Source: Arthrobacter citreus
Lineage (GTDB): Bacteria > Actinomycetota > Actinomycetes > Actinomycetales > Micrococcaceae
Direction of reading: 5' to 3'
Assembly (NCBI RefSeq): GCF_009192745.1
Contig: NZ_VTFV01000002.1
Location: forward strand, 558,001-622,000
Length of the DNA stretch: 64,000 nt
The notes beneath the pieces were generated by a model, which saw only the letters and a program-made list of their open reading frames with translations, made no database searches and had not been told where the DNA came from. Below are positions 1 to 64,000 of the stretch, in pieces. How positions within the stretch are numbered: position 1 is the stretch's first letter; each line of letters starts with the position of its first letter. Position numbers and translations under genes: made by a program.

Positions 1-3000
1 GCCAGGCGGGCGCTGCGGAGCATGGTCGGCCACCTGATCATTGACGCTTCCGAGGACCGCCTGGGCCAATCCATCCGCAGGCTGCGCCGCGACGGTGTCC
101 GCCTGAACATGAACCTGCTCGGCGAAGCAGTGCTGGGACGCCGGGAAGCCGAACGCCGGCTGGAAGGCACACGCCGCCTGCTGGAGCGCAGCGACGTCGA
201 CTACGTCAGCATCAAGGTCTCCTCCACCGTGGCTCCCCACGCACCGTGGGCTTTCGACGAAGCCGTGGCCGACGTGGCGGAAACCCTTGCTCCGCTTTAC
301 TGGCTGGCAGCAGAATCACCCCGCCCCAAGTTCATCAACCTGGACATGGAGGAGTACAAGGATCTTGAGCTGACCATGGCGGTCTTCATGGAACTTCTGT
401 CCCGGCCCGAGTTCCGTAACCTTGAAGCGGGCCTGGTGCTCCAGGCTTACCTGCCTGACGCGCTGGCCGCCATGCAGCGGCTGCAGGAGTTCGCCGCTTC
501 CCGCCGCGCCGCCGGGGGTGCACCCATCAAGGTGCGGCTGGTCAAGGGGGCCAACCTCCCCATGGAGCAGGTGGAGGCTTCGCTGCACGGATGGCCGCTG
601 GCCACCTGGGGGTCGAAGCTCGAAACGGACGCGAACTACAAGCGCGTCCTGGACTACTCGCTCAACCCGGACCGGATCAGCAACGTGCGGGTCGGCGTCG
701 CCGGCCACAACCTGTTCGACATCGCGTATGCCTGGCTGCTCGCCGGTGCCCGCGGAGTCCGGGACGGCATTGACGTGGAGATGCTGCTTGGGATGGCCAC
801 CGCGCAGGCTGAAGTGGTCAAGAAGGAAGTCGGTTCACTGCTGCTCTACACGCCGGTGGTGCACCCGCAGGAGTTCGACGTCGCCATTGCCTACCTGGTG
901 CGGAGGCTGGAAGAAGGCGCCAGCAGCGAGAACTTTATGTCCGCAGTCTTTGACCTGGCGGAGGAGGAAAAGCTCTTCGAACGCGAAAAGCAGCGGTTCC
1001 TTGATTCCCTGGCGGCTGCGGACAGCAGTGTTCCCGCTCCCCGGCGCCGGCAGGACCGTACCCGGGCCCCCGAGCCCGGGCCGGAGGAATTCGGGAACAC
1101 GCCGGACACCGATCCTTCGCTGCCCGCCAACCGGGGCTGGGGACGGGAGATCCTGTCCCGGGTACCGCAATCGAACCTCGGCCTTGGCCTCCTGTCGGCG
1201 TCACGGGTGGAAACCGAAGAACAGCTCGAAGACGTCCTGACCGGAGCGGCGGCTGCGCAGGAAAAATGGGCTGCCCTGGGGGGCGCCGGACGTGCGGAGA
1301 TCCTGCACCGGGCCGGGGATGTCCTGGAAGCCCGGCGCGCCCAGCTGCTGGAGGTCATGGCAGCCGAAGCGGGCAAGACCCTGGACCAGGGCGACCCAGA
1401 GGTGTCCGAGGCCATCGACTTCGCCCGCTACTACGCTGAGCGTGCCCGTGAACTGGACGCGGTCGACGGCGCCCGGTTCCACCCGGCCCGCCTCACGCTC
1501 GTAACTCCGCCATGGAACTTCCCTGTGGCAATACCGGCCGGTTCCACGCTGGCAGCCCTGGCGGCGGGGTCGGCCGTGATCCTCAAGCCGGCCGGACCGG
1601 CAGCACGCTGCGGTGCGGTACTGGCGGAAGCACTGTGGGAAGCGGGTGTGCCCGGGGACGTCCTGCGGTTTGTGCAGCTGGGCGAGTCCGAGCTGGGCCG
1701 CGAACTTATTTCCCATCCGGCGGTGGATCGGGTCATCCTGACCGGCGCCTATGAAACGGCGGAACTGTTCCGCTCCTTCCGGCCGGACCTAGACCTGCTG
1801 GCTGAGACTTCGGGCAAGAACGCGATAGTGGTGACCCCCAGCGCGGACTTCGACCTCGCCGCCCGCGACGTGGCGGCGTCGGCATTCGGGCACGCCGGGC
1901 AGAAGTGTTCTGCTGCCTCGCTGGTGATACTGGTCGGTTCCGTGGCTGAATCGCGCCGCTTTCACCACCAGCTGCTGGATGCAGTGCAGTCCCTGGCGGT
2001 GGGAGAGCCGGAGGACCCCCGGACGCAAATGGGACCTGTTATTGAACCTGCATCCGGCAAGCTGCTGCGCGGACTCACCGAGCTGGGCCCGGGGGAGACC
2101 TGGGTGCTCCAGCCCCAAAAGCTCGACGCCGAAGGCCGGCTTTGGTCTCCGGGCATCCGATCCGGTGTGCAGCCGGGCTCGGAGTTCCACCTCACCGAGT
2201 ACTTCGGCCCGGTACTGGGCGTGATGCGGGCTGAAACGCTCCAGGACGCAGTCCGGCTGCAGAACCAGGTGGATTATGGGCTCACCGCCGGACTGCATTC
2301 GCTGGACCCGGAGGAGATCAGCTACTGGACCGGAGCCGTGGAAGCGGGCAACCTCTACGTGAACCGGGGCATCACCGGTGCTATTGTCCGCAGGCAGCCC
2401 TTCGGCGGATGGAAGAAATCATCGGTGGGTGCCGGAACCAAGGCCGGTGGTCCCAACTACCTGCTGGGACTGGGCAGCTGGAGCACCGAAGCCTCGAAAG
2501 CCGACGCAGCTCCGGGCGAAAAGGTTGGCGCCCTGCTGGAGCAGGCCGGCAGCGCATCAGTGCTCTCCAGTACCGACCTCGGATTCCTGCACCGTGCTGC
2601 GGCTTCCGACGCCGCTGCCTGGGCGGACGAATACGGACAGGCCAAAGACGTCTCCGGGCTCACGGCGGAACGGAACCTTTTCCGCTACCTGCCGGTTCCC
2701 GTCCACGTCCGGCTGGCCGAGGCCGAACCGCTGCCGTCGGTGCTGCGCGTCCTCTCGGCGGCGCTGCTGGCGGAATCAGGGGTCACGGTCTCGGTGCCGG
2801 ATGCGCTGGCTCCCGGCATTACCGCTGTCCTTGCGGCTTTTTCCTGTTCCGTCACGGTGGAAAACGACGCCGAATGGCTTTCGCGGGTGGCGGGCATGGA
2901 AACTCCGCCGTCCAGGATCCGCCTGCTGGGCGGAGACCGCCGCGCCTTGGCGGCAGCACTGGGAGGACGTCCGGACTGTGCCGTGTACTCTCAGCCGGTC

Positions 3001-3117
3001 ACCGAATCGGGCCGAGTGGAACTGCTGCCGTTCCTGCACGAACAGGCGATCAGCATTACGGCCCACCGCTTCGGAACCCCCAGCGCGATTGCCGACACTG
3101 AACCCGGAAGGCCCTGA
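1..3117 (+). CDS. putA: Bifunctional proline dehydrogenase / glutamate-semialdehyde dehydrogenase PutA, 5' end outside the window
   Basis: Oxidises proline to pyrroline-5-carboxylate (FAD domain) and then to glutamate (NAD domain). The frame is open from base 1, so the N-terminus lies upstream; the ATG at 22 is internal. Counting from base 1, residues about 1-310 are the end of the proline dehydrogenase barrel (RLVKGANLPMEQ, TPVVHPQEFDVAIAYL). Residues about 390-830 are the aldehyde dehydrogenase, with the general-base Glu602 in LAETSGKN, the nucleophile Cys636 in GQKCSAAS, and FGGWKKSS. About 200 further C-terminal residues, alanine- and leucine-rich, resemble the extra C-terminal domain of long PutA proteins. 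An SDR gene starts two bases after the stop, so the two are probably co-transcribed. Assignment is firm; only the 5' boundary is unknown. Confidence 0.95.
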   Translation, partial: ARRALRSMVGHLIIDASEDRLGQSIRRLRRDGVRLNMNLLGEAVLGRREAERRLEGTRRLLERSDVDYVSIKVSSTVAPHAPWAFDEAVADVAETLAPLYWLAAESPRPKFINLDMEEYKDLELTMAVFMELLSRPEFRNLEAGLVLQAYLPDALAAMQRLQEFAASRRAAGGAPIKVRLVKGANLPMEQVEASLHGWPLATWGSKLETDANYKRVLDYSLNPDRISNVRVGVAGHNLFDIAYAWLLAGARGVRDGIDVEMLLGMATAQAEVVKKEVGSLLLYTPVVHPQEFDVAIAYLVRRLEEGASSENFMSAVFDLAEEEKLFEREKQRFLDSLAAADSSVPAPRRRQDRTRAPEPGPEEFGNTPDTDPSLPANRGWGREILSRVPQSNLGLGLLSASRVETEEQLEDVLTGAAAAQEKWAALGGAGRAEILHRAGDVLEARRAQLLEVMAAEAGKTLDQGDPEVSEAIDFARYYAERARELDAVDGARFHPARLTLVTPPWNFPVAIPAGSTLAALAAGSAVILKPAGPAARCGAVLAEALWEAGVPGDVLRFVQLGESELGRELISHPAVDRVILTGAYETAELFRSFRPDLDLLAETSGKNAIVVTPSADFDLAARDVAASAFGHAGQKCSAASLVILVGSVAESRRFHHQLLDAVQSLAVGEPEDPRTQMGPVIEPASGKLLRGLTELGPGETWVLQPQKLDAEGRLWSPGIRSGVQPGSEFHLTEYFGPVLGVMRAETLQDAVRLQNQVDYGLTAGLHSLDPEEISYWTGAVEAGNLYVNRGITGAIVRRQPFGGWKKSSVGAGTKAGGPNYLLGLGSWSTEASKADAAPGEKVGALLEQAGSASVLSSTDLGFLHRAAASDAAAWADEYGQAKDVSGLTAERNLFRYLPVPVHVRLAEAEPLPSVLRVLSAALLAESGVTVSVPDALAPGITAVLAAFSCSVTVENDAEWLSRVAGMETPPSRIRLLGGDRRALAAALGGRPDCAVYSQPVTESGRVELLPFLHEQAISITAHRFGTPSAIADTEPGRP

Positions 3118-3119
3118 GC

Positions 3120-3929
3120 GTGGACAATCCCCTGCCGCTGGCAGGCCGCACCGCCGTCGTCACCGGAGTGAGCCGCCGCCAGGGCATCGGCTATGCCGTG
3201 ACTTCACGGCTCGCCCGGATGGGAGCGAGCCTTTTCACCGCCCACTACCGCCCGCATGACCTGGACCAGCCGTGGGGCGGGGACTCCCTTGACGCGGTCG
3301 CGGACGGGCTGCGCGGGCAACTCGCCCCGGATGCCGTTTTGGCACACCAAAGCACCAACCTGGCCGAACCTGATGCGGCTTCGGAGCTGATCCGCGCGGC
3401 GGCAGCAGAACTGGGTCATTTGGACATCCTTGTCTGCAACCACGCGCGCAGCGGCGGGGACGGCCCGCTGGCGGAGATGACTCCGGAGATGCTCGACGCC
3501 CACTGGCAGGTCAATGCCCGCTCCACGCTGCTCGCAACCAGGGAGTTCGCGGCGCAGCATGACGGCAGGTCCGGCGGCCGGGTTATCTGGATGACCTCGG
3601 GGCAGATCAACGGAGGGGTGATGGATTCGGAGATCGCCTATGCCGCGTCCAAGGCGGCGCTGGCCGGCATCACGCCGTCCGTGGCCGCGGACCTGGCGCG
3701 CAGGGGAATCCTCCTCAACACAGTGAATCCCGGACCGGTGAATACGGGGTACCTCAATGGTGAAACGGCTGACCGCCCTCCGGAGGTCCTCGCCGATGTG
3801 CTGGCGCGGTTCCCCTCCGGCCGGTTTGGCGAGCCTGACGACCCAGCCCGGCTCATCGCGTGGCTTGTCAGCGACGAAGCCCAGTGGATGGTTGGCCAGG
3901 TCCTGAGCAGCGACGGAGGATTCCGCTAG
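3120..3929 (+). CDS. SDR family oxidoreductase
   Basis: A 269-residue short-chain dehydrogenase/reductase. The GTG start lies two bases after the putA stop, so translation is probably coupled. The Rossmann glycine motif appears as TGVSRRQGIG, one residue longer than the usual TGxxxGIG. The active site is intact: a serine in MTSGQING, then Tyr174 and Lys178 in YAASK. The C-terminal VGQVLSSDGGFR is the usual SDR ending. The insertion in the glycine loop and the PHDLDQPWG segment after beta-2 resemble 3-oxoacyl-ACP-reductase-like SDRs of unknown substrate. Linkage to putA might suggest a role in amino-acid catabolism, but that is only positional. Confidence 0.85.
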   Translation: MDNPLPLAGRTAVVTGVSRRQGIGYAVTSRLARMGASLFTAHYRPHDLDQPWGGDSLDAVADGLRGQLAPDAVLAHQSTNLAEPDAASELIRAAAAELGHLDILVCNHARSGGDGPLAEMTPEMLDAHWQVNARSTLLATREFAAQHDGRSGGRVIWMTSGQINGGVMDSEIAYAASKAALAGITPSVAADLARRGILLNTVNPGPVNTGYLNGETADRPPEVLADVLARFPSGRFGEPDDPARLIAWLVSDEAQWMVGQVLSSDGGFR

Positions 3930-3976
3930 ATTCCTGCAATGTGGGTTTCGCTCTTTTCAACACCCTCCGGGTTTGT

Positions 3977-3989
3977 TAGGGTCCTGCCC
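3977..3989 (+). promoter_or_regulatory. -10 box TAGGGT of a leaderless transcript
   Basis: TAGGGT at 3977-3982 is followed by exactly seven bases and then an ATG at 3990. The same TANNNT-N6/7-ATG geometry recurs at other gene starts in this window, so transcription probably begins at or beside that ATG. No clear -35 is visible. Confidence 0.5.
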
Positions 3990-4013
3990 ATGGACATGCT
4001 CATTTTCGAGTAG
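3990..4013 (+). CDS. Possible leaderless 7-residue leader peptide MDMLIFE
   Basis: ATG to TAG, seven codons, placed where a leaderless transcript from the TAGGGT box would start. It is followed by about 200 bases containing several hairpins before the small gene at 4220. A very short leaderless ORF ahead of a structured leader is the arrangement seen in translation-dependent attenuators. Nothing in the peptide (no run of one amino acid) identifies a signal. It could be chance; the promoter spacing is the main support. Confidence 0.4.
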   Translation: MDMLIFE

Positions 4014-4219
4014 CGAACTGCGCCGGCCGGAGATTGCCGGCCTGGTCAAACTGGCGCGAACCGCTCAACGCAGACCCACATAAACCGCTTGTCGAGGCCT
4101 TTGGCCTAGCGCGTCCTTCCGTCTGCAGCTCGAAATCCCGCCGGTGGCGTTCAGCCCCGGCGTGCCCGGAAGGGCTCAGCCCTGGCCCAGCCAAGCCAGA
4201 GATGAACTGGAGCAAAACC
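4014..4219 (+). other. Structured untranslated leader ahead of a small gene
   Basis: No gene is recognised here. Visible pairings are GCCGGC at 4022-4027 with GCCGGC at 4036-4041, an outer GCAGAC at 4070-4075 with GTCTGC at 4121-4126, and inside it AGGCC at 4095-4099 with GGCCT at 4103-4107 around a TTT loop. GC-rich sequence continues to the GGAG ribosome-binding site before 4220. It could be a cis-regulatory leader or a small RNA. It does not resemble RNase P, tmRNA, SRP or any riboswitch I can recognise. Confidence 0.4.
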
Positions 4220-4486
4220 ATGACCGAACCGACATCCAACTCGTCACAGAATCCTCTCGACGAAGCCGGCCTGCTGAACCAGCCGTCCGCCGGGGCCGAG
4301 CCGCAGCTGCAGGTCAACATCGCCCCCGCAGCCGCCCGGCGGCTCAGCGAGGAAGGCCAGCAGCGACTTGCTGCAGCCAGGCAGCAGGAAGCCAACCTGC
4401 CCGGCTGGCAAAGCCTGGGCAAGGGCGGCAAGCCGAGCCATGCCAATGGCCGGCAGGGCCGACGCGAACGCAAGGTCCGCTGGTAG
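4220..4486 (+). CDS. Small hypothetical protein, 88 residues
   Basis: Not recognised. Hydrophilic, alanine- and glutamine-rich, with a strongly basic C-terminus (GRQGRRERKVRW). There is no signal peptide, membrane segment or cysteine. The start at 4220 is preceded by GGAG about seven bases upstream; an in-frame ATG at 4202 (MNWSKT) is less well placed. A perfect 15-bp hairpin terminator follows 30 bases after the stop, and a structured leader precedes the gene, so this looks like a genuine single-gene transcript. The basic tail could bind nucleic acid or the ribosome, but that is only a guess from composition. Confidence 0.6.
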   Translation: MTEPTSNSSQNPLDEAGLLNQPSAGAEPQLQVNIAPAAARRLSEEGQQRLAAARQQEANLPGWQSLGKGGKPSHANGRQGRRERKVRW

Positions 4487-4516
4487 GAGGGCGGCACACC
4501 CCAGCAAAAACACCGG

Positions 4517-4554
4517 TGCGCCGGCTGCGGGCATCCAGGCCCGCAGCCGGCGCA
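4517..4554 (+). terminator. Strong hairpin terminator, 15-bp stem
   Basis: TGCGCCGGCTGCGGG at 4517-4531 pairs perfectly with 4540-4554 across an 8-base loop. No T-run follows, which is common for actinobacterial terminators. It ends the transcript of the 88-residue protein. Confidence 0.75.
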
Positions 4555-4615
4555 TCTCTGTTCCGGACACTGCCCGGAGTTGGGCCGAAGGAAAAAACTT
4601 GGGATGCTAGCGGGC

Positions 4616-5662
4616 ATGAATTCCTCGCCTGCCCCCGCACCGGTTCGAACATCCACGCACGCCACTGAAGAACTCCAGGCCTGGACCTCCGGCACTCTCG
4701 GAACTATCCGGCTAAACCGTCCGCAGGCGCTGAACGCCATGACCCTGGACATGGTCCAGTCGATGGACCGGGTCCTGCAGGACTGGGAAACGAACGACGC
4801 CGTTCAGGCGGTGGTGCTTTATGGTGCCGGTGAGCGGGGCTTGTGTGCAGGCGGGGACATCCGCGCCATTGCCTCGGGCACGGACGCCGAGGCAATGGAG
4901 TTCTGGACTGCTGAATACGCCCTGAACGCGCGGGTGGCTGCCTTCCCCAAGCCGTACGTTGCGGTTATGGACGGCGTTGTGATGGGCGGCGGCGTCGGAG
5001 TCTCGGGGCACGCCGGAATCCGGATCGCCACCGAGCGGACCAAAGCCGCAATGCCGGAAGTGCGTATTGGGTTCAGCCCGGACTGCGCCGGGTCGCTGCT
5101 TTTGGCACAGGCTCCCGGAGAGCTTGGCACCCACCTGGCCCTGACGGCTGGAACGATGACCGGTGCCGACGCCGTGCTGTGCGGCTTCGCGGATTTCTTT
5201 GTCCCCTCCGACTCGCTTCCGGAGCTGCTGGCCGCCCTCGAGTCCGCGGGCAGCGGGGCATCGGATGTGGCGGCGGCGTTCGCCGTCGAACCTCCGGCCG
5301 CACCGCTGGCTGCCGAGCAGGACTGGATCGACGAGTGCTACGCAGGTGAGGATGTGGCTGCCATTCTCCGGAACTTGGAGCGCCACCCGGCGCCGGCCGC
5401 GCGGGATGCGGCGCAGGCCATTCGCCAGATGGCGCCGTTCTCGCTTTGCGTTGCCTTGGCCGCCCTCCGCGCAGCCGCCCGGGAACCGGCCCTGGCCAGG
5501 GTCCTGCAGCGGGACCTGGTGATGGCGGAGAGGATGATCGGACGCCCCGATTTCAGGGAGGGTGTCCGCGCACGCCTCCTGGACCGGAACCAGCCGCAGT
5601 GGAATCCGGCCCGCCTTGACGGGGTTGATCCCCGAGACGTTGCCTGGACTCTGGCCCTCTGA
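4616..5662 (+). CDS. Enoyl-CoA hydratase/isomerase family protein, 3-hydroxyisobutyryl-CoA hydrolase type
   Basis: A 348-residue crotonase-fold enzyme. LNRPQALNAM opens the fold; LCAGGDIRAI and VMGGGVGVSG form the oxyanion hole. The segment AMPEVRIGFSPDCAG carries the Glu and Asp found at the active site of 3-hydroxyisobutyryl-CoA hydrolases (family pattern AMPET-IG-FPD-GG), and the length fits that family better than the shorter hydratases. The likely role is hydrolysis of 3-hydroxyisobutyryl-CoA in valine catabolism. The start chosen is ATG 4616: GATGCT at 4603-4608 lies seven bases upstream, in the leaderless geometry. An in-frame TTG at 4580 would add 12 basic residues. The SDR gene at 5723 follows 60 bases downstream. 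Confidence 0.8.
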   Translation: MNSSPAPAPVRTSTHATEELQAWTSGTLGTIRLNRPQALNAMTLDMVQSMDRVLQDWETNDAVQAVVLYGAGERGLCAGGDIRAIASGTDAEAMEFWTAEYALNARVAAFPKPYVAVMDGVVMGGGVGVSGHAGIRIATERTKAAMPEVRIGFSPDCAGSLLLAQAPGELGTHLALTAGTMTGADAVLCGFADFFVPSDSLPELLAALESAGSGASDVAAAFAVEPPAAPLAAEQDWIDECYAGEDVAAILRNLERHPAPAARDAAQAIRQMAPFSLCVALAALRAAAREPALARVLQRDLVMAERMIGRPDFREGVRARLLDRNQPQWNPARLDGVDPRDVAWTLAL

Positions 5663-5722
5663 TCCGGCCGGTGCCAGAATGAGGCGCAGTGCGGCTCATT
5701 CCCTTCAGACAAGGACACCGGC

Positions 5723-6478
5723 ATGCTCCTCAACGGCAGGAACGCGGTTATCTACGGAGGCGGCGGATCAATCGGGGGCGCCGCTGCGCGGGCGTTTGCC
5801 CGCGAGGGTGCAAGGGTGTTCCTGGCCGGCAGGCACGCAGGACCGCTGCAGGAGGTTGCAGCGGAAATCCGGACGGCGGGCGGGCTGGCGGAAACCGCAG
5901 TGCTGGACGCACTCAACCAGGACGCGGTCAATGCCCACGCCGACGACGTCGCCGCGACGGCGGGGAGCCTGGACATCTCCCTGAACGTGATCCAGCACGG
6001 TGACGTTCAGGGCACGCCCATGGCAGCCATGGATTTGGAGGATTACCTGCGGCCGGTTTCGACGGCCGTGCAGACAACGTTCATCACGGCGCAGGCAGCT
6101 GCCCGGCACATGATGGAGCAGAAGTCGGGGGTGATCCTGGCCTTCGGCGGTTCCGGAACCGAGGACCGGGGACAGTATCTTGGCGGGCTGGTCACGGCCC
6201 TGGAAGCCATTGAATCGATGCGCCGCCAGCTGGCCATCGAACTGGGTCCGTTTGGCATTCGGGTGGTGACGCTGCGTTCCGGCGGTGTCCCGGAATCCCT
6301 CCCCGCCGCCATGGAGGGACGGGAAGGGATTGCCGGAACCATCGCTGCGGCCACGCTGCTGAACCGGGCCGCAACGCTTGAGGATGTTGGGAACGCCGCC
6401 GTTTTCGCTGCCTCGGACATGGCGGCGAGCATAACCGGGGCCACTATCAATATCAGCGCCGGAGCGCTGCTTGACTGA
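5723..6478 (+). CDS. SDR-fold protein with a degenerate active site
   Basis: A 251-residue Rossmann-fold protein with the nucleotide motif YGGGGSIGGAAAR near the N-terminus and the normal SDR core LAIELGPFGIRVV. When this core is aligned to typical SDRs, the catalytic YxxxK falls on LVTAL, so both Tyr and Lys are missing; a Tyr five residues earlier is not followed by Lys. The enzyme may therefore be a binding or regulatory protein, or use another mechanism. AAGGA at about 5710 serves as ribosome-binding site for the ATG. It lies downstream of the hydrolase-like gene in the same direction and may belong to its transcript. Confidence 0.75.
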   Translation: MLLNGRNAVIYGGGGSIGGAAARAFAREGARVFLAGRHAGPLQEVAAEIRTAGGLAETAVLDALNQDAVNAHADDVAATAGSLDISLNVIQHGDVQGTPMAAMDLEDYLRPVSTAVQTTFITAQAAARHMMEQKSGVILAFGGSGTEDRGQYLGGLVTALEAIESMRRQLAIELGPFGIRVVTLRSGGVPESLPAAMEGREGIAGTIAAATLLNRAATLEDVGNAAVFAASDMAASITGATINISAGALLD

Positions 6479-6505
6479 GCCGGGGGATCCGGCAGGCAGG
6501 CGTGG

Positions 6506-6769
6506 TTAGCGCTGGGTGCGCCAGATGGTGAAGTCTTCCGTGCTCACGGCCGTGTGCATCCCGGTTTCCTCATCATTGAGCCACAGGGTTGCGAGTCCGG
6601 GCGCTGTGTCGCGCACTTCACCGCGGTAGTAGACCTGATCGCCGCTGCGGGCTTCGACGTAGTCTCCGCGGTGGACGGAGCTCACACTGCGGACACGGCG
6701 GGCAGGGGCATTGGAACGGGATGGGGACGCGCAGGCTGAGGGCAAACTTAACTCCTGGATAGTAGGCAT
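6506..6769 (-). CDS. Small hypothetical protein with an SH3/Tudor-like pattern
   Basis: An 87-residue protein. The second half, VHRGDYVEARSGDQVYYRG followed by short beta-strand-like segments, has the look of a small beta-barrel (SH3/Tudor-like) domain. The first 30 residues are Ser/Ala/Arg-rich and poorly conserved in character, so the true start may be internal or the N-terminus disordered. No good ribosome-binding site is visible at the ATG used. It is transcribed divergently from the gene at 6880. Function is unknown. Confidence 0.5.
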   Translation of the reverse strand: MPTIQELSLPSACASPSRSNAPARRVRSVSSVHRGDYVEARSGDQVYYRGEVRDTAPGLATLWLNDEETGMHTAVSTEDFTIWRTQR

Positions 6770-6867
6770 AGGTCTTCGAAAGGGTGCCTAGTTATGTCAA
6801 CCAACCAAGTGCGTGAAAATATTCCCGGAACGCCCGCGGACCCCTGACGCGGGGGATGCCCGGCGCG

Positions 6868-6879
6868 TAAAGTCTGGGC
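6868..6879 (+). promoter_or_regulatory. -10 box TAAAGT of a leaderless gene
   Basis: TAAAGT at 6868-6873 is six bases before the ATG at 6880, with no ribosome-binding site between. This fits a leaderless mRNA. Confidence 0.55.
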
Positions 6880-7209
6880 ATGGACATCGTGGATTTCCTG
6901 CTTACGCGCTTTCACGAAGACGCCGCGGAGTCACGCAAGCTGCTGGGCGGCTCCGAGATTTCCCTCTCCGACCGCTGGTATGAGGAGCGCCTGCTGCGCG
7001 AATGCGAGGCCAAGCTGATGCTCATCGACATCATTGGTGGAGCCCGGCGCAACGCGCTCTCCCGCATGCTGCAGGATGCGGAGGCGGACAGCCGCAGCTA
7101 CGCGGACGAACTGGAATGGACCACGCTGGCGCTGGCGGCGCTTGCCGCACCGTATGCGGAGCATGTGGACTACCAGGACGTCTGGCGGCTGGTGGAAAAA
7201 CGCCCCTGA
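6880..7209 (+). CDS. DUF6221 family protein
   Basis: A 109-residue soluble alpha-helical protein. MDIVDFLLTRFHEDA at the N-terminus, RLLRECEAKLMLIDII in the middle and LAALAAPYAEHVDYQDVWR at the C-terminus match the pattern of the actinobacterial DUF6221 family (helix with Leu-Arg-Glu-x-Glu-Ala-Lys, then ALPYA-HPDY). Molecular function is unknown. The gene is probably leaderless and is followed 98 bases later by malQ. Confidence 0.7.
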   Translation: MDIVDFLLTRFHEDAAESRKLLGGSEISLSDRWYEERLLRECEAKLMLIDIIGGARRNALSRMLQDAEADSRSYADELEWTTLALAALAAPYAEHVDYQDVWRLVEKRP

Positions 7210-7277
7210 CCTCCAGCACCGCTGTGCTTTGGCAGCACGAACCATCCCGCCCCCTGTCTTTGGGATGCCTTTGCGCC

Positions 7278-7290
7278 TAGATTGGCACGC
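7278..7290 (+). promoter_or_regulatory. -10 box TAGATT upstream of the malQ minicistron
   Basis: TAGATT at 7278-7283 is seven bases before an ATG at 7291, the same leaderless spacing seen elsewhere in the window. Confidence 0.5.
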
Positions 7291-7311
7291 ATGACTGTGG
7301 AGACCCCATGA
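7291..7311 (+). CDS. Possible leaderless 6-codon minicistron MTVETP overlapping malQ
   Basis: ATG at 7291 to TGA at 7309-7311. Its stop overlaps the malQ ATG (7308) as ATGA, and the malQ ribosome-binding site GGAG (7299-7302) lies inside it. A leaderless initiation at 7291 would deliver ribosomes to the malQ start by termination-reinitiation. The geometry is exact on both sides, but such a short ORF could still be coincidental. Confidence 0.4.
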   Translation: MTVETP

Positions 7312-9446
7312 CGGAACACGACGACGGCGCCGCACCGGATAGGGAGCTGCTGGAGCAGCTGGCACAGGCCAAGAACGTTGCAACAACATTCACTGGCTGG
7401 GACGGCGGTGTCCAGCAGGTATCAGATGCCTCCCTGAGAAGCGTGCTGGCTGCCCGCGGGGCACCCGCGGCGACCCGGGAACAGGCTGAGGCATCCCTGG
7501 AAGAAGCGGCCCTGGCGCCCTGGCGGCGCACACTGCCGCCCACAGTGGTCCTTCGCCAGCAGCAGCCGCTCCCGGTTCCAGTCCATCTGCCCCGCGGAGC
7601 CGAGGCGCGGGCCTGGATCACGATGGAGGACGGCAGCTCCGTGCCGCTGCCTTCCCTGCCGGCTGCGGGGCAGGCGGTCGAAACGGCGATTGTTGACGGA
7701 CTTGAGCTGGAAGCCAGGCAGCTGCAGCTTCCGGCCGGACTGCCGCTGGGATGGCATGCGCTGCATGTGTCCCACTCCGGGCAGGAAGCTGAGTCCGTTC
7801 TGGCGGTCACCCCGGACCGGCTGCCGGCCCCGAAAACGGGCGGCCGCGCGTGGGGCATGATGGCCCAGCTGTATTCCGTGCGGAGCGAGCGGTCCTGGGG
7901 GATCGGGGACCTTTCCGACCTGGCAGACCTGTCCGCCGTGTCAGGCAGCGCGGGAGCGGCCTTTATGCTCATCAACCCGCTGCACGCTGCGGAACCCGTG
8001 CCGCCGGTAGAGGACTCTCCTTATCTTCCGGCTACCCGCCGGTTTTTCCACCCGCTCTACATCCGGGTGGAAGCCATCGAGGAGTATGCCTACCTTCGCG
8101 GCGCGGAGCGCGCCGCCGTCGAAGCGCTGGCTGCCGGGCAGCAGGCAGTGGACCGCGATGCACGCCTGTTGGACCGCAACTCTTCCTATGCCGCCAAGCT
8201 GCAGGCCCTCCGCCAGGTCTACCGGGTGCCCCGCAGTCCCGCGCGGGTGCAGCAGTTTGAGGCTTTTGTCCGGGAAGCAGGCCCGGGCCTGGACAGCTTT
8301 GCCCTGTGGTGCGCCCTGGCAGCCGAGTATCCTCCCGATGCGCCCGAATGGCAGGAAGGGCTGCACAGTGCCATGACGGCGGCCAAATCCACCGAACTCG
8401 CGGGCGAAATCCTGTTCTACAAGTGGCTGCAGTGGATCTGCGACGAGCAGCTCGAATCTGCCCAGCGGGCAGCGCTCAGCGCGGGCATGGAGATCGGAAT
8501 CGTGCACGACCTCGCCGTGGGAGTCCACCCCGGCGGCGCCGATGCCTGGACCCTGCGGGATGTGATGGCACCGGAAGTCTCCGTCGGAGCGCCTCCGGAC
8601 ATGTTCAACCAGATCGGCCAGGACTGGAGCCAGCCGCCCTGGGATCCGGACCGGCTCGCGGAAAGCGGCTACGGTGCGTACCGGGACATGCTGCGCACCA
8701 TACTGCGCCATGCCGGGGGTGTGCGGGTGGACCACATCCTTGGCCTGTTCCGGCTTTGGTGGATTCCGCGGGGGCAGGAGCCGGGCCTGGGGGCCTACGT
8801 GTACTACGACCATGAGGCGCTGGTGGGGATCCTGGTCCTGGAAGCGCAGCGGGCCGGCGCCGTCGTCATTGGTGAAGACCTTGGGGTCTTTGAACCCTGG
8901 GTCCAGGGCTACCTGGCCGAACGGGGTGTGCTTGGCACCTCGATCATGTGGTTCGAACAGACCCCGCAGGGGCCACGGGATCCCGCGGAGTACCGGCCTG
9001 GAGCGCTGGCCACGATCGGCACGCACGACCTGCCTCCGGCAGCGGGTTACCTTGCCGGTGAGCACGTCACGCTGCGGGATTCGCTTGGGCTGCTGAACCG
9101 GCCCGTGGAGGAAGAACGGGAACTGGACAGTGCAGCGACCCGGGGCATCCTGGACCTGGCACGCAGGCACGGGCTGCTGGGGCCGGATGCCTCCGAGCAG
9201 GGAACGGTGGAGGCGCTGCACCGGCTGATCGCCTCGAGCCCCTCTGCCTTGGTGGGAGTTGGACTGGTGGACGCCGTCGGTGAGCACCGGATACAGAACC
9301 AGCCGGGAACATCACGCGAATACCCGAACTGGTGCATTCCCCTGGCCGGCCCGGACGGGCGGCCGGTGCTGGTCGAAGACCTGGCTGCCAATCCGCGGTT
9401 TGTTTCCCTCACGCGCGTGATGAACAGCGCGCTGGGGACCGGCTAG
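7308..9446 (+). CDS. malQ: 4-alpha-glucanotransferase (amylomaltase)
   Basis: A 712-residue GH77 enzyme that transfers alpha-1,4-glucan segments between maltooligosaccharides in the cytoplasm. An N-terminal actinobacterial extension of about 160 residues precedes the barrel. Barrel motifs visible are RAWGMMAQLYSVRSERSWGIGD, the nucleophile region VRVDHILGLFRLWWIPRG, the acid/base region VIGEDLGVFEPWVQ and the IGTHDLPP loop with the third acid. Full length for the family. GGAG five bases before the ATG. No maltose transporter or other glycogen gene is adjacent. Its stop overlaps the stop of the convergent MarR gene by sharing CTAG. Confidence 0.93.
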   Translation: MTEHDDGAAPDRELLEQLAQAKNVATTFTGWDGGVQQVSDASLRSVLAARGAPAATREQAEASLEEAALAPWRRTLPPTVVLRQQQPLPVPVHLPRGAEARAWITMEDGSSVPLPSLPAAGQAVETAIVDGLELEARQLQLPAGLPLGWHALHVSHSGQEAESVLAVTPDRLPAPKTGGRAWGMMAQLYSVRSERSWGIGDLSDLADLSAVSGSAGAAFMLINPLHAAEPVPPVEDSPYLPATRRFFHPLYIRVEAIEEYAYLRGAERAAVEALAAGQQAVDRDARLLDRNSSYAAKLQALRQVYRVPRSPARVQQFEAFVREAGPGLDSFALWCALAAEYPPDAPEWQEGLHSAMTAAKSTELAGEILFYKWLQWICDEQLESAQRAALSAGMEIGIVHDLAVGVHPGGADAWTLRDVMAPEVSVGAPPDMFNQIGQDWSQPPWDPDRLAESGYGAYRDMLRTILRHAGGVRVDHILGLFRLWWIPRGQEPGLGAYVYYDHEALVGILVLEAQRAGAVVIGEDLGVFEPWVQGYLAERGVLGTSIMWFEQTPQGPRDPAEYRPGALATIGTHDLPPAAGYLAGEHVTLRDSLGLLNRPVEEERELDSAATRGILDLARRHGLLGPDASEQGTVEALHRLIASSPSALVGVGLVDAVGEHRIQNQPGTSREYPNWCIPLAGPDGRPVLVEDLAANPRFVSLTRVMNSALGTG

Positions 9447-9943
9447 GCCTGGTCGGCGAAGGCTACCCGGCGCAGCAGGTCGCGCAGCTGGTTCCGTTCG
9501 GCGGGGGACAGCGCTCCGAGTGAGGTTTCCCCTGCCGCCTGGACCACGGCTGCCGCCTGGGCATACAGGCGCTTGCCTGCCGCCGTTGGGGTGATGATGT
9601 TGGACCGGCGGTCCCGGGGATCGGCCTTCCGCTTCACGGCTCCGCGCTTCTCCAGCTGGTCCACCAGTGCCACGATCTGGCTGGGGTCCAGGAACAGGAA
9701 CTCCGCCAGCTCCCGCTGGGAGGGGTTAAGTCCGCTGCACGCCAGGGACAGCACCGAATAGGACCTGACCTTCAGGTCAAGCGAAGCCAGATCCTCGTTG
9801 GCACGGCGCGAACCCACCGAACGTGCCCGTGCGGCAAGGAACTCCGTCTCGTTGGCCAGTTCGGATGAATAGAGCCGCTCGATTCCGGTTTCGGCTGACG
9901 GGGATGCCGCGCTGCGCGCAGTTGGATGGGCCGTCTCAGTCAT
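9443..9943 (-). CDS. MarR family transcriptional regulator
   Basis: A 166-residue winged-helix regulator. The recognition region reads NPSQRELAEFLFLDPSQIV followed by the wing KRGAVKRKADPRDRRSNII, the MarR hallmark, and long helices at both ends for dimerisation. It is divergent from the SDR-MaoC-binding protein-ligase operon, with TCAAC/GTTGA half-sites between them, so it most likely represses that operon and itself and is released by an acyl-CoA or free acid ligand. Ligand identity cannot be read from sequence. Confidence 0.88.
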   Translation of the reverse strand: MTETAHPTARSAASPSAETGIERLYSSELANETEFLAARARSVGSRRANEDLASLDLKVRSYSVLSLACSGLNPSQRELAEFLFLDPSQIVALVDQLEKRGAVKRKADPRDRRSNIITPTAAGKRLYAQAAAVVQAAGETSLGALSPAERNQLRDLLRRVAFADQA

Positions 9944-9964
9944 GGGTCAAGAGTACGCCTGATT

Positions 9965-10000
9965 TCAACTGTTGACTTTCTCAACTATCTCGGATGTCAT
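9965..10000. promoter_or_regulatory. Promoter with overlapping MarR-type operator
   Basis: Three half-sites occur in succession: TCAAC 9965-9969, GTTGA 9971-9975, TCAAC 9981-9985. The first two form a palindrome around one T; the last two form one with a 5-base spacer. They overlap a -35 TTGACT (9972-9977), which is followed after 17 bases by TGTCAT (9995-10000). A repressor bound here would block the operon starting at 10035. Confidence 0.6.
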
Positions 10001-10034
10001 GGTGTGAGACAGGACACAATTATGAGGAGTTCGA

Positions 10035-10961
10035 ATGTCCCTTCAGGGCAAAGTAGCGATCGTTACCGGCAGTGGACGGGGCCTGGGCCTGGCCTACGCC
10101 CGCGAACTGGCACGGCAGGGCGCGGCAGTGGTGGTCAACGACGTCGACGCCGCCGTCGCTGAAGAAGCCGCGGCCACAATCACGGCCGACGGCGGCCGTG
10201 CCGTGGCCGTAGTGGCTCCAGTGGGTTCCACTGAGACCGCCCGGGCGCTGGTGGGCGCTGCCGTGGAGAACTTCGGCGGGCTGGACATCCTGGTCACCAA
10301 CGCCGGCGTGCTGCGGGATAAGTCGCTGCTGAAGATGACGGATGAGGACTTTGACCTGGTGATCAACGTGCACCTGCGTGGAACGTTCACCTGTGTTCGG
10401 GAAGCCTACGCGTACTTCAAGGAAAACAACGTCCAGGGCCGGATCATCGCCATTGGTTCCCCCACCGGCCAGCGCGGAAACTTCGGCCAGACCAACTACG
10501 CCGCGGCTAAGGCCGGGATTGTTGGCATGGTGCGGACCTGGGCCATGGAAATGAAGAAAGCCGGCGTCACCGCCAACGCGGTCATTCCGGTGGCAGCAAC
10601 TGCCATGACCAAGACCGTGCCGTACTTCGCTGCAGCCGTGGAAGCGGACGAGCGCGGCGAGGCCATGCCTGATTTCTTCCGCAAGACCCTTGGCTTCGGA
10701 ACCGCAGAAGACGTGGCCGGCCTGATCGCCTTCCTGGCCTCCGAAGGGGCCGCCGGCATCACCGGCCAGGCAATCGGTGTGGGCGGTGACCGCCTGCAGC
10801 TCTGGTCCCATCCCGAAGCAGTGGAGTCCGAGTACCGGGACGGCGGCTGGAGCTACGAGGAACTGGCCTCGGCTTTCCCGTTCGCTGAAAAGCAGCAGAG
10901 CGTCGGCGAGAAGTTTCCGCCGCTTCCCGCCGACCTGCAGCCCCAGACCGCTACCAACTAG
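10035..10961 (+). CDS. SDR family 3-hydroxyacyl-CoA dehydrogenase-like enzyme
   Basis: A 308-residue SDR resembling the dehydrogenase part of the multifunctional beta-oxidation enzyme type 2: TGSGRGLGLAYARELA nucleotide motif, VVNDVD after beta-2, NAGVLRDKSLLKM, and catalytic Tyr155/Lys159 in YAAAK. The roughly 50-residue C-terminal extension after the SDR core is typical of that group. GAGGAG precedes the ATG. With the MaoC hydratase 17 bases downstream and the ligase further on, it likely oxidises a 3-hydroxyacyl-CoA in a degradation pathway. The stereochemistry and substrate are not determined by sequence. Confidence 0.83.
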   Translation: MSLQGKVAIVTGSGRGLGLAYARELARQGAAVVVNDVDAAVAEEAAATITADGGRAVAVVAPVGSTETARALVGAAVENFGGLDILVTNAGVLRDKSLLKMTDEDFDLVINVHLRGTFTCVREAYAYFKENNVQGRIIAIGSPTGQRGNFGQTNYAAAKAGIVGMVRTWAMEMKKAGVTANAVIPVAATAMTKTVPYFAAAVEADERGEAMPDFFRKTLGFGTAEDVAGLIAFLASEGAAGITGQAIGVGGDRLQLWSHPEAVESEYRDGGWSYEELASAFPFAEKQQSVGEKFPPLPADLQPQTATN

Positions 10962-10978
10962 ACGCTAGGAAAAACCAC

Positions 10979-11434
10979 ATGAGTGCCACTGTTGTCACCT
11001 TTGAAGAACTGCCCTCCCTGGTAGGCAAGGATCTCGGCTACACCGACTACATCGAGATCACCCAGAACCAGATCAACACCTTCGCCGATGCCACGGACGA
11101 CCACCAGTGGATCCACACCGATCCCGAGAAGGCCAAGGACGGTCCGTTCGGTGCTCCCATCGCCCACGGTTTCCTGACCCTGTCACTGATCATTCCGCTG
11201 TGGAGCTCGCTCTTCGACGTCGAAGGCGTCAAGACCAAGGTCAACTACGGACTGGACCGGGTCCGGTTCACCAACCCGGTGAAGGTGGGGTCCAAGGTCC
11301 GTCTCCACTCGGTGATCTCCGAGGTCACGGAGGTCAAGGGCGGCGTGCAGATCAAGACGTCCAACACCATCGAGATCGACGGCGAAGAACGTCCCGCCGT
11401 CGTCGCAGAGTTCCTGGCGCGGTTCTACGCCTGA
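10979..11434 (+). CDS. MaoC family (R)-specific enoyl-CoA hydratase
   Basis: A 151-residue hot-dog-fold hydratase. The catalytic Asp/His signature is clear in FADATDDHQWIHTDPEKAK followed by GAPIAHGFLTLSL. The enzyme adds water to enoyl-CoA to give the (R)-3-hydroxyacyl-CoA used by the preceding SDR. The gene begins 17 bases after the SDR stop, with GGAAAAA as a weak ribosome-binding site, consistent with one mRNA. Confidence 0.9.
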   Translation: MSATVVTFEELPSLVGKDLGYTDYIEITQNQINTFADATDDHQWIHTDPEKAKDGPFGAPIAHGFLTLSLIIPLWSSLFDVEGVKTKVNYGLDRVRFTNPVKVGSKVRLHSVISEVTEVKGGVQIKTSNTIEIDGEERPAVVAEFLARFYA

Positions 11435-11539
11435 CCTGCCCCTTCACTCCCGGCCCCGTCCGCGGTTCGGGCAGCACCACCGCACCACCAGCACCACCTC
11501 CAGCAGTATCCATTTCTCCCCTCAAGGAAGAGGAAAGTC

Positions 11540-12556
11540 ATGAGGCACTTCATTACCCGGCGGGCTGCCAAGGCCCTTGCGCTCGGCGCCGTCGCTACCC
11601 TGGCACTGGCGGGCTGCGGCGGAGGCAGCCTGTCCGGCACCGATTCCAGCTCCTCCCCGTCCGCGTCCGGTTCCGCTGCTGCGGGCGGCGAGCTCGAAAA
11701 GATCGTCGTTGGCGTCATCGGCATCGCACCTTCCGCCGCCATGCAGTACGGCGTGGATGAAGGCATCTTCGAGGAGCACGGACTGGACGTTGAACTCCAG
11801 ACCGGCCAGGGCGGCGCGGCTATGCTCCCGGCAGTCTCCACCGGAGACATGAACTTCGCCGTTGGCAACCCGCTGACCGTCATGGTGGCCAAGGACAAGG
11901 GCCTGGACATGAAGATCGTCACCGGGTATTCCAACTCCTACGCAGAAGGCGAAGACATCAACGGCGTGGTGGCCCGGGCAGACTCCGGTATCACCACCTT
12001 CGCCGACCTGGAGGGCAAGACCGCCAGCGTCAACGCAGTGAACACCCAGGGTGACCTGACGATCATGGAGGCGGCCTCCCTCGCCGGGGCCGATCCCACC
12101 CAGATCAAGTTCTCCGAAATGCCGTTCCCGGACATGGAAGCGCAGCTGGACCTCGGCAACACGGACGCCATCTGGATCCCCGAGCCGTTCCTGAGCAAGG
12201 CACTCTCCAACCCGGACAACGTCCTGGTGGGTTACTCCAACCAGGAAGCCGTTCCCGGCATGCCCACCATGGTGACGTTCACCTCCGGGAACTATGCCTC
12301 CTCCAGCCCGGAAACCGTGGAGAAGTTCAAGAGCGCCATGGAAGACCTGCTGACCCAGGCAGAAGCCAACATTGACGACGTCAAGGCAGTCCTTCCGGCC
12401 TTCATGAACATGCCGGCTGAAGTAGCCGCCAACCTGAAGATGGAGCAGTACGACGCCGAGCTGCGCACTGAGGAGCTCAAGGAGATGGGCGAACTCATGG
12501 TCAAGTACAAGTTCGTTGAGAACGCCCCCGATCTGGATGCCATGACGGTCCAGTAA
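11540..12556 (+). CDS. ABC transporter substrate-binding lipoprotein, NMT1/SsuA-like, without adjacent permease
   Basis: A 338-residue exported protein. The N-terminus is basic (RHFITRRAAK), followed by a hydrophobic stretch and the lipobox LALAGC, then a Ser/Gly linker. The mature part follows the NMT1/THI5/SsuA two-lobe pattern (VVGVIGIAPSAAMQYGVDEG, GQGGAAMLPAVSTGDMNFAV, DLEGKTASVNAVNTQG). AAGGAAGAGGAAAG is a strong ribosome-binding site. Such proteins bind aromatic acids, sulfonates or thiamine precursors. No ATPase or permease gene is in the window, so it must share a transporter encoded elsewhere or act as a sensor. Its position between a hydratase and an acyl-CoA ligase suggests it captures the pathway substrate. 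Confidence 0.85.
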   Translation: MRHFITRRAAKALALGAVATLALAGCGGGSLSGTDSSSSPSASGSAAAGGELEKIVVGVIGIAPSAAMQYGVDEGIFEEHGLDVELQTGQGGAAMLPAVSTGDMNFAVGNPLTVMVAKDKGLDMKIVTGYSNSYAEGEDINGVVARADSGITTFADLEGKTASVNAVNTQGDLTIMEAASLAGADPTQIKFSEMPFPDMEAQLDLGNTDAIWIPEPFLSKALSNPDNVLVGYSNQEAVPGMPTMVTFTSGNYASSSPETVEKFKSAMEDLLTQAEANIDDVKAVLPAFMNMPAEVAANLKMEQYDAELRTEELKEMGELMVKYKFVENAPDLDAMTVQ

Positions 12557-12562
12557 TGAGCC

Positions 12563-12604
12563 GTGCCGGGGCCCGTCTGTACCTCCTCAGGCGGGCTCCG
12601 GCAC
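12563..12604 (+). terminator. Intercistronic hairpin after the binding-protein gene
   Basis: GTGCCGG 12563-12569 pairs with 12598-12604, then one G-T wobble, then GCCCG 12571-12575 pairs with CGGGC 12592-12596, around a 16-base loop. There is no T-run. It probably slows 3' decay of the binding-protein part of the mRNA or terminates partially before the ligase, giving more binding protein than enzyme. Confidence 0.5.
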
Positions 12605-12656
12605 ACCAGCTCGTCAACACCCAAACCACCCGGCACGGATGAAGGACGTTTTAGCA

Positions 12657-14201
12657 ATGCAGAACCAGGGCCTTGGTTCATGGATCCACCGCCAGCGGAT
12701 TAAGTCCGGTTCCCGAACCGCACTGGTCTTCCGCGAGCAGGCAACGAGCTATGCCGAGCTGGACGAGAGGATCAACAGTCTGGCCGCAGCACTGCGAGCC
12801 GCCGGCGTCGGGCAGGGAACGCGTGTGGCCTTCCTGGGCGATAACCATCCCTCCTTCCTTGAGACTTTTTTCGCCGCCGGATCCCTGGGCGCGGTCTTTG
12901 TTCCGCTGAACACCCGGCTGGCCCCGCCCGAGATCCAGTTCGCTCTGCAGGACTCGGGCAGCACCGTCCTGGTGAACACCCTCGCCCTGGACGAGCTGGC
13001 CGTGCGCGGTTCCCGGGGCACCGGCGTCGAGCTGCGCTTCCTCGTGGACGACGGCACGGGTGCCGCCCGAGCTGAGGCGGCCGCGATTCCGGTACAGCCG
13101 TATGAGGCAGCATTCGAGGACCCGGCCGGCTTTGCCGATGCCCCCGTGGCGCTCGAGGACGGTGCGATCATCCTCTACACCTCAGGCACCACGGGCCAGC
13201 CCAAGGGTGCACTCCTCACCCACGCGAACCTGGCGTGGAACTGCTTCAACGTGCTGGTTGATTACGACGTCGCGGAGAATGACATTGCGCTGATGATCTC
13301 CCCGCTCTTCCACGTCGCTTCCCTGGACATGGGTGTGCTCCCGAACCTTCTCAAGGGCGCGACGGTGATTTTGGAGACCAGGTTCGAGCCCGGGCGGACC
13401 CTGGAACTGATCGAGAAGTACCGGGCAACCTACGTCAGCGGCGTGCCCACCACCTACCAGCTGTTGTGTGAGCACCCAGACTGGGACAAACGGGACATCA
13501 GCTCGCTCCGCAAGCTCACCTGCGGCGGGTCGGCCGTGCCGCTGCGCGTGATCGACGCCTACGAACAGCGCGGCCTGAGCTTCTCCGGCGGCTACGGCAT
13601 GACCGAAACGGCGCCCGGCGCTACTGCGCTGCCGCCGGCGTATTCCCGGGAGAAGGCGGGCTCCGCCGGCGCGCCGCACTTCTTCACTTCCGTCCGCGTC
13701 GCCCGGCCGGACGGCAGCACCGCGGACCCCGCCGAGGTGGGCGAGGTCCAGATCAGCGGACCGAATGTCATTAAGTCCTACTGGAACCGGCCCGATGCCA
13801 CTGAATCGGCCTTTGTGGACGGGCACTGGTTCCGCTCCGGTGACATGGGCTATTTCGACGCCGACGGCTTCCTCTTTATCTCCGACCGGCTCAAGGACAT
13901 GATCATTTCCGGCGGCGAGAACATCTATCCCGCCGAAGTGGAACAGATCATCAGCGAACTCGAAGCCGTCAGCGGGGTGGCAGTGATCGGTGTTCCGGAT
14001 GAGAAGTGGGGCGAGGTTCCCAAGGCAATCGTCACCCTCCGTGAAGGCTTCACCCTGGAGCCGGCTGCGGTTGCTGCCCACCTGGACGGCCGGCTGGCAC
14101 GGTACAAGATTCCCAAAACGGTGGAGATCGTGCCTGATTTTCCGCGGACTGCCAGCGGCAAGATCCGCAAGGCGGACCTGCGCAGGGAGCACGCCGGGTA
14201 A
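12657..14201 (+). CDS. AMP-dependent acyl-CoA synthetase (fatty-acid/aryl-CoA ligase)
   Basis: A 514-residue ANL-superfamily ligase. Motifs are YTSGTTGQPKGALLTH (P-loop), GGYGMTETAPG (A5), a hinge region YFDADGFLFISDRLKDMI and the C-terminal catalytic lysine in ASGKIRKADLR. It activates a carboxylic acid with ATP and CoA to feed the SDR and MaoC hydratase encoded upstream. The start at 12657 has GAAGGA ten bases upstream; an in-frame ATG at 12639 has none. Length is normal. The acid cannot be deduced; medium-chain or aromatic acids are typical. Confidence 0.88.
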   Translation: MQNQGLGSWIHRQRIKSGSRTALVFREQATSYAELDERINSLAAALRAAGVGQGTRVAFLGDNHPSFLETFFAAGSLGAVFVPLNTRLAPPEIQFALQDSGSTVLVNTLALDELAVRGSRGTGVELRFLVDDGTGAARAEAAAIPVQPYEAAFEDPAGFADAPVALEDGAIILYTSGTTGQPKGALLTHANLAWNCFNVLVDYDVAENDIALMISPLFHVASLDMGVLPNLLKGATVILETRFEPGRTLELIEKYRATYVSGVPTTYQLLCEHPDWDKRDISSLRKLTCGGSAVPLRVIDAYEQRGLSFSGGYGMTETAPGATALPPAYSREKAGSAGAPHFFTSVRVARPDGSTADPAEVGEVQISGPNVIKSYWNRPDATESAFVDGHWFRSGDMGYFDADGFLFISDRLKDMIISGGENIYPAEVEQIISELEAVSGVAVIGVPDEKWGEVPKAIVTLREGFTLEPAAVAAHLDGRLARYKIPKTVEIVPDFPRTASGKIRKADLRREHAG

Positions 14202-14242
14202 TTCCTGCTGATTGTCCGGTCCGGTATGAAACACTCAGCCGG

Positions 14243-14266
14243 ATGGCGGACAGGTACAGTGCATGA
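14243..14266 (+). CDS. Possible 7-codon minicistron MADRYSA overlapping the sigma-factor start
   Basis: ATG 14243 to TGA 14264-14266, overlapping the sigma-factor ATG as ATGA. It repeats the arrangement seen before malQ. Upstream AACACT (14230-14235) has the right 7-base spacing but is a poor -10, so support is weaker than at malQ. Confidence 0.25.
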   Translation: MADRYSA

Positions 14267-14829
14267 CCCACTTTCCAGGTGAACCTGACCGGGAGCAGCA
14301 GTTCCGGACTCTCTATGCCGCGGTTTATCCGGACCTTCTCCGGTTCGTCCGCCGCCGAGCCGATGCCGACCGCGCCGAAGACATAGGCGCGGACACCTTC
14401 CTGGTGGTGTGGCGCCGCGTTGGGGAAGTTCCTTCCTCTGCCGGTGACGCGCGTGCCTGGATCTTCGGCATCAGCCGCAACATCCTCCTGAACAACGGCC
14501 GCGGTGAGCGCAGAAGCGGGGCCCTCGGCCTCCGCCTTGCGGATGCAGCGGATCTTCCGGTCTCCACTGCCGACATTGATCTGGCCACCCGGCGCATCGA
14601 CATCGCACGGGCCTGGCGGATGCTCTCGGAAACCCATCAGGAGACGCTCGGCCTGGCCGTCTTCGAAGACCTCTCGGGGCCACAGGCCGCAGCTGTCCTT
14701 GGCGTTTCGCCGGTGGCTTACCGGCTGAGGCTCAGCCGTGCCCGCCGGGCGCTCCGGCTGCTGCTCGACCATCTTCCGGCGTCATCTGCTACGCCGCAGC
14801 CCGTTCTTGGAAGGACACCGTCATCATGA
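14263..14829 (+). CDS. ECF-type RNA polymerase sigma factor
   Basis: A 188-residue sigma-70 family protein with only regions 2 and 4. Region 2 includes LYAAVYPDLLRFVRRRADA and the conserved AEDIGADTFLVVWRR; region 4 is ETLGLAVFEDLSGPQAAAVL followed by RLRLSRARRALR. It directs polymerase to a small regulon, perhaps envelope stress. The stop overlaps the next gene as ATGA, and that gene encodes a single-pass membrane protein, which is the usual arrangement for a sigma factor and its membrane-bound regulator. Confidence 0.9.
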   Translation: MTHFPGEPDREQQFRTLYAAVYPDLLRFVRRRADADRAEDIGADTFLVVWRRVGEVPSSAGDARAWIFGISRNILLNNGRGERRSGALGLRLADAADLPVSTADIDLATRRIDIARAWRMLSETHQETLGLAVFEDLSGPQAAAVLGVSPVAYRLRLSRARRALRLLLDHLPASSATPQPVLGRTPSS

Positions 14830-15605
14830 TGCGAGACGAACAGACGGACACACTGCTCCGGTCCCTCGATGCTTCGGCCTCCGGTGCCCCGTTTGACCAG
14901 CGGCGCGCGCAGCGTGACCTCGAACGGATCCTTGGGGCGGGGCGTCCTGAGAAGCTGACGCCGATACCCGGCCGGCCGCGAAGGAACCGCCGGTTGTTCC
15001 TGGCCGGTGCTGCAGCGGCGGCTGCCTTGGCGATCCTTGCAGTTCCGGTGCTGGGCGGCGGTGATCCTGCGTATGCCAGCTGGACGCAGACAGCCTCTTT
15101 GCTGAGTCCGGGGGCCAGCGAAAAGGCCGGAAATGCATGCCGTGGCTTAGACCGGCAGGACGAGTCCTTCGGAGCCAATGTGGCGATTGCCGAGCGTCGG
15201 GGCGAGTGGACCACCGTTGTCCTTTCCGGCCCTGGGGGATTTTCCGCCATGTGCGTTACTGACGGGTCCCTCTTCGGCGGGTCCTTTGGGTACTCAGGCA
15301 AGACTCCCGGCGGAGCTGAGCCGGCCGCGCGCGGGCTGCTTCCTACCGCCATGGGTATGGGATCTACTTCAGCAGGTGAGCTTTCCATGGTGGTGGGTGC
15401 CGCGGGAGCCGAGGTCAGTGCTGTCTCCTATGCCAGCCAAACCCAGGGCGACGTGAGCGGCAGTGTTGCCAACGGCTACTTTGTGCTGTGGTTCCCCGGG
15501 GACGAGCTGCGGGACTATCCGGACGACGGTGTCCTTCTGCAGGTCAGCTACACGGACGGTAGCCAGGAGCAGGTCCGCGCGTCGCTGGACTGGGCCAACA
15601 GCTAA
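14826..15605 (+). CDS. Membrane-anchored protein coupled to the ECF sigma factor (candidate regulator)
   Basis: A 259-residue protein with a cytoplasmic segment of about 50 residues (DEQTDTLLRSLDAS, QRRAQRDLERIL), one membrane helix at about 53-75 (LFLAGAAAAAALAILAVPVL) and an exported domain of about 180 residues rich in Gly/Ser. There is no zinc-binding anti-sigma motif (HxxxCxxC). The 4-base overlap with the sigma gene and the topology suggest an anti-sigma or sensing role, but no family was recognised. Start could be 14826 or the adjacent ATG 14829. Confidence 0.65.
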   Translation: MMRDEQTDTLLRSLDASASGAPFDQRRAQRDLERILGAGRPEKLTPIPGRPRRNRRLFLAGAAAAAALAILAVPVLGGGDPAYASWTQTASLLSPGASEKAGNACRGLDRQDESFGANVAIAERRGEWTTVVLSGPGGFSAMCVTDGSLFGGSFGYSGKTPGGAEPAARGLLPTAMGMGSTSAGELSMVVGAAGAEVSAVSYASQTQGDVSGSVANGYFVLWFPGDELRDYPDDGVLLQVSYTDGSQEQVRASLDWANS

Positions 15606-15712
15606 GCAGGGACCTCCGCTGCTGAGTGGCCGTCCTGTGAGCCCGGCACCGGTAAACCGGGCCTTGCGAGCCGCAAAAGCTGGGTGTAAGTCCCGTAATT
15701 TCCGGTGCTGAA

Positions 15713-15732
15713 AGAGGCCGGTTTTGGCCTCT
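15713..15732 (+). terminator. Small hairpin upstream of the DUF222/HNH gene
   Basis: AGAGGCC 15713-15719 pairs with GGCCTCT 15726-15732 around a GGTTTT loop. It could terminate the sigma-factor operon. No T-run follows. Confidence 0.4.
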
Positions 15733-15763
15733 GAATGTCAGTGGCAGCTGAAAGTCTTGGGGT

Positions 15764-18076
15764 ATGAACCGCTCTTCGGATTCACCGTTTTTCCGGTCTG
15801 CAGACCGGAAAAACGGTGATGCGCAAGGAACGGAAGCGCACTGTCGGGGCATGGATCCGGGTGCTACCGGTTCGGAGCAGGGCACGTCTTCGCCGGGGCC
15901 GTCCGGACCGTCCACCCGTCCCACGCCTGATCCGTCGTCTCGTCCCACCTCCAAACAAAACCACGATCCCGGCGTTACCGCCGGCTCCGTGTTCTGTGCT
16001 GATCCCGCGCCGGTGGAGGACACCGCGGCGCCGTTGCTGCCTGAGGGTTTCGCGGGACGGCTGTCAGTGCGGGGTGCCGAGTCCCTGGGGTATGGGGAAA
16101 CCGTGTCCGCGCTTGAGCGTCTGGGCATGCTGGTCTCCTGGGCGCAGGCCCAGCAGGCACGTGTTGCCGCCCGGCTGGAAGTGCTTTTCGCCAGGGATAT
16201 CGCTGAGGCCTCCGGACGCGAAGAACCCGCCCTGGCCATGAGTTTGGCTGCAGCCGAGGCATCCACTGTCCTGAACATCCCGCACATGACGGCGATGCAG
16301 CTCATCAGCGAATCCACCCGCCTGTGTCTTCAGGCTCCGCAGACCCTGGCCAGATTATCCGAGGGAAAGATCGCTCTCCAGCACGCCCGCATCATCCTCG
16401 AAGAGACCCAAAACCTCCCCGCCGATATCCTCGAACCGCAGCCGGAACCGGGTGCTGGCGCGGGTTCAGATGACGCAGCCGCACTAGCCGGCGCCGGGAC
16501 ACCGCCTGATGGGGAGTCCGGCCAACTGGACCTCCAGGACCAGGGCGCGCTGTTCGGGCAAACCGGGCCGGGCGGACCGGAGGGAGCAGGCGGAGACGGT
16601 GGAGCAGCCGGACCGGATGGGGCAGATGGAGTGCAGGATGGGCCGGGGGATGCAGCCAGCGCAGGCGATCGGGAGGCCAGTCCTGTCCTCACAGTCCGTG
16701 CTGCGTTCGAACGGGACCTGCTGGCAGCAGCCGAGGGCAGGACCGCTGCCGGGTTCGGGCGCCGAGCCCGCAGGCTCCGCGAGTCCCGCTTCCCCGATCT
16801 GATCCCCGTCCGGCACCGTGAGGCAAAGGACAAACGCCGTGTGATGTTCCAGCCCCTGCCCGATGGCATGTCCTGCCTCAGCGCGATCATCGCCGCGGAG
16901 AAGGGCCAGGCTATGTTCGCCGCACTCACCGGTGCAGCGAAAGCCGGCAAACGAGCCGGCGACCCCCGCACCATGGACCAGCTCCGCGCAGACACCCTCA
17001 CCGAACTGCTCCTCACGGAGCAGGCCGGCACACAGCCCACCGAGCCCGAGGACGCTCCATGCCCGCACTTGGGGACAAGTTCCACAGGCACAGGTTCACC
17101 AACCGGATCCGGGACTGGAATCGGAACAGGAACAGAGGGGGTTGCTGATGTACAGGGTTGCACCGGAACCGCAACCGGAACCGGAACCGGAACCGCAACA
17201 GAAAGAGGAACAGGAGCAGGCGCAGGCGCAGGAGCTGAGGCGGCTGCTAGTACACCGGGCCGCACCCCTACCGGTACCACCAGCACTGCCGCCGGTAGTT
17301 CCAGGCAGGACAGGCGACCCCGCCGGGCCGAAAGATACCGGAGCAACAACCGGGACCGCACCAACAACCGCGACCGCTCCAAAGTCCGTACCGAGGTCAT
17401 GGTTCTGATCAACGCAGACACCCTTGCCGGAATCGACGAAAACCCGGCAGAACTCAACGGCTACGGGCCGATCAGTGCCGAGACTGCACGCTCGATGATC
17501 CTCGAGGCCCTGCACTGGACGCCCCTGCTTCAGGACCCGGCTACCGGTGAAATCCTCACCGTGGGACGGACACGGCGTATCCCTGCAGGACTCAAACGCT
17601 GGCTCCAGGCCAGGGACGGAACCTGCAGGTTCCCCGGCTGTTCAGTAAATGTCACCCACGCAGAGATCGACCACACCACCCCGTACGCACGCGGCGGACC
17701 AACAGACCACACGAACCTGGAACACCTCTGCCCCAAACACCACAGGTTCAAAACCCTCGGCCACTGGAAAGCACGCCAGCCAGAGGCCGGAACCATCGAA
17801 TGGAACTCACCCACCGGCCGCACCTACACCACCGACCCCACACTGGACTACGCCAAGAGCGAGCCCACCTCCAGAGCTCTGCGAGGTCGGAACAATGCAC
17901 GAAACAATGCAGGAGACGCGTATCCCGGTCTGTACGAAGCCGGTGTCCGCGCCGCCGGGTCCGCCCCAATACCTGCCCCCAGCCGGTCCGACCCAACACC
18001 TGCCGCCGGTCGAAAGTACAGCCAGCGGGCCAGCTCAACAACGGATGGGATCGAAGACGATCCACCGCCGTTCTAG
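15764..18076 (+). CDS. DUF222 (13E12 repeat) and HNH endonuclease domain protein
   Basis: A 770-residue protein. After a disordered Ser/Pro-rich N-terminus of about 85 residues comes a DUF222 helical domain (GYGETVSALERLGMLVSWAQ, ARLSEGKIALQHARIILEE), a Gly/Asp/Ala-rich insert, the second half of DUF222 (FGRRARRLRESRFPD, MDQLRADTLTELLL), a Gly-Thr repeat tract and a C-terminal HNH nuclease domain (CRFPGCSVN, HAEIDHTTPYARGG, NLEHLCPKHHRFKT). The zinc-finger cysteines and the HNH residues are intact. These proteins occur in many copies in actinobacteria; their role is unsettled. The first ATG is uncertain because the next 60 bases form a perfect palindrome; Met at 15851 is an alternative. Confidence 0.85.
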   Translation: MNRSSDSPFFRSADRKNGDAQGTEAHCRGMDPGATGSEQGTSSPGPSGPSTRPTPDPSSRPTSKQNHDPGVTAGSVFCADPAPVEDTAAPLLPEGFAGRLSVRGAESLGYGETVSALERLGMLVSWAQAQQARVAARLEVLFARDIAEASGREEPALAMSLAAAEASTVLNIPHMTAMQLISESTRLCLQAPQTLARLSEGKIALQHARIILEETQNLPADILEPQPEPGAGAGSDDAAALAGAGTPPDGESGQLDLQDQGALFGQTGPGGPEGAGGDGGAAGPDGADGVQDGPGDAASAGDREASPVLTVRAAFERDLLAAAEGRTAAGFGRRARRLRESRFPDLIPVRHREAKDKRRVMFQPLPDGMSCLSAIIAAEKGQAMFAALTGAAKAGKRAGDPRTMDQLRADTLTELLLTEQAGTQPTEPEDAPCPHLGTSSTGTGSPTGSGTGIGTGTEGVADVQGCTGTATGTGTGTATERGTGAGAGAGAEAAASTPGRTPTGTTSTAAGSSRQDRRPRRAERYRSNNRDRTNNRDRSKVRTEVMVLINADTLAGIDENPAELNGYGPISAETARSMILEALHWTPLLQDPATGEILTVGRTRRIPAGLKRWLQARDGTCRFPGCSVNVTHAEIDHTTPYARGGPTDHTNLEHLCPKHHRFKTLGHWKARQPEAGTIEWNSPTGRTYTTDPTLDYAKSEPTSRALRGRNNARNNAGDAYPGLYEAGVRAAGSAPIPAPSRSDPTPAAGRKYSQRASSTTDGIEDDPPPF
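15782..15819. repeat. Perfect 38-bp palindrome at the start of the DUF222/HNH gene
   Basis: Arms 15782-15800 and 15801-15819 are exact reverse complements with no spacer; the centre is CTGCAG and the outer part is TCACCGTTTTTCCGG. It lies six codons after the first possible ATG. It could form a cruciform, bind a dimeric protein, act as a terminator-like hairpin in the mRNA, or be a nuclease target. Confidence 0.85.
17162..17197 (+). repeat. Hexanucleotide tandem repeat inside the DUF222/HNH gene
   Basis: Six consecutive hexamers: ACCGGA, ACCGCA, three ACCGGA and ACCGCA, encoding the alternating Thr-Gly tract between the DUF222 and HNH domains. The unit is a multiple of three, so length changes would keep the frame. 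Confidence 0.75.
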
Positions 18077-18383
18077 CGACCACGCCAGCGACAGCTAGAA
18101 CGAGTTTGCTTCAAGGCGTACGTACTGGTCGGCTAAGCGGCACCGCGGGACTCAACAAACACGGTCAAAGCCAGCCAGATACCGGCCAGTCAGGCCCCGG
18201 CCAGCCAGGCACCTGTCCGCGAGGCATCGGCCCGCCAGCCGCCGGCGCTGCCAAGCCCGTCACCGGCCATCAAGCCAAAGGCACGATGAGAGCTGGGCTG
18301 AAGCAACCCACACTGCCGATAACCTAGGTCCCGAGAGCGTTTGGGACGGGAACGGCTGGACGGCGCACCGGAAGGGGATTCGA
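18077..18383. other. Intergenic stretch with GCCAG-rich sequence
   Basis: Between the HNH gene and the phosphoesterase. It holds repeated GCCAG/CCGGCCAG words around 18170-18215 but no credible ORF, hairpin terminator or RNA gene. TAACCT near 18320 may be the -10 box for the phosphoesterase gene. Confidence 0.4.
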
Positions 18384-18902
18384 ATGACAACCAGGGCGCT
18401 GCTGATCGCCGACACCCATCTGCCGAAGCGGGCCAAGGTGCTGCCGGCGCAGGTGTGGGACGAAGTTGAAGCCGCAGACCTGGTAATCCACGCCGGAGAC
18501 TGGGTCAGCGAGGAGCTTCTGGACGAGCTCCAGGACCGCTCGAGGAAGCTGCTGGGCTGCTGGGGCAACAATGACGGACCAGGACTCCGCGCCAGACTGC
18601 CGGAGGTGGGCACCGCAGTCATCGACGGCGTGCGGATCGCCGTCGTGCATGAAACCGGAACGGCCAAGGGACGTGAAACGCGCATGCAGGATGCCTTCCC
18701 GGACACGGACCTGCTGGTCTTCGGACACAGCCACATCCCCTGGGACACCACAACACCCAACGGACTGCGGCTGCTCAACCCGGGATCACCCACAGACCGG
18801 CGCCGCCAGCCGTACTGCACCTACATGGTGGCCCACATCGATGACGGAACGGTCGACGTCGAACTGCACCGGCTGCCGCTGCGCAACTCCCGCACCTCAT
18901 AG
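18384..18902 (+). CDS. YfcE/MJ0936-type metallophosphoesterase
   Basis: A 172-residue calcineurin-like phosphodiesterase. All metal-binding motifs are visible in order: ADTH (D-x-H), HAGDW (GD), GCWGNND (GNxD/E), VVHE and FGHSHIP (GHxH). Its size matches single-domain phosphodiesterases of the YfcE/MJ0936 group, which hydrolyse phosphodiesters with Mn or Ni. GAAGGGG precedes the ATG. It is convergent with allB, 25 bases away. The physiological substrate is unknown. Confidence 0.88.
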   Translation: MTTRALLIADTHLPKRAKVLPAQVWDEVEAADLVIHAGDWVSEELLDELQDRSRKLLGCWGNNDGPGLRARLPEVGTAVIDGVRIAVVHETGTAKGRETRMQDAFPDTDLLVFGHSHIPWDTTTPNGLRLLNPGSPTDRRRQPYCTYMVAHIDDGTVDVELHRLPLRNSRTS

Positions 18903-18927
18903 CTTCCACGGCAAAACCCGGTCCGCC

Positions 18928-20265
18928 TCAGCTTCGACGCAGGAGTTTCCCAACAGGCGCTGCGCTTGGGGAGACCTCCGCACCGCGCAGGAAGGTCCGC
19001 CGCACCACCCCGGTCAGTTCCCTGCCCGCATAGGGGGTCACCGGATTCCGGTGCTGGAGCCGCTCCGGGTCCACCACGAAGGAATCTTCCGGAGCGAACA
19101 CGGAAAAGTCGGCATCAGCACCAACCTCCAGCCGGCCCTTGCGCGTCAGCCCGGCCAGATCCGCCGGACGGCAGGACATCCACCCAACCACGGACTCCAG
19201 CGGGATTCCGCGGGTCCGCGCCTCAGTCCAGACGACCGGTAAGCCAAGCTGCAGCGAGGACACCCCGCCCCAGGCAACCCCGAAATCTCCGTGCTCCGGG
19301 TCCTTGAGGTCCGGTGTGCTGGGGGAGTGATCCGAGACAATCAGATCAATGGTTCCGTCGGCGAGCCCCTGCCACAGCTGCTCCCGGTTGGCATCCTCCC
19401 GGATCGGCGGGCAGCACTTGAACGCTGTGGCACCGTCCGGAACCTCCTCGGCTGCCAGAGCGAGGTAGTGCGGGCAGGTCTCAGCCGTCACCCGGATTCC
19501 CTCCCGTTTGGCCGCGGCAATCAGCGGCAGCGCTTCGCCTGAGGACAGGTGCAGGATGTGCGCCCGCCCGCCGGTCCTGCGGGCAGCATCGATCACCCGG
19601 GAGATGGCCTTGTTCTCTGCTGCGCGCGGCCGGGAAGCCAGGAACCGGCTGTATTCGCGGCCGGACGGCGACTCTGCCGAAGCGATGACCTGCGGATCCT
19701 CGGCATGGACGATCAGCAGGGAGTTGAAAGACGCGATCTCGGTGAGGTCCTTCTCCATCTCCTCCGGCTCCAGATGTGGGAATTCGTCCACTCCCGAGTG
19801 CACCAGGAAACACTTGAACCCGAAGACCCCTGCGTTGTGGAGCGGCCGCAGGCTGGCGGTGCTGCCCGGTACAGCACCGCCCCAGAACCCTACGTCAACG
19901 AACACTTGCCCGGCAGCAGCTTGGCGTTTAGCCTCAAGCGCCGCAACGGACACAGTGGGTGGAATCGAATTCAGCGGCATGTCGATCAGGGTGGTGACGC
20001 CGCCGGCGGCAGCAGCACGGGTGGCGGAGGCAAATCCCTCCCACTCGGTGCGGCCCGGTTCGTTCACGTGGACGTGGGTGTCCACCAGCCCCGGCAGCAG
20101 TACTTCATCCGGTGCCAGCTCCATTTCCAGCGTTCCGGACAATCCGGTGCCCAGCGGCTCGACGGCGGCAACGGCACCATCGCGGACCCCAACCTCCCAG
20201 GCACCGGTGCCGGCGGTCGCGAAGACCCTGCGCCCGCGGATCACCAGGTCGAAGCCGCCGCTCAC
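18928..20265 (-). CDS. allB: Allantoinase
   Basis: A 445-residue cyclic amidohydrolase that opens allantoin to allantoate. The metal motif is GLVDTHVHVNEPGRTEWEGF; further signatures are TLIDMPLNSIPPT, CFLVHSGVDEFPHL, HILHLSSGEALP, ETCPHYLALAAEEV and IVSDHSPSTPDLK. The MPLNSIPPT segment is characteristic of allantoinases rather than dihydroorotases. GTG start overlapping the stop of the upstream gene by four bases (GTGA). It is the last gene of the four-gene purine-degradation operon controlled by the divergent IclR gene. Confidence 0.93.
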   Translation of the reverse strand: MSGGFDLVIRGRRVFATAGTGAWEVGVRDGAVAAVEPLGTGLSGTLEMELAPDEVLLPGLVDTHVHVNEPGRTEWEGFASATRAAAAGGVTTLIDMPLNSIPPTVSVAALEAKRQAAAGQVFVDVGFWGGAVPGSTASLRPLHNAGVFGFKCFLVHSGVDEFPHLEPEEMEKDLTEIASFNSLLIVHAEDPQVIASAESPSGREYSRFLASRPRAAENKAISRVIDAARRTGGRAHILHLSSGEALPLIAAAKREGIRVTAETCPHYLALAAEEVPDGATAFKCCPPIREDANREQLWQGLADGTIDLIVSDHSPSTPDLKDPEHGDFGVAWGGVSSLQLGLPVVWTEARTRGIPLESVVGWMSCRPADLAGLTRKGRLEVGADADFSVFAPEDSFVVDPERLQHRNPVTPYAGRELTGVVRRTFLRGAEVSPSAAPVGKLLRRS

Positions 20266-21098
20266 GAAGTGCCGTTCGCGCCAGCGCGGTACGGCTCAAG
20301 CCAGGCAAACGCTTCCGTGCTGGGGCTCAGGTATTCAAGGCTGATGAACCCGCTGTAGCCGCCCGCAAGGGCCGACGCCGTCCACTCTGCCAGAGGGAGA
20401 TCGCCGGTTCCGGGTGCGCCGCGTCCCGGGGCATCAGCCAGCTGGATGTGGCCAAACGACGCCGCATGCTGGGCGATGAGGGCCGGTACGTCCTCTCCGT
20501 TCACCGCCAAATGGTAGAAATCCGCGAGCAGGGCGATGTTCGGTCGCCCGGTGCCGTGAACCCTGTCCAGTACGGTGAAGCAGTCGGCAGCGGTCCGAAG
20601 GGGATAGTCAGGCAGACCGCTGAGCGGCTCAAGCAGCACTGTCCCGCCCAGATGGGCGACGGCGTCGGCGGCCGCAGCCAGGTTCTCCACCGCGCAGTCG
20701 GCCTGGACGGCTGGCGCAACATCTTCTTCCGACAGGCCGTACAGTGCATTGAACCCCCGGCAGCCTGTTCGCTCCGCAATCCCGGCGATGGACTCCAGGC
20801 TGGAACGGAACGCAGCACTCTTCGGCGGCGATGAGAGCACGCCGCGTTCCCCGGCAGACATGTTCCCGGCATAGAAGTTGAGCCCCGTGAGGCGGACACC
20901 GGCGTCGGCGATTGAAGCCAGGAAGGCATCGACCTCCCGGTCCCCGGGCACCGGCGACTCAAACGGCCACCAGAACTCGACGGCGTCGAACCCTGCGGCC
21001 GCTGCGGCAGCCGGGCGCTCCAGCAGCGGAAGATCCGCCAGCATGATCGAGCAGTTGACGGTCAGGTCCGGGCTGGGGAGGGCAAATGCGGAGGGCAT
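20262..21098 (-). CDS. Hydroxypyruvate isomerase family TIM-barrel protein
   Basis: A 278-residue xylose-isomerase-like barrel. LTVNCSIMLADLPLLERPAA, FDAVEFWWPF, LTGLNFYAGN, GCRGFNALYG, VLLEPLSG, NIALLADFYHLAVNGED, FGHIQLADAPGR and GFISLEYL follow the Hyi/OtnI pattern with its metal-binding Glu and Asp. It probably isomerises hydroxypyruvate and tartronate semialdehyde after glyoxylate is condensed. The start is ATG 21098, with GAAGGA nine bases upstream; longer in-frame starts would run into allE. Glyoxylate carboligase and tartronate semialdehyde reductase are not in the window. Confidence 0.85.
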   Translation of the reverse strand: MPSAFALPSPDLTVNCSIMLADLPLLERPAAAAAAGFDAVEFWWPFESPVPGDREVDAFLASIADAGVRLTGLNFYAGNMSAGERGVLSSPPKSAAFRSSLESIAGIAERTGCRGFNALYGLSEEDVAPAVQADCAVENLAAAADAVAHLGGTVLLEPLSGLPDYPLRTAADCFTVLDRVHGTGRPNIALLADFYHLAVNGEDVPALIAQHAASFGHIQLADAPGRGAPGTGDLPLAEWTASALAGGYSGFISLEYLSPSTEAFAWLEPYRAGANGTS

Positions 21099-21112
21099 GG
21101 GTTCCTTCGGGA

Positions 21113-21925
21113 TCACAGCAGAACCTGCCTGTTGACGTCCTTGTAGAGCAGATAGCGGAAGTTTGACGGGCCGCCGGCATAGCAAGCCTGCGGGCAGAAC
21201 GCGCGGAGGGACAGATAATCTCCCTCCTGCACTTCCACCCAGTCCTCGTTGAGCCGGTACACGCCCTTGCCCTCCAGGATGTAGAGCCCGTGCTCCATGA
21301 CGTGCGTCTCGGCAAACGGAATGGACGCCCCGGGCTCGAAGGTGACCACGTTGACGTGCATGTCATACGCCAGGTCATCAGCGGGCAGCATGCGGGTGGT
21401 CCGCCACTTATTGTCCGTTCCCGGCATAGCCGCCGGTTCAATGGCGCCCTCATGTCCGACGACGACGGCCGGGGTGTGCCCGGCCAGCGGCTCGTACGCC
21501 TTGCGGATCCACTGGAACCTTGCCGGTTCCGCGCCGTCGTTGGCTGCTTCCCAGATCCGTTCCGGCGGCAGGTAGGCGAAGCCGCCGGGGCCCAGTTCGT
21601 GGCGCTCGCCGTCGATAGTGACCGCCAGGGGACCGCCGTCGAGCACAAAGACAAAAGACTCGACGTGCTGCTGGGGCTCCGGGGCCCGCGACCCGCCGCC
21701 CGGGGCCACTTCCACCAGATACTGGGCAAAGGTGGTGGCCCCGCCGGCCACGGGCCGGTTCAGGATCCAGGCCCGGGTGCGCTGCCACTCGGGCAGGACG
21801 CTCACCACGATGTCCCGCAGCACGCCGCGCGGGATGACCGTGTACGCCTCGGTGACCACTGCACGGCCGGTGAGGAGCTCCGTCTGCGGCGGCAGGCCGG
21901 CTTCGGGGGAGTAATAGCGGCTCAC
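21113..21925 (-). CDS. allE: (S)-ureidoglycine aminohydrolase, bicupin
   Basis: A 270-residue protein with two cupin halves, matching the YlbA/AllE family that converts (S)-ureidoglycine to ureidoglycolate and ammonia. Signature segments are PEWQRTRAWILNRPVAGGAT, VESFVFVLDGG, GFAYLPP and in the second cupin PFAETHVMEHGLYILEGKG with its Mn-binding His/Glu, plus FCPQACYAGG near the end. The start overlaps the stop of the upstream DUF6986 gene (ATGA) and the stop is 14 bases before the next start, so the operon is tightly coupled. Confidence 0.9.
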   Translation of the reverse strand: MSRYYSPEAGLPPQTELLTGRAVVTEAYTVIPRGVLRDIVVSVLPEWQRTRAWILNRPVAGGATTFAQYLVEVAPGGGSRAPEPQQHVESFVFVLDGGPLAVTIDGERHELGPGGFAYLPPERIWEAANDGAEPARFQWIRKAYEPLAGHTPAVVVGHEGAIEPAAMPGTDNKWRTTRMLPADDLAYDMHVNVVTFEPGASIPFAETHVMEHGLYILEGKGVYRLNEDWVEVQEGDYLSLRAFCPQACYAGGPSNFRYLLYKDVNRQVLL

Positions 21926-23211
21926 AGGGGTTCCATTCCTCGAGGGCGGGTAAGGCGGTCCAGTTCCTGGGCGGACACCCCGGCGGCGGAAACCTCCGCC
22001 TCCGTTACTGCTCCACAGGCTGCCGCCCGCTGGATAAACCGGGCCAGCGCCCGTGCGGTGGCTGGTTCATCCAGGATGGCGCTTTCCCGTCCGTTCAGGT
22101 AGTTGCCCAGCCTGGCAGCTGCGGCGGGGAAGCCGCTGCGGAAGAAGGCGTAAGTAGCGAGGAAGCGGGTGGGCAGCTGTGCCGGGTGCAGGTCCCAGCC
22201 CTGGTAGAAGCCGGCCGCGAGGGAACGTGCCACCAGGCGGGCGTGGAGTTTCCAGGCACGGAACATGTTCTCCGGTCCGCCCACGGGCAGGATGTTCGTT
22301 GACCCGTCGGAAAGCCGTACGCCGGTACCGGCGGCAGCGGCCTGCATGACGGTTTTCGCGTAGTCAGCCGCCGGATGATCCAGTGACTGGTGCTCCGGGG
22401 CGATCCCCACGGCCGCGGAGTAGTCATAGGTGCCGTAGTGCAGGCCGCTGACCCGCCCCGGTGCAGCGTGAAGGAGGCGTGCCACGGCAGCCGTGCCGTC
22501 CGCGCCGAGGATCACCTGCGGGGTCTCCACCTGCACCTCGAAACGCAGGCAGCCAGGAGGCAGGCCGTGTGCATCCTCCAAGCGTCCGCAGACGAATGCC
22601 ATGGCTTCCACCTGTGCCACTGTGCTGACTTTGGGCAGGGTGAGCACGAGTCCCTCCTGCAGGCGGGACCCGTGCGCTCCCGGTCCGGAAAGCAGTGCTG
22701 AGAGGAAGAGGTCGAGTGTGCGCAGGCCCCGCCCGCGGGTGCCGGCTTCCATGGACTTGAATCGGATCCCCATAAAGGCCGGGCCCGTCCGGGCAGCAGC
22801 AGCTGCTGCCACGGCGCGTCCGGCCTCGGCTGCATCGGCGTCTTCGACGTCGTCCGGGCGGACGCCGTAGCCGTCTTCGAAATCCAGCCGGAGGTCTTCG
22901 ACGGGTTCCGTGGAGAGCTTCCGCGCAACAAGATCGGCAAGGACGTCCGGATCATGGAGTTCCAGCCGTGAAGCGAGCCGTTCCAGCCCATCCTGTCCCT
23001 GTGCGGCAGCCAGGGCTTGCCGGCCCCATTCGGTTGAGAGCCCCGGAGTGAACGCGTCAGCTGGAACGTAGACCGTGTGTACCGGCTGGCGGCTGCCGTC
23101 GTCGCCGGGATACGACCCTGCCAGCAGCTCATCCGTTGGGCGCAGCGAGTGCGCAAGGTGCTGGTAATCTGCGGCGTTGAGGACAGGAACGGGTTCGCGA
23201 TGTTCAGCCAT
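21922..23211 (-). CDS. DUF6986 family protein, aldolase/CitE-like, first gene of the allantoin operon
   Basis: A 429-residue protein with features of the HpcH/CitE C-C lyase barrel: EDLRLDFEDGYGVRPDD (acidic metal site), FMGIRFKSME, LVLTLPKVSTVAQVEAM, LRFEVQVETPQVI and VSGLHYGTYDYSA. DUF6986 proteins are found with allantoin genes in actinobacteria. The activity is not established; a reaction on glyoxylate or ureidoglycolate is plausible from fold and context. The start is ATG 23211 with AGGGGG upstream; an open frame continues further but runs into the divergent regulator. Confidence 0.75.
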   Translation of the reverse strand: MAEHREPVPVLNAADYQHLAHSLRPTDELLAGSYPGDDGSRQPVHTVYVPADAFTPGLSTEWGRQALAAAQGQDGLERLASRLELHDPDVLADLVARKLSTEPVEDLRLDFEDGYGVRPDDVEDADAAEAGRAVAAAAAARTGPAFMGIRFKSMEAGTRGRGLRTLDLFLSALLSGPGAHGSRLQEGLVLTLPKVSTVAQVEAMAFVCGRLEDAHGLPPGCLRFEVQVETPQVILGADGTAAVARLLHAAPGRVSGLHYGTYDYSAAVGIAPEHQSLDHPAADYAKTVMQAAAAGTGVRLSDGSTNILPVGGPENMFRAWKLHARLVARSLAAGFYQGWDLHPAQLPTRFLATYAFFRSGFPAAAARLGNYLNGRESAILDEPATARALARFIQRAAACGAVTEAEVSAAGVSAQELDRLTRPRGMEPL

Positions 23212-23231
23212 TGCAGTGCCCCCTATACGCC

Positions 23232-23267
23232 TTCCGTATGACGGATAATATTGTTTGCGATACGGAA
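23232..23267. promoter_or_regulatory. Operator region between the allantoin operon and the IclR gene
   Basis: TTCCGTAT (23232-23239) and ATACGGAA (23260-23267) form an inverted repeat 20 bases apart. The left copy also belongs to TCCGT-atg-ACGGA (23233-23245). These TTCCG/CGGAA half-sites are a reasonable IclR-family operator for divergent control. Confidence 0.6.
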
Positions 23268-23326
23268 TGACAATGGATTTAGTGCTGAACTGTTCGCCTC
23301 GGTGAACCGTACCGGAAGGACCTGCC

Positions 23327-24088
23327 GTGATGGCTGAGCGAACCGCTGGCTCGGGAGTGCAGTCGGTGGAACGGGCCTTCGAGTTGCTTGAACTCATCAC
23401 GGACGCCGGCGGTTCAGCGGCGCTCAGCGAGCTCGCCGCCACAGCGGACCTGCCGCTGCCCACGATCCACCGTCTGCTGCGCACCCTGGTGGGCCTCGGC
23501 TACGTCCGGCAGCTGCCCAACCGCCGCTACGCGCTGGGACCAAGGCTGATCCGGCTTGGCGAAGGGGCAACCGCCCAGCTGGGCGCCCTGGCCCTGCCGG
23601 TGCTGAAGAAACTCGTGGACCAGCTGGGCGAAACAGCCAACATGGCAGTACTGGATTCGGACCAGGTGCTTTATATCGCCCAGGCACCCTCCCGGCACTC
23701 CATGCGCACCTTCACCGAGGTGGGCAGGCGCGCCCACGCCCACGCCACCGGCGTCGGAAAAGCAGTCCTTGCCCAGCTCCCGGACGACCACGTGCGCCGG
23801 ATCGTCACCCGCACCGGCCTGCCTGCGGTAACAGAGGCGAGCATCACCGGCCTTGATGAGCTGCTGGCGGACCTGGAACTGATCCGTGAGCGCGGCTGGT
23901 CCGTCGATGAGCAGGAGCAGGAGCTGGGCGTGCGGTGCTTCGCCGCAGCCGTACCCGGTGCGCCCAGCCCCACCGCGATTTCAGTTTCCGGGCCGGTCTC
24001 ACGTGTGGATGAAGCCTTCGGAGAGCGGGCTGTTCCGCTGCTGCAGGCCGCTGCGCGGGAGATCGCGGAGGACCTGCGCCAGGGCTGA
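23327..24088 (+). CDS. IclR family regulator of the allantoin operon
   Basis: A 253-residue regulator: N-terminal winged helix (ALSELAATADLPLPTIHRLL, LGYVRQLPNRRYALG) and C-terminal effector domain (HAHATGVGKAVLAQL, GVRCFAAAVPGAPSPTAISVSGP). This is the architecture of AllR-type repressors that respond to glyoxylate or allantoate. It is divergent from the allantoin genes with palindromic TTCCG sites between. GGAAGGA precedes GTG 23327; ATG 23330 is equally possible. Confidence 0.88.
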   Translation: MMAERTAGSGVQSVERAFELLELITDAGGSAALSELAATADLPLPTIHRLLRTLVGLGYVRQLPNRRYALGPRLIRLGEGATAQLGALALPVLKKLVDQLGETANMAVLDSDQVLYIAQAPSRHSMRTFTEVGRRAHAHATGVGKAVLAQLPDDHVRRIVTRTGLPAVTEASITGLDELLADLELIRERGWSVDEQEQELGVRCFAAAVPGAPSPTAISVSGPVSRVDEAFGERAVPLLQAAAREIAEDLRQG

Positions 24089-24104
24089 TCCGGCTGCAGA
24101 ACGA

Positions 24105-24144
24105 AGGAAGGGCCGGAAACCGCGTACGGTTTCCGGCCCTTCCT
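24105..24144. terminator. Bidirectional terminator, 18-bp stem
   Basis: AGGAAGGGCCGGAAACCG at 24105-24122 pairs perfectly with 24127-24144 around CGTA. It separates the convergent IclR and aceE genes and can serve both. Confidence 0.85.
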
Positions 24145-24160
24145 GCATCAGACGGGGCTG

Positions 24161-26902
24161 CTAGGCGTCTCCGCCTGCGTTGCCGCTCGTGCCTGCGTTC
24201 ACGTTGAGCAGGTCGTACTTCTCCATCGCCAGGCGCGGAGCGTCCTTGTCCACTTCACCGCGGCCGGCAAGCAGCTGCAGGGTCTTGACCACCATGGAGT
24301 GGCTGTCGATCTTGAAGTAGCGCCGGGCGGCTGCACGCGTGTCGGCGAAGCCGAAGTCGTCTGCGCCCAGGGACGCGAAGTCGTTCGGCACAAACTGGCG
24401 GATCTGGTCCGGAACGGCCTTCATGTAGTCCGTGGACGCCACAATCGGTCCCTCTGCACCGGCCAGCTGCTTGGTTACGAACGGCACGCGCGGTTCGGAG
24501 CCGGGGTTGAGGAAGGCCTCTTCCTCCGCTGCCAGGCCGTCGCGGCGCAGCTCGTTCCAGGACGTTACCGACCAGACATCGGCGGAGACGCCCCAGTCAC
24601 TGGCGAGCAGCTTCTGTGCCTCCAGGGCCCACGGAACTGCCACGCCGGAAGCGAGCAGCTGGGCCTTGGGGCCCTCAGCGTCGGAGGCCGAGACCTTGTA
24701 GATGCCCTTGATGACACCTTCAACGTCCAGGTCTTCCGGTGCCTTCGGCTGAAGGATCGGCTCGTTGTAAACCATGATGTTGTAGATCAGGTTCCGGTCT
24801 TCGGAATCCTCTCCGTACATCTCTTCGAGGCCGCGGCGCATGATGTGGCCGATCTCGTAGCCGTACGCCGGATCGTAGGTCTTCACCGCGGGGTTGGTGG
24901 AGGCCAGGATCGGGGAGTGCCCGTCGGCGTGCTGCAGGCCTTCACCGGTGAGGGTGGTGCGGCCGGCAGTGGCGGAGATCAGGAAGCCGCGTGCCATCTG
25001 GTCAGCTGCTGCCCAGATGTAGTCGGCGGTGCGCTGGAATCCGAACATCGAGTAGAACACGTAAACCGGGATCAGCGGTTCGCCGTGGGTGGCGTAGGCG
25101 GAACCGGCAGCGGTGAACGCTGCGATGGAACCGGCTTCGTTGATGCCCACGTGCACAATCTGGCCCTGCGGGGACTCCTTGTAGGCCAGGACGAGGTCCC
25201 GGTCCACGGAGAGGTAGTTCTGCCCCTTGGGGTTGTAGATCTTCGCCGTCGGGAAGAACGAGTCCATGCCGAAGGTACGGGCCTCGTCGGGGATGATCGG
25301 CACAATGCGCTTGCCGAATTCCTTGTCCCGCATCAGGTCCTTGAGCAGGCGGACGAAGGCCATGGTGGTGGCCGCCAGCTGCTTGCCGGAGCCGCGGTTG
25401 GCTACCTCGTAGGCAGAGGCCTCCGGCAGCTTCACCGGTGCGTGCTTCTCCCGGCGCTCAGGCACGTTGCCGCCCAGTTCCCGGCGGCGTTCCAGCAGGT
25501 ACTTGATCTCCGGCGAGTCAGCTCCCGGGTGGTAGTACGGCGGCTGGTACGGATCGGCTTCCAGCTGCTCATCCGTGATGGGGATGCGCAGGTGGTCGCG
25601 GAAAGCCTTCAGGTCCTCCAGCGTCAGCTTCTTCATCTGGTGCGTGGCGTTGCGGGCTTCGAAGTGCGTGCCCAGGCCGTAGCCCTTGACCGTGTGCGCC
25701 AGGATGACCGTTGGCTTGCCCTTGAACTCGGTGGCAGCCTTGTACGCGGCGTAGACCTTGCGGTAGTCGTGCCCGCCGCGCTTGAGGTTCCAGATTTCCT
25801 GGTCGCTCAGGTCCGCAACCATGTCCTTGGTCTGCGGGGTCTTGCCGAAGAAGTGCTCACGGACGAATCCGCCGGACTCCGCCTTGTAGGTCTGGTAGTC
25901 GCCGTCGAGCGTGGAGTTCATGATGTCCACCAGCGCGCCGTCGTTGTCCTTTTCAAGCAGCGAGTCCCACTCGCGGCCCCAGACAACCTTGATGACGTTC
26001 CAGCCGGCGCCGCGGAAGAAGGCTTCCAGTTCCTGCATGATCTTGCCGTTGCCGCGGACGGGTCCGTCCAGGCGCTGCAGGTTGCAGTTGACCACGAAGG
26101 TCAGATTGTCCAGCTTGTCGTTGGCGGCAAGCTGGAGCAGGCCGCGCGATTCAGGTTCGTCCATTTCGCCGTCGCCCAGGAACGCCCAGACGTGCTGGTC
26201 GGAGGTGTCCTTAAGACCGCGGTTGTGCAGGTAGCGGTTGGACTGCGCCTGGTAGATGGCATTCATGGGACCAATGCCCATGGACACGGTGGGGAATTCC
26301 CAGAAATCGGGCATGTTCCGCGGGTGCGGGTAGGAGGACAGGGCGTGTCCCTCGCGGGACTTCTCCTGCCGGAAACCGTCGAGGTCCTCTTCGCTCAGGC
26401 GGCCCTCAAGGAAGGCGCGGGCGTAGACGCCGGGGGAGGCATGGCCCTGGAAGAAGACCTGGTCGCCGCCGCCGGGGTGGTCCTTGCCGCGGAAGAAGTG
26501 GTTCATGCCCACTTCGTACAGGGTGGCGGCACCGGCATAGGTGGAGATGTGGCCGCCGACGCCGATGCCCGGGCGCTGCGCACGGTGCACCATGACCGCG
26601 GCGTTCCAGCGCAGCCAGGCGCGGTAGCGGCGTTCGGTTTCCTCATCGCCGGGGAACTCGGGTTCCTGGTCCACGGGAATGGTGTTGACGTAGTCGGTGG
26701 TGGTCACCATGGGTACACCAACGGAGCGGGAACCTGCCCGCTGGAGCAGTGAACGCATGATGAACTGCGCACGCTCGGTGCCCTGCGAGCGGATCAGCTC
26801 GTCAAGGGATTCAATCCATTCCGCGGTCTCTTCCGGGTCACGGTCCGGCAGCTGGCTGGTCAGCCCGCTGAGGATGTCCGTTCTGTCTTCACTGACGCTC
26901 AT
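24161..26902 (-). CDS. aceE: Pyruvate dehydrogenase E1 component, homodimeric type
   Basis: A 913-residue thiamine-diphosphate enzyme that decarboxylates pyruvate and passes the acetyl group to the lipoyl E2. The thiamine motif [12 protein letters not shown] is near residue 240; [20 protein letters not shown] and [20 protein letters not shown] are typical of AceE. Length matches actinobacterial AceE. Start is ATG 26902 with GAGAGG six bases upstream; the longer frame is rejected. No E2 or E3 gene is adjacent, as usual in actinobacteria. It has its own promoter with a palindrome over the transcription start. Confidence 0.96.
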
Positions 26903-26959
26903 ATGCAGCCTCTCGGTTGAGGGCGGGGTCCCCTCAAAGTAATTCGGTGACTCACCGAC

Positions 26960-26994
26960 CATTCCGTTATGCGGAATGCTCAGTTCAATCTATA
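26960..26994 (-). promoter_or_regulatory. aceE promoter with ATTCCG-N5-CGGAAT palindrome
   Basis: On the minus strand a -10 box TATAGA (26989-26994) is followed 11 bases later by the palindrome CATTCCG-cataa-CGGAATG (26960-26978), which would cover about +5 to +23. This is a repressor position. TACGAAGG (26993-27000) is repeated inverted at 27038-27045. The half-site ATTCCG resembles those in front of the IclR gene. Confidence 0.5.
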
Positions 26995-27064
26995 CGAAGG
27001 CGCGGCTTAGTGCCTGCTCAGGCAGGTGGGTACCGCTCCTTCGTAAGACGTATCACAGAACAGT

Positions 27065-28078
27065 TTAGGAGACCTCAATGGTGACGACGGCGGGACCCCG
27101 CGTGAGCCCGGGATTCCCGGCTTCCGCGGCGGAATCTGTGACGGCGCGCGACACGCAGCAGCACATTTTCTCCCGGGCGCGCTGCTGGCGTTCGCTGTAG
27201 AAGACGTCCCGGTGGTCCACTTTGCCTTCCAGGTTCAGGATCCGGACTTCGCAGAGCCCGCACTCGCCCTTGCGGCAGTCGAACATCATGTCCGCTCCGG
27301 CGTCTTCGAGGGCTTCGAGCATGGACCGGCCCGGCCCCACCCGGGTTTCCAGTCCCAGGCGCGGCACACGCACAATGAACTCTTCCGGGCGGTACCAGCC
27401 GGAGTTGCCGAACGTCTCATAGCGCAGGTTGGCGGGGTCCAGGCCGTGGTCCCGCCAGGACCGGCGCACGGCGTCCATGAGGCGGATCGGCCCGCACATG
27501 TACAGTTCCGTTCCGTCCTGCAGCCCTTCGACCAATTCCGTCACGGACAGCCCGCTTCCCTCGGCGTCCACATGGATTTCAAGGGCGGCACCGTGCTCTG
27601 CCTGCAGTTCAGCCAGGTACGCCATGGCGCTGCGGTTCCGTCCGGCATAGACCAGCCGGTAGTCGGCCTTTACGTTCTTCAGGACCCGGGCCATGTTCAG
27701 GATGGCGGTGATGCCCACGCCCCCCGCCAGCAGGACGTAGTGCGGTGCCCCCACCCGCAGCGGAAAGTTCTGCAGGGGTTGGGTTATTTCCAGCTCATCG
27801 CCCGGCGCCAGGGTATGCATGAAGATGGATCCGCCGCGGGACGCCGCGGTGCGGAACACGCTGATCGCCAGTTCCCTGCCGCCGTCGTGCGTTTCCACGA
27901 TTGAGTAGGACCGGCGGTGCTTCTCACCATCAATGGTGACCATGACGTCCACGTGGCTTCCCGCCGCAGCCGGAACCGGCTGCCCGGGTGCGAGCACTAT
28001 GCGGCGGATGCCCTCGGCCACGTCCCGGGTTTCCCGGACGACGGCGCGCTGCCAGACTTCGACGTTCGTTGCTGCCAT
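27065..28078 (-). CDS. vanB: Vanillate O-demethylase reductase subunit (PDR/VanB family)
   Basis: A 337-residue flavin and iron-sulfur reductase. It has an FMN-binding barrel (RSYSIVETHDG), an NAD domain (VLLAGGVGITAILNMARVL, LYMCGPIRLMDAVRR) and a C-terminal plant-type 2Fe-2S ferredoxin (FDCRKGECGLCEVRIL plus a final cysteine in KMCCCVS). It transfers electrons from NAD(P)H to the Rieske oxygenase encoded three bases upstream. Length is close to VanB of corynebacteria. Another methoxyaromatic demethylase is possible. Confidence 0.82.
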   Translation of the reverse strand: MAATNVEVWQRAVVRETRDVAEGIRRIVLAPGQPVPAAAGSHVDVMVTIDGEKHRRSYSIVETHDGGRELAISVFRTAASRGGSIFMHTLAPGDELEITQPLQNFPLRVGAPHYVLLAGGVGITAILNMARVLKNVKADYRLVYAGRNRSAMAYLAELQAEHGAALEIHVDAEGSGLSVTELVEGLQDGTELYMCGPIRLMDAVRRSWRDHGLDPANLRYETFGNSGWYRPEEFIVRVPRLGLETRVGPGRSMLEALEDAGADMMFDCRKGECGLCEVRILNLEGKVDHRDVFYSERQQRAREKMCCCVSRAVTDSAAEAGNPGLTRGPAVVTIEVS

Positions 28079-28081
28079 CGC

Positions 28082-29239
28082 CTAGCCCAGCACCGCGCTG
28101 GCCCGGCTGCCGTCCGGAAGCCGGCTGCCATCCGGACGCCGGCCCTCGGCCGCAAGCCGGCGCTCGATCAGCCGCCGCACCCACATGCCGCCGGCGTCGA
28201 TGTTCAGGTTGTAGAACTCGTAGTCCGGGTTCGCGTCGATGGCTGCCTGCTGGGCAGCGAGCATTTCCTCATCCTCGCCGAACACGCCGTGGACGCCGTT
28301 GCGCAGCTGGGTGGTGATGAGCTGGCTGTCCAGCCGGTAGTTGCGCATAAAGGCCCAGAAATAGTGGCAGGTTTTGGCCGTCTCCGGGGTAATGGTGTTC
28401 ATCACGAACCCGTTCACGCCCTGGCTGCGGTCACCCTGCGGGGCCCCCGTTCCGGCCTTGGCCACGCCCACATCAATGTTGATGGTGGACGGCGCACGGT
28501 AGGTGATGATCTGCCACCGGTCTACCTTGCCTTCGAACCCGGGGAACTTGTCCCGCATGTTCTTGAGCCAGAAGGGCGGCGGATCGATGTTGAGCATCCA
28601 GCGGGTGACGGTTACGGTGTCGTCGTCGTGCGTGACGATGAATTCGGATTCGCTGAGCTCATCCTGGCCGATGGAGGAGGAGTGGACGAACTCTTCATGG
28701 GTGAGATCCATGAGGTTGTCCAGCACCAGCTGGTAGTTGCAGGGCGCAAAGATTGTCTCGCCGTCACCGGCCCACTCATCGGATGACAGCTGGTGCATGT
28801 CCGGCACGGAGTCCGGGTCGGCCAGCGTGGGATCACCCAGCCACACCCAGACGTAGCGGTGGCGTTCCACCACCGGGAAGGACGGCACGGTGGCGCTGGG
28901 ATTGATGGTTTCCTGTGCCGGCATGGAGATGCAGCGGCCCGCGGAATTGTAGACGATCCCGTGGTACGGGCACTGGATTCCGTCCCGGCCGGTGGTCTTG
29001 CCCATGGACAGCGGGGCCAGCCGGTGCCAGCAGGCATCGGCCAGGGCAACGGCCTTGCCGTCCTCGGTCCGGTAGAGCGCCAGGGGGCGGTCGGCGATCC
29101 GGCGGGACATGGGCTTGCGGGTCACCTCGTGGTCCCAGGCAGCCACGTACCAGGCATTCAGCGGGTAGCCCAGCACCTTGCTGGTGGTGGAGCTCTGGGC
29201 CTGGATGTTGCTTACGGCAGCGGTCGAGACGGCGGTCAT
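28082..29239 (-). CDS. vanA: Vanillate O-demethylase oxygenase subunit (Rieske)
   Basis: A 385-residue ring-type oxygenase. The Rieske cluster ligands are in ACWHRLAPLSMG and CPYHGIVYNSAGR (C-x-H, C-x2-H). The mononuclear iron site is in LMDLTHEEFVHSSSIG (Asp, two His). VLGYPLNAWYVAAWDHEV at the N-terminus is typical of VanA. It converts vanillate to protocatechuate and formaldehyde. GGAAGGA precedes ATG 29239. First gene of vanAB, divergent from a PadR/VanR gene, with two operator copies between. No vanillate permease is next to it. Confidence 0.83.
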   Translation of the reverse strand: MTAVSTAAVSNIQAQSSTTSKVLGYPLNAWYVAAWDHEVTRKPMSRRIADRPLALYRTEDGKAVALADACWHRLAPLSMGKTTGRDGIQCPYHGIVYNSAGRCISMPAQETINPSATVPSFPVVERHRYVWVWLGDPTLADPDSVPDMHQLSSDEWAGDGETIFAPCNYQLVLDNLMDLTHEEFVHSSSIGQDELSESEFIVTHDDDTVTVTRWMLNIDPPPFWLKNMRDKFPGFEGKVDRWQIITYRAPSTINIDVGVAKAGTGAPQGDRSQGVNGFVMNTITPETAKTCHYFWAFMRNYRLDSQLITTQLRNGVHGVFGEDEEMLAAQQAAIDANPDYEFYNLNIDAGGMWVRRLIERRLAAEGRRPDGSRLPDGSRASAVLG

Positions 29240-29281
29240 TGCGTTCCTTCCAAAAGCATCAGCACTGATGCGGCGGTACAA

Positions 29282-29337
29282 CTAACTATCAACATAGATA
29301 GTTAGTGATATGCGCCACAGTATCTATGTCTATAGTG
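29282..29337. promoter_or_regulatory. Two VanR-type operators in the vanA-vanR divergent region
   Basis: Site 1 is ACTAACTATC (29282-29291), AACATA, GATAGTTAGT (29298-29307): perfect 10-base arms. Site 2 around 29322-29336, read on the minus strand, gives CTATAGACATAGATA, matching CTATCAACATAGATA of site 1 at 13 of 15 positions, and overlaps the -10 TATAGT (29332-29337) of vanR. The AACTAACTA word also resembles the published VanR site of Corynebacterium glutamicum. Confidence 0.7.
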
Positions 29338-29374
29338 GTTAGGCAAGGGATTTCTTTTTACGAAAGAGGCCGTT

Positions 29375-29956
29375 ATGAGCCTTCGGTACGCACTGCTGGC
29401 GCTGCTGAACGTGGAGCCCATGACCGGCTATGACCTGTACAAGCAGTTCGAATCGTCCGTTGGCTACGTCTGGCATGCGCCGGACTCGCAGATTTATCCG
29501 GAGCTGCGCCGCATGGAGCGCGATGGGCTGCTGGAGGGTGAGGAAGTCGCCTGGGGCACCAAGGGCCGCAAGCGGCAGTACCACGTGACCGATTCCGGCC
29601 GGGAAGCCTTCCGAACCTGGATTAACACGCAGCTGGACTATCCGCGGGAGCGTGATCCCATGCACCTCAAGGCCGCGTATTTGGAGTGGGCGGATCCGGA
29701 TGCTGCCCGCAGCCAGCTCCGGGCCCATGCCGAGCACTACGGCGCCCGGCTGGTCCAGTGGCAGCAGAAGATCCAGGAGATCGACGGCGGCACGTCGGAT
29801 ATGCTCAACCGCCGCCTGGCCACTGTTCCGGCCGGTGACCATGACCGGGTGGCGGCTTTCAAGCGGTTCACTTATGAGGGGCTCACCGCACGGGCTGAAT
29901 CCGAGATTGCCTGGGCACAGCGCGGCCTGGCGCTGCTTGACGAGCTGTACGCGTAG
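29375..29956 (+). CDS. vanR: PadR family regulator, VanR-like
   Basis: A 193-residue PadR protein: N-terminal winged helix (RYALLALLNVEPMTGYDLYK, SQIYPELRRMERDGLLEG, GRKRQYHVTDSGREAF) and a helical C-terminal dimerisation domain. Size and position, divergent from vanAB, match VanR of corynebacteria, which represses vanAB until vanillate binds. Two operator copies lie in the intergenic region, one over its own -10 box, implying autoregulation. Confidence 0.82.
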   Translation: MSLRYALLALLNVEPMTGYDLYKQFESSVGYVWHAPDSQIYPELRRMERDGLLEGEEVAWGTKGRKRQYHVTDSGREAFRTWINTQLDYPRERDPMHLKAAYLEWADPDAARSQLRAHAEHYGARLVQWQQKIQEIDGGTSDMLNRRLATVPAGDHDRVAAFKRFTYEGLTARAESEIAWAQRGLALLDELYA

Positions 29957-30055
29957 CCTGCCGCTGCCGCCGCCGTAGGGCGGGTGCCTGCTCAGCTCGG
30001 ACTCAGAAAGGCGGCCTAACCTCAATCCGGGGAAACCTGTGAGTCGAGGAGGAAA

Positions 30056-31036
30056 ATGCCGCACAAACCGGAAAAATCCGCATATCAGGGACGCCCGCTG
30101 CCGCGCCCGCATGAGGACCTGGAGGACCAGGGGCTGGCGTTCGACGTCGGCACACTGCTTCAGCGCCGGCAGCTCCTGAAGGCCTTTGGAGTCGGCGGGC
30201 TCACCCTGGCCCTGGCCGCCTGCGGAGCTGCGTCTGAGGCCGGTGGCGGCGAAATTCCGGATGAGACGGCCGGCCCGTACCCGGGGGACGGGTCGAACGG
30301 ACCGGATGTGCTGGAGCAGAGCGGAATCGTACGCAGCGATATCCGCTCCAGCTTCGGCGAATCCTCCGGAACTGCCGAGGGCATTCCGATGACCCTGGAG
30401 CTGAGGATCACCGACCTCGCCAATGGTGGTGCCCCCTTCGCCGGTGTGGCCGTGTACGTCTGGCACTGCACCCGGGAGGGCTTGTACTCAATGTATTCGG
30501 AAGGTGTGGAGGACCAGAATTACCTCCGTGGGGTTCAGATCGCAGACGCCGACGGCGTCGTCCGGTTCAGCAGTATTTTCCCTGCCTGCTACTCCGGCCG
30601 CTGGCCGCACATCCACTTTGAGGTCTACCCCGACGAAGCGTCGATCACGGATTCGGCGAACGCGATAGCAACGTCCCAGGTAGCTCTGCCTGAGGAAGCC
30701 TGCAAAGCGGTGTATGCCACTGCGGGCTATGAAACCTCAGTGCGGAACCTCGCCCAGGTCACCCTGGCGAGTGACAGCGTTTTTGGGGACGACGGCGGCG
30801 CGAGCCAACTCGGTAAGGTCACCGGAAGCGTTGAACAGGGCTACTCGGTATCCCTGACCGCGGGGGTGGATACCCGCACTGAACCTGGCGGGGGAATGGG
30901 CGGACCGGCAGGAGGAGATGCGCCCGGCGCTGGAATGGGCGGACCCGGCGGAGCGGGCGGACCCGGCGGCGAACCGCCGGCTGGTGGTGCCCCGGGCGGA
31001 AGCGCGCCTGCCGGCGGGCCGCCTGCGGCCCCCTAG
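30056..31036 (+). CDS. Tat-exported intradiol-dioxygenase-like lipoprotein
   Basis: A 326-residue protein. Arg37-Arg38 in QRRQLLK and the lipobox ending in Cys56 (LALAAC) indicate Tat export and lipid anchoring. The core resembles protocatechuate/catechol dioxygenases: VAVYVWHCTREGLYSMYS and CYSGRWPHIHFEVY carry the two Tyr and two His iron ligands. About 65 C-terminal residues are a Gly/Pro tail. GAGGAGGAAA is a strong ribosome-binding site. An extracytoplasmic enzyme of this kind could attack catechols or crosslinked phenolics outside the cell; substrate unknown. It is close to van genes but has its own start region. Confidence 0.8.
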   Translation: MPHKPEKSAYQGRPLPRPHEDLEDQGLAFDVGTLLQRRQLLKAFGVGGLTLALAACGAASEAGGGEIPDETAGPYPGDGSNGPDVLEQSGIVRSDIRSSFGESSGTAEGIPMTLELRITDLANGGAPFAGVAVYVWHCTREGLYSMYSEGVEDQNYLRGVQIADADGVVRFSSIFPACYSGRWPHIHFEVYPDEASITDSANAIATSQVALPEEACKAVYATAGYETSVRNLAQVTLASDSVFGDDGGASQLGKVTGSVEQGYSVSLTAGVDTRTEPGGGMGGPAGGDAPGAGMGGPGGAGGPGGEPPAGGAPGGSAPAGGPPAAP

Positions 31037-31059
31037 CGGCGTCGTCACCCAGCGCCTCG

Positions 31060-31710
31060 CTATAGAGGCTGGGCACCCACAGCCATCCGGGCGATAATCC
31101 GGTAACGTTCGGCCAGTTCCTCCGGTGAGAGTTCACCGTCCAGCCGGAACCACTGCGCGACGCCGGTGCACATGGTGACGACGGCGGTGCTTGCTTCGCG
31201 CGGGTGCGGTGCGGCAAAGATGCCCGCGGCCCTTCCCTCCTCCAGGATCCTGTCCATAAGCCGCTGCTGCCGGTCCCGCGCCGCGATGTGAGCGGCGCGT
31301 GCGTCCGGTTCCAGGCTGCGGATCTCGCTGAAGGCTATAAAGGCCTGGCCGCGGCGCCGGGCGTGGAAGAGCACCAGGCATTCCACCAGCAGGTCGAACT
31401 GCCGGGAGAGGTCGCTGCCGGCCTCGGAAACGGCCTGCTCGCTGCGGACCCACAGGTCATTCATGGCGTGGGAGGCGATGGCGACCAACAGTGCCTGTTT
31501 CGAGGGGTAGTAGTGGTAGAGCCCGGGAACGGACAGCCCGGTGCGCGCGGCCAGCTGGCGGATGGTGGTGCCGTGGTAGCCGTGCTCCATGAAGCACTCC
31601 AGCGCGCTGGCGAGCATTGGCGGCAGATCATCCACCGCGTAGTCGCGCCAGCCCCGTGCGGCCGGCGGCCGAGATGCGGAGCCGGGTTCCTTCGGTGCAG
31701 CTTTAGTCAT
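31060..31710 (-). CDS. TetR family regulator
   Basis: A 216-residue regulator with an N-terminal helix-turn-helix (LASALECFMEHGYHGTTIRQ, TGLSVPGLYHYYPSKQALLV) and an all-helical ligand domain. It is divergent from the ligase-SDR-dehydrogenase-kinase operon; a perfect 14-bp palindrome lies in between, just after that operon's promoter. It probably represses the operon and is released by an acyl-CoA intermediate, by analogy with similar CoA-responsive TetR proteins. Confidence 0.87.
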   Translation of the reverse strand: MTKAAPKEPGSASRPPAARGWRDYAVDDLPPMLASALECFMEHGYHGTTIRQLAARTGLSVPGLYHYYPSKQALLVAIASHAMNDLWVRSEQAVSEAGSDLSRQFDLLVECLVLFHARRRGQAFIAFSEIRSLEPDARAAHIAARDRQQRLMDRILEEGRAAGIFAAPHPREASTAVVTMCTGVAQWFRLDGELSPEELAERYRIIARMAVGAQPL

Positions 31711-31752
31711 CGGATCTCTTCATGGTCGAAAACTTTAGGTTGCCAAAGGGGG

Positions 31753-31804
31753 TTGACACTACCTTGTGACGTTCTTCACACTACTTCTACCGAGCGATCG
31801 CTCG
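31753..31804 (+). promoter_or_regulatory. Promoter and TetR operator of the hydroxy-acid operon
   Basis: -35 TTGACA at 31753-31758, then CACACT at 31777-31782 as -10 (18-base spacer). The palindrome CGAGCGATCGCTCG occupies 31791-31804, covering the likely transcription start, as expected for TetR repression. Confidence 0.65.
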
Positions 31805-31844
31805 CAAGGTTGTTGCGGAACCATGACAGGGAAGCAGGCAGGCA

Positions 31845-33512
31845 GTGGAGGACATGGCGCTCTCACCGGCAGCATGGGCCGGTGCCTATCCGCCCGGGCT
31901 CTCGACCACGCTCGACGTCCGGACCCCCTCGCTGGTGGATGCGTGGAAGGCCCGCGTCCGGGCCAACCCCGGCGGGACAGCGATCGCCTACTTCGACGGC
32001 CGGCTCACCGCCGCGGAACTCGATGAGCTCTCCGACGCGTTCGCGGCTGCGCTTGAAAACCGGGGAATCGGGCACGGCGACCGCATCGGCATCCAGCTGC
32101 AGAACATCCCGCAGTACGTAATCGCGTTCCTGGGGCTCTGGAAACTGGGCGCCATCGCCGTGCTGATGAACCCGATGTATAAGGAACGCGAGCTGCGGCA
32201 CCTGATTGAAGATTCCGGGGCAAGAGGCATTCTCGCCGATGATTCGCTCTATCCGGCCACGAAGGCTGCCGCTGCCGGCAGCGCCGTTGAATGGATCGTC
32301 ACCACGTCCGGGCTGGAATACCAGAGCCGCTGTGATCCCCGGATCTTCAGCTCCGCGGAACCGGCGCAGCCCTCGCCGGACGGGGACATGGCCGCCTGGA
32401 TCGCGGAGTATGCCGGCCGCGCCCCGGCGCCCCGCACCCTCAACCAGGACGACGTCGCCCTCCTCGCCTACACATCCGGAACCACGGGGGCGCCGAAGGG
32501 CGCCATGAACACGCACGGCAACATCCTCAACGTCGCGGCGACCTGCTCGGCCTGGATGGGGCTGGAACCCGGGGACACCGTACTTGCCGTCGCGCCGCTG
32601 TTCCACATCACCGGCGCCGTGATCGACGCCGCCGCTCCGCTGCTCGCGGACACCACCCTGGTCATGGTGAACCGCACTGATCCGGCGGTGGTGGTGGACG
32701 CCTTCGCCGAACACCGGGTTACGTGCACCACCGGATCGATCACCGTCTTCAACGCCATCTATCAGGTTCCGGATGCCACAGCCGAACACTTCGCCTCCGC
32801 CAAGACCCTGTATTCCGGCGGCGCACCGATCCCGCCGTCGACCGTGCACGCGTTCAAGGAGCGCTTCGGCGCGTACATCCACAACATCTTCGGAATGACG
32901 GAGACAACGTCGGCAGTCATCGGCGTTCCGCCGGGCGTGCAGGCGCCCGTGGATCCCGCCAGCGGCAGCCTGTCCATCGGGCTGCCGCTGCCCAACGTCA
33001 CCGCGCGCATCATCGACACAGCCGGAAACGCGCTGCCGTTCGGTGAACAGGGAGAACTCGAGCTCTCCGGGCCGCAGATCGTCCCCGGCTACTGGAACAA
33101 CCCCGAAGCCACCGCCCGCACCATGCCCGGCGGACGGCTGCGCACCGGTGACGTCGCCACAATGGACGAATCCGGCTGGGTGTACATCGTTGACCGCATG
33201 AAGGACCAGATCAACGTTTCCGGCTACAAGGTCTGGCCGCGCGAGGTGGAGGACGTGCTCTACGAACATCCAGCCGTCTATGAAGCCGCCGTCGTCGGGA
33301 TGCCCGATGCGTACCGCGGCGAAACCGTCGTCGCGTACGTCTCGCTGAAAGCCGGGCATACGGCCACTGAAGAAGAACTGATTGCCTTCACCAAGGAACA
33401 CCTGGCCGCCTACAAGTACCCGCGGTCCGTGCACGTGATCGATGACCTGCCCAAGACGCAGACCGGCAAGATCCGCCGCCGGGAACTGCGGAAGAACCCA
33501 AAGGAAGGATGA
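31845..33512 (+). CDS. AMP-dependent acyl-CoA ligase of the hydroxy-acid operon
   Basis: A 555-residue ANL ligase. P-loop YTSGTTGAPKGAMNTH, A5 NIFGMTETTSAVIG, a hinge DESGWVYIVDRMKDQINVSG and catalytic lysine in QTGKIRRRELRK. It would activate the free acid that enters through the transporter at the end of the operon. Start uncertain: GTG 31845 has AGGGAAG ten bases upstream; ATG 31854 has GGAGG but too close. First gene of an operon with 3 to -4 base spacing, controlled by the divergent TetR gene. Confidence 0.88.
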   Translation: MEDMALSPAAWAGAYPPGLSTTLDVRTPSLVDAWKARVRANPGGTAIAYFDGRLTAAELDELSDAFAAALENRGIGHGDRIGIQLQNIPQYVIAFLGLWKLGAIAVLMNPMYKERELRHLIEDSGARGILADDSLYPATKAAAAGSAVEWIVTTSGLEYQSRCDPRIFSSAEPAQPSPDGDMAAWIAEYAGRAPAPRTLNQDDVALLAYTSGTTGAPKGAMNTHGNILNVAATCSAWMGLEPGDTVLAVAPLFHITGAVIDAAAPLLADTTLVMVNRTDPAVVVDAFAEHRVTCTTGSITVFNAIYQVPDATAEHFASAKTLYSGGAPIPPSTVHAFKERFGAYIHNIFGMTETTSAVIGVPPGVQAPVDPASGSLSIGLPLPNVTARIIDTAGNALPFGEQGELELSGPQIVPGYWNNPEATARTMPGGRLRTGDVATMDESGWVYIVDRMKDQINVSGYKVWPREVEDVLYEHPAVYEAAVVGMPDAYRGETVVAYVSLKAGHTATEEELIAFTKEHLAAYKYPRSVHVIDDLPKTQTGKIRRRELRKNPKEG

Positions 33513-33515
33513 TCC

Positions 33516-34298
33516 GTGGCAATTGACCGTGGGCTCCAAGGAAAACTCCAAGGAAAAACAGCAATCGTCACCGGCGCGAGCCGGGGGATCGGCCTCGCCA
33601 TTGCCCGGGACCTGGTGTCCCACGGTGTACGGGTCTGCATGACGGCCCGGAAGGCAGATGTCCTGAAGGAAGCCGCGGACAGCTTTCCGGACGGCACCGT
33701 CATCGCCGTTGCGGGCGCCTCCGACGACCCGGATCACCGCAGTACCGTTCTGGACACCGTCGCCCGGGAATTCGGCGGGCTGGACATCCTGGTCAATAAC
33801 GCCGGCATCAACCCGGTCTTCGGTCCGCTGGTGGAAATGGACCTGGAAGCTGCCCGGAAGATTTTCGAAGTCAACGTCCTCGGCACCCTCGCCTGGGTGC
33901 AGGACACTGTGGCCCACACCGGCCTCGGGTTCCGTGAACGCGGCGGATCGGTGGTCAACCTGTCCTCGGTCTCGGGGGATACCCCGTCACCGGGCATCGG
34001 GCTCTACGGCATCAGCAAAGCCGCCGTGTCCCACCTGACCCGGTCCCTCGCCGTCGAACTCGGGCCGGAGATCCGCGTCAACGCGGTTTCCCCGGCTGTA
34101 GTGAAGACCCGCTTCTCCCGGGCACTGTATGAGGGCAAGGAAGAAGCTGTCACCAGCGCCTATCCGCTGGGCCGGCTGGGCACACCCGAAGACGTTGCCA
34201 ACGCAGTGACGTATCTGGTCTCCCCGGACGCATCATGGGTCACCGGGCAGGTACTGACGCTCGACGGCGGCCTGCTGGCCGCGGGAGGTACCGCCTGA
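33516..34298 (+). CDS. SDR family oxidoreductase of the hydroxy-acid operon
   Basis: A 260-residue classical SDR: VTGASRGIGLAIARDL, NNAGINPVFGPL, catalytic Tyr164/Lys168 in LYGISKAAV, and WVTGQVLTLDGGLLA at the end. AAGGAAGG precedes the GTG start, three bases after the ligase stop. In a levulinate-like pathway this would be the reductase making the 4-hydroxyacyl-CoA. It is a close relative of the SDR at 53246-54028, sharing PV(F/Y)GPL(V/L)(E/D)(M/L)DL(E/D)AARKI; both neighbour an acyl-CoA dehydrogenase. Confidence 0.86.
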   Translation: MAIDRGLQGKLQGKTAIVTGASRGIGLAIARDLVSHGVRVCMTARKADVLKEAADSFPDGTVIAVAGASDDPDHRSTVLDTVAREFGGLDILVNNAGINPVFGPLVEMDLEAARKIFEVNVLGTLAWVQDTVAHTGLGFRERGGSVVNLSSVSGDTPSPGIGLYGISKAAVSHLTRSLAVELGPEIRVNAVSPAVVKTRFSRALYEGKEEAVTSAYPLGRLGTPEDVANAVTYLVSPDASWVTGQVLTLDGGLLAAGGTA

Positions 34299-35548
34299 TG
34301 AGCGCCCCAGCACACACCGCCGTCAGCCGGGAAGCCGTGGAAGACCTCCGGCTGCGAACCCGGGCATTTATCCGGGACGTGGTGATTCCCGCTGAGCCCG
34401 TCCCGGGGGAGGCCCTGACTGAGTCCGAGCGCGCCAGGCTGCAGCAGGCCGCCAAGAACGCCGGAGTCTTCGCGCCGCACGTGCCCGTGGAGTACGGCGG
34501 CCAGGGGCTGCCGCTGCAGGACTGGCCGGAAATCTTCGAAGAAGCCGGTTATTCCCCCATCGGCCCCACCGCCCTGAACTGCATGGCACCGGACGAGGGC
34601 AACATGCACATGCTTGAACTCATCGGCACCCCGGAGCAGAAGCAGCAGTACCTGGTGCCGCTGGCTGCCGGGGACGTCCGCTCCTGTTTCGGCATGACCG
34701 AACCGCATCCCGGCGCGGGATCGGACCCCGACGCCCTGCTGACCACCGCGACGAAGGGCGACGGCACCTGGCTTATCAACGGCCACAAACGCTTCACCTC
34801 CGGTGCCATCGGTGCGGGCTTCTGCATCGTCATGGCCCGGACGGAGGCCGACGGCGATACCCCGGCCGGCGCAACCATGTTCCTGGTGGACATGGACAAC
34901 CCGGGCATCCGCGTGGGGGAGCACATCCACACCATCGACCGGACCATCGGCGGCGGACACCCGCACGTGTACTTCGAGAACTGCGCCGTCCCGGAAGACG
35001 CCGTGCTGGGCGAAGTGGGTCTGGGCTTCAAATACGCCCAGGTCCGGCTGGGCCCGGCCCGGCTCACACACTGCATGCGCTGGCTGGGCCTGGCCCGCCG
35101 CTCGCTGGACATTGCGCTGGACCGCACCGGCCGGCGGGAAATCTTCGGTTCCCGGATCAGTGAGCTGGGGCTGGCGCAGGAACTCATTGCGCAGAGCGTG
35201 ATCGACGTTGAAACCTCGGCCGCCATCATCACCCGCACGGCGGAACTGCTGGCAGCGGACCCGAGAGCCGGGTCGGCCATGTCATCGGTGGCCAAGGTGC
35301 ACTGCTCCGAGGCCGTGTACCGGGTGATCGACCGCTGCGTGCAGCTGTGCGGCGGTGACGGCGTGTCCGACGGGCTGCCGCTGGCCCAGTACCTCAATGA
35401 AGTCCGGCCGTTCCGGATCTACGACGGTTCGAATGAGACCCATAAATGGGCGATCGCACGGCGGGCTTCGGCCCGGCGCCGGAAGGAAGTGGAAGCCGGC
35501 GCGCCTGACCAGGGCAACGCCGTCGTACGCGGGGAGCAGGAGCAGTGA
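34298..35548 (+). CDS. Acyl-CoA dehydrogenase, ACAD10/11-like
   Basis: A 416-residue FAD enzyme. APDEGNMHMLELIGTPEQKQ, RSCFGMTEPHPGAGSDPDAL and LCGGDGVSDGLPLAQYLNE follow the acyl-CoA dehydrogenase fold; the APD-GNM segment is typical of the ACAD10/11 branch. These enzymes process 4-phosphoacyl-CoA made by a partner kinase, converting 4-hydroxy acids into normal beta-oxidation substrates. ATG 34298 overlaps the SDR stop as TGATG; the next gene overlaps the stop by four bases and encodes just such a kinase. Confidence 0.87.
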   Translation: MSAPAHTAVSREAVEDLRLRTRAFIRDVVIPAEPVPGEALTESERARLQQAAKNAGVFAPHVPVEYGGQGLPLQDWPEIFEEAGYSPIGPTALNCMAPDEGNMHMLELIGTPEQKQQYLVPLAAGDVRSCFGMTEPHPGAGSDPDALLTTATKGDGTWLINGHKRFTSGAIGAGFCIVMARTEADGDTPAGATMFLVDMDNPGIRVGEHIHTIDRTIGGGHPHVYFENCAVPEDAVLGEVGLGFKYAQVRLGPARLTHCMRWLGLARRSLDIALDRTGRREIFGSRISELGLAQELIAQSVIDVETSAAIITRTAELLAADPRAGSAMSSVAKVHCSEAVYRVIDRCVQLCGGDGVSDGLPLAQYLNEVRPFRIYDGSNETHKWAIARRASARRRKEVEAGAPDQGNAVVRGEQEQ

Positions 35549-36636
35549 GCGGGCTTCAGACCCGTGCCGACGGGACCGAAGTAGTGTCTACCGCTTCCGA
35601 GGCTGCCTCATTGGAGAGACCGCCGCTGCTGGTGCTCGACGTCGTCACCGGCTTCCTGGACGAGCACGGACTTGGCAGCGGTCAGCTTGCCTGGGAACGC
35701 ATCGGTGACGGGCAGTCCAACATCACCTACCGGATCACCCGCGGCGGGGAGTCCTTTGTGCTGCGCCGCGGCCCGCGTCCGCCGCTTCCCCGGTCCACGC
35801 ATGACATGGTCCGGGAAGCCCGGGTCCAGCAGCTGCTGGGCGGTGAGGGGATTCCGGTGCCGCAGATCCTTGCGGTTTGCAGTGACGAGACCCTGCTGGG
35901 TGTGCCGTTCTACGTCATGTCCTACCTGGACGGGCACGTCATAACCGGATCCGCCCCTGAACACCTGGATACCCCGGAGCAGCGCGGAGATATCAGCCGC
36001 GCAGTCGTCGAAACGCTGGCCCGGCTGCACGGGGTGGACGTGACCGGACCGGAGCTTTCCGGACTGGGCCGGGCGGAGGGTTACCTGGAGCGGCAGGTGA
36101 AGCGCTTTGCCGGGCTGTGGGAAGCGAACACCCTTAGGGAGGTGTCGCTGGTGGCGCAGGTCGCCCGGGACCTGGGCGCGAAGATCCCGGTGTCGCAGCG
36201 CGCCTCGGTGGTGCATGGCGACTACCGGCTGGGGAACCTGATGTTCGGGCGGCAGCAGCCTGCTACCGTCACGGGGATCCTGGACTGGGAGATGGCCACC
36301 CTGGGGGATCCGCTGGCAGACCTGGGCTACCTGGCAGCGACCTACGCCGAACCAGGTGCCGAGCAGACCGTGATGGACCTGACGTCAGTGACCCGGCAGC
36401 CCGGGTACTGGAGCCGGGACCAGCTGATCTCCGGTTATGCGGACAGAACCGGACTCGATGTCAGTGCCCTGCCCTGGTATCAGGCGCTGGCGCTGTGGAA
36501 GTCGGCCATTTTCTGCGAAGCGATCTACACGCGTTACCTCAAGGGCGAACGCCCCGGCGACACCTTCGGACCCACCCTCGAAGAAGGCGTCCCCCTGCTG
36601 CTCGAATCAGCCGCCGAAATCCTGGGGAGAAGCTAG
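35545..36636 (+). CDS. Phosphotransferase (ACAD10/11-type kinase, APH fold)
   Basis: A 363-residue aminoglycoside-phosphotransferase-fold kinase. IGDGQSNITYRITRGGESFV and LRRGPRPPLPRSTHDMVREA are the nucleotide-binding lobe of the ACAD10/11 N-terminal-like group; VVHGDYRLGNLMFG and GILDWEMATLGDPLADLGYL are the catalytic and metal loops. Predicted to phosphorylate the 4-hydroxyl of an acyl-CoA. GTG start overlapping the dehydrogenase stop (GTGA) shows tight coupling. Antibiotic resistance is unlikely. Confidence 0.85.
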   Translation: MSGLQTRADGTEVVSTASEAASLERPPLLVLDVVTGFLDEHGLGSGQLAWERIGDGQSNITYRITRGGESFVLRRGPRPPLPRSTHDMVREARVQQLLGGEGIPVPQILAVCSDETLLGVPFYVMSYLDGHVITGSAPEHLDTPEQRGDISRAVVETLARLHGVDVTGPELSGLGRAEGYLERQVKRFAGLWEANTLREVSLVAQVARDLGAKIPVSQRASVVHGDYRLGNLMFGRQQPATVTGILDWEMATLGDPLADLGYLAATYAEPGAEQTVMDLTSVTRQPGYWSRDQLISGYADRTGLDVSALPWYQALALWKSAIFCEAIYTRYLKGERPGDTFGPTLEEGVPLLLESAAEILGRS

Positions 36637-36665
36637 CTTTCCCGTTTTCTGCAGTCCCACCCCAC

Positions 36666-36723
36666 CGAGATGACAGAAACTGCCCGTATCGGGCGCCAAA
36701 CGGGCAGTTTCTGCTATTTCGAT
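36666..36723. repeat. 58-base palindromic repeat, copy A
   Basis: Begins CGAGAT, ends TCGAT; stem CAGAAACTGCCCGT (36674-36687) with 36700-36713, loop 12 bases. It lies between the kinase stop and the transporter start, probably terminating part of the upstream transcript. Copy B at 38096-38153 is collinear with it, identical at about 46 of 58 positions, differences concentrated in the loop. Confidence 0.85.
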
Positions 36724-36759
36724 GAGACACCCCGATGCAACACTGGCAAAGGAGCCATC

Positions 36760-38070
36760 ATGTCTGCACAGCCTTCGGCTGCCGTCCCGGCGCGGCCGGC
36801 GTCAGCCACCGCAGGTAAGAAGAAGTCACTGCTGGCAACCACAGCCGGCAACATCCTGGAGTGGTACGAGTGGAGCGCCTACGCGGTCTTCGCCCCCTTC
36901 ATCGCCGCAGCGATGTTCAACCCGGACGACCCCGTCTCGGCGCTGCTCTCGACGCTCGCCGTCTTCGCCGTCGGCTTCCTCATGCGGCCGCTGGGCGGCA
37001 TCGTGTTTGGCCGGGTCGCTGACCGCCGGGGCCGCAAGTTCGTCCTGATCACCACCATGCTGATGATGGCCGGCGGATCCCTGGTGATCGGGCTGATGCC
37101 GGACTACCAGACGGTCGGCGTCTGGGCCTCGGTCATCCTGCTTGCGGCCCGCATTGGGCAGGGCTTCGCGCACGGCGGCGAGTCAGCCACGGCCAACACC
37201 TACATCGCGGAAATCGCTCCGAACCACCGCCGCGGCATGTGGGGCAGCATCGTGTTCGTGGCGATCTTCGCCGGCTCAATCCTGGCGTACACGGTGGGCG
37301 GGTCGGTGACCGCTGTGCTGGGGGAGAGCGCCGTGGCCGAATGGGGATGGCGGATTCCGTTCATCCTGGGGGCCTTCCTGGCGCTCGCCGCCCTGTACCT
37401 GCGCAAGGGCATGCTTGAAAGCGAAGTGTTCGACGACGCCGCTGCCGCTGCCGCCGGTGCGCAGGCTCCGGCTCCGCTGCCGCGCCGGCAGATCGTCCGG
37501 GCGATCATCCTGATGATCGCCATGACCTCGGGTATCACGGCCGCGCACTACACCTGGACCTCCTACGCGTCCACCTACGCCATCACGCAGCAGGACATGC
37601 CTGCGGCATCGGCGTACTGGATGTCCGTGATCGCCCAGCTGATTGCGCTGGTTTCGCTGCCGTTCTGGGGCAGGCTTTCGGATTCGCTGGGGCGCCGTCC
37701 GCTGATGCTGGGGTTCGCAGGACTGATGATCCTGCTGCAGCTGCCGCTGATGGGCCTGATCAGCTCCGCTCCGTGGACCCTGCTGGCGGCGTCCTCGCTG
37801 GCCCTCGTCGTCGTCGCCATTCCCGGAGCCCTGCTCTCGGCAACCCTGTCGGAGAACTTCCCCACCAAGGTGCGCACCCAGGGCATCGGGTTTGCCTACT
37901 CGGTCTCGGTGGCGGTCTTCGGCGGCACCGCGCCCTACCTGAACGCGCAGCTGATCGAATGGAATGTGGGCTGGATGTCCAGCGTCTACATCATGATCCT
38001 CTGCGGCTGCACCGCCGTCGCCGTGTGGCTGATGCCCGAGACCAAGGGGATCGACCTCAAGGACGCCTAA
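36760..38070 (+). CDS. MFS transporter, metabolite:H+ symporter (MHS) type
   Basis: A 436-residue 12-helix permease. GNILEWYEWSAYAVFAPFIA and RPLGGIVFGRVADRRGRK are the hallmark N-terminal MHS motifs; LGRRP appears again in the second half. MHS proteins import alpha-ketoglutarate, shikimate, dicarboxylates and similar acids with protons. AAAGGAG precedes ATG 36760. Placed after the kinase in the same direction, it is probably the uptake system for the acid degraded by the operon, although repeat A in between may lower its expression or give it a separate promoter. Confidence 0.87.
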   Translation: MSAQPSAAVPARPASATAGKKKSLLATTAGNILEWYEWSAYAVFAPFIAAAMFNPDDPVSALLSTLAVFAVGFLMRPLGGIVFGRVADRRGRKFVLITTMLMMAGGSLVIGLMPDYQTVGVWASVILLAARIGQGFAHGGESATANTYIAEIAPNHRRGMWGSIVFVAIFAGSILAYTVGGSVTAVLGESAVAEWGWRIPFILGAFLALAALYLRKGMLESEVFDDAAAAAAGAQAPAPLPRRQIVRAIILMIAMTSGITAAHYTWTSYASTYAITQQDMPAASAYWMSVIAQLIALVSLPFWGRLSDSLGRRPLMLGFAGLMILLQLPLMGLISSAPWTLLAASSLALVVVAIPGALLSATLSENFPTKVRTQGIGFAYSVSVAVFGGTAPYLNAQLIEWNVGWMSSVYIMILCGCTAVAVWLMPETKGIDLKDA

Positions 38071-38095
38071 CCCCCCGCCCGACGAGGCAACAGAA

Positions 38096-38153
38096 CGAGA
38101 TCACAGAAACTGCCCGTATGAACGCTCATACGGGCAGTTTCTGTCATGTCGAT
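38096..38153. repeat. 58-base palindromic repeat, copy B
   Basis: Perfect 19-bp stem (38103-38121 with 38126-38144), loop ACGC, same flanks CGAGAT and TCGAT as copy A and identical spacing. Located between the transporter gene and the convergent ABC permease gene, where it can act as a bidirectional terminator. Confidence 0.88.
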
Positions 38154-38163
38154 AGGCGGGAAA

Positions 38164-39351
38164 CTACTGCTCCAGCTTCATCGCCTTGCGCAGCGTCAGC
38201 GCTCCGCCGCCCTGCATCACGGCGCGGCGGTAGATCTTCTCGCCGAACCGCAGCAGTGCGTACGCGGCAGCCAGGGCAATGGCCAGGGATACGAACGTCT
38301 CCCACAGCGGAATTTCGCCGCTGAGCATGCGCACCGGCATGGCGACGGTGGAGATCACGGGGACGAAGGACGCCACAACCAGCAGCTGGCCCTTGGCGAA
38401 CAGCCCGGCGAAGAGCGCCGCAATGATGACGGTCAGCACCGGGCCGGAGCTGTTGTTCAGGTCCTCGGAGCGGGACGCCATCGAACCGAGCATGGCCCAC
38501 AGGGACGCCAGGATCAGGAAGCCCACCAGGAAGAAGACCAGGAACCAGCCCGACGCTGGGATGATGGTGCTGACCGAGTCCGCGGTTCCGGTGAACGTCA
38601 GGGCGAGCAGTGCCGCCCCGGCGTAGAGGGCCAGCTGGATCATGGCCAGGATCGTGTTGCCGGCAACCTTGCCGTAGAGCAGCTGGCGGATCGGAATGGC
38701 GGTGGCGAGGATTTCGACCACGCGGTTCTGCTTTTCCTCCAGGACGGAGGTGGCGATCGCCATGCCGAAGATGATCGCGGCCATGTAGAAGAGGAACCCG
38801 AACACAAACCCGGTGAACTGGGCAACGAACTGGTTTTCCGCGTTGCCGTTCAGCAGGGCGGTCTCGAACTCGCTGCCTTCCAGCAGGGCTTCAGACGTGG
38901 TGCCGGCCTCACCGGCGTTGATCTCGAGCGCGTAGGCACGCAAGGCCTCGGAGATGCCCTGCTGCAGTCCGCTGGAGAGTTCCTCGTTGCCGGTGAGCAT
39001 CCACTCGCCGTCCGCATCGCGGGTCAGTGCGGCGTCGGCTTCTTCGCTGCTGACCAGTTCTTCGGCGCCCTCGGCGCTGGAAGCCACTACCGCCTCGAAG
39101 CTGGTGTTCCCGCCGTCGGCCTGGCCGGTTTCGTGCGCGAGGTCAACGACGGCGGTCGCTGCGGAATCGTTGACGGCTACTGTGTATTCCTCCGCCTTGC
39201 TGCTCATGTAGGCGTTGAAGACCACGACGCCGACAATCAGTACCAGCGTGACGAGCGTGGAGATCAGGTAACTGCGGTCGCGGGCCTTGACCATGACCTC
39301 GCGGAGGGTGACGATCGCCCACGCCGGGGTGGGCCGGGATACGGTGCTCAT
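38164..39351 (-). CDS. ABC transporter permease, NatB-like
   Basis: A 395-residue ABC-2 type membrane protein. One N-terminal helix (YLISTLVTLVLIVGVVVFNA), an extracytoplasmic domain of about 150 residues, then five to six helices including FVFGFLFYMAAIIFGMAIAT and ILASLWAMLGSMASRSEDLN. The layout matches NatB, the membrane part of the Na+ exporter NatAB. Its start overlaps the stop of the ATPase gene by four bases. Could equally export a small peptide or drug. Confidence 0.82.
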   Translation of the reverse strand: MSTVSRPTPAWAIVTLREVMVKARDRSYLISTLVTLVLIVGVVVFNAYMSSKAEEYTVAVNDSAATAVVDLAHETGQADGGNTSFEAVVASSAEGAEELVSSEEADAALTRDADGEWMLTGNEELSSGLQQGISEALRAYALEINAGEAGTTSEALLEGSEFETALLNGNAENQFVAQFTGFVFGFLFYMAAIIFGMAIATSVLEEKQNRVVEILATAIPIRQLLYGKVAGNTILAMIQLALYAGAALLALTFTGTADSVSTIIPASGWFLVFFLVGFLILASLWAMLGSMASRSEDLNNSSGPVLTVIIAALFAGLFAKGQLLVVASFVPVISTVAMPVRMLSGEIPLWETFVSLAIALAAAYALLRFGEKIYRRAVMQGGGALTLRKAMKLEQ

Positions 39352-40232
39352 GCTGCGGTGACCTCACGGTAGATTTCGCTCAGGGACGGACGGATCGGGG
39401 CGAATTCCTCCACGGAACCCCGGGTCAGGGCGGTGGCCAGCAGCCGCTGGCGCGCGTCGTCGTCGTCGAACTGGAGGATGGCCGTGGGGCCGGCGACGTC
39501 GAGAACCCGCACTCCGGGTTCGTCGCGTACCCAGCCTGCGTCCGGGGAAATGGTGATCCGGTGGCGGTTCACGGCCTGCGCCCGCAGGTCATCCCCGGTG
39601 CCGGAGGCAATGACCTTGCCCTGCTGCAGCACAACCATGTTGTCGCACAGGCGGTCCACCAGGTCCAGCTGGTGGCTGGAGAAGAGCACCGGAACTCCGG
39701 CGGATGTGCGTTCGCGCAGCAGTTCCACCATTGAATCCACTGCAACCGGGTCCAGGCCGGAGAACGGTTCGTCGAGGATCAGGACGGTGGGCTTGTGCAG
39801 GAGAGATGCCGCGATCTGGACCCGCTGCTGGTTGCCCAGGGAGAGGGATTCAAGCTTGTCCTTGGTGCGTCCGCCCAGGCCAAAGCGTTCCAGCAGCTCG
39901 ATAGCGCCCTTCCGCGCGGCGGGGCCGCTCATCCGGTGAAGCTGGCCCAGGTAGACCAGCTGGTCCAGGATCGGCTGCTTGGGGTACAGGCCCCGCTCCT
40001 CGGGCATGTAGCCGAAGCTGGAGCGTGCCTCGGCGGTCAGCGGCTCGCCGTCGAGCAGGATCTCGCCGGCCGTGGTGCTAAGGACGCCCATGATCATGCG
40101 CATGGTGGTGGTCTTGCCGGCACCGTTGGCGCCGACAAACCCGGTCATTTGGCCCGAAGGGATGTCAAAAGTCACCGAATCGACGGCGGTCTTGTCACCG
40201 AACCTTCGGGTGAGATTGCGGACCTGCAGCAT
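39348..40232 (-). CDS. ABC transporter ATP-binding protein, NatA-like
   Basis: A 294-residue ATPase. Walker A GANGAGKTTTMRMIMG, signature LSLGNQQRVQIAASLL (LSxGxQQ type), Walker B VLILDEPFSGLDPVAV and the switch histidine in LFSSHQLDLVDRLCD. Partner of the ABC-2 permease encoded downstream with a 4-base overlap. It follows the response-regulator gene by 110 bases, so the pair may be the target of that two-component system. Confidence 0.92.
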   Translation of the reverse strand: MLQVRNLTRRFGDKTAVDSVTFDIPSGQMTGFVGANGAGKTTTMRMIMGVLSTTAGEILLDGEPLTAEARSSFGYMPEERGLYPKQPILDQLVYLGQLHRMSGPAARKGAIELLERFGLGGRTKDKLESLSLGNQQRVQIAASLLHKPTVLILDEPFSGLDPVAVDSMVELLRERTSAGVPVLFSSHQLDLVDRLCDNMVVLQQGKVIASGTGDDLRAQAVNRHRITISPDAGWVRDEPGVRVLDVAGPTAILQFDDDDARQRLLATALTRGSVEEFAPIRPSLSEIYREVTAA

Positions 40233-40342
40233 GGGGGTACTGCTCCTTTTCCCGGCAAGCCGGACAGTTGTGGAAGATTAACTGCCCTAAGCCTAGGGAA
40301 TGGAGCACGACGGCGGATCGGCCGTTCGGGGGAAGGCGCGGG

Positions 40343-41071
40343 TTACGCCTCGCGGCCGGCCTCACCCGGAAGAATGAGTCCGGATTCGTAGGCGAACACC
40401 ACGGCCTGCACCCTGTCCCGCACCTGGACCTTGCCCAGCAGGTTGGAAACGTGCGTTTTTACGGTTGCTTCTGCAACGAACATGCGGGCAGCGATTTCGG
40501 CGTTGCTGAGTCCGGCCGCCACCAGTTCCAGCACCTCCCGCTCGCGTGCGGTCAGGGAGGCGAGGAGCTTCTGCTGGGCCGGGTCCGGCTGCGGTTCCAC
40601 CGGCGCGGGACCTGCGGGCGCTGCGGCGGTGTTCCGCTCGGCCTCCAGCTGGCGGGCGAAACGTTCAATCACCCGCACCGTTACCTCAGGAGCGAGAAGC
40701 GCGTGCCCGCAGGCTACCGAGTGGACTGCGCCAACCAGGTCATCGGGATCGGCGTTCTTGAGCAGGAACCCGCTGGCCCCGGCCTGGATGGCGTCAAAGA
40801 GGTAGTCGTCGCGTTCAAAAGTGGTGAGGATGATGACTTTGGCGCGGTCCGCCGCCACGATCTGCTCCGTGGCCCGGATGCCGTCCAGTACCGGCATCTG
40901 CACGTCCATCAGGATGATGTCCACGTCATTGGCTGCAGCGAAGTCCACGGCTTCCTGTCCGTTGGCGACTTCGCCCACCACGTCGATCTCATCTTCGACG
41001 GAGAGCATCATGGCGAAGCCGGCGCGTACCAGTGCCTGGTCGTCAGCAAGCAGAACACGGATCGGTTCCAT
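40343..41071 (-). CDS. Two-component response regulator, NarL/LuxR type
   Basis: A 242-residue regulator. The receiver domain has the acidic pair DDQ near the N-terminus, the phospho-acceptor Asp in DIILMDVQMP and the conserved Lys in ASGFLLKNAD. A linker of about 30 residues (Pro/Ala-rich) leads to a LuxR helix-turn-helix (LTAREREVLELVAAGLSNAE, ATVKTHVSNLLGKVQVRDR). The cognate kinase gene lies 86 bases upstream in the same direction. Confidence 0.92.
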   Translation of the reverse strand: MEPIRVLLADDQALVRAGFAMMLSVEDEIDVVGEVANGQEAVDFAAANDVDIILMDVQMPVLDGIRATEQIVAADRAKVIILTTFERDDYLFDAIQAGASGFLLKNADPDDLVGAVHSVACGHALLAPEVTVRVIERFARQLEAERNTAAAPAGPAPVEPQPDPAQQKLLASLTAREREVLELVAAGLSNAEIAARMFVAEATVKTHVSNLLGKVQVRDRVQAVVFAYESGLILPGEAGREA

Positions 41072-41157
41072 TAAGTCCTCAATAAATCCCCGGCCGGCCC
41101 GGTGCCGCCCCCGGGTTTACCATAGCGGCTTGGCTGCCGGGCAGGGCAAGCCGGATG

Positions 41158-42606
41158 TCAGCGCAGCGTAAAGCGGACCCGCACCCGCCAGCCGCCGCCG
41201 TCGCGGGGGCCAACGTCCGTGATTCCGCCGTGCAGGGCGGCACGTTCGCGGATTCCGCGCAGTCCGTAGCCGGTGCCGCCGGTGCCCTGCCGTGGACGGC
41301 CGTCGTCGACCGTTTCAACTTCGACCCAGCGCAGGGAAGGTGTGTCAGAGCCCGCCGGTGTGCTGCCGCTTCGCAGGGCGACGACGGCGCTCCCGGCCGT
41401 GGAATGGCGCCGGATGTTCGCCAGGGACTCCTGGATGGTCCGGTAGACGGAGAGCGCGAGCGGCGCGGAGAGGTTTTCCAGCACGCCGGGTTCGTGCTCG
41501 GCCCGGTGGAACTTCACGTCCAGGCCGTTGTTGCGGTACTCCTCCACAAGCTGGGGAATCTCCTCCAGTCCGGGCTCCGGCTGGCGCTGCGCCGGTCCGT
41601 CCGTCTCGGCGTCGGAGGAGCGGAGCACACCGAGCAGGGACCGCATCTCCGCGACGGCGTCGCGGCTGGAGGACTCAATGGTCTGCAGCGCACCGGCAGC
41701 GGCGTCGGGCTTCTTTTCCAGGACCCGGCGGGCTGCACCGGCCTGGATGCCGATCACCGAGATGTGGTGGGCAACGACGTCGTGCAGTTCCCGGGCGATG
41801 CGCAGGCGCTCCTCGATGACTGCCTTACGGGCCAGGTCCGCCGCCTGCGCCTCGAGCTGGAGCGCCTGTTCGGCCAGTTGTTCGCGCTGGTGGGCGCTGC
41901 GCCAGGAGTTCCAGCCGAACATGATCGCCCCGCCGAAGTAGGCGGCGTTGAGCATAAAGGAGTACAGCACATAGGAAGTCAGCGGCGCGAACAGTCCCAC
42001 GGGGTCATTCGAACTGATGTTGAACGCCTTGAGGATTTCGTCGTAGCTGCTCGAAAGCGTGAAACCCACGATGATCCAGAGGAACATGGCGGCGACCACC
42101 ACTGTGACCGCCAGCCACAGTGCCCGCCGGTTCCGTGCCCATGCGACGGCGCTGTAGAGGGAAGCGAAGTAGGCTGCCTGGAATCCCAGCGTCTGGCTGA
42201 TCGGCGGCATGGTGATGCCGACTATGAGGAAGGTGGCCGAGCTGAGCAGCAGTACGGTTATGGGGAATCGGCGCCGGAAGACCAGGACAACGAAGATGGA
42301 TGCCTGAACCAGGTGCTGGACCCACGGATTGCCGATGTCCCCGTCGCCAAAGGCGAATCCGCGCATGAATTCAAGCATCACCGCGCTGAGCAGGAGGGCG
42401 ATGAGCACGCCGATCACGTCACGCCGGTACCCCTCGGGGTCAGGAGCGGGGCGTTCCCAGTCGTCCTCCGAGTTCCAGGGCAGGCTGAGGCGGAAACGGC
42501 GCACCCGGCGGGCGAGGGCCAGCATGGTATTTCCGGGAGCCGTCGTTTCCTGCTCCCGGGAAGCCGGGGCGGCTGTATCCGTGCCGGGCGGCTGGGTTTC
42601 GATCAT
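41158..42606 (-). CDS. Sensor histidine kinase, NarL-partner type
   Basis: A 482-residue kinase with about five membrane helices (VIGVLIALLLSAVMLEFM; LVQASIFVVLVFRR; ALWLAVTVVVAAMFLWIIVG), a HisKA_3 dimerisation helix with the phospho-accepting His in IARELHDVVAHHISVIG, and a C-terminal ATPase domain (GTGGTGYGLRGIRERAALHG). No large extracellular sensor domain, so it likely senses a membrane or envelope signal. ATG 42606 is preceded by TAGACT at exactly seven bases, in the leaderless geometry. Confidence 0.88.
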   Translation of the reverse strand: MIETQPPGTDTAAPASREQETTAPGNTMLALARRVRRFRLSLPWNSEDDWERPAPDPEGYRRDVIGVLIALLLSAVMLEFMRGFAFGDGDIGNPWVQHLVQASIFVVLVFRRRFPITVLLLSSATFLIVGITMPPISQTLGFQAAYFASLYSAVAWARNRRALWLAVTVVVAAMFLWIIVGFTLSSSYDEILKAFNISSNDPVGLFAPLTSYVLYSFMLNAAYFGGAIMFGWNSWRSAHQREQLAEQALQLEAQAADLARKAVIEERLRIARELHDVVAHHISVIGIQAGAARRVLEKKPDAAAGALQTIESSSRDAVAEMRSLLGVLRSSDAETDGPAQRQPEPGLEEIPQLVEEYRNNGLDVKFHRAEHEPGVLENLSAPLALSVYRTIQESLANIRRHSTAGSAVVALRSGSTPAGSDTPSLRWVEVETVDDGRPRQGTGGTGYGLRGIRERAALHGGITDVGPRDGGGWRVRVRFTLR

Positions 42607-42619
42607 GGCCAACAGTCTA
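42607..42619 (-). promoter_or_regulatory. -10 box TAGACT of the histidine-kinase operon
   Basis: On the minus strand TAGACT (42614-42619) lies seven bases before the ATG at 42606, without a ribosome-binding site between. This suggests a leaderless mRNA for the kinase. Confidence 0.5.
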
Positions 42620-42797
42620 GATCCGTGCTGCGGTCCGCGGATCCGCCGTACGGCTGAGGCGGGCCAGGTTACGTATTGGCCCAATGCTGGGAACGAAAGA
42701 GGCTGTGACAAGTGCCTTTGGGTGCCCGGAGTGGTTTACTTCGACGCAGGGACCGAAGTCCTTTCACCGCTGTGCTGGATAAATCGTAAGGACGAGG

Positions 42798-43973
42798 ATG
42801 TTTGCTGCTGAGGGCCAGGACCTGCTGCCGGATTTGGTGTCCCTGCGCCGGGATATCCACCGCGAACCCGAGGTGGGCCTGCACCTGCCGCGTACCCAGG
42901 AAAAGATCCTGGATGCCCTGGACGGGCTGGGCCTGGAGATCACCACGGGCAAGTCGCTCAGCTCCGTGACCGCTGTGCTGCGCGGAGGTGAAGACGGCCC
43001 GTCGGTGCTGCTGCGCGGAGACATGGACGCGTTGCCGGTGGAGGAACTCACGGACTTGGAGTACGCCTCAACCAACGGCGCCATGCATGCCTGCGGCCAT
43101 GACCTCCACGTCGCCGGCCTGGTCGGTGCTGCCCGGCTGCTCGCCGCACAGCAGCGGGACATTTCGGGGAACGTGATCTTTATGTTCCAGCCCGGGGAAG
43201 AGGGCGACGGCGGTGCCGGGCTGATGATCGAGGAGGGCGTTCTGGAGGCAGCAGGGGAGAAACCGGTTGCCGCCTACGGCGTGCACGTCCGGCCCGGACC
43301 GCTGGGCGTGTTCCGCACCCGGCCGGGAACCCTCATGGCCGGAGCCAACGAGCTGCGGATCACCGTTCACGGTTCCGGCGGCCACGGCTCCCAGCCGCAC
43401 AACGCCCTGGACCCGGTGCCGGCCCTGGTTGAAATCGCTGGTGCGCTCCAGGTGATGGCTACCCGCAAGTTCTCCGTCTTTGATCCGATCGTCCTGACCA
43501 TCACCCAGCTCGAAGCCGGCCGCGCGATCAACGTCATTCCTGACTCAGCCCGGCTCGGCGCAAGCGTCCGCACGCTGTCCGCGGAATCAGTGGACCGCCT
43601 CATCGTGGAGACCAAGGCACTCGCGGACGGGATAGCCGCAGCCCACGGCTGTACCGCGGAAGTCAGCTTCGAAATCCTCTACCCCATGACCGAGAATGAT
43701 CCCTCGCGCACCTTCGAGGCGATACGTGAGCTGCGGGAAATGTTCGGTGAGGAACGCGTCATCCAGTCCCGGGACCCGCTCATGGGTTCCGAGGACTTCT
43801 CCCTGGTGCTGCAGAAGATTCCCGGTGCGTTCCTGTTCCTCGGTGCCACTCCGCCGGAGGTGGATCCGGCCACTGCTGCGTGGAACCACTCGCCGCGGGT
43901 GCTCTTCGACGATTCCGTGCTGGCGGACCAGGCGGCGGCGCTCGCGCTGCTGGCCTTCAACCGCCTGACGTAG
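42798..43973 (+). CDS. M20 family amidohydrolase (hippurate hydrolase-like)
   Basis: A 391-residue metallopeptidase-fold amidohydrolase. RRDIHREPEVGLHLPRTQEK, MHACGHDLHVAGLVGAARLL, FQPGEEGDGGAGLMIEEG and the dimerisation-domain segment HGSGGHGSQPHNALDP are all typical of the amidohydrolase (hippurate / N-acyl amino acid) branch. It removes acyl groups from N-acyl amino acids in the cytoplasm. GGACGAGG precedes the ATG. A 10-bp hairpin follows 30 bases after the stop. Confidence 0.9.
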   Translation: MFAAEGQDLLPDLVSLRRDIHREPEVGLHLPRTQEKILDALDGLGLEITTGKSLSSVTAVLRGGEDGPSVLLRGDMDALPVEELTDLEYASTNGAMHACGHDLHVAGLVGAARLLAAQQRDISGNVIFMFQPGEEGDGGAGLMIEEGVLEAAGEKPVAAYGVHVRPGPLGVFRTRPGTLMAGANELRITVHGSGGHGSQPHNALDPVPALVEIAGALQVMATRKFSVFDPIVLTITQLEAGRAINVIPDSARLGASVRTLSAESVDRLIVETKALADGIAAAHGCTAEVSFEILYPMTENDPSRTFEAIRELREMFGEERVIQSRDPLMGSEDFSLVLQKIPGAFLFLGATPPEVDPATAAWNHSPRVLFDDSVLADQAAALALLAFNRLT

Positions 43974-44002
43974 CTCTTCCGGGACAAGAAGTTGAGGGCG
44001 CG

Positions 44003-44029
44003 GCCTGCCGGGACGAGGCCCCGGCAGGC
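44003..44029 (+). terminator. Hairpin terminator after the amidohydrolase gene
   Basis: GCCTGCCGGG 44003-44012 pairs perfectly with CCCGGCAGGC 44020-44029 around a 7-base loop. The -10 box of the next gene begins three bases later. Confidence 0.65.
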
Positions 44030-44031
44030 GA

Positions 44032-44044
44032 TAGCCTCGTGGAC
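44032..44044 (+). promoter_or_regulatory. -10 box TAGCCT of a leaderless gene
   Basis: TAGCCT at 44032-44037 followed by seven bases and ATG 44045. It directly follows the terminator hairpin, marking a new transcription unit. Confidence 0.55.
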
Positions 44045-44512
44045 ATGTCTCCCGCCGCTCCCGCTGTTTCGTACCTTGCCACCGTCTCCGTTGAAGTGGG
44101 TGAGCCCATCGAGGTTGGCCAAACTGCAGCCGGACTGCGGCGCATCATTCCCATCCTCGGAGGGACGGTGGAAGGCCCGGCGCTGCGGGGTACGGTTCTC
44201 CCCGCCGGCGCGGATTTCCAGCTCCTCCGCACTTCCACGCTGACGGAGCTGGAAGCCAAGTACGCCATCGAAACGGACGACGGCGAACGGCTCTACGTGA
44301 ACAATTTCGGGCTGCGCTCGGGCAGTGAGGAGGATATTGCTGCCCTCCTGCGCGGCGAGCCGGTGGACCCGGCACGGATCTATTTCCGCTGCACCCCGAA
44401 AATCGAAGCGCCCGACGGCGGCGCCTGGGCCTGGCTCTCCAGCCGTATCCTGATCGGCACAGGCACCCGCCTCCCGAATGAAGTGCGGCTGGAAATCTTC
44501 ACGGTGGACTAA
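44045..44512 (+). CDS. DUF3237 family protein
   Basis: A 155-residue beta-rich protein. VGQTAAGLRRIIPILGGTVEG, LPAGADFQLLR, YAIETDDGERLYVNNFGLR and the C-terminal RLPNEVRLEIFTVD match DUF3237, small lipocalin-like barrels of unknown function often found with catabolic genes. The leaderless start at 44045 fits both the -10 spacing and the family length; an upstream extension of the frame overlaps the amidohydrolase gene and is rejected. Confidence 0.83.
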   Translation: MSPAAPAVSYLATVSVEVGEPIEVGQTAAGLRRIIPILGGTVEGPALRGTVLPAGADFQLLRTSTLTELEAKYAIETDDGERLYVNNFGLRSGSEEDIAALLRGEPVDPARIYFRCTPKIEAPDGGAWAWLSSRILIGTGTRLPNEVRLEIFTVD

Positions 44513-44674
44513 CCGGGCCTGTTAGCCAGCGATACCGAAGACGACTAGCGCGTTACGCCCCGGGCTCATAAACGGGACGAAACATTAGGTGTGGCCGGAC
44601 CATCCCAGTAGCGTGAGTGGGCAATTTTGTTTCGGTGCCCTAACGGCACAGCTCTACAGAAAGGGGGTGTCGGC

Positions 44675-46117
44675 GTGTCCGCAGAAACCGGAACCGAACC
44701 CTCACTCAAAAAGGTCCTGGGCCGCATCGACGTGCTGGCACTGGGATTCGGCGCCATGATCGGCTTCGGCTGGGTCGTGCTCACGGGAGACTGGCTTTCA
44801 AGCGCCGGCACAGGCGGGGCGATCCTGGCCATGCTCACCGGCGGCGTCATCATGGCGATCGTGGGCCTGACCTACGCCGAACTGTGCGCCGCAATGCCAA
44901 AGGCCGGCGGCGAGCACAATTACATCCTGCGTGCGATGGGTCCGCGCACGTCGTTCATCGGGTCCTGGGCGATCATCGGCGGCTACGTCACCATCGTTGC
45001 GTTCGAAGCCGTTGCCCTGCCCCGGACGGTGCAGTACATCTTCCCGGACCTGAGCCAGATTCCACTCTGGACCGTCGCCGGATTCGAAGTGCACCTTACC
45101 TGGGCGCTGGTAGGCGCCATTGCCGCCGTCGTTATCACCTGGATCAACATCCGCGGCGTGAAGGAAGCCGGCATTGTGCAGACCTTCGTGGTCCTGTTCC
45201 TGCTGGCAATCGGCCTCATCATGGTTTTCGGGTCCTTCTCCGGCGGCAGTGCCGCCAACATGGATCCCTGGTTCACCGGCGGGATGACCGGGTTCTTCGC
45301 GGTCCTCGTGGTGGTCCCGTTCCTTTTCATCGGCTTCGACGTCATTCCGCAGTCCGCAGAGGAAGTGAACATCCCTGCCCGGCAGATCGGCCGGCTGGTT
45401 GTCATCTCAGTCATCCTGGCAACCATCTGGTACGTGATGGTCATCCTCACCACGTCATCCGCCATGCCTGCGTCGGAGCTGGCCGGTGCGGATATCGCCA
45501 CCGCAGACGCCGTCGGTGCGATGTTTGGCTCGGACTTCATGGCCAAGATCCTTATCGCAGGAGGCATCGCCGGCATCCTCACCTCCTGGAACTCGCTGCT
45601 CATGGGTGCCTCCCGCCTGATGTATTCCCTGGCGCGGTCCGGCATGCTCCCGGCGTGGTTCGGACGCCTCCACCCGAAGTACCACACCCCGCACAATGCG
45701 CTGCTGTTCATCGGCGGGCTCAGCGTCCTGGCCCCGTTCGGCGGAGCGGAAATGCTCGGCTGGCTGGTTGACTCCGGCGCGCCCAGCATCGTGCTGGCCT
45801 ACACCCTGGTAGCAGTGTCCTTCCTGATCCTGCGCCGCCGCGAACCGGAGATGGACCGCCCGCTTCGCGTGGGCGGCAAGGGCAAGGGCGGCATCGCGAT
45901 CGGCATCGCCGCAGCCATCCTGGGCACCGCCCTGTTCAGCCTCTACATGCCCGGCATGCCGGCAGCACTGGGAATCCAACCGTGGCTGCTGTTCGGCGCG
46001 TGGTGGGTCATTGGCCTGGTCTTCTTCTTCCGGGTCCCGGCCGGCATCAAGGCCGGTCCGGACGCGGAGCATCAGGTACTCGCCACGCTGCGGGCAAGGG
46101 CTGCAGCGCGCTCCTGA
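44675..46117 (+). CDS. APC family amino-acid permease
   Basis: A 480-residue permease with about 12 helices. LGFGAMIGFGWVVLTGDWLS is the conserved first helix; AELCAAMPKAGGEHNYILRA and FLFIGFDVIPQSAEEVNIPA are APC signatures. Probable substrate is an amino acid or amine. GTG 44675 has AAGGGGG seven bases upstream; a 16-residue longer version from ATG 44627 lacks one. A strong hairpin follows the stop. Confidence 0.88.
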   Translation: MSAETGTEPSLKKVLGRIDVLALGFGAMIGFGWVVLTGDWLSSAGTGGAILAMLTGGVIMAIVGLTYAELCAAMPKAGGEHNYILRAMGPRTSFIGSWAIIGGYVTIVAFEAVALPRTVQYIFPDLSQIPLWTVAGFEVHLTWALVGAIAAVVITWINIRGVKEAGIVQTFVVLFLLAIGLIMVFGSFSGGSAANMDPWFTGGMTGFFAVLVVVPFLFIGFDVIPQSAEEVNIPARQIGRLVVISVILATIWYVMVILTTSSAMPASELAGADIATADAVGAMFGSDFMAKILIAGGIAGILTSWNSLLMGASRLMYSLARSGMLPAWFGRLHPKYHTPHNALLFIGGLSVLAPFGGAEMLGWLVDSGAPSIVLAYTLVAVSFLILRRREPEMDRPLRVGGKGKGGIAIGIAAAILGTALFSLYMPGMPAALGIQPWLLFGAWWVIGLVFFFRVPAGIKAGPDAEHQVLATLRARAAARS

Positions 46118-46130
46118 CGCACCGCAACAC

Positions 46131-46172
46131 CACGACGGCGGCGGCCTCCCCTGCGGGGGCGCCGCCGTCGTG
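46131..46172. terminator. Long hairpin terminator, 13-bp outer stem
   Basis: CACGACGGCGGCG 46131-46143 pairs perfectly with 46160-46172; the 16-base loop contains an inner CCCC/GGGG pairing. It lies between the convergent permease and DUF2945 genes. Confidence 0.75.
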
Positions 46173-46187
46173 CGCCGGGACGGAGAA

Positions 46188-46400
46188 CTAGCCCAGGCGC
46201 CGCAGGGCGCCCGCCCGGTGGACCGCGTGCAGCGCGGTGGAGTCACTGCGCACCTTGTACTGCGGGTCCTCTTCGGTGCACAGCCGCCGCCGTCCCATGA
46301 ACTCGAAATCGGCGGTGTGGACTTCGGTCACTTCACCGGTGACGGCCCCCGTGCGCGAGTTCCACCGCACCCGGTCGCCCACCTTGAATTCCTCACTCAT
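46188..46400 (-). CDS. DUF2945 (hypervirulence-associated, Tudor-like) protein
   Basis: A 70-residue protein. FKVGDRVRWNSRTGAVTGEV is the DUF2945 signature, followed by PQYKVRSDSTALHAVHRAGA. These small basic beta-barrel proteins have an unknown molecular role. Start ATG 46400 is taken because ATGACT / TATGAC sits 6-7 bases upstream in the leaderless geometry; ATG 46412 adds only four residues. Confidence 0.75.
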   Translation of the reverse strand: MSEEFKVGDRVRWNSRTGAVTGEVTEVHTADFEFMGRRRLCTEEDPQYKVRSDSTALHAVHRAGALRRLG

Positions 46401-46513
46401 GCGCAGAGTCATAACACTGCGGCGTCCCCGGTGTAACGAGTAGTCGCCCGTATTCGCCCCGCGGCCTGCAGAAACACAGCCGCAGGTTCACACGCGCCTA
46501 AGTTACTCGTGGG

Positions 46514-46525
46514 TAATATGGCGGC
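46514..46525 (+). promoter_or_regulatory. -10 box TAATAT of the thioesterase gene
   Basis: TAATAT (46514-46519) is six bases before ATG 46526 with no ribosome-binding site, the clearest leaderless promoter in the window. Confidence 0.6.
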
Positions 46526-47080
46526 ATGCACCTGATCTTCCGCACCCTGCTGCTGCTCCTGACCGCACGCCGCCGGAGGCCCAAACTGGACCTGTTCCAG
46601 ACGTCCTCACTGCCCATGCGCGTTCTGCCCACGGATCTGGATTTCGCGAACCACGTCAACAACGGCATGTACCTCTCGCTGATGGACCTGGGCCGGTTCG
46701 ACCTGATGATCCGCAGCGGTTTCTGGAAGCTGATGCGCCGCAAGGGCTGGGGCCCGGTGATCAGCAACGAGACCATCAGCTTCCGCAAGTCCCTGGAACC
46801 GTGGCAGCGCTACAGCATTGAAACCAGGATCATCGGGTTTGATGACCGCGCCATCTACTTCGAACAGCGCATGGTGGTGGACGGCGAAATCTACGCCAGC
46901 GCGTTCATCGCCACCCGGATGCTCTCCAAGAAGGGCCCGGTCAGCAACGAGGAAATCTTCGAGGCCGTGGGCCGCCGCCCGCCCGAAGACCTGGTGCTGC
47001 CGGAGTGGATCGCGGACTGGCGGGCCAACGTGGCCTTGCCGGGCACCCGCCGTCCGGCACCGCACGCCTGGGCTGCCTGA
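46526..47080 (+). CDS. Acyl-CoA thioesterase, 4HBT hot-dog fold
   Basis: A 184-residue protein. LPTDLDFANHVNNGMYLSLM contains the Asp and the HVNN motif of the thioesterase group that includes metazoan THEM6-like proteins; SNETISFRKSLEPWQRYSIE and FEQRMVVDGEIYASAFIATR continue the fold. Presumably hydrolyses an acyl-CoA in the cytoplasm; substrate unknown. Single-gene leaderless unit. Confidence 0.82.
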   Translation: MHLIFRTLLLLLTARRRRPKLDLFQTSSLPMRVLPTDLDFANHVNNGMYLSLMDLGRFDLMIRSGFWKLMRRKGWGPVISNETISFRKSLEPWQRYSIETRIIGFDDRAIYFEQRMVVDGEIYASAFIATRMLSKKGPVSNEEIFEAVGRRPPEDLVLPEWIADWRANVALPGTRRPAPHAWAA

Positions 47081-47170
47081 CCTACCCTTGACTGCCGCGG
47101 CCCGCTGACCGAGCCTGAGGGTAGCCGCGCGTCGCGGTGAACAGTGTGCTGGATTCCGGAGGTGCCCGCC

Positions 47171-47785
47171 ATGCGGCTGACCGTGAACACATTCCTCAGC
47201 ATGGACGGCGTAATGCAGGGGCCCGGCGGCCTGGACGAAGACCCCTCCAACGGATTCGACCGCGGCGGGTGGCTGGTCCCGCTGGCGGATGAGGAAATGG
47301 ACCAGCTGGTTTCGGGATGGTTCCGGCAGGCGGACGCGCTGCTGCTGGGCCGGACCACCTACGAGATGATGCAGCCGTACTGGGAGCTGGTTACGGACCC
47401 GTCCGACACCATGGCGGACTCCCTGAACCATTTGCCGAAGTACCTGGTCTCCCGCACGGTGACCGAGCCCACCTGGCATAACACCACAGTCATCCCCGGA
47501 GACGTGGTGCGCACAGTCACGGAGATCAAGGCCCAGGGACACGGTGAACTGCAGGTGCACGGCAGCTACCAGCTGGCCCGCACCCTCCACGACGCCAACC
47601 TGGTGGATGAATACCGCCTGCTGCTCTTTCCCGTGGTGGTCGGCACGGGGAAGCACCTGTTCGAGGACGGCGCGGCGCCGTCGTCGTTTATGGTCACAGG
47701 TTCCCACGTGACCAAGTCCGGGGTGGTGGCACTGTCCCTGCTGCCGAGGCCGTTTGCCTCGGCTGAGATGCGGCGGAAGGCCTAA
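47171..47785 (+). CDS. RibD/DHFR-fold dihydrofolate reductase family protein
   Basis: A 204-residue protein of the RibD C-terminal type. LTVNTFLSMDGVMQGPGG opens the domain, ADALLLGRTTYEMMQPYW and KYLVSRTVTEPTW follow, then GELQVHGSYQLARTLHDANL and EYRLLLFPVVVGTGKHLFED. Such proteins bind NADPH, but their substrate in actinobacteria is unknown; they are not the essential dihydrofolate reductase. GGAGG precedes ATG 47171. Stop overlaps that of the convergent methyltransferase gene. Confidence 0.87.
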   Translation: MRLTVNTFLSMDGVMQGPGGLDEDPSNGFDRGGWLVPLADEEMDQLVSGWFRQADALLLGRTTYEMMQPYWELVTDPSDTMADSLNHLPKYLVSRTVTEPTWHNTTVIPGDVVRTVTEIKAQGHGELQVHGSYQLARTLHDANLVDEYRLLLFPVVVGTGKHLFEDGAAPSSFMVTGSHVTKSGVVALSLLPRPFASAEMRRKA

Positions 47786-48462
47786 GCCCCCCGCCGGGCC
47801 AGCAGCACGTTGTCATGGACCACGGCTTCCTGGCCTTCAGGACCCTGGACGGTGCGGGGGATCGCTTCGGCGGTCTCGATAATCCAGCCGCGGGCCCTCA
47901 GGCCGAGTTCCTCCGCCAGCTCCTCGGCGGTGGGCAGGGCTGGATCCGGTGCCGGGTGGCGTCCCCACGGCGGAAAGTCCTGATGCCCGACGACGAGGAG
48001 GCGGCCGCGCGGTGCCACGGCTGAGACTGCACGCAGCAGGATCGCGTTACGTGGAAGTTCGGTGGGGGAGTGCAGGTACTGGGCGCAGACCAGGTCATAG
48101 CCGGGGTCGGTTCCGGGATCCGTGGCGGACCACTCCGCCAGATCAGCCTCAACCAGGGTGACCAGCTGCCCGACGCCGGCTTCCTCAGCGTGCGCAGCGG
48201 CACGCTCCAGGGCCACAGCTGAAATGTCCAGGCCGGTCACTTCCCAGCCCTGCTTTGCCAGCCAGACGGCGTCGGCGCCTTCTCCGCAGCCAAGCTCAAG
48301 TGCGGTGCCTGGATTCAGTCTTTCGACCTCGCGCACCAGCAGCGCGTTGGGGTTCCCGCTCCACACCTGGGTGCGTTCACGGTAGAACCCGTCCCAGAAT
48401 TCGTGGGGCGGAGCCGGTGGCTCGTCCTGCGGATCATGCTGATGAGCGGGGTTTTCCTGCAT
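47782..48462 (-). CDS. Class I SAM-dependent methyltransferase
   Basis: A 226-residue methyltransferase. SAM-binding motif ALELGCGEGADAVWLAKQG with the acidic residue in VTGLDISAVAL; the N-terminal FWDGFYRERTQVWSGNPNAL is typical of the tellurite-resistance/thiopurine-like group in actinobacteria. Substrate unknown. Convergent with the reductase gene, the stop codons overlapping within four bases. Confidence 0.87.
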   Translation of the reverse strand: MQENPAHQHDPQDEPPAPPHEFWDGFYRERTQVWSGNPNALLVREVERLNPGTALELGCGEGADAVWLAKQGWEVTGLDISAVALERAAAHAEEAGVGQLVTLVEADLAEWSATDPGTDPGYDLVCAQYLHSPTELPRNAILLRAVSAVAPRGRLLVVGHQDFPPWGRHPAPDPALPTAEELAEELGLRARGWIIETAEAIPRTVQGPEGQEAVVHDNVLLARRGA

Positions 48463-48534
48463 GGTTGAACTCTAGTTCCGCGTGCCGTTGCCACCAAGCC
48501 CGGCGGCGCCGGGCGCCGCCGGGCGGGGACAGTA

Positions 48535-48575
48535 GAAAGGCCGGACACTTCCCCGAGGGGCGTGTCCGGCCTTTC
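48535..48575. terminator. Bidirectional terminator, 14-bp stem
   Basis: GAAAGGCCGGACAC 48535-48548 pairs perfectly with 48562-48575 around a 13-base loop. It follows the stop of the repeat-protein gene (minus strand) and lies upstream of the methyltransferase gene. Confidence 0.8.
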
Positions 48576-48608
48576 CTTCGTCGGTGGAGCGCTTATCCGC
48601 GCGCCGCT

Positions 48609-50138
48609 CTAGTGCTGTGAGCGGCGGCTGCGGGCCGAGATCAGCAGGGCCAGCGGGATGAGCAGCAGAGCCACCGGGATCAGGACCGCCAGGATGGCGG
48701 GGGAGGTGAGGATCTCACCCGGCGTCATGGCCGAGGTGCGTTCCATCATGGTGCCGGCGCCGGCGGAAATTTCACCGTTGCCGTCTGCGAGCGTGACGGT
48801 GCCGTCGGCCAGCTTGCCGTTGCCCTCTGCCAGGTCCGCCGCGCCGGACTTCAAGGTGGTGGTGCCTTCCTTGAGCGTCTTGGCGCCGTCGTCCAGCTTG
48901 ACCATGCCTTCATTCAGCGAGTCCGAACCGGAGACCAGGCGTCCCGTGCCGTCGGCCAGCTTCGCGTTGCCGTCAGAGAGGGAATAGGCGCCGACTTCGA
49001 GGGTGCCCAGGCCGCTGGTCAGGGTTCCTGCACCGTTGGCGAGCTTCGCGTTGCCTTCGGAGAGCGTGTAGGCGCCGCTTTCAAGCGTGACAAGTCCCTG
49101 GTTCAGGTTCTTTGCACCTGCGGAGAGGGTTCCGGCTCCGGCGTAAAGCTGCTCGACGCCGGCTGCGGCGGTGTTGGCACCGGCAGCGAGGGCGGGGGCC
49201 TTGGTGTTCAGATCCGACAAGCCCGCTGCGACGGCGGCAGACCCGTTCACAAGACCGGGGTTGGCAGCGGTTCCATCACCGCTCATTGCGTCGTCTACGC
49301 CGACGACCAACATCGGCAATCCGGCTATGGCGGTCAGCTGCGCGGCTACAGTCCGGAGCCACGTCTGTTCCCCGGGTGTCAGTGTCGGGTGACTAGCGAT
49401 GAAGTTCTCTGCCTGCGCTGAGGGCGTGTTAGAGGGATCTGGTGCAACCACTCCAGCCTTCCGCAGCTGATCGGCCACAGGGCCAAGTTGGGCGTCTACC
49501 TGTGCCAATCCTGCACTGATCCTGTTTGCCCCCGGAGCGAGCTGACCAATGCCGGCAACAGCAGCGTCGGCACCAGCGGCAAGTTCCTTCGAGCCGCCGA
49601 CCAGCGGCTGCATCTTCGTGTAGAGCTCATTCGCTCCGGCAGCCAGCTGCTCTGAACCTTCACGGGCAGTGGTAGCACCGGTGGCCAGCTTGTTGGCGCC
49701 CTCGGAAGCGGAGTATGCGCCGTTGGCCAGCGTAGAGGCTCCGGTGTAGGCATTCGTGGCACCCGTGGCGAGCTTGCTGGCACCCTCGGAAGCAGCGGCA
49801 GCGCCCTCGTTCAGGGTTCCGGCGCCTTCATTCAGCGACGTGGCGCCGGTCTTGGCCGTGCCGATGCCCTGGGCGAGGGTCTGGGCCCCGGTGTCCACCT
49901 TTTCACTGCCGGCGGCTACCTTATCTGCGCCCTCCTTGGCAGCAGCGGCGCCTTCCTTCAGGTCCCCTGCACCGGCGGATGCCCGCTCGGCCCCCTCGGA
50001 GAGCTGGGTGGCGCCGCTGGCTACCTGATTGGTGAAGAGGACAAAGAAGGCCAGCAACAAGACCAGGAACACGGCCAGAAGGCCGGTCAGAATGGTGTGC
50101 GGCCGGTTAGTGGACCGGCCGGACGTGGAACTCGTCAT
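48609..50138 (-). CDS. Membrane protein with xxxLxxG heptad repeats
   Basis: A 509-residue protein: N-terminal helix at about 15-37 (TILTGLLAVFLVLLLAFFVL), a long exported region built of X-X-X-Leu-X-X-Gly heptads (such as LAAGANELYTKM, LSEGNAKLANGAGTL, LAEGNGKLADGTVTL), interrupted at about residues 250-300 by a less regular stretch with Pro-Ser-Asn, and a C-terminal helix ending SARSRRSQH. This is the repeat pattern of YhgE/Pip-related proteins, but the usual C-terminal multi-helix permease domain is missing. AAGGGA precedes ATG 50138. Role unknown; possibly a periplasmic-type spacer linked to export. Confidence 0.8.
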   Translation of the reverse strand: MTSSTSGRSTNRPHTILTGLLAVFLVLLLAFFVLFTNQVASGATQLSEGAERASAGAGDLKEGAAAAKEGADKVAAGSEKVDTGAQTLAQGIGTAKTGATSLNEGAGTLNEGAAAASEGASKLATGATNAYTGASTLANGAYSASEGANKLATGATTAREGSEQLAAGANELYTKMQPLVGGSKELAAGADAAVAGIGQLAPGANRISAGLAQVDAQLGPVADQLRKAGVVAPDPSNTPSAQAENFIASHPTLTPGEQTWLRTVAAQLTAIAGLPMLVVGVDDAMSGDGTAANPGLVNGSAAVAAGLSDLNTKAPALAAGANTAAAGVEQLYAGAGTLSAGAKNLNQGLVTLESGAYTLSEGNAKLANGAGTLTSGLGTLEVGAYSLSDGNAKLADGTGRLVSGSDSLNEGMVKLDDGAKTLKEGTTTLKSGAADLAEGNGKLADGTVTLADGNGEISAGAGTMMERTSAMTPGEILTSPAILAVLIPVALLLIPLALLISARSRRSQH

Positions 50139-50510
50139 TGAATATCCCTTTTCTGGTTCAACTTCGGTCTTGAGACCGCTTGGACGGCGGGAGTACGCCT
50201 GTGGGCTCCGCCTTCGTGGTGCGCTGCGCAGCATTTCCCGCGTGTCATGGAGTGTCACGAACTGGGGTTACCGAGCAGTAGGAATGTGATGTCGGTTACA
50301 TCTAACTTACTGATTGGTAACAAAGCAAGGGTTTTTCAAAATTAGTTACCCGCCGGTAGGTTGCGGCAGGGTGCCGCATATGATCCGCCCCTTTACGGCG
50401 TGTCGATGCTCTGCAAACCCGATGATCGACAAGGCTGGGCCGCACAGGCCGGCGCCGCCCTGGCGGCACCGGCCGGCCAATGACTTTGCTGGGTGAGATT
50501 GGGAGAACAG
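50139..50510. other. Divergent intergenic region between the heptad-repeat gene and the oxalate/formate-type transporter
   Basis: No gene. An inverted repeat GTTAC (50295-50299) / GTAAC (50317-50321) and TTAC-N6-GTAA (50307-50320) may be an operator for the repeat protein. TATGAT (50379-50384) is a possible -10 box for the transporter. In its leader, GGCCGG-c-GCCGCC (50447-50459) pairs with GGCGGC-a-CCGGCC (50462-50474) around CT, just before the ribosome-binding site. A smaller hairpin is at 50362-50378. Confidence 0.45.
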
Positions 50511-51947
50511 ATGAGCTGGCTGGACCGCGACCGCATTATTGCCCCGCCCGGATTCAACCGGTGGCTCATCCCGCCGGCGGCACTCGCCGTTCATCTCTGC
50601 ATCGGACAGGCGTACGCGACGAGCGTCTACAAGACCGCCCTGGTGGAGTACTTCGACGCGAGCCTCACCCAGATCGGCGTGATCTTCTCCGTCGCCATCG
50701 TCATGCTTGGACTGTCAGCCGCGGTGATGGGCACCTGGGTGGACCGCAACGGTCCGCGCAAGGCCATGTTCGTCTCGGCACTGTTCTGGTCCGGCGGCTT
50801 TATGGTCGGCGCACTGGGAATCTTCACCGGACAGCTGTGGCTGGTCTACGTCGGCTACGGATTCCTGGGCGGCATTGGCCTGGGCATCGGCTACATCTCC
50901 CCGGTGTCCACGCTGATCAAGTGGTTCCCGGACCGTCCGGGCCTGGCCACCGGCATGGCCATCATGGGGTTCGGCGGCGGCGCCCTGATCGCCAGCCCGC
51001 TCTCCTCCGCGCTGCTGGCCTTCTATGACCCGGACTCCGGCAGCCCCGGCTGGGTGGCCAGCGGAGACGCCGTCGGCAAGCTCTTCCTAACCCTCGGCGT
51101 TGTCTACCTTGTCTATATGCTCTACGGGGCATGGACCATCCGGGTGCCTGCGGATGACTGGAAGCCCAAGGGGTTCGACCCGTCCACCGTCGCCAAGAAG
51201 CCCCTGGTTACCAACGCCAACGTATCGGCGTCGAACGCCATCAAGACCCGCCAGTTCTGGCTGGTCTGGATTGTCCTGTTCTGCAATGTGACCGCCGGAA
51301 TTGGCATCCTGGAACAGGCTGCACCGATGATCCAGGACTTCTTCCGCGAGCCGGACGGCGCTTCGATGGTTACGGCGGCCGTTGCCGGCGGATTCGTGGG
51401 CCTGCTCTCCATCGGCAACATGGGCGGGCGGTTTGTCTGGTCAGCCACCTCGGACGTGATTGGCCGCAAGCGTATCTACATGGTTTACCTTGGCGCCGGT
51501 GCCGCGTGCTACGTGCTCCTGGCCCTGTTCGGCTCCACCTCGACCATCCTGTACGTGCTGCTGGCCTTCATCATCCTTTCCTTCTACGGCGGGGGATTCG
51601 CCACCGTTCCTGCCTACCTGCGGGACCTCTTTGGCACGTTCCAGGTGGGCGCCATCCACGGACGCCTGCTGACCGCCTGGTCCGCCGCTGGAATCGCAGG
51701 GCCCCTGATCGTCAACTCATTCCTGGATGCCCAGGGCACTCCCGGCGAACTCACGGCCCAGGCCTACCAGCCGGCACTGCTGACCATGGTTGGGCTGCTG
51801 ATCGTGGGATTCATAGCGAACCTCCTCATCAAGCCGGTAGCACCCAAGTACCACGAACCCGCTAAGGACCAGGCTCCCCAAGCTGCCGAAGAAAGCCCGC
51901 TCCGAGACTCCACTACAAGCGAACCCCTTGAGGAAGGCACGCGATGA
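50511..51947 (+). CDS. OFA-type MFS transporter (oxalate/formate antiporter family)
   Basis: A 478-residue 12-helix transporter. CIGQAYATSVYKTALVEYF, GFLGGIGLGIGYISPVSTLI, WFPDRPGLATGMAIMGFGGG and NMGGRFVWSATSDVIGRKR are the OFA family pattern, which exchanges or imports small carboxylates. GGGAGAA precedes ATG 50511; an in-frame GTG 50493 is less likely. The stop overlaps a 33-codon membrane-protein gene (ATGA), a pairing known for this transporter type. Confidence 0.88.
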   Translation: MSWLDRDRIIAPPGFNRWLIPPAALAVHLCIGQAYATSVYKTALVEYFDASLTQIGVIFSVAIVMLGLSAAVMGTWVDRNGPRKAMFVSALFWSGGFMVGALGIFTGQLWLVYVGYGFLGGIGLGIGYISPVSTLIKWFPDRPGLATGMAIMGFGGGALIASPLSSALLAFYDPDSGSPGWVASGDAVGKLFLTLGVVYLVYMLYGAWTIRVPADDWKPKGFDPSTVAKKPLVTNANVSASNAIKTRQFWLVWIVLFCNVTAGIGILEQAAPMIQDFFREPDGASMVTAAVAGGFVGLLSIGNMGGRFVWSATSDVIGRKRIYMVYLGAGAACYVLLALFGSTSTILYVLLAFIILSFYGGGFATVPAYLRDLFGTFQVGAIHGRLLTAWSAAGIAGPLIVNSFLDAQGTPGELTAQAYQPALLTMVGLLIVGFIANLLIKPVAPKYHEPAKDQAPQAAEESPLRDSTTSEPLEEGTR

Positions 51948-52045
51948 GCGCCCTGAAACTGACCTTTAGCTGGCTGCTGGTTGGCATCCCCCTTGCCTAC
52001 GGCGTCTTCCAGACACTGACCAAGGCCGCGGCGCTCTTCGGATAG
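51944..52045 (+). CDS. MFS transporter small subunit, 33 residues
   Basis: ATG at 51944 overlaps the transporter stop as ATGA; TAG at 52043-52045. The product is a single hydrophobic helix (FSWLLVGIPLAYGVFQTL) with short basic ends (KTL- and TKAAALFG). Its size, position and sequence match the tiny membrane protein annotated as the small subunit accompanying OFA-type transporters. It may stabilise or gate the transporter. It is too short for usual gene finders. Confidence 0.8.
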   Translation: MSALKLTFSWLLVGIPLAYGVFQTLTKAAALFG

Positions 52046-52184
52046 GCATCTTCCCAAGCTGGCCGTCCAGCGGCCGTGCACGGCACCGCAGGGCTGTGTA
52101 ATCAGGGCAACGGTGCAAGGATTAAGGGGCTAATCCATCCACCCGTGCGGGCGGGATCTGCCGGTGCGGAGACAGGAGCATGCC

Positions 52185-53222
52185 ATGAAGGCCCTTCAAT
52201 ACCGCAGCATTGGCCAAGCCCCCGAAGTAGTTGAAATCGAAACGCCGGAGCCCGGGCCCGGGCAGGTGCGGCTCAAGGTCACAGCCGCCGGAGTGTGCCA
52301 CTCCGACGAATACATCATGTCCCTGGCTGAAGGTGAATACGTCTACGGGCTGCCGCTGACCCTGGGCCATGAAGGCGCCGGCGTCGTGGACAAGGTCGGC
52401 GAAGGAGTGAAATACATCGAAGAGGGCCAGTCGATGGCCGTCTACGGTCCGTGGGGCTGCGGGCTCTGCTATGAATGCTCCTCCGGACGGGAAAACTACT
52501 GCCGGAACGCCGGCAAATACGGTATTGCCCCTCCCGGGCTGGGCGCACCGGGTTCGATGGCCGAGTACCTGATCGTGGACAGCCCCCGGCACCTGGTGCC
52601 GCTGGGAGACCTTGATCCGGTGAAGAACGTTTCCCTGACAGACGCAGGCCTCACGCCGTACCACGGCATCAAAGGCTCCCTGGAGAAGCTGCACTCCGGC
52701 GCCACCGCAGTGGTAATCGGAGTGGGCGGGCTGGGCCACGTGGCCATCCAGATTCTGCGGGCACTCACCAGCGCCACAGTGGTTGCCCTGGATATCGACG
52801 AGGCGAAACTTAATCTGGCCAGCGACGTCGGGGCGCAGTACACCTTCCCGTCCGAGGCCGGCGCCGCATCCATGGTCAGCGACCTCACCAACGGCCTGGG
52901 CGTCGACGCCGTCTTCGACTTCGTGGCAAACCAGGCCACCCTGGACCTGGGCCAGGCAATGGTCCGCCACCAGGGCGACCATGTGCTCCTCGGTGCAGGC
53001 GCCGGAACCCTGAAGATGGGCCTGGTCTCCGGTGCGGCGTGGGACGTCTCCGTGCGTTCGCCCTACTGGGGTTCGCGCACAGAGCTGTTCGAAGTCCTGG
53101 ACCTCGCCCGGGGCGGGCACATCAACGTGCATACCGAGGTCTTTTCGCTCGACGATGCGCCCGCTGCCTACGAGAAGCTGAAGAACAACCAGCTGCTGGG
53201 CCGCGCGGTCATAGTCCCGTAA
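52185..53222 (+). CDS. Zinc-dependent alcohol dehydrogenase, NAD(P)-dependent
   Basis: A 345-residue medium-chain dehydrogenase. Catalytic zinc ligands Cys in AAGVCHSDEYIM and GHEGAGVVDKVG; structural zinc region CGLCYECSSGRENYC; cofactor motif VIGVGGLGHVAIQIL with Asp in VVALDIDEAKL, indicating NAD preference. Resembles bacterial aryl/alkyl alcohol dehydrogenases. AGGAG six bases before ATG 52185. Single gene; convergent with the SDR gene. Confidence 0.9.
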   Translation: MKALQYRSIGQAPEVVEIETPEPGPGQVRLKVTAAGVCHSDEYIMSLAEGEYVYGLPLTLGHEGAGVVDKVGEGVKYIEEGQSMAVYGPWGCGLCYECSSGRENYCRNAGKYGIAPPGLGAPGSMAEYLIVDSPRHLVPLGDLDPVKNVSLTDAGLTPYHGIKGSLEKLHSGATAVVIGVGGLGHVAIQILRALTSATVVALDIDEAKLNLASDVGAQYTFPSEAGAASMVSDLTNGLGVDAVFDFVANQATLDLGQAMVRHQGDHVLLGAGAGTLKMGLVSGAAWDVSVRSPYWGSRTELFEVLDLARGGHINVHTEVFSLDDAPAAYEKLKNNQLLGRAVIVP

Positions 53223-53245
53223 CTGCCGGCTGCGGAACCGGCGGC

Positions 53246-54028
53246 TTAGCCGCCGGCCAGCAGTCCGCCGTCGAGGGTCAGCACCTGACCGGTGACCCAC
53301 GCGGCGTCGTCGGAGGCCAGGAACGCCGCTCCTGCCGCGATGTCCTCCGGGGCGCCCAGCCGCCCGAGCGGATAGGCGGCCGCAGCCTTCTCCTCGCGCC
53401 CTTCATACAGGGCCTGGGAAAAGCGCGTCCTGACCACGGCAGGTGCCAGCGCATTGACGCGCACCGCCGGCGCCAGTTCGACGGCGAGGGACCGGGTGAG
53501 GTGCTCCAGCCCGGCCTTGCTGATCCCATAGAACGCGATGCCCCTGGCGGCGGTCCGCGCGCTCACCGAGGACATGTTGATCACCGATGCCCCGCCCTCC
53601 AGGAAACCCGCGGCCGGGTGGCGGCAGGCTGCCTGAACCCAGGCCAGGGCAGTGAGCAGATTCGTCTCAAGAATCTTCCGGGCGGCGTCCAGGTCCAGAT
53701 CCAGCAGCGGACCATAGACGGGGTTGGTCCCGGCGCAGTTCACCAGGACATCAAGGCCGCCCAGGCCGTCAGCGGCCGCGTCCAGCACCGACCGCTGGTG
53801 CAGCGGGTCCGAGGCGTTGCCGGAGACCGCCAGCACCGTTCCCGCCGGAAATCCTGCCGCTGCTTCCTGAAGTGCGGCCGGATCCCGGCCGGTGATCAGC
53901 ACCCGGGCCCCCTCATCCACAAAGCGGTGCGCTATGGCCAGCCCGATGCCGCGGCTGGAGGCAGTAATGACTGCCCTCCTGCCGGCGAGGCGCTGCCCGC
54001 CCGCGGCAGATACCGGAGTGGTGCCCAC
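53246..54028 (-). CDS. SDR family oxidoreductase paired with an acyl-CoA dehydrogenase
   Basis: A 260-residue SDR: ITASSRGIGLAIAHRFVDEG, NCAGTNPVYGPLLDLDL, catalytic FYGISKAGLEHLTRSLAVEL, and the same WVTGQVLTLDGGLLAGG ending as the SDR at 33516. AAGGGA about eight bases before the GTG start. The acyl-CoA dehydrogenase gene ends 29 bases upstream, so the two form an operon. Probably acts on the hydroxyacyl-CoA or ketoacyl-CoA of the same pathway. Confidence 0.86.
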   Translation of the reverse strand: MGTTPVSAAGGQRLAGRRAVITASSRGIGLAIAHRFVDEGARVLITGRDPAALQEAAAGFPAGTVLAVSGNASDPLHQRSVLDAAADGLGGLDVLVNCAGTNPVYGPLLDLDLDAARKILETNLLTALAWVQAACRHPAAGFLEGGASVINMSSVSARTAARGIAFYGISKAGLEHLTRSLAVELAPAVRVNALAPAVVRTRFSQALYEGREEKAAAAYPLGRLGAPEDIAAGAAFLASDDAAWVTGQVLTLDGGLLAGG

Positions 54029-54057
54029 TGGAGTTCCCTTCGCTTCAGCTGGGTCGC

Positions 54058-56037
54058 TCAGCGGTACTTGCGGTGCAGGTTCTCCTTAGGCTTGCCGTCG
54101 GAGGCCGTGGTCGAGATCCAGGGACCGGTTCCCTCCGACTGGTCCAGCACGCCTTCCTCCAGCCAGGTGTACCTGCCGTCCAGGACCTTCTTCGAAAGCC
54201 TGTGGTCCTCAGCGTCCGAGTTGCTCCACAGCTCGGTGAAGAGGGCATCCACCCGCACCCTCGACTGGGCGCAGAAAGCGTCTGCCAGCTCATACGCGCC
54301 GGCGCCTTCGGAGGCATCCCGGCGTCGGATGGTTTCTGCCTTCATGCAGGACGCGGACATGGCGAACAGCTCCGCACCGATGTCCACGATTCGGCCCAGG
54401 AAGGCCTGGTGGTGCTCCAGCCCGGCCTGCCAGCGGGCCATGCCGTAGAACGTGGAGCGTGCCAGCTTCCGGGAAGCGCGTTCGGCATAGCGCAGGTGCT
54501 TGGCCAGCGGCCCGAACTCTGCGTACGACGTCGGGACGTTGCCGTTTCCCACCGCCAGGGTGGGCAGCCACTTGCCGTAGAAGCCACTGGCCTTCGCGCC
54601 GGCCTTCACCTTGCTGGAAAGCGGGGCATCGGCCACGGCCAGGTCGCCGGCAGCCTTCAAATGTGAGTCCACGGCCTCGCGGGCGATGAGCAGGTGCATG
54701 ATTTCAGTGGATCCCTCGAAGACCCGGTTGATCCGCAGGTCCCGCAGCTGCTGCTCGGCGGCGACTGCCCGCTCTCCGCGGGCAGCCAGTGAAGCGGCTG
54801 TTTCGAATCCGCGCCCGCCGCGCACCTGCACCAGTTCATCGGCAATGTTGTACGCCATTTCGCTCGCCCACAGCTTGGCCAGCGCCGCCTCGATCCGGAT
54901 GTCCTTGGTGCCGGCGTCGGCCATTTCGGCGGAAAGCTCAAAGACCGACTCCAGGGCAAAGGTGGTGGCGGCAATGAAAGCCAGTTTCTTTCCCACAGCC
55001 TCATGCCGGCCGATCGGGCGGCCCCACTGCTCCCGGGCATTGGACCAGCCGCGGGCAATCTTCAGCGACCATTTTCCACCCGCGGCGCACATGGCCGGAA
55101 TGGAAAGCCGCCCGGTGTTCAGGGTGGTCAGGGCGATCTTCAGCCCCTGGCCTTCCCTGCCCACCCGGTTGGCAGCCGGAACCCTGACACCCTGCAGCCG
55201 GGTCACGCCGTTTTCGATCCCGCGCAGGCCCATGAAATTGTTGCGGTTCTCGACGCTGATTCCAGGGGAGTCCATTTCCACGATGAAGGCGCTGATCCCG
55301 CCCTTTTGCCCGTCGTGCGGGGGGACGGCGGCCATCACCACCACCAGTTCGGCGATCACGCCGTTGGTGGTCCACAGCTTCACGCCGTCCAGTACGTATT
55401 CGCTGCCGTCTTCGGAGGGGACGGCCGTGGTGCGCATGCGGGCCGGGTCGGAGCCGACGTCGGGCTCGGTGAGCAGGAACGCGGTGATCGCCCCGGCGGC
55501 GCAGCGCGGCAGGTACTCGCGGCGCTGTTCCTCGCTGCCGAAGACCTTCACGGGTTCGGGAACCCCGATTGAAAGGTCCGCCGAGACGAGCGCGCCGAGG
55601 CTGGGATGGACCGTGCCCAGGATCATCAGGGCCCGGCCGTAGTAGAGCAGGGACAGCCCCAGTCCGCCGTACTCCTGCGGAATCTTCAGGCCGAAGACTC
55701 CCAGCTCGGCCAAGCCTGCCAGATACTCGTCTGGAATCACCCCGGTGCGCTCGATCAGCTGGCCGTCCATGGTGGCGCAGTACTCCGTCAGGTCCGCGAG
55801 GAACTTCTCCGAACGGGCCGTCTCGGCGGGTGCCGGCGCCGGATGCGGGCGGATGAGGGAGAGATTGAAGTCGCCCAGGTAGATTCCCTTGGCGAAGCTG
55901 GGCCGCTGCTCGTCGGTGATGCGGGACGCCTCTGCGACATCGCGAGCGTCTTTTTCGCTGACCTTGCGTTCCCTGAGCCGGCGGACCGAATCGTCCTCGC
56001 CGGTATTTTGGGCATCCTGCAGATTAGTGGAACTCAT
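54058..56037 (-). CDS. Acyl-CoA dehydrogenase, ACAD9/VLCAD-like
   Basis: A 659-residue long-form dehydrogenase. LKIPQEYGGLGLSLLYYGRA, FLLTEPDVGSDPARMRT, LWTTNGVIAELVVV, NFMGLRGIENGVTRLQGVRV, QVRGGRGFETAASLAARGER and RINRVFEGSTEIMHLLIARE are all in order; the catalytic Glu is in VFEGSTEI. About 200 C-terminal residues form the extra helical domain of long-chain enzymes. AGGGG eight bases before ATG 56037; the open frame that continues upstream lies across the opposite gene and is rejected. Likely beta-oxidation of long or branched acids. Confidence 0.93.
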   Translation of the reverse strand: MSSTNLQDAQNTGEDDSVRRLRERKVSEKDARDVAEASRITDEQRPSFAKGIYLGDFNLSLIRPHPAPAPAETARSEKFLADLTEYCATMDGQLIERTGVIPDEYLAGLAELGVFGLKIPQEYGGLGLSLLYYGRALMILGTVHPSLGALVSADLSIGVPEPVKVFGSEEQRREYLPRCAAGAITAFLLTEPDVGSDPARMRTTAVPSEDGSEYVLDGVKLWTTNGVIAELVVVMAAVPPHDGQKGGISAFIVEMDSPGISVENRNNFMGLRGIENGVTRLQGVRVPAANRVGREGQGLKIALTTLNTGRLSIPAMCAAGGKWSLKIARGWSNAREQWGRPIGRHEAVGKKLAFIAATTFALESVFELSAEMADAGTKDIRIEAALAKLWASEMAYNIADELVQVRGGRGFETAASLAARGERAVAAEQQLRDLRINRVFEGSTEIMHLLIAREAVDSHLKAAGDLAVADAPLSSKVKAGAKASGFYGKWLPTLAVGNGNVPTSYAEFGPLAKHLRYAERASRKLARSTFYGMARWQAGLEHHQAFLGRIVDIGAELFAMSASCMKAETIRRRDASEGAGAYELADAFCAQSRVRVDALFTELWSNSDAEDHRLSKKVLDGRYTWLEEGVLDQSEGTGPWISTTASDGKPKENLHRKYR

Positions 56038-56210
56038 GTGTTTTCCCCTAGTTCTGAACTGATCAGGGCCGCTCCCCAGGCAGCCTGCGCTGGCTGTGCC
56101 AGCCATGCTACGCGTTCCTACTTGCCGGTAAAGGGGTAGCCGGATAACCGGTACCGGCCAGTAGCCAATCCCGCTCTTCGCCGCCGGGCCAGCCACGCGG
56201 CGCGGCCATG

Positions 56211-56223
56211 TAGGGTACCGGGC
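56211..56223 (+). promoter_or_regulatory. -10 box TAGGGT of a leaderless gene
   Basis: TAGGGT at 56211-56216 followed by seven bases and ATG 56224; identical in sequence and spacing to the box at 3977. Confidence 0.55.
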
Positions 56224-56859
56224 ATGGCATGGATGGAAACCGAACGCGAGGCAATGGTCCGCACGCTGCACGCCGCGGACCCCCAGGCGCCGACGCTCTG
56301 CGAAGGCTGGAACGTGAGCCGGCTGCTGGCTCACCTGATAGTGCGCGAGGAGCGGCCGTGGAGGATGGCCGGTGATACGGTCCGGCGAGACAAACCGGGG
56401 CAGGAACACAGCCTGGACCCGCTGGCAGCCCAGACGGGGACGGAGACGGGCTACCGGGAACTGGTCGACAGGTTCGCCGCGGGTGCACGGGGTTTCTCGC
56501 CGGTGCGGTGGGGAGGCGACGCCGTCAACCTCCTGGAGTTCTTTGTGCACCACGAAGATATCCGCCGGGGAACCGGCGAGGCGGAACCCCGTGAGATGCC
56601 CGAGGGGGAGCTGCTCGAACTGCGCCGCCGTCTGCCCCTGATGGCACGCATGGGGTACCTGCGCAGCCCCGTCGGCGTAGTGCTGCAGCTGCCCGGTGGT
56701 GAGCAGGCAAGGGTGCGGCGGGGCGATCCCGCGGTAACCATCACCGGGCCCGTGACTGAGCTGGCACTGCATGCGATGGGGCGGCGTTCGGCCGCACAGG
56801 TGGAGATTTCGGGCGCGCCCGGGTGCGTTGAGCAATTCAGGAGCTTTGCCGGGGCCTGA
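56224..56859 (+). CDS. TIGR03085 family metal-binding protein (mycothiol-dependent maleylpyruvate isomerase-like)
   Basis: A 211-residue protein with the DinB-like four-helix domain. MAWMETEREAMVRTLHAADP, LCEGWNVSRLLAHLIVREER and VNLLEFFVHHEDIRRG carry the conserved His and Asp/Glu metal ligands of TIGR03085. The family is related to mycothiol-dependent isomerases and actinobacteria make mycothiol, but the reaction is unknown. Leaderless start. Confidence 0.85.
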   Translation: MAWMETEREAMVRTLHAADPQAPTLCEGWNVSRLLAHLIVREERPWRMAGDTVRRDKPGQEHSLDPLAAQTGTETGYRELVDRFAAGARGFSPVRWGGDAVNLLEFFVHHEDIRRGTGEAEPREMPEGELLELRRRLPLMARMGYLRSPVGVVLQLPGGEQARVRRGDPAVTITGPVTELALHAMGRRSAAQVEISGAPGCVEQFRSFAGA

Positions 56860-56961
56860 GAGCACCCGAGCTTGACACACACCCCCCGCCTGCGGTTTGG
56901 ATAGTAAGTACACTGAGGAAATTGGAACACCAGGCACAGCTATCTCAGGGGGAACCAAGGT

Positions 56962-57405
56962 ATGCAGAACGAGGGGGATTGGGAAGCGGTCCGGCTGCTG
57001 TCAACGGCAGCCCGGATGCTGCGCCGGGAGATGGATAACCGGCTGCGGGCTATGGGGTTGACCCAGGAACGGGTCACGGCCCTTAAGGTGCTGCGGGATT
57101 TTGGACCGATGCGCCGGGCAGAACTCGCCCGCCGTCTCAGGGTGACAGCGCAGACGCTGGGAACAACCCTGGTGAGCATGCGCTCGCAGGGGCTCGTCTA
57201 TGAAGTGGGAGACGGCGCAGAGGCACCTAAACGTGCAGTGCATATTTCCGAGTACGGCCGCGAAGCGCTGGGACAGGCAATCCGCCTGGAAGACCAGAGC
57301 CTTACGGCTGAACTCCGGCCGGCGCTGCGCCAGGAGCTCATCTCGCTCATTTCCGAATTGGAGGGCCATCGCCAGTACGGCGCCGCCGGGTCCGCCGGTG
57401 CCTAG
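56962..57405 (+). CDS. MarR family transcriptional regulator
   Basis: A 147-residue winged-helix protein: EMDNRLRAMGLTQERVTALK, GPMRRAELARRLRVTAQTLG, the wing SQGLVYEVGDGAEAPKRAVH. AGGGGGAACCAAGG precedes ATG 56962. TTGACA at 56872 and the short inverted repeat AGTA-agt-ACACT near 56903 may be promoter and operator. Possibly controls itself and the following ferredoxin-reductase pair, whose start is 45 bases downstream. Confidence 0.83.
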   Translation: MQNEGDWEAVRLLSTAARMLRREMDNRLRAMGLTQERVTALKVLRDFGPMRRAELARRLRVTAQTLGTTLVSMRSQGLVYEVGDGAEAPKRAVHISEYGREALGQAIRLEDQSLTAELRPALRQELISLISELEGHRQYGAAGSAGA

Positions 57406-57437
57406 CCGCCGGCTCAGTCACGGCGCCCGGCCCACGG

Positions 57438-57450
57438 TAACGTGGATGCC
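57438..57450 (+). promoter_or_regulatory. -10 box TAACGT before the ferredoxin gene
   Basis: TAACGT 57438-57443 with seven bases before ATG 57451. It lies just downstream of the MarR stop and gives the ferredoxin-reductase pair a possible own leaderless start. Confidence 0.5.
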
Positions 57451-57795
57451 ATGAGTGAAGGTATCCGCGTAGCTGCAGCAGATGAAATCGATGAGGGCGA
57501 AGCCATCACGGTGGACTCCACCACCGCCGGGACAGCGGACGACATAGCCGTCTTCCACAGCGACGACGGCGGGTTTTACGCACTCAACGACACCTGCACC
57601 CACGAAGAGGCGTCCCTGGCCGAAGGCTGGATCGAAGACGGCGAGGTGGAATGCCCGGTCCACTCGGCACGCTTCTGCCTCAAGACCGGTGCAGCCCTGT
57701 GCCTTCCCGCCACCGTGGATGCCGTTGCCCACCGCGTGGAGGTCGTAGACGGGGACGTGATCCTCTACCCGGGCGTCGCCCCCGCCGGATCCTAA
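57451..57795 (+). CDS. Rieske [2Fe-2S] ferredoxin, dioxygenase-type
   Basis: A 114-residue electron carrier. The Rieske ligands are in LNDTCTHEEAS and VECPVHSARFC (C-x-H, 16 residues, C-x2-H). The size matches ferredoxin components of ring-hydroxylating dioxygenases. ATG 57451 is preferred to GTG 57442 because of the leaderless box. It is followed three bases later by a ferredoxin reductase; no oxygenase subunit lies nearby, so it may serve an oxygenase or cytochrome P450 encoded elsewhere. Confidence 0.88.
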   Translation: MSEGIRVAAADEIDEGEAITVDSTTAGTADDIAVFHSDDGGFYALNDTCTHEEASLAEGWIEDGEVECPVHSARFCLKTGAALCLPATVDAVAHRVEVVDGDVILYPGVAPAGS

Positions 57796-57798
57796 GGG

Positions 57799-59004
57799 AT
57801 GGCCGAGCCCCGCTCCGCAGCGGTCATCGGAGCCGGTCCCGCAGGGTTCAGCGCTGCGGCTGAACTGCGCCGGCGCGGATTCGCCGGCCGCATCCAGCTC
57901 CTCGACCCGGCCGGTACACCCTATGACCGGCCGCCGCTCAGCAAGGCCTACCTCGCCGGCAGCGCCGGCGCGGACCTCGCCCCGGAGCCCTGGTACAAAA
58001 CCAACGCCGTGGACGTGACCGCCGGAACGGCCGTGCAGCTCGATCCGGATTCCGGAACCGCCGTGCTGGCCGGCGGCGGGGAGATCCGCGCCGACGTTTT
58101 CCTGCTGGCCACCGGCGGCACGGCACGGGTGTTGCCCTTCCCCGGCGCCGGACTGTGCCGCACCCTGCGGAGTCGTTCGGACGCAGACGCGCTTCGCAGC
58201 CGTATCGGTGCCGGCAAGCGCCTGGTCATCATCGGTGCCGGACTCATTGGAGCGGAAGTCGCGGCCACGGCTGCCGCGGCCGGCACCGCCGTCGTACTTA
58301 TCGATCCGGTTCCCGTACCGCTGGTCCCCGCCGTGGGGCCGGAAGCTGCTGCCTACCTGCATTCCCTTCATGCCCGGAACGGGGTTGAGACCCTCACCGC
58401 GCTGCCCGTGGATGTAGTGTCCGACGGCGACGGGCTGGCCGTGCTGCTGGAAGACGGCTCCGCAGTAGCTGCGGACACCGTGCTCGCTGCCGTGGGAATG
58501 GTCCCGGACACGGCGCTGGCTGAAGCCGCGGGCTTGGAAGTTGACGACGGCATTGTGGTGGACCTTTCCGGGCGCACCAGCCATCCCCGCGTCTACGCAG
58601 CAGGCGACGCCGTCCGCCGCCGGGTTGGTGGACTTTTGGAGCGGCGCAGCGAGCACTGGGATGCAGCCGTACGGTCCGGACAGGCTGCCGCGGCGGGAAT
58701 CCTGGGCCAGGAGCCGCCCCAGGATGCCGTGCCCTGGTTCTGGACCGACCGCTACGGCATCCACGCCGAGGCAGTGGGTTCCATGGCCGTCGAGGGACAC
58801 AGTGTTGAGCGCGGAGAGCCGGGTCCCGGGTACCTGGTGTTCCGGGTCTCCCCGGAAGGAACGCTGGCCGGAGCGGCCGGAATCGACGCCGGGAACTCAC
58901 TGAGGGCCGTGCGCCGGCTGATCGCGCTGGGCGGGCCCGTAGAGGCGGCAGCACTGGCGGACCCAGAGGTGGACCTGCGCCGCCTGCTGCGTTCCTTCCC
59001 CTGA
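57799..59004 (+). CDS. Ferredoxin reductase, FAD/NAD(P)-dependent
   Basis: A 401-residue flavoprotein of the BphA4/putidaredoxin-reductase type. FAD motif IGAGPAGFSAAAELRRRG, PYDRPPLSKAYLAG, NAD motif VIIGAGLIGAEVAATAA and a second FAD motif PRVYAAGDAVRR; the C-terminal domain starts near WFWTDRYGIHAEAVGSM. It reduces the Rieske ferredoxin encoded three bases upstream with NAD(P)H. Confidence 0.9.
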   Translation: MAEPRSAAVIGAGPAGFSAAAELRRRGFAGRIQLLDPAGTPYDRPPLSKAYLAGSAGADLAPEPWYKTNAVDVTAGTAVQLDPDSGTAVLAGGGEIRADVFLLATGGTARVLPFPGAGLCRTLRSRSDADALRSRIGAGKRLVIIGAGLIGAEVAATAAAAGTAVVLIDPVPVPLVPAVGPEAAAYLHSLHARNGVETLTALPVDVVSDGDGLAVLLEDGSAVAADTVLAAVGMVPDTALAEAAGLEVDDGIVVDLSGRTSHPRVYAAGDAVRRRVGGLLERRSEHWDAAVRSGQAAAAGILGQEPPQDAVPWFWTDRYGIHAEAVGSMAVEGHSVERGEPGPGYLVFRVSPEGTLAGAAGIDAGNSLRAVRRLIALGGPVEAAALADPEVDLRRLLRSFP

Positions 59005-59048
59005 ATGCGACCATTAGGGCACATCTGTTTTGCGTATTTACCCGGTGA

Positions 59049-59067
59049 ATAGGTTAGCCTTACCTTG
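59049..59067. promoter_or_regulatory. DtxR/IdeR-type iron box
   Basis: ATAGGTTAGCCTTACCTTG matches the iron-box consensus TTAGGTTAGSCTAACCTAA at 15 of 19 positions and includes a possible -10 TAGGTT. It lies 56 bases before the siderophore-binding lipoprotein, so that gene should be repressed by iron-loaded IdeR. Confidence 0.75.
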
Positions 59068-59122
59068 CCGGAGAAAAAGCACCGGCGTCCCCGTCCACAT
59101 TGCACTATCAAGGAGCCCAAAA

Positions 59123-60169
59123 ATGGCCCTGTCCCGCATGCGCAGCCTTGCGGCCGTCGCAGCCGTTGCCGCGCTGTCCCTTTCCGCCTGCTCCACCGGG
59201 TCCTCCTCGGACGCGGGCAGCGGAAGCACTGCCGGCTCCAGCGACCAGTTCCCCGTCACCATTGAGCATGCCTTCGGTGAGACCACCATCGAATCGGTCC
59301 CGGAGCGCGTCGCTACGGTTTCCTGGGTGAACACCGATACGGCGCTGGCCCTGGGTGTAGTGCCCGTGGGTATGCCGGAGTACGAGTGGGGCGGCAACGA
59401 GAACGGAACCACCCCGTGGATCGACGAGGCGCTCGAAGAGCTTGGCGCGCCCATCGGATCCGAGAACGCTCCGGTCCAGTACTCCGAGACTGACGGCATC
59501 AACTTCGACGCCATTGCTGCCACCACCCCGGACGTCATCCTCGCCGCCTACTCAGGCATCACCGAGGAAGAGTATGACAAGCTCAGCGCCATCGCCCCCG
59601 TGGTTGCCTACCCTGAGACTCCGTACTACACCTCCTGGCAGGACTCGGCCGAGATGATCGGCGAAGCCCTGGGCAAGAGCGACGCAGCAGCCAAGCTGGT
59701 TGAAGAAACGGAGCAGGCCATTGCCGACAAGGCGGCCGAGTATCCCGAACTGGCAGGAACCAGCTTCATCTACGGCAACCTGGACACCACCGCCGGTGCC
59801 GACCAGATCTCCATCTACACCTCCGGTGACAACCGGCCCAAGTTCCTGAAGGAACTTGGCATGGTCCAGGCCCCGCTGGTGGATGAGAACGCTCCCTCCG
59901 ACGCGTTCTACCTGACCTGGTCCCCGGAACGCGCCAATGAGCTCGAAGCCGACCTCTTTGTCAGCTGGGTGGCCGACGACGCCGCCAAGGAAGCCATCGT
60001 GTCCGATCCGCTGCTGAGCCAGATTCCGGCCGTCAAGAACGGCGGCCTGGTTGCCGACTCCGACAACACGCTGACGCTGTCCATCTCAGCCGCCAACGTG
60101 CTGAGCATCCCCTACGCACTGGACAACTTCGTTCCGATGCTGGGCGAGGCCGCCGCGCAGGTCAAGTAA
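59123..60169 (+). CDS. Iron-siderophore ABC transporter substrate-binding lipoprotein
   Basis: A 348-residue protein. Basic start (MALSRMRSL), hydrophobic segment and lipobox LSLSAC; mature part of the FepB/FhuD type (FPVTIEHAFGETTIESVPER, NTDTALALGVVPVGMPEYEW, TTPDVILAAYSGITEEEYDK, SWQDSAEMIGEALGKSDAAA). It captures ferric siderophore for a permease not encoded here. AAGGAG seven bases before ATG 59123; an upstream extension is rejected. Iron box upstream and an 18-bp terminator downstream show a single-gene unit. Confidence 0.9.
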   Translation: MALSRMRSLAAVAAVAALSLSACSTGSSSDAGSGSTAGSSDQFPVTIEHAFGETTIESVPERVATVSWVNTDTALALGVVPVGMPEYEWGGNENGTTPWIDEALEELGAPIGSENAPVQYSETDGINFDAIAATTPDVILAAYSGITEEEYDKLSAIAPVVAYPETPYYTSWQDSAEMIGEALGKSDAAAKLVEETEQAIADKAAEYPELAGTSFIYGNLDTTAGADQISIYTSGDNRPKFLKELGMVQAPLVDENAPSDAFYLTWSPERANELEADLFVSWVADDAAKEAIVSDPLLSQIPAVKNGGLVADSDNTLTLSISAANVLSIPYALDNFVPMLGEAAAQVK

Positions 60170-60180
60170 CACCGTTCCCT

Positions 60181-60221
60181 GCAAAAGTGCCCCTCCGGTC
60201 CGTCCGGAGGGGCACTTTTGC
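60181..60221. terminator. Strong terminator, 18-bp stem
   Basis: Left arm 60181-60198 pairs perfectly with 60204-60221 around TCCGT; the stem ends in GCAAAAG / CTTTTGC, giving a T-run in the downstream arm. Confidence 0.9.
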
Positions 60222-60275
60222 GTCCGGGATCACAGAATTGGACACGCCCCCCGGGGTGTTTGCCATGATCGGCCC

Positions 60276-61490
60276 ATGCAGGAATTCCTCGACGCCCTGG
60301 ACCCGCTGCGGCCACTGATCGCTGTTCTCATAGCCGTCACTGCCGCATTAGTTGCCGCCCGCGTGGTGCACGGATCCGCCGCCCGGATCTTCCGGAAGGT
60401 CCCGCACATCCGCGAAGTCACCGCCCTGGGGCGGAACCCGCTGCGGCTGGTACTCGCCCTGATTGGAACCCGGATCGCCCTCGGGGCCACGGCCCGCGGG
60501 GAGTCCTGGTACGGCACCCTGGACTACGTGCTGGTCATCGGGCTGATCGCTGCGATCGGCTGGCTCGCCGTCGTCGCACTGCTGATCGTCGAGGCCGTCA
60601 TCCTCACGAAGTACAGCACAGACACGAAGGACAACCGGAGGCTGCGGCGCCTGAAGACGCAGGTCATCCTGGGCCGCCGGGTCGCCGTCGCGCTGATCAT
60701 CACCGTGGCCGTCGCCTGCGTGCTGCTGACCATCGAGGAAGTCCGCGCCCTGGGAGCAGGCCTGCTCGCCTCCGCCGGCCTGCTCTCGATCGTGGCCGGC
60801 CTTGCAGTCCAGAGCACACTGGGGAATGTATTCGCCGGGCTGCAGCTGGCCTTCACGGACGCAATCCGCGTGGATGACGTGGTTGTGGTGGAAGGGCAGT
60901 GGGGAACCATCGAGGAAATCACCATGACCTACGTGGTGGTGCACATTTGGGATGACCGCCGGCTGATCCTGCCCTCCACCTACTTCACCTCCACCCCCTT
61001 CGAGAACTGGACCCGCAAGCAGTCCGCCATCCTGGGCACCGTTGAGTTGGACCTGGACTGGGAGTCCCCGGTGGCCGCCATGCGCGATGAGCTCAAGCGC
61101 ATCCTGGCCGGAACGGACCTCTGGGACGGGCGCACCGGCGTCCTCCAGGTCACCGACGCCGTCCAGGGCCTGATCCGGGTCCGCATCCTCGTTTCCGCCC
61201 CTGACTCCGGCACCCTTTTCGACCTGCGCTGCCTGGTCCGGGAATCCATGGTCTCCTTCCTGCAGGAGGAGCATCCAGCGGCGCTGCCGCGGCAGCGCTT
61301 CGAGCAGCTGCGCCAGCCTGCCGTGGATGCGGTGCCTCCGCGCCTGCAGCCGCAGCGCCGCGGCGGAGGCGAGGACATCAGTACGTCGCAGTTGTTCACG
61401 GGCAGCATCGACGCCGTGGAACGCAACCGCAGTTTCGCCGGACCCGGCCAGGACGCCTGGGAAGACCGGGATGAGCATGCTGACCGCTAG
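60276..61490 (+). CDS. Mechanosensitive ion channel, MscS family
   Basis: A 404-residue channel. Four or so N-terminal membrane helices, the pore helix region GLLASAGLLSIVAGLAVQST followed by LGNVFAGLQLAFTDAIRVDD, the beta domain VVVEGQWGTIEEITMTYVVV and RLILPSTYFTSTPFENWTRK. Releases solutes during hypo-osmotic shock. The C-terminal 80 residues are variable and charged. CATGAT six bases before the ATG suggests leaderless initiation. Confidence 0.88.
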   Translation: MQEFLDALDPLRPLIAVLIAVTAALVAARVVHGSAARIFRKVPHIREVTALGRNPLRLVLALIGTRIALGATARGESWYGTLDYVLVIGLIAAIGWLAVVALLIVEAVILTKYSTDTKDNRRLRRLKTQVILGRRVAVALIITVAVACVLLTIEEVRALGAGLLASAGLLSIVAGLAVQSTLGNVFAGLQLAFTDAIRVDDVVVVEGQWGTIEEITMTYVVVHIWDDRRLILPSTYFTSTPFENWTRKQSAILGTVELDLDWESPVAAMRDELKRILAGTDLWDGRTGVLQVTDAVQGLIRVRILVSAPDSGTLFDLRCLVRESMVSFLQEEHPAALPRQRFEQLRQPAVDAVPPRLQPQRRGGGEDISTSQLFTGSIDAVERNRSFAGPGQDAWEDRDEHADR

Positions 61491-61594
61491 GTGTTGACAA
61501 GCCGGGGGGCCTGCGGGCTGGAATGATACCCACCGGCGCAGCCGCCCGGACACGGACAGACTGCGCAAAGCACCCGGACAAGGAGCAATCGGCC

Positions 61595-61906
61595 ATGGTT
61601 GACCAGTATGTGATCCACGAATTGCAGGGCTCGAATGTGTGGGCGAAGGACGGCGAGCGGCTGGGCCTGGTGGGAAACGTCCACCTGGACCGGGCTACCG
61701 GCCAGCCGGCCTGGGTCACGGTGGCGCTGGGGCTGTTTGAAGGCCGGCAGTACTTCGTGCCGCTCCAGGGGTCCCGCCGGGACGAGGATGACCTGTACGT
61801 GAACTATTCGCGCAAGGCAATCGAGGACTCTCCGGACATGGACCACGGCGGCGCGCTAACGCCGGAGGAGGAGGCGCAGCTGGAGGATTATTACAAGGCC
61901 TGGTGA
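61595..61906 (+). CDS. PRC-barrel domain protein
   Basis: A 103-residue protein. LQGSNVWAKDGERLGLVGNV and HLDRATGQPAWVTVALGLF form the PRC-barrel; the rest is acidic (DMDHGGALTPEEEAQLEDYY). PRC-barrels bind other macromolecules in photosynthetic, RNA-processing and stress settings. AAGGAG nine bases before ATG 61595; a longer in-frame ATG at 61523 has no such site. TTGACA at 61494-61499 may be its -35. Confidence 0.82.
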   Translation: MVDQYVIHELQGSNVWAKDGERLGLVGNVHLDRATGQPAWVTVALGLFEGRQYFVPLQGSRRDEDDLYVNYSRKAIEDSPDMDHGGALTPEEEAQLEDYYKAW

Positions 61907-61921
61907 GACCGGCGGGGCTGC

Positions 61922-61950
61922 TTGGACATAAGTCTGCTTAGCAATACGAT
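61922..61950 (+). promoter_or_regulatory. Promoter TTGGAC-N17-TACGAT
   Basis: -35 TTGGAC 61922-61927 and -10 TACGAT 61945-61950 with an exact 17-base spacer, 36 bases before ATG 61987, leaving a short leader with AGGAGGGG. Confidence 0.75.
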
Positions 61951-61986
61951 GGATACCCCGGACTCGACCACGCCAGGAGGGGCCCC

Positions 61987-63054
61987 ATGGCTCAGCAGGA
62001 CAGCTCTGACCAGGACGGCGGAGCGTCGCTCGGAACGGCATCCAAGCCGGATACCCCGGCCGAAGTCACCAAACCCAGCTGGATGTACATCTTCCGCAAA
62101 ACCGTGCGGGAGTTCTCCAAGGACCAGTGCACCGACCTCGCCGCCGCGCTGACCTATTACACGGTGCTCTCGCTCTTCCCGGGACTGCTGGCCATGGTCT
62201 CCATCCTGGGCCTGGTGGGCCAGGCGGAGAGCACGACGAATGCCATGATCGAGTACCTGGAAGGGTTCGCGCCGGCAGCCGCCGTGGAGGTGCTCAAGGG
62301 TCCGATTGAGCAGCTCACGTCTTCCCGCGGTGCCGGCCTGGCGCTGTTCATTGGTATTGCCGGTGCCCTGTGGTCCGCCTCGGGATACGTGGGAGCCTTC
62401 GGCCGGGCCATGAACCGCATCTATGAAGTCGAAGAGGGCCGGCCCATCTGGAAGCTGCGCCCGCTGCAGCTGCTGGTCACCCTGATCATGATCCTGCTGG
62501 CGGCCTGCCTTCTCATCATGCTGGTGGTCAGCGGTCCCATCGCCGAATCGATCGGCAACTTTATCGGGCTGGGGAGCCAGGCCCTGCTGGTCTGGAACAT
62601 CGCCAAATGGCCGGTCATGGTCCTCTTCGCGGTGACCCTGATCGCGCTGCTCTACTACGCCACCCCCAATGTGAAGCAGCCCAAGTTCCGCTGGATGAGC
62701 ATGGGCGGGTTCCTGGCACTGGTGGTCCTGGCGGTCGCCACTCTGGGCTTCGCCTTCTACGTCGGCAACTTTGGCAGCTACAACGCAACCTACGGTGCCA
62801 TCGGCGGCGTGATCGTGCTGCTGCTGTGGATCTGGCTGGCCAACATATCGCTGCTCTTCGGTGCCGAGTTCGACGCCGAGGTGGAACGCGGCCGGGAGCT
62901 GCAGGCCGGAATCCAGGCCGAGCACTCGATCCAGCTGCCCCCGCGGGATACCCGCCAGAGCGACAAGCGGGCAGAGCAGGAAGAGAAGGACGTGCAGCAG
63001 GGCCGCGAGCTGCGCCAGCAGCACGCCGGCAAGGACTACGACGACGACCTGTAG
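61987..63054 (+). CDS. YihY/BrkB family inner-membrane protein
   Basis: A 355-residue protein. Cytoplasmic N-terminus, then about six helices: QCTDLAAALTYYTVLSLFPG is the YihY hallmark, with GALWSASGYVGAFGRAMNR and GGVIVLLLWIWLANISLLFG further on; acidic and glutamine-rich C-terminal tail of about 60 residues. Function unsettled; once called ribonuclease BN by error. Good sigma-70 promoter and AGGAGGGG ribosome-binding site. Confidence 0.9.
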   Translation: MAQQDSSDQDGGASLGTASKPDTPAEVTKPSWMYIFRKTVREFSKDQCTDLAAALTYYTVLSLFPGLLAMVSILGLVGQAESTTNAMIEYLEGFAPAAAVEVLKGPIEQLTSSRGAGLALFIGIAGALWSASGYVGAFGRAMNRIYEVEEGRPIWKLRPLQLLVTLIMILLAACLLIMLVVSGPIAESIGNFIGLGSQALLVWNIAKWPVMVLFAVTLIALLYYATPNVKQPKFRWMSMGGFLALVVLAVATLGFAFYVGNFGSYNATYGAIGGVIVLLLWIWLANISLLFGAEFDAEVERGRELQAGIQAEHSIQLPPRDTRQSDKRAEQEEKDVQQGRELRQQHAGKDYDDDL

Positions 63055-63057
63055 GCG

Positions 63058-63089
63058 GTTTCCCGGCCCGCTTCAGCGGGCCGGGAAAC
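63058..63089. terminator. Bidirectional terminator, 14-bp stem
   Basis: GTTTCCCGGCCCGC 63058-63071 pairs with 63076-63089 around TTCA, between convergent genes. Confidence 0.85.
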
Positions 63090-63101
63090 AGGCCGCAGGT
63101 G

Positions 63102-64000
63102 CTAGGCGGGAAGGTTCTTCGCCTCGGCGCGGGACTGGGCGAACCACAGCAGCAGAACCACGGCGGCACCCGTGAGGGAGGCCGCGAGCGGCATAAGCCA
63201 CGCATCGTCGGGCGGAAGCAGGGCGCTGTTCTCCTGCCAGGGCCACAGTGCCCGGACGGAACCCAGGATCAGGCCGGTGGCTACCAGCAGGACGGCACGG
63301 CGGTGGACCCGCAGCAGGTAACCCAGCAGCCGGACAAAGGACCCCAAGCCGATGACCGCCCCGGCGGCGAAGAAGGCCAGGTATCCCAGGTCCCGGTTGC
63401 TCACGGCTTCCAGCGTCGGCTCGTACATGCCAAAGGTCAGCAGCAGGAAGGACCCTGACAGGCCGGGAAGGGCCAGGGCACACACTGCTATCGCGCCGCT
63501 GAGGACCAGGACCCACCACGAGTGGTTCTCTATCTGCAGGGCCGGAATGCCGAGCAGCACAAATGCGGCAGCAGCTGTCACCAGGACCATTGCCGGGCCC
63601 GCGAGCCTGCCCGCCGCCGTCGCCGGTCCGGCCGGCGCGGCAGCACGGGCCATGCTGATCGGAACAACCAGGCTGGCCGCCACCATGCCGAAGAACAATG
63701 CACTGGCAATCTTCGGCTGGCCCTCCACGAAGGAATGCAGCGGTCCGGACAGGAAGACCAGCGCGAGGAACATTCCGGCAGCCAGGGGAAGCAGCAGGTT
63801 CCACTCGACGCCCGAGGCCTTGCGGACAGCGCCGGCCCGGTCCCGCCGGAGGACAAGGTGCACTGCGCCGCTGATGAAGTGGTTAGCCGACGCGATCAGC
63901 CGGTCGAAAACGCCAAGGACCAGCGCAACCGTGCCGCCGGAAACACCGGGAACAAGTTCCACCAGGCCCATCAGTGCCCCGCGGCCGGCATGGGTAACCC
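63102..64000 (-). CDS. DUF368 family membrane protein, 5' end outside the window
   Basis: The frame is open to the last base and ALMGLVELVPGVSGGTVALV is the conserved N-terminal DUF368 motif, normally preceded by 10-20 residues, so the start lies beyond 64000. Nine or so helices are visible (LPLAAGMFLALVFLSGPL, LALPGLSGSFLLLTFGMYEP repeats the PG-SGS motif of the second half). DUF368 proteins include undecaprenyl-phosphate translocases (PopT/DedA-independent flippases) described in other bacteria; that role is possible here. Confidence 0.85.
   Translation of the reverse strand, partial: VTHAGRGALMGLVELVPGVSGGTVALVLGVFDRLIASANHFISGAVHLVLRRDRAGAVRKASGVEWNLLLPLAAGMFLALVFLSGPLHSFVEGQPKIASALFFGMVAASLVVPISMARAAAPAGPATAAGRLAGPAMVLVTAAAAFVLLGIPALQIENHSWWVLVLSGAIAVCALALPGLSGSFLLLTFGMYEPTLEAVSNRDLGYLAFFAAGAVIGLGSFVRLLGYLLRVHRRAVLLVATGLILGSVRALWPWQENSALLPPDDAWLMPLAASLTGAAVVLLLWFAQSRAEAKNLPA

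Follow-up and report, generated by a model that had tools for sequence, protein, structure and literature searches.

How a soil actinobacterium might process 4-hydroxy acids through phosphorylation without LvaB is the question raised by a locus of Arthrobacter citreus. The Pseudomonas lva route depends on this helper protein. In the 64-kb stretch of DNA analyzed as a whole (the window), open reading frames define a six-gene cassette, in which a TetR gene is divergent from genes for a ligase, an SDR, an acyl-CoA dehydrogenase (ACAD)-like protein and a kinase, followed by an MHS transporter gene. The cassette is a probable variant of the known kinase plus eliminating-ACAD pathway. Our main reading, to which we assign a probability of roughly 0.7, is that the cassette is under TetR control and serves the use of an exogenous acid of short chain length with a 4-oxo or 4-hydroxy group; this acid would be activated by phosphorylation and then phosphate elimination, without LvaB. 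Judged from the protein sequences, the kinase-plus-eliminating-ACAD chemistry is highly probable; levulinate is the best single guess for the substrate, and a tentative one. The reference lva operon was an annotated plasmid copy (L044), and the known system is P. putida lvaABCDEFG.

Organization of the Locus

The TetR-family repressor gene (31060..31710, minus strand; TetR_N and TetR_C_24) is followed on the plus strand by an ANL-family acyl-CoA ligase (31845..33512, starting at GTG 31845 or ATG 31854), an SDR reductase proposed as 4-oxoacyl-CoA/4-hydroxyacyl-CoA oxidoreductase (33516..34298), a predicted LvaC-type phosphate-eliminating ACAD-like lyase (34298..35548), a predicted APH-fold 4-hydroxyacyl-CoA kinase of an LvaB-free, ACAD11-like type (35545..36636), and an MHS-family (2A0106) metabolite/H+ symporter proposed for acid uptake (36760..38070; TIGR00883 2e-103, under its cut-off). 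Pfam E-values were 1e-89 for AMP-binding, 2e-57 for adh_short_C2, 1e-31 for Acyl-CoA_dh_1, 8e-48 for APH, 9e-40 for MFS_1 and 3e-16 for TetR_N. These reading frames and matches confirm the operon of ligase, SDR, ACAD, kinase and MHS described in the first-pass annotation. Its further statement that the genes overlap or lie a few bases apart holds from ligase to kinase (3 nt between ligase and SDR, and overlaps of 1 nt between SDR and ACAD and 4 nt between ACAD and kinase) but not for the MHS gene, whose likely start at ATG 36760, with AGGAG upstream (36670 is disfavored), leaves a 123 bp gap containing a 38-bp palindrome.

The ACAD Is an LvaC-Type Protein

Phosphate elimination requires R626, H634 and R637 in mouse ACAD11 numbering, according to excerpts of PMC12440821, and the catalytic Asp base of the mouse enzyme is D753. 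The cassette ACAD has R250, H258, R261 and D376 at the matching positions, as well as R255. The eliminating-ACAD residues and the catalytic Asp were found in all 131 aligned rows, and the set occurs in none of the seven other ACADs aligned from the same genome, where E or G replaces D. An ordinary beta-oxidation ACAD is thus ruled out. The HCMR motif and Asp base are present as in ACAD10/11, and the ACAD10/11-like motifs APDEGNM and MTEPHPGAGSDP, noted earlier from the sequence, are both there.

The ACAD was placed in the LvaC clade with a support of 99 in a 71-row tree having three ordinary ACADs as outgroup, and of 100/100 against ACAD11-type rows in a more careful 48-row tree. The first-pass expectation that the dehydrogenase would fall within the LvaA/ACAD10-11-type clades is therefore borne out, both by this position and by the ACAD10/11/LvaC active-site residues. 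It is 45% identical to the LvaC of L044 and 37% to ACAD11, and mouse ACAD11 is its closest solved structure by sequence (9e-55). Our value for L044 LvaC against mouse ACAD11 is also 37%, unlike the identities to P. putida LvaC of 62% for the ACAD10 domain and 56% for the ACAD11 domain given in excerpts of PMC11342911. At least 577 related ACAD stretches were found in one scan.

Ligase, SDR, Transporter and the Size of the Substrate

The ligase and SDR belong to the same enzyme families as LvaE and LvaD. However, identity to the respective proteins of L044 reaches only 34 and 31%, and on this sequence evidence the two proteins alone give no indication of levulinate. The ligase scored under the cut-off of every NCBIfam model among the matches listed (best 25 of 109). 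Nor is the ligase diagnostic of an lva operon, because P. putida remains able to grow when lvaE is mutated (PMC6692424, in part).

The six-gene set is also found in other Micrococcaceae, Cryobacterium and Amycolatopsis, and an MHS gene adjoins the cassette in several genera. Close relatives vary, as L045 is without MHS and L047 is without ligase and MHS in place, and many relatives are of type B, having the conserved SDR-ACAD-kinase triad without adjacent ligase or MHS. Since the neighbors of the triad vary and ligase and MHS are often not adjacent, the triad may serve more than one substrate. Inspection of the neighbors of type B triads yielded no clue to the substrate. A carboxylase gene neighbors the L178 triad. 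A thiolase gene adjoins the kinase gene in L097 and L062, the two thiolases being 64% identical.

The strongest competitor to our main reading, itself unlikely, keeps the same phospho-elimination and has it act on a larger 4-hydroxyacyl-CoA (from a 4-hydroxy fatty acid, a terpenoid or a lactone-derived acid) instead of a C5 compound. ACAD11 is reported to take longer chains, the Rhodococcus triad L040 lies near carboxylase and AtuA-like genes, and the L067 and L101 triads neighbor a phenol-hydroxylase-type flavoprotein. A small soluble acid, however, is what a dedicated MHS importer would fit. It would also suit the ligases of L168 and L138, in or beside the clade of the window, which among NCBIfam models match the LvaE one best, both under its cut-off; L138 in addition has an LvaD-like SDR (39%) alongside ACAD and kinase. 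Purified P. putida LvaE favors C4-C6 acids, according to excerpts of PMC6692424, which also speaks against a larger substrate.

Placement of the Kinase Relative to LvaA and ACAD11

The kinase carries the catalytic D226 and N231, the CoA-contacting arginines R90 and R183, and also E91 and D247. Both arginines and the catalytic Asp were recovered again with three alignment methods; the published R86 is off the one-residue offset of the printed chain, and its position was taken as the Arg beside the alpha-C Glu. The closest solved structures by sequence are 9o56 (8e-55) and then ACAD11 (6e-42), and the kinase shares 31% identity with the kinase stretch of ACAD11 and 27% with LvaA. In a tree made by a quick method, six LvaA rows are on one side of a 100-supported branch and the kinase on the other, ruling out an LvaA orthologue. 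The suggestion that the kinase would lie within the LvaA/ACAD10-11 clades is thus right as to ACAD11 and wrong as to LvaA.

None of the six LvaA rows had both CoA arginines in the first alignment. After realignment, the four proteobacterial LvaA proteins lacked both. That such a loss is an LvaA trait is nevertheless kept as a weak idea, because Thermus L042 lacks only one of the arginines and Chloroflexota L171 keeps both and yet has LvaB.

It is very improbable that the substrate of the kinase is an alcohol free of CoA, as for the 25-hydroxysteroid kinase (25-HSK) of Sterolibacterium, and that the neighboring ACAD is an ordinary dehydrogenase of beta-oxidation. In favor of this reading, APH is a broad fold, 25-HSK retains the second CoA arginine, and a fold search of the kinase model gave 25-HSK (9fsg, 9ft5) at ranks 2-4 and ACAD11 (8v3v) only at rank 13, in a partial 242-column alignment. 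By sequence, however, the match to 25-HSK is distant (2e-14, against the ACAD11 value above), and 25-HSK lacks the Arg and the Glu of the alpha-C pair; moreover, the ACAD differs from the ordinary type, and its gene overlaps that of the kinase. As described in excerpts of PMC8449060, 25-HSK (PDB 9fsg) is likewise an APH-fold kinase that activates an alcohol for phosphate elimination, differing in its CoA-free steroid substrate and in having no known lyase. The idea that a fatty-acid operon has captured a resistance kinase that phosphorylates drugs can be dismissed, since the weak APH(3') match of the kinase (46 bits vs. a cut-off of 205) is, like all resistance models among the matches listed, far under cut-off, the closest structures are 9o56 and ACAD11, and clade and gene neighbors indicate acyl-CoA chemistry.

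LvaB and a Possible Exchange of Kinases

The first-pass annotation had seen no obvious LvaB partner in the operon, and this proved true genome-wide: the LvaB family (DUF6285, PF19802) had no match in the genome, in a search that detected the family in 2 of 14 controls. The absence is systematic among relatives. At 128 related loci, LvaB was present with all seven LvaA-type kinases and with none of 108 others (13 loci had no kinase within 4 kb), and its distribution on the ACAD tree requires at least two switches.

As the ACAD is in the LvaC clade and the kinase on the ACAD11 side, the predicted pair is, by its sequences, a mosaic of an LvaC-type lyase and an LvaB-free kinase. It is conceivable, if somewhat doubtful, that two interchangeable kinase versions exist around one LvaC-type lyase, either LvaA with LvaB or a single protein of the ACAD11 type. 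The existence of LvaB would then be explained by a part of the CoA-binding surface that LvaA has lost or has always lacked, a kinase swap would free the pathway from LvaB, and the actinobacterial cassette would be the widespread LvaB-free form.

Proposed Pathway and Comparison with Known Systems

In the short-chain acid pathway that we favor, the MHS protein would import the acid, the ligase, as its family suggests, would form the CoA thioester, and the SDR would convert the 4-oxo group to 4-hydroxy. Unaided by LvaB, the kinase would phosphorylate the acyl-CoA at its 4-hydroxyl group, as suggested by its clade, its catalytic and CoA-arginine residues, and the absence of LvaB. The ACAD, with FAD, D376, R250, H258 and R261, would expel the phosphate to give a 2-enoyl-CoA, a predicted step for which residues and clade give strong support. 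The route could then be completed by ordinary beta-oxidation, a C5 acid giving acetyl-CoA and propionyl-CoA, the latter presumably passing to methylcitrate genes elsewhere in the genome, which has six thiolases over cut-off and prpDBC.

The cassette shares four enzyme classes with the P. putida lva operon, including an ACAD of the LvaC clade with common active-site residues. It differs in the absence of LvaB, the clade of the kinase, the ligase and SDR, an MHS transporter instead of the DUF485/acetate-type symporter, and a TetR instead of a PrpR/LvaR-type regulator. With mammalian ACAD10/ACAD11 it has in common the tree side of the kinase, the CoA arginines, the lack of LvaB, and the HCMR motif and Asp base; by contrast, its kinase and ACAD are two separate proteins, its ACAD groups with LvaC outside the ACAD11 clade, and the HAD domain of ACAD10 is missing. 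Another bacterial kinase and ACAD pair is that of the Burkholderia pseudomallei LvaA/LvaC orthologues, which could substitute for ACAD10 domains in vitro and are described as resembling ACAD10 more closely than their P. putida counterparts do (PMC11342911, in part).

No actinobacterial version of the pathway was found in print among the matches listed from the open-licence literature. With this cassette, the kinase-plus-eliminating-ACAD route known from Pseudomonas and mammals would gain an actinobacterial form that recurs across families. Being made of two proteins, the system is a simpler model of ACAD10/11, and swapping its kinase would allow a direct test of what LvaB does; it would also provide LvaB-free parts for biotechnological use of levulinate. 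The annotated plasmid matches listed are mostly just "acyl-CoA dehydrogenase family protein" and "phosphotransferase family protein", and a specific name for the ACAD/kinase pair would aid many generically labeled records.

Regulation

The TetR operator proposed earlier ahead of the operon is upheld as a probable site. An exact search of the 3.55 Mb genome gives the perfect palindrome CGAGCGATCGCTCG (31791..31804) once and its reversed control not at all. Allowing up to two mismatches there is one site in the window, which alone is unremarkable as shuffles average 0.8. The call carries weight because CGAGCGNNCGCTCG is conserved, being found in 19 of 29 intergenic regions next to related, divergent TetR genes; L070 and L111 are one and the same site, and row L043, which would have been the thirtieth, was excluded, its TetR being distant, and lacks CGAGCGNNCGCTCG. 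Related TetR genes at loci around the same genes number 19, with identities of 46-87%. TetR would be freed from this single operator by a pathway intermediate, perhaps a CoA thioester.

The 38-bp palindrome between kinase and transporter genes (36675..36712) was not among the calls of a plus-strand terminator scan. It is possibly a partial terminator, and is one of 26 exact-arm copies genome-wide.

Operon layout and proposed pathway

The six genes of the operon are real: a TetR regulator (31060-31710, minus strand), a ligase (31845-33512), an SDR (33516-34298), an acyl-CoA dehydrogenase (ACAD, 34298-35548), an APH-type kinase (35545-36636) and a metabolite/H+ symporter (MHS, 36760-38070). Judged from the genes, they probably encode a pathway in which an acid would be taken up by the MHS protein and joined to CoA by the ligase; the SDR would reduce its 4-oxo group, the kinase would phosphorylate the 4-hydroxyl, and the ACAD would eliminate the phosphate to give a 2-enoyl-CoA for beta-oxidation, a C5 acid ending as acetyl-CoA and propionyl-CoA. 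We infer each of these reactions, the SDR direction, the transported acid and the effector; what the sequence itself establishes are the catalytic residues, the clades, the lack of LvaB, the conserved gene set and the single operator-like site. The 3.55-Mb genome has six thiolases over cut-off and prpD-prpB-prpC, with PrpD scoring under the cut-off of its model (869 vs 950).

The first-pass annotation described the genes as overlapping or a few bases apart. This holds for the four enzyme genes, which overlap or are separated by 3 nt, but not for the MHS gene, which probably starts at 36760 rather than 36670, 123 bp after the kinase gene. A 38-bp palindrome, AGAAACTGCCCGT-N12-ACGGGCAGTTTCT, lies in this gap (36675-36712) and again beyond the MHS gene (38105-38142). 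Its arms occur exactly in 26 copies genome-wide, and never in the reversed control. The inner 12 nt vary among copies yet are mostly self-complementary, so the stem is seemingly kept by paired changes, and the repeat appears to be a terminator-like or REP-like family. The operator-like TetR palindrome is unique in the genome, and it is kept in 19 of 29 intergenic regions. Across the TetR gene from the operon lies a VanA/VanB-like Rieske oxygenase and reductase pair (27065-29281, minus strand), which also adjoins the operon in L045, L046 and L047, its three closest relatives.

Dehydrogenase, kinase and LvaB

By sequence, the closest solved relative of the ACAD is mouse ACAD11 (9e-55), with M. 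abscessus 4hr3 close behind, and the same two are at the top when folds are compared with the ACAD model (pLDDT 86). According to an excerpt of PMC12440821, R626, H634 and R637 of ACAD11, beside the catalytic D753, hold the 4-phosphate, and mutating them abolishes phosphate elimination. The equivalents here are R250, H258, R261 and D376, and all four residues are kept in 131 of 131 compared rows (128 loci, the window, ACAD11 and 4hr3). Seven of the nine other ACAD matches in the genome, those given loci, were aligned; none carries any of the four, and all seven have the general ACAD arginine R255. The ACAD falls within the clade of LvaC, the lyase of LvaB-bearing operons, and apart from the ACAD11 clade, with support of 99 (71 rows, quick method) and 100/100 (48 rows, careful method).

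The closest solved relatives of the kinase are 9o56 (8e-55), ACAD11 (6e-42) and then 25-hydroxysteroid kinase (2e-14). Its catalytic Asp and Asn are in place (D226 and N231), as are the two arginines described as contacting CoA in ACAD11; its identity is 31% with the kinase stretch of ACAD11 vs 27% with LvaA of the annotated plasmid operon L044. Six LvaA kinases form a branch of their own, with support of 100, in a 67-row tree built by the quick method; the window kinase is on the other side, together with ACAD11 and ACAD11-like kinases. Mouse ACAD11, L041, L077 and L169 have long branches in this tree, and the program warns of possible false attraction between L041 and the LvaA rows. In a fold search with the kinase model (pLDDT 90), 3dxp, 25-hydroxysteroid kinase and Rv3168 rank above ACAD11, which matches only in part, and therefore fold alone cannot decide among the candidates. 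The first-pass annotation would have been refuted by a kinase and an ACAD outside the LvaA/ACAD10-11 clades; the ACAD is inside (LvaC clade), and the kinase is so in part, on the ACAD11 side but not with LvaA.

The predicted lack of an LvaB partner was borne out, as the LvaB family PF19802 has no match anywhere in the host genome. Loci were picked for their resemblance to the kinase or the ACAD of the window, 133 in all: Micrococcaceae and plasmids gave 46, a genome scan 80, and further plasmid stretches 7. Of these, 128 carry a related ACAD; L051, L069, L074, L075 and L076 do not and were excluded from counts. An LvaA-type kinase lies within 4 kb in 7 of the 128, all seven with LvaB, although in five their own kinase and LvaB had served as queries. 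Another type of kinase is found in 108, none with LvaB, and no kinase within 4 kb in 13; these counts include duplicates from the same place (L039/L065, L059/L109, L070/L111). Mapped onto the ACAD tree, LvaB takes three changes, of which well-supported branches force at least two, and a single change is enough in 0 of 200 bootstrap trees: Cupriavidus L041, and probably Ktedonobacteria L169, combine an LvaB-free kinase with an ACAD near those of LvaB operons. LvaB therefore tracks the type of kinase rather than the lyase.

That LvaB compensates for absent CoA arginines is only partly supported: both are missing in four proteobacterial LvaA and one in the Thermus protein, but both are present in Chloroflexota L171 (a further LvaA, L167, reads in two pieces and fell short of the length needed for the residue table and the tree). 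LvaB can also be absent from clusters for other reasons, since a Pseudomonas cluster described in the excerpted PMC6692424 has no lvaB in the analysed region and yet an LvaA-type kinase (59% to LvaA).

LvaC-type ACADs with the active-site residues kept, and with no kinase detected within 4 kb on contigs that are sometimes short, were seen in L118, L120-L124, L127, L128, L133, L134, L137, L172 and L176; the partner may be elsewhere or the leaving group may differ.

Substrate and distribution

Our best guess for the substrate is levulinate or 4-hydroxyvalerate, because the gene set is that of lva minus LvaB, relatives have an LvaE-like ligase in the place of this ligase, and an importer is present. 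The ligase (34% to LvaE) and the SDR (31% to LvaD) are not close to those of L044. Of the relatives with an LvaE-like ligase, Solirubrobacterales L138 has a kinase, a ligase (48% to LvaE), an LvaD-like SDR (39%), a hydrolase and an ACAD; Microbacterium L168 has an LvaE-like ligase (48%), an ACAD and a kinase. Both ligases have the LvaE model as their top NCBIfam match, at scores under its cut-off (676 and 576 vs 677). Triads in Rhodococcus and others, whose neighbours include carboxylases and flavoproteins, may act on other acids.

This kind of pathway is already known from P. putida and mammals, and lvaABCD homologues were found in Alpha-, Beta- and Gammaproteobacteria (Rand 2017, as quoted in an excerpt of PMC6692424). 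No description of an actinobacterial LvaB-free operon was among the matches listed in open-licence literature, subscription papers being outside this scope.

The kinase has a match at E 0.001 in 116 of 295 genomes of the family, many weak or partial; of 24 listed genomes of the genus, its own included, 21 have a strong match, at a rounded E of 1e-145 or lower, and three none. The stable core of the cassette is the SDR-ACAD-kinase triad. The complete six-gene set recurs in Micrococcaceae (L046, L048, L049, L058, L061 and L062), Amycolatopsis (L094) and Cryobacterium (L095 and L097), with the TetR gene of L048 in the orientation of the operon and the L095 ligase reading as two pieces. Among the three closest relatives only L046 has the whole set; L045 is without MHS, and L047 without ligase and MHS at the locus. 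In Streptomyces, the SDR is missing from L093 and L098, and the stretches of L099 and L102 have neither TetR nor MHS. SDR and ACAD are missing from L051 and L069, which retain TetR, ligase, kinase and MHS; in the L051 genome a second locus, L052, has the triad and could provide them. In L097 and L062 a thiolase (64% identical between them) adjoins the kinase, before MHS.

The ACAD and kinase of a triad on a contig titled Sporosarcina beigongshangi (L101, Bacillota) group tightly with those of Micrococcaceae L066, which points to either recent transfer or contamination. A phenol-hydroxylase-type FAD monooxygenase (FAD_binding_3 and Phe_hydrox_dim) adjoins the triad in L101 and in Micrococcaceae L067.
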